From: an uncultured Nitrososphaera sp.
GTDB taxonomy: Archaea > Thermoproteota > Nitrososphaeria > Nitrososphaerales > Nitrososphaeraceae
Reading direction: 5' to 3'
Length of the DNA stretch: 6,574 nucleotides
NCBI RefSeq assembly: GCF_946478925.1
Contig: NZ_CAMLDP010000088.1
Span: forward strand, 1 to 6,574
The notes under the pieces were generated by a model. That model worked only from the letters and a program-made list of their open reading frames with translations. It was not told where the DNA came from and ran no database searches. Both the position numbers and the translations under genes were made by a program. Below, one piece after another: positions 1 through 6,574 of the stretch. Position 1 is the stretch's first letter; each line of letters opens with the position of its first letter.

Positions 1-265
1 CGCTGCTGCTACCACTACCGCTGCTGCTACCACTGTGTTTATTATCTCCACTTTTGCCGTGATCGCCTCCCCCGTCACCGCCACTCTTGTCGTTCTTATC
101 TGCCAAATAAACGGGCGAAGACTCACCCTTGCCTTGCAAATGCGCTGAAAAATTATTATTATTATCTGCGCTAGCGGCCGCTGTCAATGCAGGCGCCCCA
201 ACCAGTAACACAACCACGCTAGCGGCAAGAATTCTAGCCCAAAGATCCAATCCACGATTCGCCAT
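1..265 (-). CDS. Secreted low-complexity protein, N-terminal part (cut by window edge)
   Basis: An open frame runs from ATG at 265 to the left edge without a stop, giving the first 88 residues. Residues 1-10 hold two arginines (R4 and R11 flank the charged N-end), residues 12-30 are a hydrophobic stretch rich in Ala, Val and Leu, and AAASA at 29-33 is a plausible signal-peptidase site, so the product is probably exported. The mature part begins with DNNNN and then FSAHLQGKGESSPV (39-52), which loosely resembles the opening of CHRD-type domains (F-x-A-x-L-x-G); this likeness is weak. From about residue 57 it is Gly/Ser/Asp/Lys-rich, ending in repeated GSSS units. A ribosome site GAGG lies 7 bases before the ATG on the minus strand, which supports this start. 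Function unknown; perhaps a cell-surface or extracellular protein. Codon choice is more AT-rich than in the neighbours. Confidence 0.7.
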   Translation of the reverse strand, partial: MANRGLDLWARILAASVVVLLVGAPALTAAASADNNNNFSAHLQGKGESSPVYLADKNDKSGGDGGGDHGKSGDNKHSGSSSGSGSSS

Positions 266-270
266 ATTTG

Positions 271-287
271 ATCCTCTTACAGAGGAT
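271..287 (-). promoter_or_regulatory. Hairpin/palindrome covering the ribosome site of the secreted-protein gene
   Basis: ATCCTCT (271-277) and AGAGGAT (281-287) form a perfect 7-bp inverted repeat with a 3-base loop. In the minus-strand transcript the 3' arm contains the GAGG ribosome site of the gene starting at 265, so folding would hide it. A TATA-like element (TTAAATAG on the minus strand, 308-314) predicts a start of transcription near 285, at the very edge of the repeat, so it could instead be a DNA operator over the start site. Confidence 0.45.
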
Positions 288-307
288 GTTTCCGGAATTG
301 CCAGAAC

Positions 308-314
308 TATTTAA
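308..314 (-). promoter_or_regulatory. Putative TATA box of the secreted-protein gene
   Basis: TTAAATA on the minus strand, centred about 26 bases before a predicted transcription start near 285 and about 46 bases before the ATG at 265. Archaeal TATA boxes normally lie at this distance from the start of transcription. No mapped start is available. Confidence 0.4.
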
Positions 315-330
315 CTATTGAATGCATACC

Positions 331-338
331 AAAAAAAT
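331..338 (-). terminator. T-run after the sulfur-carrier/E1 gene
   Basis: On the minus strand a run of seven T (331-337) follows the stop codon at 368-370 by about 30 bases, with no strong hairpin. This is the usual look of an archaeal intrinsic terminator and would end the threonine synthase/E1 operon before the next minus-strand promoter. Confidence 0.4.
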
Positions 339-367
339 ATGCAAGGATGGCGCTTATTTTAGTAGCT

Positions 368-1699
368 TTAGCCGTTTTTTATGAAATTGTTGTAAACAGC
401 TACCGCTTCCTCTTCATCCTTTGCGCCAACTATGGTCGCCGCGCCGCTCGACAAAAAGCTTACAGACATCTTGCCCGCGTTTGTCGCCGTGATGCCGAGC
501 GTCCCTCGCGTCCTGACCTGGTAGCCGAGCGTCTCGGCTGTCTTGCTGATGCCGCCAAGGTTGACCGGCACGGGGTTTGCCGGCGTGATGGTCCATGTCC
601 TCTTGCCCCGGTCCCTGCCGCACAACTCCTCGATTATCAGCTCCTTTGCCGTCACCTGCTGGCCGTTTATAGTCCGCGCCGTCCCGCAGGCCGGGCACTC
701 GTCCTGCCTTGCTATCTGGACCTTTTCAAACGACAGCTCGTTGAGGTCGACGTACAGCAGCTTGTTCACAAGCGTCGGCTGCTGGCCCGTTATTATCTTG
801 ACCGCCTCCGACACCTGGATTCCGCCCACCAGGTACAGTATCGACGGATGTACGCCTTCTGTGCTGCATGCCGGCATCTCGTCTTCGTTGAGCGCCGGGA
901 ACAGGCACCGCAGGCACGCAGTCTTGTTCGGGATTATTGTAGTCACAGAGCCGAGCATCCCGATAGCGCCCGCGTAGATGAGCGGAATATTGTGCTTGAT
1001 GCACGCGTCGTTGAGCGCATAGCGCGCGTCGACGCTGTCCAGCGCGTCTATTATCAGGTCAAAGCCCTTGACGATGCTCTCCGCCGTGTATTTCGTAACT
1101 GACGTTGGCACAGGCTCGATCTCGACGGTAGGATTCATCTTGCGCAAGCGGTCAGCGGCGGCTTCGACCTTTACCCTGCCGATGTCGTCCTCCGTGTAGA
1201 GGTGCTGTCTGTGCAGGTTTGTTATCTCAATGACGTCCCTGTCGACGATGCGCAGCTTGCCGACTCCCATCGCCACCAGCTGCGTCACCACCGGGTTTCC
1301 TATCCCTCCGGCACCGACGACGCACACCTTGGCCGCGCGGAGCTTTTCCATCCCCTCAAAGCCTATCTCCTCAAGCATCACCTGCCTCGAATAGCGCTGC
1401 AGCTCCTCGCTTGTCAGCTCGGCGCCTCCTGCCACTGCCGGCAGTATGTAGACGTTGTCGCCGTCCTTGAGCGCGGTCGTCATGCCGCCAGAAAATCGCA
1501 TGTTCTTGCCGTTCACGTAGATGTTGATGAGCGAGCGGGGCTTGCCGTTATGGTCAAATACGCGGCGCTTAAAGTCGTCGCCCATCTGCTCCGACACCTT
1601 GTTGAACGCGTCTTGCAGATCCAGAGCCTCTATGGGGAGCTTTTTCTCTCCCTGGCCCTTGTTCAATACCGACGGTACTGTAAATTCCACTTTTGCCAT
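368..1699 (-). CDS. CysO/MoaD-like sulfur carrier fused to MoeB/ThiF E1-like adenylyltransferase
   Basis: A 443-residue, three-part protein. Residues 1-92 are a MoaD/ThiS/CysO ubiquitin-fold carrier: NIYVN at 59-63, RFSGG at 68-72, and DGDNVYILPAVAGG at 79-92, ending in the Gly-Gly that is adenylated and thiocarboxylated in this family. Residues 93 to about 340 are the E1-like domain: RYSRQ (102-106), the ATP loop GAGGIG (129-134), IVDRD (151-155), NLHRQ (161-165), K177, DALDS (218-222), zinc pairs CLRC (262-265) and CPAC (335-338), and a candidate catalytic Cys278 in ACSTEGV, the position of the ThiF/MoeB active Cys. Residues 345-443 form an extra domain I cannot assign. The family activates a carrier C-terminus for sulfur transfer to cysteine, thiamine, molybdopterin or tRNA. 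Here the Gly-Gly is internal, so a free carrier would need cleavage. GGTGAT overlaps the stop of the upstream gene and lies about 8 bases before this ATG, suggesting translational coupling. Confidence 0.93.
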   Translation of the reverse strand: MAKVEFTVPSVLNKGQGEKKLPIEALDLQDAFNKVSEQMGDDFKRRVFDHNGKPRSLINIYVNGKNMRFSGGMTTALKDGDNVYILPAVAGGAELTSEELQRYSRQVMLEEIGFEGMEKLRAAKVCVVGAGGIGNPVVTQLVAMGVGKLRIVDRDVIEITNLHRQHLYTEDDIGRVKVEAAADRLRKMNPTVEIEPVPTSVTKYTAESIVKGFDLIIDALDSVDARYALNDACIKHNIPLIYAGAIGMLGSVTTIIPNKTACLRCLFPALNEDEMPACSTEGVHPSILYLVGGIQVSEAVKIITGQQPTLVNKLLYVDLNELSFEKVQIARQDECPACGTARTINGQQVTAKELIIEELCGRDRGKRTWTITPANPVPVNLGGISKTAETLGYQVRTRGTLGITATNAGKMSVSFLSSGAATIVGAKDEEEAVAVYNNFIKNG

Positions 1700-1708
1700 C
1701 TTATAATA

Positions 1709-2926
1709 TCACCCGATCATCGCCGAGACAGCGGCTGCGTCCGGCTTGACAGCGACAAGTTTCGGCAGCACCCCTATAATTGCTTCTGTGGCCTTGAGCC
1801 CGTTGCCGGTGACATAGCAGACCACCTTTTCGTCCTTCTCTATGCTGCCTTCTTCCACCAGCTTTTTCAGCACGCCCACTGAAACGCCGCCGGCCGGTTC
1901 TGTGAATATGCCCTCAGACTGCGCAAGCATCATTATCCCGTCCCTTATCTCGTCGTCGCCGACTTCCTCCGCAAGGCCGCCGTACTGCTTCAATCGCTTC
2001 AGCACATAGATGCCGTCACCCGGGTCTCCGATTGCGAGGCTCTTGGCTATCGTCTCCGGCCTTTCTACTGGTATCACTTCGTCAGAGTTGCGCTTGAACG
2101 CGTCTACCACCGGCGCGCACCCGTGCGGCTGCGCCGCCACTATTTTCAGGTTCTTGACGCTTCCAATCAGTCCAAGGGCGTGCAGCTCTTCAAAACCCTT
2201 GCAAATCGCGTTGAGCATCGCGCCCGAGCCTACAGGCACTATCAGCCTGTCAGGCACCTCCCAGCCAAGCTGCTCCGCCACTTCGTACGCGAGCGTCTTT
2301 GAGCCTTCCACGTAGTAGGGCCTCATGTTGATGTTGACGATGCCGTAGCCCTTGGAGTCGCCGATTATCGAGGCGACCCTGTTTGCGTCGTCGTACGTGC
2401 CCTCTACTGCGACAAACTCGGCGCCGTACGAAAGCGCTTGCGCTATCTTGACATGTTCAATATCAGAAGGAGCGAAAATGTAGCACGGCAGGTCTGCCTT
2501 TGCAGCGTGCGCTGCTGTCGCAGACGCAAGGTTGCCAGTCGACGCGCACCCTACTGCCTTTAGTTTCGTCTCTTTGGCCCTTGAAACCGCGACTCCGGCG
2601 GGCCTGTCCTTGAACGAGAACGTCGGGTTGACCGAGTCGTTCTTGATGTAAAGGCTCTTCAATCCTAGGCGCCCGCCCAGCTTGTCCGCGTGCTGCAGCG
2701 GAGTCAGCCCCGCGTTGAGGCTGACCACGTTTGCCTTGTCCGCGACGGGAAGGAGCTCGAAATATCGCCAGTAGGTCTTTTCCCTGAGGTCAAACGTGTG
2801 CCTGTTTATCGACACGTCTTTGTACGTCACGTCCAGAGGGCCGAAACAATCTTCGCAAACGTACCGGAATTGCGGCTCGTATTCCCTGCCGCATTCTCTG
2901 CACCTTAATGACTTGATACTTCCCAT
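1709..2926 (-). CDS. thrC: Threonine synthase-type PLP enzyme with zinc ribbon
   Basis: A 405-residue fold-type II PLP enzyme, the usual length for archaeal threonine synthase, which turns O-phosphohomoserine and water into threonine and phosphate. It opens with a zinc ribbon (C9, C12, C24, C27), common in archaeal ThrC. NAGLTPL (71-77) precedes the PLP site NPTFSFKDR (100-108), with K106 the Schiff-base lysine. STGN (129-132) should bind the substrate carboxylate, PVGSGA (231-236) the PLP phosphate, and VTGNGLK (372-378) is the conserved C-terminal loop. It is the first gene of an operon with the sulfur-carrier/E1 gene 9 bases downstream. The family is certain. The substrate is less so: related fold-type II enzymes such as CysM take sulfur from a protein thiocarboxylate, and the partner gene carries just such a carrier. 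A weak AAAGG precedes the ATG, and a TATA-like box lies at 2976-2983. Confidence 0.93.
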   Translation of the reverse strand: MGSIKSLRCRECGREYEPQFRYVCEDCFGPLDVTYKDVSINRHTFDLREKTYWRYFELLPVADKANVVSLNAGLTPLQHADKLGGRLGLKSLYIKNDSVNPTFSFKDRPAGVAVSRAKETKLKAVGCASTGNLASATAAHAAKADLPCYIFAPSDIEHVKIAQALSYGAEFVAVEGTYDDANRVASIIGDSKGYGIVNINMRPYYVEGSKTLAYEVAEQLGWEVPDRLIVPVGSGAMLNAICKGFEELHALGLIGSVKNLKIVAAQPHGCAPVVDAFKRNSDEVIPVERPETIAKSLAIGDPGDGIYVLKRLKQYGGLAEEVGDDEIRDGIMMLAQSEGIFTEPAGGVSVGVLKKLVEEGSIEKDEKVVCYVTGNGLKATEAIIGVLPKLVAVKPDAAAVSAMIG

Positions 2927-2975
2927 GATTTACGCCCTTTCTCTGAATGCTTGTTATTAGAACATCTCTAAGCAC

Positions 2976-2983
2976 ATTTTAAG
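2976..2983 (-). promoter_or_regulatory. TATA box of the thrC/E1 operon
   Basis: CTTAAAAT on the minus strand, in an AT-rich gap. It predicts transcription starting near 2953 and a leader of about 27 bases. A 12-base repeat abuts its upstream edge, where the TFB-recognition element would lie. Confidence 0.5.
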
Positions 2984-3025
2984 TATTGCTTAACTTTCTA
3001 GTGCATTGATATTGTAATGCTTAAC
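2983..3025. repeat. Direct repeat pair upstream of thrC promoter (possible operator)
   Basis: GTATTGCTTAAC (2983-2994) and GTAATGCTTAAC (3014-3025) match at 11 of 12 bases and start 31 bp apart, close to three DNA turns. A shorter copy of the core, AATGCTT, is at 2946-2952. The first copy touches the TATA box of the thrC operon, so a regulator binding here could block or help TFB/TBP. Chance recurrence in AT-rich DNA is not excluded. Confidence 0.35.
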
Positions 3026-3031
3026 AGAAAA

Positions 3032-3075
3032 TTTCCTGCAATTTTTTAGGCTTTTGCCGCACCAGATGCAGGAAA
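3032..3075. repeat. 9-bp inverted repeat between hisI and the thrC operon
   Basis: TTTCCTGCA (3032-3040) and TGCAGGAAA (3067-3075) are perfect complements separated by 26 bases. The loop contains a small nested hairpin, GGC-TTTT-GCC (3049-3058). It lies between the hisI stop and the thrC promoter. It could be part of the hisI transcript end or a protein site. Confidence 0.4.
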
Positions 3076-3079
3076 CATG

Positions 3080-3085
3080 AAAAAA
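3080..3085 (-). terminator. T-run directly after hisI stop
   Basis: Six T on the minus strand immediately follow the hisI stop codon (TGA at 3086-3088). A T-run this close to the stop is compatible with an archaeal terminator. The inverted repeat at 3032-3075 comes next. Confidence 0.4.
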
Positions 3086-3421
3086 TCAAGGCTTTTCCAG
3101 CATGTTATGGAAGCAAGTGCGCTCGCCGGTGTGGCACATCGGCTTGTCCGAGTCCACGATGTACAAGAGCGCGTCCGAATCGCAGTCAATCAGGATCTCG
3201 TGCACCGGCTGGACGTTTCCTGACTCTTCGCCCTTCATCCAGAGCTTGTTCCTCGACGTGCTCCAGAACCAGGCGTTCCCTGTCTTTATCGTGTTTTCAA
3301 GCGCCTCCCTGTTGGCGTAGACGAGCGTCAGCACGTCCTTTGTCCTGCGGTCCTGCACTATCACAGGGAGCACGCCCCCGCGCTTGGCAAAGTCGACGTC
3401 GCCGGCAGACTTGACGTTCAT
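3086..3421 (-). CDS. hisI: Phosphoribosyl-AMP cyclohydrolase
   Basis: A 111-residue cytoplasmic enzyme that opens the adenine ring of phosphoribosyl-AMP, the third step of histidine synthesis. Family hallmarks are all present: NREAL (37-41), FWSTSR (52-57), LWMKGEESGN (60-69), the metal-binding DCDSDALLY (79-87) and CHTGERTCF (96-104). C80, C96 and C103 correspond to the zinc cysteines of the family, and D79, D81 and D83 to its acidic metal ligands. It is the stand-alone form without a HisE pyrophosphatase domain. I start it at ATG 3421; a TTG seven codons upstream (3442) keeps the frame open but lies nearer the predicted transcription start. A TATA-like TTTATTT at 3450-3456 would put transcription close to 3427, making the mRNA almost leaderless. 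No other his genes are in the window. Confidence 0.95.
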   Translation of the reverse strand: MNVKSAGDVDFAKRGGVLPVIVQDRRTKDVLTLVYANREALENTIKTGNAWFWSTSRNKLWMKGEESGNVQPVHEILIDCDSDALLYIVDSDKPMCHTGERTCFHNMLEKP

Positions 3422-3449
3422 GTGACAGTTCGTAGCGCGCAAGGCGGAG

Positions 3450-3456
3450 AAATAAA
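3450..3456. promoter_or_regulatory. TATA-like element between divergent hisI and small ORF
   Basis: AAATAAA on plus, TTTATTT on minus. It lies about 30 bases upstream of the hisI ATG (minus) and about 37 bases upstream of the plus-strand TTG at 3490, so one AT-rich element may serve both directions. A further TATATT is at 3459-3464. Confidence 0.4.
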
Positions 3457-3489
3457 CCTATATTGTTTGTCCTGCGAAGCATCTTTGCC

Positions 3490-3639
3490 TTGGCCGCCGA
3501 GTCGTCGCTTGATTTTGACGCGTACTGGAAGGCGTGGCTTGCGTCGCGCCTTGCAGAGATGCGGGAAAAGGCAAGAGCGCGCCAGCAACAGGAAGAAGAA
3601 CAAGAACAAGAGCGGCAAGGGGAAGAGGGGGAACCCTAG
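3490..3639 (+). CDS. Small highly charged protein, unknown function
   Basis: A 49-codon frame from TTG at 3490 to TAG at 3637-3639; a TTG at 3463 would give 58 codons. I do not recognise it. The first part, LDFDAYWKAWLASRL, looks like an amphipathic helix with aromatic residues. The second half is a continuous charged helix rich in Arg, Lys, Gln and Glu ending in an acidic tail, possibly a short coiled coil. Codon use (GCG, GCC, TCG, CTT, AAG, CGC) matches the firm genes nearby, which is the main reason to believe it. The opposite strand carries a leucine-rich frame that looks like a signal peptide but is only the complement of the Glu/Gln codons. It is divergent from hisI and 24 bases before the next plus-strand gene, probably one transcript with it. 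Confidence 0.45.
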   Translation: MAAESSLDFDAYWKAWLASRLAEMREKARARQQQEEEQEQERQGEEGEP

Positions 3640-3663
3640 CTAGCAACCTTTAGGTGCACGCAA

Positions 3664-3852
3664 TTGCCATATGATGATGGCCATATGATGCTTGACATGC
3701 TGCTTCTTTTGCAGCAGCTGTGCGAGCAGCCGGCTTGCAGCAACGCGTACGACGCCGCGATAAAAATCGCGTACGCGGTAATAGTGACTGCGGCAATAAT
3801 CGCGGTCATCGCGTTTGTGCGAAGGCGCATTTCCAATCGCTCCCTGCGCTGA
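3664..3852 (+). CDS. Small single-pass membrane protein, unknown function
   Basis: Sixty-two residues from TTG 3664 to TGA 3850-3852. A ribosome site AGGTG (3652-3656) sits 7 bases before this TTG, the ideal spacing, so I prefer it to ATG 3685, which would give 55 residues. After a Leu- and Gln-rich N-terminal stretch with two cysteines (C20, C25), residues about 34-52 form one hydrophobic helix (AYAVIVTAAIIAVIAFV), closed by RRR and further Arg/Ser residues. By the positive-inside rule the C-end should face the cytoplasm. I do not recognise the family. It follows the small charged gene by 24 bases and precedes tRNA-Met by 41 bases. A 14-bp duplication (3666-3693) lies across the start region and creates extra ATGs in another frame. 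Confidence 0.55.
   Translation: MPYDDGHMMLDMLLLLQQLCEQPACSNAYDAAIKIAYAVIVTAAIIAVIAFVRRRISNRSLR
3666..3693 (+). repeat. 14-bp tandem duplication over start codons
   Basis: GCCATATGATG occurs at 3666-3676 and again at 3680-3690, a 14-bp period. Because 14 is not a multiple of three, the two ATG clusters are in different frames: 3671 reads M-M-M-A-I-stop, and that stop (TGA 3686-3688) overlaps the ATGs at 3685 and 3688 of the membrane-protein frame. Confidence 0.6.
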
Positions 3853-3862
3853 CTTTAGGCAG

Positions 3863-3870
3863 AGATATAT
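3863..3870 (+). promoter_or_regulatory. TATA box of tRNA-Met(i)
   Basis: AGATATAT, 24-31 bases before the mature 5' end of the tRNA at 3894, right after the stop of the small membrane-protein gene. Position and composition fit an archaeal tRNA promoter. Confidence 0.55.
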
Positions 3871-3893
3871 GCCCCCGCCGTAGAAATGCTGTC

Positions 3894-3990
<97 letters not shown>

Positions 3991-3993
<3 letters not shown>

Positions 3994-5310
3994 CTTTGTA
4001 TGCATTGTATGTTGCTGTTGTAATCCTGATTTTTTTTCCATGCCGTACCTGTGCAGCGGCTTGGTCAGATGCCGGTGCGCCTTGGGCGTAGGCACGTACA
4101 GCCCAGGCTTTATCGCCCGCTCTTTTTGCACCATTATTTTCTGCGCCTTTTGGTCGCGGAACTTGCATTTTTCGCACTGGTAGCCCTTGTTTTTGCCCTC
4201 AGACTTCATGCGCTTTCCGCACATTTTGCACAGCGGGTTTGCAACGTCGTAGACGGGCGCCAGCTCTTTTACCAGCAAGTATTCGACGTTAAGTATCTTG
4301 GGATGGAGAGTCGTGCCCTTGCGCACACCTACTCCTATCTCGATGAGGTCGCCCGGCGCGAGCGCGACTGCAATGTTTGCAAGGCCGGTCGGCTCGTATA
4401 TTGCCGCCGGCATCTCGGCGCCGGCCTGCTCGACTGAAAACATCACGTGCCCTCCCTCTATCGCGTTCGGCCTGCCCTTTACCCTGCACCTGACGTACCC
4501 TGCCGTGTACGCCTTGGCCGCGCGCAAATCAAGCTCGTTCTGCAGGTGCATGTTGGTGCCCTGGTTTGAGCGGAACACCATGTGGCCCTCCAGCTCTTCT
4601 GACGGCGCAATCCTGGACATGGCCGACTGCACCACCTCCGGGCTTTCGCCCCGGACGCCAAAGAACACAGGGTCGGGCCCGTGCGGCGCAATAAGCACCC
4701 TTTCGTGGTTCTGGTCATAGTTGTTGAACGTGTACGGGAATGTTTCCTTGCTGAACCTGATTATACTGTCATTGTCCACGACCCGTGGCGTGCCGCAGTT
4801 TTCCGGCGTGCGGTACGCAATGAGCTCAAACGTGTGGTCGCCGTCGAGGGCGCAGCCCATCGCCCCAAGCGAGCCCACGAGCCCCTGCCCGTTGCCAAAC
4901 GTCCAGAACCTTATCCCGCATTCTCTTGCCACCTTTTCGGCCTGCTGCCGGCTGGACACGTCGCACATGGCAAATGCGCTGAACTGCTTCAATTTTTCCG
5001 GCAAAACCTCGCCTTCCATAAACGCCACGCCCGGGTTTGCCCCGCTGCCGATTGCAGAGCCTTCCTCCACCGCCTGCCTGACGTAATCGACGACCCTGCC
5101 TACGTCATTTACTCTTGCCCGCAGGCAGACTGCCCCGTTGCCACGAGTCTTCCAGGGGATGTTGGGGTTGAGCCGTATTAGCAACGGATAATCGACAAGT
5201 TCTGCCTCCATCGTCTTTTTCAGCTCCTCTGCGACCCGGAACGCAAGGTGGGTCGTGCACCGGCCCGCCCTAGAGTCGGTGTCGTCAAAGGCGATGTGGA
5301 GGAGCATCAT
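3991..5310 (-). CDS. tiaS: tRNA(Ile2) 2-agmatinylcytidine synthetase TiaS
   Basis: A 439-residue archaeal enzyme that uses ATP to attach agmatine to C34 of the CAU-anticodon tRNA-Ile2 so that it reads AUA. Family features in order: the N-terminal FDDTDSRAGRCTTHLA (8-23); a central part with WTFGNGQGLVGSLGA (136-150) and the ATP-phosphorylating region with NQGTN (249-253); an OB-fold-like section with PTGLANIAV (307-315) and PGDLIEIG (319-326); a zinc ribbon (C361, C364, C379, C382); and the basic tail IKPGLYVPTPKAHRHL (400-415), typical of the family. Start ATG 5310 (next ATG is the second codon); TATTAAG at 5338-5343 suggests an almost leaderless mRNA. Its TAG stop (3991-3993) lies inside the 3' end of the convergent initiator tRNA gene. 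The last 18 residues (KKSGLQ...) coincide with an A/T-rich stretch that may be the tRNA terminator. Confidence 0.96.
4030..4037 (+). terminator. T8 run downstream of tRNA-Met(i), inside tiaS
   Basis: Eight T on the plus strand, 37 bases after the mature 3' end of the tRNA. It is the first long T-run downstream and a likely terminator of tRNA transcription. On the other strand the same bases encode the two lysines near the C-terminus of TiaS. Confidence 0.4.
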
Positions 5311-5337
5311 GATGTTTGCAGGATGGCAGAAATTGGC

Positions 5338-5343
5338 TTAATA
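5338..5343 (-). promoter_or_regulatory. TATA-like box of tiaS
   Basis: TATTAA on the minus strand, centred about 30 bases before the tiaS ATG at 5310, giving a leader of only a few bases. There is no ribosome site before the ATG, which fits a leaderless mRNA. Confidence 0.45.
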
Positions 5344-5388
5344 GTGTATGGCCGGGACCGGAAGAATACCAAGCGTACATGAGAACTC

Positions 5389-5399
5389 TATATATTATA
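5389..5399. promoter_or_regulatory. Strong TATA element in the tiaS/ferredoxin gap
   Basis: TATATATTATA, the best TATA-like sequence in the gap, not explained by either flanking gene: tiaS and the ferredoxin each have their own box nearer the start. Read on plus it predicts a transcript from about 5415-5420, exactly where a run of hairpins begins. Confidence 0.45.
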
Positions 5400-5414
5400 C
5401 AAATGTCGATGTAT

Positions 5415-5565
5415 GCCTAGTCTATCTGCCCAGCTAGACTGGCTGAAAAGATGCAGGCCCCCTGCGTTGTGCCAAATGAACAGAGCCACGACCATTGGTG
5501 GCGGTTTACTCCGCTACATATCCCTCGGTGCCCCGCAACGCCTGCATTGATCAGCCTCTCTTTTC
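5415..5565 (+). ncRNA. Candidate structured small RNA (or 45-codon ORF)
   Basis: In the 335-base gap between tiaS and the ferredoxin gene, four hairpins follow the TATA element at 5389-5399. They are 5415-5443 (GCC+AGTCTA with TAGACT+GGC, one bulged T), 5453-5465 (GCAGG-CCC-CCTGC), 5472-5498 (CCAA-ATG with CATTGG, weaker) and 5498-5517 (GTGGCGG with CCGCTAC, one G-U). A pyrimidine/T-run at 5555-5565 could terminate it. The same stretch holds an ATG frame of 45 codons (5413-5550) that starts too close to the TATA box and resembles nothing I know. No match to RNase P, SRP, C/D or H/ACA RNA could be made by eye. The rest of the gap holds only the two flanking promoters. Confidence 0.25.
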
Positions 5566-5605
5566 ACCGCGAATCATATATCGCTGTTATACAGACGGCA
5601 CAGAG

Positions 5606-5613
5606 TTTAAATA
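5606..5613 (+). promoter_or_regulatory. TATA box of the ferredoxin gene
   Basis: TTTAAATA, a consensus-like archaeal TATA box, centred 36 bases before the ATG at 5646. Transcription should begin near 5636, leaving about ten untranslated bases. The inverted repeat at 5622-5639 lies between box and start. Confidence 0.65.
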
Positions 5614-5621
5614 GTTTCAAG

Positions 5622-5639
5622 CACTGACAACGTTCAGTG
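5622..5639. promoter_or_regulatory. Operator-like inverted repeat at the ferredoxin transcription start
   Basis: CACTGA (5622-5627) and TCAGTG (5634-5639) are perfect inverted arms around six bases. The 18-bp element sits between the TATA box and the predicted transcription start, where a bound repressor would block RNA polymerase. No matching regulator is in the window. Confidence 0.4.
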
Positions 5640-5645
5640 AACTAG

Positions 5646-5939
5646 ATGCCAGTCGCAATACTTCCTGATGTTTCTGAACAGCACTGCATCGGCTGCGCGC
5701 TCTGCGTAGAAATCTGCACCGCTCTCGGTCCAGATGTGCTCAGAGTCAAGCCGGTGGAAGGATGGAAGAGGGGTAAGGCATTTGTCTTCTATCCAGAGAG
5801 ATGCATCTCCGATGGAGCGTGCATCGGCGTTTGCCCGACAAAGGCAATCTTCTGGATGAGGCCGATGGATTACACCCCAGGACAGCCAGTCCCACTGAAG
5901 AAGCACGGCCTCTTCGTGAAGGGCTGGGAAGAAGGTTAA
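5646..5939 (+). CDS. Dicluster ferredoxin, one site with Asp for Cys
   Basis: A 97-residue soluble electron carrier. The first cluster motif is C14-xx-C17-xx-C20-xxx-C24, a full [4Fe-4S] set but followed by Thr instead of the usual Pro. The second is C53-xx-D56-xx-C59-xxx-C63-P, in which Asp replaces the second cysteine, as in Sulfolobus-type 7Fe ferredoxins and the Pyrococcus furiosus ferredoxin; such sites hold [3Fe-4S] or an Asp-ligated [4Fe-4S] cluster. About 28 residues lie between the motifs, longer than in minimal clostridial ferredoxins, and a 34-residue tail (PMDYTPGQPVP...) follows. There are no N-terminal zinc-binding histidines like those of the Sulfolobus zinc ferredoxin. The gene is monocistronic, with its own TATA box, a very short leader and a pyrimidine-rich terminator. 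Partner enzymes (such as 2-oxoacid oxidoreductases) cannot be told from the window. Confidence 0.94.
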   Translation: MPVAILPDVSEQHCIGCALCVEICTALGPDVLRVKPVEGWKRGKAFVFYPERCISDGACIGVCPTKAIFWMRPMDYTPGQPVPLKKHGLFVKGWEEG

Positions 5940-5940
5940 G

Positions 5941-5972
5941 TCCTTCTTTCTCTTCTCTTTTCTTTCTTTTTT
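5941..5972 (+). terminator. Polypyrimidine terminator after ferredoxin gene
   Basis: Thirty-two uninterrupted pyrimidines, mostly T and ending in six T, begin two bases after the ferredoxin stop codon. There is no hairpin, as usual for archaeal factor-independent termination. Confidence 0.65.
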
Positions 5973-5991
5973 AGAACCTTTTCAATTAACA

Positions 5992-6000
5992 TTTTAAATA
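5992..6000 (+). promoter_or_regulatory. TATA box of the PH-like gene
   Basis: TTTTAAATA, a consensus-like archaeal TATA box ending 30 bases before the TTG start at 6031. Predicted transcription starts near 6022, so the mRNA would carry a leader of about nine bases. Confidence 0.6.
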
Positions 6001-6030
6001 ACTCGTTGTTTCTTTGCTGCTGTAAGCTAT

Positions 6031-6513
6031 TTGGTCGAGTGGGACGAGCAGATAAAGGCGCACCTCTTCTGGATCTGGAAAGAAGACGAGGGCCTGCTAA
6101 AGCGCGGCAGGGAGGGGATGTTGGTGATAACCGACCGGCGCCTTGCGTTCATATCCAAGACAGAGATGACGTACCGGGCGCACGACGCGCATTCCCACCG
6201 GCAGCTGAACCGCTTCAAGGAAGGCGAGAACGTTTTCCGGCCGGCGGAAGGGTATAGCACAAAGGACCTTGAGAAGGACCTCGACAAGAGCCCGGACAAT
6301 TTCGAGGTGCCGTTCCGGCAGATAATGGACGTCACCTCGGAAGAAAAGAGGTGGGGCACGCTCCTCAAGGTAAAGCTCAACCTCGGCGACACCACGAAAA
6401 CTGTGAAATTCTCGATAGTCAAGGGCTGGGTCACGTACCCCGCCAAGGACCCGCTGGAGTTCCAGCGCATGGACTGGGCCCCTCTCATCAACCTTGTGAA
6501 AACGGCGGCATAG
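6031..6513 (+). CDS. Bacterial PH/GRAM-like domain protein, unknown function
   Basis: 160 residues, probably cytoplasmic, with no signal peptide or membrane helix. The pattern GMLVITDRRLAFISK (29-43) followed later by VPFRQIMDVTSEE (93-105) and LLKVKLNL (110-117) is typical of bacterial PH-like/GRAM-like domains, whose strands run G-x-L-x-(I/L)-T-x-R-R-(L/I)-x-F. A final helix (WAPLINLVKTAA) also fits that fold. Such domains often bind lipids or proteins, but no function can be read from the sequence. The middle part (46-90) is polar and rich in His, Lys, Asp and Glu, probably an inserted loop. Start: TTG 6031 is the first usable codon after an in-frame TAA (6022-6024) and lies at the expected distance from the TATA box; the next in-frame ATG (6118) would cut the fold. 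Two consecutive TAG codons end it. Confidence 0.82.
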   Translation: MVEWDEQIKAHLFWIWKEDEGLLKRGREGMLVITDRRLAFISKTEMTYRAHDAHSHRQLNRFKEGENVFRPAEGYSTKDLEKDLDKSPDNFEVPFRQIMDVTSEEKRWGTLLKVKLNLGDTTKTVKFSIVKGWVTYPAKDPLEFQRMDWAPLINLVKTAA

Positions 6514-6514
6514 T

Positions 6515-6529
6515 AGCGGCTTTGCCGTT
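6515..6529 (+). terminator. Short hairpin after the PH-like gene
   Basis: AGCGGC (6515-6520) pairs with GCCGTT (6524-6529) around TTT, with one G-U pair. An alternative pairing of AACGGC (6501-6506) with the same 3' arm is also perfect. A short T-run follows at 6540-6543. It could be a weak terminator or an mRNA 3'-end structure. Confidence 0.3.
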
Positions 6530-6531
6530 CC

Positions 6532-6574
6532 ATGGATCATTTTAAATCGTTTGTTGTCGAGCTTGAGATGGCAT
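6532..6574 (+). CDS. Possible start of a further gene (cut by window edge)
   Basis: From ATG 6532 the frame stays open to the edge for 14 codons (MDHFKSFVVELEMA), a believable protein start 16 bases after the tandem stop of the PH-like gene. Alternatively the real start is the in-frame ATG at 6568, since a TATA box (TTTAAATC, 6541-6548) lies about 24 bases before it, ideal for a leaderless gene. Both share one frame. A minus-strand gene ending at TGA 6537-6539 cannot be excluded from so short a stretch. Confidence 0.35.
   Translation, partial: MDHFKSFVVELEMA

Follow-up and report, generated by a model that had tools for sequence, protein, structure and literature searches.

In the HcyS-HcyF-MetY system of Wolinella, homocysteine is formed from a carrier-protein thiocarboxylate; HcyS is made as a precursor with residues past its GG motif, and MetY is a Cys_Met_Meta_PP enzyme. 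Another homocysteine route, MetM/MetO of Streptomyces, was reportedly described by Hasebe et al. 2024 (Appl Environ Microbiol 90:e01247-24). In the accessible part of PMC12172450, which cites Hasebe 2024, MetM is a homocysteine synthase that uses O-phosphohomoserine, and a SAM riboswitch lies upstream of metM in S. albulus. The same part reports a protein from a cyanobacterium, with 51.6% identity to MetM, as a threonine synthase and deaminase, so membership of this family is no proof of the reaction. The thiocarboxylate of CysO, from the CysO-CysM-Mec+ system of M. tuberculosis, is generated by an E1 according to the available text of PMC3227635, and MoaX of M. tuberculosis is described in the available text of PMC4326299 as a carrier-MoaE fusion that is cut after GG and has molybdopterin as its product.

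For archaea, a Ubl-E1-TBP fusion of Thaumarchaeota is in print (PMC2948915), and a 2024 survey filed a 'MoaD-MoeB' fusion, found in 61 of 98 Thaumarchaeota assemblies, under molybdopterin synthesis (PMC11237513). Judging by domain order and lineage in the accessible parts of these sources, both are the same protein family as the fusion analysed here. The term 'threonine synthase' occurs 0 times in the accessible text of PMC2948915, and our literature search, with most subscription papers beyond its reach, found no paper tying the archaeal fusion to a ThrC-like enzyme. The original prediction had called the layout one not known as characterised, which holds for the joining of fusion and ThrC-like enzyme in the literature searched, but not for the fusion, which is in print, or for the pairing, which has a bacterial counterpart.

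In this study, we analysed a stretch of 6,574 nucleotides from an uncultured Nitrososphaera sp. (the window), in which two genes probably form an archaeal homocysteine system of the MetM/MetO type, with a carrier that is joined to its own E1 in a single protein. The MetM/MetO chemistry has already been reported elsewhere; the archaeal pair would be a variant of it in which carrier and E1 are fused.

The gene pair and its conservation

The fusion and its ThrC-like neighbour are real features of this DNA: both predicted reading frames are present on the minus strand, and the spacing between them was verified (Table 1). The adjacency extends beyond this genome, with a ThrC-like gene directly upstream in 145 of the 150 fusion rows listed and a median gap of 7 bp in those 145; as the pair layout recurs across the class, it is not due to chance. 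In deep lineages, a separate carrier gene follows the ThrC-like gene (ThrC2) in 14 genomes, ending exactly at GG in 12, and an E1 comes next in 11. The gene set is placed after sulfate-assimilation genes and TusA in one genome.

Table 1. Positions in the window of the two genes and of their domains, residues and signatures
Feature	Positions	Strand	Basis
Carrier-E1-C-terminal-domain fusion, 443 aa	368..1699	minus	ORF list, Pfam, alignment, structure model
C-terminal alpha/beta domain, residues about 354-441	377..640	minus	secondary structure of model; TBP-like in literature
E1 (ThiF/MoeB-type) adenylation domain, residues 103-336	692..1393	minus	PF00899, 268.9 bits; Foldseek
Cys278, aligned with E. 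coli ThiF cysteine of corresponding loop	866..868	minus	alignment; invariant in 11/11
CysO-like carrier domain, residues 1-92	1424..1699	minus	ThiS family, 34.8 bits; CysO best solved relative of free orthologue
Gly91-Gly92, expected carrier terminus after cleavage	1424..1429	minus	alignment, free carriers, model
Intergenic gap of 9 bp, PLP gene stop to fusion ATG	1700..1708	minus	coordinates checked
ThrC-like PLP enzyme, 405 aa (ThrC2, MetM-like), upstream gene of pair	1709..2926	minus	PALP, 247.6 bits; clade with Nonomuraea metM-like gene, 100/99
Signature RPYYVEGSKT (ThrC1: NPFRxEGQKT)	2294..2323	minus	row comparison
Signature STGNL (ThrC1: STGNT)	2528..2542	minus	row comparison
Lys106 in SFKDRP, expected PLP lysine	2609..2611	minus	invariant in 19 rows
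Cysteine pairs C9, C12, C24 and C27, N-terminal, zinc-ribbon-like	2846..2902	minus	alignment of 19 rows

The ThrC-like enzyme

The upstream gene product ThrC2 has a PALP domain at residues 69-374 and is, as had been proposed, of the threonine synthase type (NCBIfam TIGR00260, 301.3 bits, cut-off 167.1; PRK08197, 310.9, cut-off 303). Threonine synthases are its top models, and a CysK/M model is absent among the best 25 of its 38 NCBIfam matches. Within an alignment of 19 rows, C24 and C27 are invariant and C9 and C12 are found in at least 90%; these N-terminal cysteines may bind zinc. Homology to threonine synthase leads us to expect that Lys106 is the PLP lysine.

Phylogenetically, ThrC2 and a gene of the actinobacterium Nonomuraea form a clade of 25 rows (100/99), separate from other ThrC-like rows; this tree takes as its reference that related gene of metM-like layout in place of the assayed enzyme, and the long branch of the Nonomuraea gene is flagged as unsure within the tree. 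All 25 ThrC2/Nonomuraea rows carry STGNL and EGSKT, whereas STGNT and EGQKT are each found in 13 of the 14 ThrC1 rows, the remaining row having EGQKA in place of the latter. The Nonomuraea metM-like gene (L168) lies between a SAM riboswitch (RF00162) and a GG-ending carrier. The window resembles MetM/MetO in having a ThrC-like enzyme beside a GG-bearing carrier, and in that L168 groups with its enzyme. It differs in that its carrier is fused to an E1, so that cleavage is expected, and in that RF00162, a regulatory element that takes no part in the chemistry, gave no match at gathering score in the window or in two further loci (L001 and L069). The L168 carrier, in contrast to that of the window, is free and has no E1 after it within the stretch examined.

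That NCBIfam names ThrC2 a threonine synthase over its cut-offs counts against the homocysteine reading. Alternatively, the enzyme could be a plain threonine synthase or deaminase, both activities being reported for the cyanobacterial MetM relative (accessible part of PMC12172450), and the fusion a general carrier system for tRNA thiolation or protein modification that shares its operon. Archaeal carriers do act in tRNA thiolation and SAMPylation (accessible part of PMC2948915), SAMP1 and UbaA models, like those of MoeB, match the pair's proteins below cut-off in NCBIfam-type profile searches, and one genome (G124) has a second ThiS-family protein, a Ubl-Cgi121 fusion, which the E1 may activate as well. 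We nevertheless consider such a general role unlikely, because nothing in it would account for the conserved pairing, for a second ThrC, for the operon with sulfate-assimilation genes or for the missing genes of homocysteine synthesis. Another ThrC type was found in six of six genomes checked, and ThrC2 lacks the ThrC1 motifs STGNT and EGQKT. The window enzyme therefore departs from an ordinary threonine synthase, taken as the sole ThrC type with both of these motifs, even as it passes the TIGR00260 cut-off. Judged by these sequence features, it is not the ordinary threonine synthase of its genome.

The carrier-E1 fusion and the proposed route to homocysteine

Pfam places ThiS at residues 27-92 of the fusion, ahead of ThiF. 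Foldseek gave ThiF and MoeB as the best matches of the E1 part, and Cys278 is presumably catalytic, as in ThiF. PADLOC E1-E2 models match the E1 part of the fusion only, which is taken as general E1 similarity. The C-terminal domain, on which the original prediction was silent, was named TBP-like in such a fusion by Makarova and Koonin 2010 (accessible part of PMC2948915).

Compared with solved chains, L059, an archaeal relative that occurs as a free carrier, is closest to M. tuberculosis CysO (3dwg_C, E 1e-14), followed by 4n6e_B, a 'ThiS/MoaD family protein' (2.6e-14), a SAMP1 homologue (2e-9) and Ta0895 (5.1e-9); chains of MoaD-related proteins or molybdopterin converting factor subunit 1 appear at 4.5e-5, 5e-5, 0.0092 and 0.11. 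The CysO likeness proposed in the original prediction is borne out, with NIYVN, RFSGG and ILPAVAGG all present in the CysO chain of this alignment. CysO is a free protein, unlike the window carrier, which is fused to E1. The carrier tree did not join the window carrier to MoaD, but its resolution was poor, with 7 of its 26 inner branches starred.

With CysO as the best solved relative and a fold-type II PLP enzyme as partner in both systems, the pair might instead make cysteine, ThrC2 combining the carrier with O-phosphoserine or a related substrate in the manner of CysM/CysO; operons of carrier, cysteine synthase and JAB genes are known (accessible part of PMC1779556; Tsukamurella L170). This appears very improbable to us. 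CysM is of the cysteine synthase family and acts on O-phosphoserine, whereas ThrC2 groups with ThrC-like enzymes and the metM-like gene. Moreover, CysK/M-type or related PALP genes occur elsewhere, for example two in G124 (334 aa, beside TusA, and 529 aa), and in Nonomuraea a PALP gene read here as CysM has a separate carrier next to it.

Gly91-Gly92 is invariant in all 11 aligned fusions, and the free carriers of deep lineages terminate at the matching position. Between GG and the RYSRQ-type motif the fusions have 6 to 45 residues; the sequence pattern behind this spacing requires GG, and GG conservation was therefore counted from the alignment. In the structure model, pLDDT falls below 50 at the carrier/E1 junction, with low confidence at residues 88-109. 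The invariant GG, the variable spacer and the low junction confidence, together with Prok-JAB genes in 30 of 30 genomes, are suggestive of cleavage of the fusion. The HcyS precursor of Wolinella resembles the fusion in having residues past GG. MoaX is similar in joining a carrier to another enzyme, but its partner is MoaE and not an E1.

For a MetM/MetO-type pair, we infer how the fusion is cut and the carrier thiocarboxylated, where the sulfur comes from, and which substrate and product are involved. The carrier-E1 fusion would be translated as a precursor, and proteolysis after Gly91-Gly92, probably by a JAB protein encoded in the genome, would give the free carrier. The E1 would adenylate the terminal glycine of the carrier, and Cys278 with a persulfide donor, for which TusA and a cysteine desulfurase are candidates, would produce the carrier thiocarboxylate. 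ThrC2 would then remove phosphate from O-phosphohomoserine and add the carrier sulfur instead of water, releasing homocysteine. The originally guessed reaction of O-phosphohomoserine with a thiocarboxylate matches that reported in 2024 for MetM/MetO, a system that the original prediction did not name.

Homocysteine genes and implications

Gene content was surveyed in 30 fusion-bearing genomes, all of which have homoserine kinase. HcyBio was found in 0 of the 30, while the same search was positive in 3 of 14 control genomes, including M. jannaschii and M. acetivorans, and the HcyBio route was rejected. PF01053 (MetB/MetC/MetY, Cys_Met_Meta_PP) has matches in 30 of 30 genomes, over the cut-off in 26, which weighs against the homocysteine reading; among those listed, however, none exceeds 43.5 bits or 177 of 381 positions, and none is full-length. 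Two matching ORFs were examined and neither reads as MetY: one (L154) presumably combines an aspartate-type aminotransferase with a chorismate-mutase-like part, the other (L150) is presumably a DegT-like aminotransferase. On the matches listed, MetY or transsulfuration appears unlikely, and the Wolinella system differs in depending on a MetY of this very family. MetE, as a homocysteine consumer, was found in none of the 30, a further point against the reading. As to a complete conventional cysteine and methionine pathway, which the original prediction had named as a refuting finding, the 30 genomes yielded no recognisable gene of a conventional homocysteine route, but cysteine-synthase-type genes are present.

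That the fusion is a MoaD-MoeB for molybdopterin synthesis with an unrelated PLP neighbour, as the 2024 survey classes the fusion (accessible part of PMC11237513) and as the sub-threshold MoeB matches might suggest, is scarcely credible, because MoaE occurs in only 2 of the 30 genomes, both times beside a separate ThiS-family gene, and MoaD chains are far from the carrier's best solved relatives.

On comparative grounds, the homocysteine interpretation of the original prediction appears supported. Tentatively, and with slightly more doubt than confidence, we extend it to all ammonia-oxidising archaea: they may make all of their new homocysteine through a carrier precursor borne on its own E1, one carrier per E1, released by a JAMM protease in the way of ubiquitin precursors. 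The fusion would then tie the supply of carrier to its activation, and the lineage would rely on this system in place of every conventional route.

Ammonia-oxidising archaea abound in soils and oceans and need no organic nutrients for growth. As the usual homocysteine gene was recognised in none of the 30 genomes, the pair would fill this gap. It would also reassign two annotated families, the 'threonine synthase' and the 'MoaD-MoeB', and would provide a natural carrier-E1 fusion for the joint study of processing and thiocarboxylation. Finally, it would suggest that the MetM/MetO route of Streptomyces is widespread in archaea.

A metM-like partner gene in Nitrososphaera

The two adjacent genes of the window most probably make homocysteine from O-phosphohomoserine and a carrier thiocarboxylate, with the carrier first being cut from its E1. 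The features on which this reading builds are collected below, together with a tRNA-Met gene that ARAGORN misses on the window and finds once the insert is removed. It runs up to the 3' end of TiaS, a convergent gene at 3991-5310.

Coordinates of the gene pair, the fusion domains and the tRNA gene
Feature	Position	Strand	Remark
ThrC-like PLP enzyme, 405 aa	1709-2926	minus	first gene of the pair
Fusion, 443 aa	368-1699	minus	9 bp downstream of the ThrC-like gene
ThiS-fold carrier	fusion residues 1-92		C-terminal string ILPAVAGG
ThiF/MoeB-type E1	fusion residues 103-336		
C-terminal alpha/beta domain	fusion, after E1		
tRNA-Met (CAT)	3894-3993	plus	25-base insert in T loop

In 250 genomes of the class (matches at E up to 0.001), the fusion query found some match in 204 and the PLP enzyme query in 249, counts whose weaker matches must include other E1s and PLP paralogues. 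Among the matches listed, a ThrC-like gene lies directly upstream on the same strand in 145 of 150 fusion rows (149 genomes), with a median gap of 7 bp over those 145. Two of the five remaining rows are at contig ends (genomes G223 and G159); the other three (G189, G138 and G202) are without a ThrC row among the matches listed, and direct reading of G189 and G138 found the genes adjacent.

A PALP-family search of six genomes turned up a second ThrC-type enzyme, here ThrC1, in every one. A 47-row tree unites all 24 enzymes of the window type (ThrC2, the window included) and a gene of Nonomuraea in one 25-row clade (support 100/99), with the remaining ThrC-like rows outside it; the branch of the Nonomuraea gene is long, and where it sits within the clade is unsure. 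STGNL and EGSKT occur in all 25. Across 14 ThrC1 rows (locus L076 excluded), STGNT and EGQKT are each found in 13, with STGNM in L078 and EGQKA in L118; L076 and six plasmid-borne ThrC rows have different motifs. On these grounds the window enzyme is not the ordinary threonine synthase. Speaking against this, NCBIfam labels it threonine synthase, above cut-offs, and the Nonomuraea gene likewise for TIGR00260; because both pass, the name fails to separate the two functions. The window is from a Nitrososphaera-type archaeon, and its closest whole genome is G124, whose fusion is 98% identical; the ThrC1 of G124 scores 187.9 for TIGR00260 vs a cut-off of 167.1. By inspection, deep-lineage ThrC1-like copies adjoin a homoserine-kinase-like gene (L080, L082-L085), which at L084 is a homoserine kinase by profile as well. 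The 1.5-Mb genome G142 has six ThrC-like matches (at L064, L078 and other places), the L078 motif being intermediate.

The Nonomuraea gene came from a plasmid-collection protein search (98 records), in which Nonomuraea gerenzanensis ranked first at 46.6% and the next listed at 38.0%; its source record, labelled plasmid, measures 11.85 Mb. Upstream of this metM-like gene is a SAM riboswitch (RF00162, 68.7 bits vs a gathering score of 44.4), and downstream a 91-aa carrier ending in AVAGG. Another Nonomuraea carrier adjoins a PALP gene, read as CysM by inspection. MetO, the carrier of the Streptomyces homocysteine synthase MetM, reportedly needs thiocarboxylation, and the pathway is said to occur in other bacteria and archaea as well. 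According to excerpts of PMC12172450, MetM (Hasebe et al. 2024) converts O-phosphohomoserine to homocysteine, and S. albulus metM has a SAM riboswitch upstream; a cyanobacterial relative, 51.6% to MetM, acts as threonine synthase and deaminase.

Fused and separate carriers

Foldseek on the fusion model (mean pLDDT 75.7) gave ThiF and MoeB as top matches; pLDDT is below 50 for residues 88-109, around the GG junction, and for residues 276-281, the loop that holds Cys278. Gly91-Gly92 is invariant in 11/11 aligned fusions, which also keep E1 residues Cys262, Cys265, Cys335, Cys338 and Cys278, the last aligned with a cysteine of ThiF. Cys360 (window 620-622), in EELCGR outside the E1 core, is likewise invariant in all 11 and is a possible sulfur relay site. 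A Pfam search found no rhodanese domain in the fusion.

A pattern search scored 47 distinct carrier strings as fused, two more fused strings being left out of scoring. Between the GG and the RYSRQ-type E1 motif lie 6 to 45 residues, with some linkers being serine or glycine runs. Such constancy of the GG beside a freely varying linker is what one would expect of a processed precursor. A similar arrangement, a fused carrier-type domain cut after GG, is found in MoaX, the fused MoaD of M. tuberculosis, which according to PMC4326299 works only once cut past its GG.

Deeper lineages have the parts as separate genes. In 20 chosen genomes, loci from a PLP-enzyme search were read by inspection, and a carrier gene directly follows ThrC2 in 14 (L058, L059, L061-L070, L072, L073). 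The carrier stops exactly after GG in 12 of these; L072 has GG plus six residues, and L068 (unreadable bases) was left out of carrier-end scoring. An E1 gene is next in 11; other genes adjoin the carrier in L070 and L072, and locus L063 stops before that point. As for the other six, G240 is of the fused type, the ThrC gene is cut at a contig end in G158, G159, G103 and G152, and the best locus of G137 is without a carrier. The carriers of G061 and G092 fall within the ammonia-oxidiser carrier clade and are once more separate genes, with an 8- or 15-residue tail past GG. At the related loci L087 (G061), L088 (G092) and L089 (G073), the carrier is fused in L089 and a separate, overlapping gene in the other two, and by inspection a small cysteine-rich protein comes next at each.

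Sulfur and homocysteine genes

The genes on one strand of G187 are, successively, a PALP gene truncated at the edge of the stretch read, TauE, PAPS reductase, ATP sulfurylase, a sulfite-reductase-like protein, TusA, ThrC2, carrier, E1 and an HTH protein, an order that ties the ThrC2-carrier-E1 trio to sulfate assimilation in this one genome. Excerpts of PMC1779556 describe neighbourhoods of carriers, E1, JAB, SirA, sulfur genes and cysteine synthase.

Presence and absence, read without completeness figures, were counted over 30 chosen fusion-bearing genomes of the class, mostly picked for large contigs and sharing ancestry. Homoserine kinase (TIGR00191) is above cut-off in all 30, and therefore O-phosphohomoserine should be present. 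PF01053 (Cys_Met_Meta_PP) matches in 30/30 and exceeds its cut-off in 26, the matches listed peaking at 43.5 bits and covering 177 of 381 positions at best; HcyBio was found in none of the 30. MetE (PF01717) is also absent from all 30, so that methionine synthase must be another type. MoaE occurs in two of the 30, each time beside a separate ThiS-family gene. Prok-JAB, a candidate protease family for the cut, is above cut-off in 30/30 with two or three matches per genome, and both JAB proteins of G124 combine this match with an HSHP motif. The ThiS family likewise has two or three matches per genome, the second in G124 being a Ubl-Cgi121 protein.

The TusA gene of G124 lies directly upstream of a CysK/M-type gene (L142:473-1763), possibly a second carrier-fed sulfur enzyme. 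A PALP protein of 516-529 aa was also seen (G124 L140:757-2346, L146, L147); in L140, the copy checked, about 150 C-terminal residues matched no Pfam model, and this tail looks rhodanese-like by eye.

Proposed route and its novelty

In the proposed route, the carrier would be released from its E1 by cutting and would receive sulfur from a donor for which TusA, adjoining the trio in G187 and the CysK/M-type gene in G124, is a candidate; O-phosphohomoserine would then be the substrate and homocysteine the product. The fusion is already in print: excerpts of PMC2948915 report it and name its C-terminal domain TBP-like, and those of PMC11237513, which take it for MoaD-MoeB, place it in 61 of 98 Thaumarchaeota assemblies. 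The chemistry, too, has been reported, for Streptomyces. To this the present analysis adds that the archaeal PLP partner groups with a metM-type gene, that the gene order went from separate to fused and then apparently back to separate, that a second ThrC type exists, and that homocysteine genes are otherwise missing, a lack for which the pair would make up.
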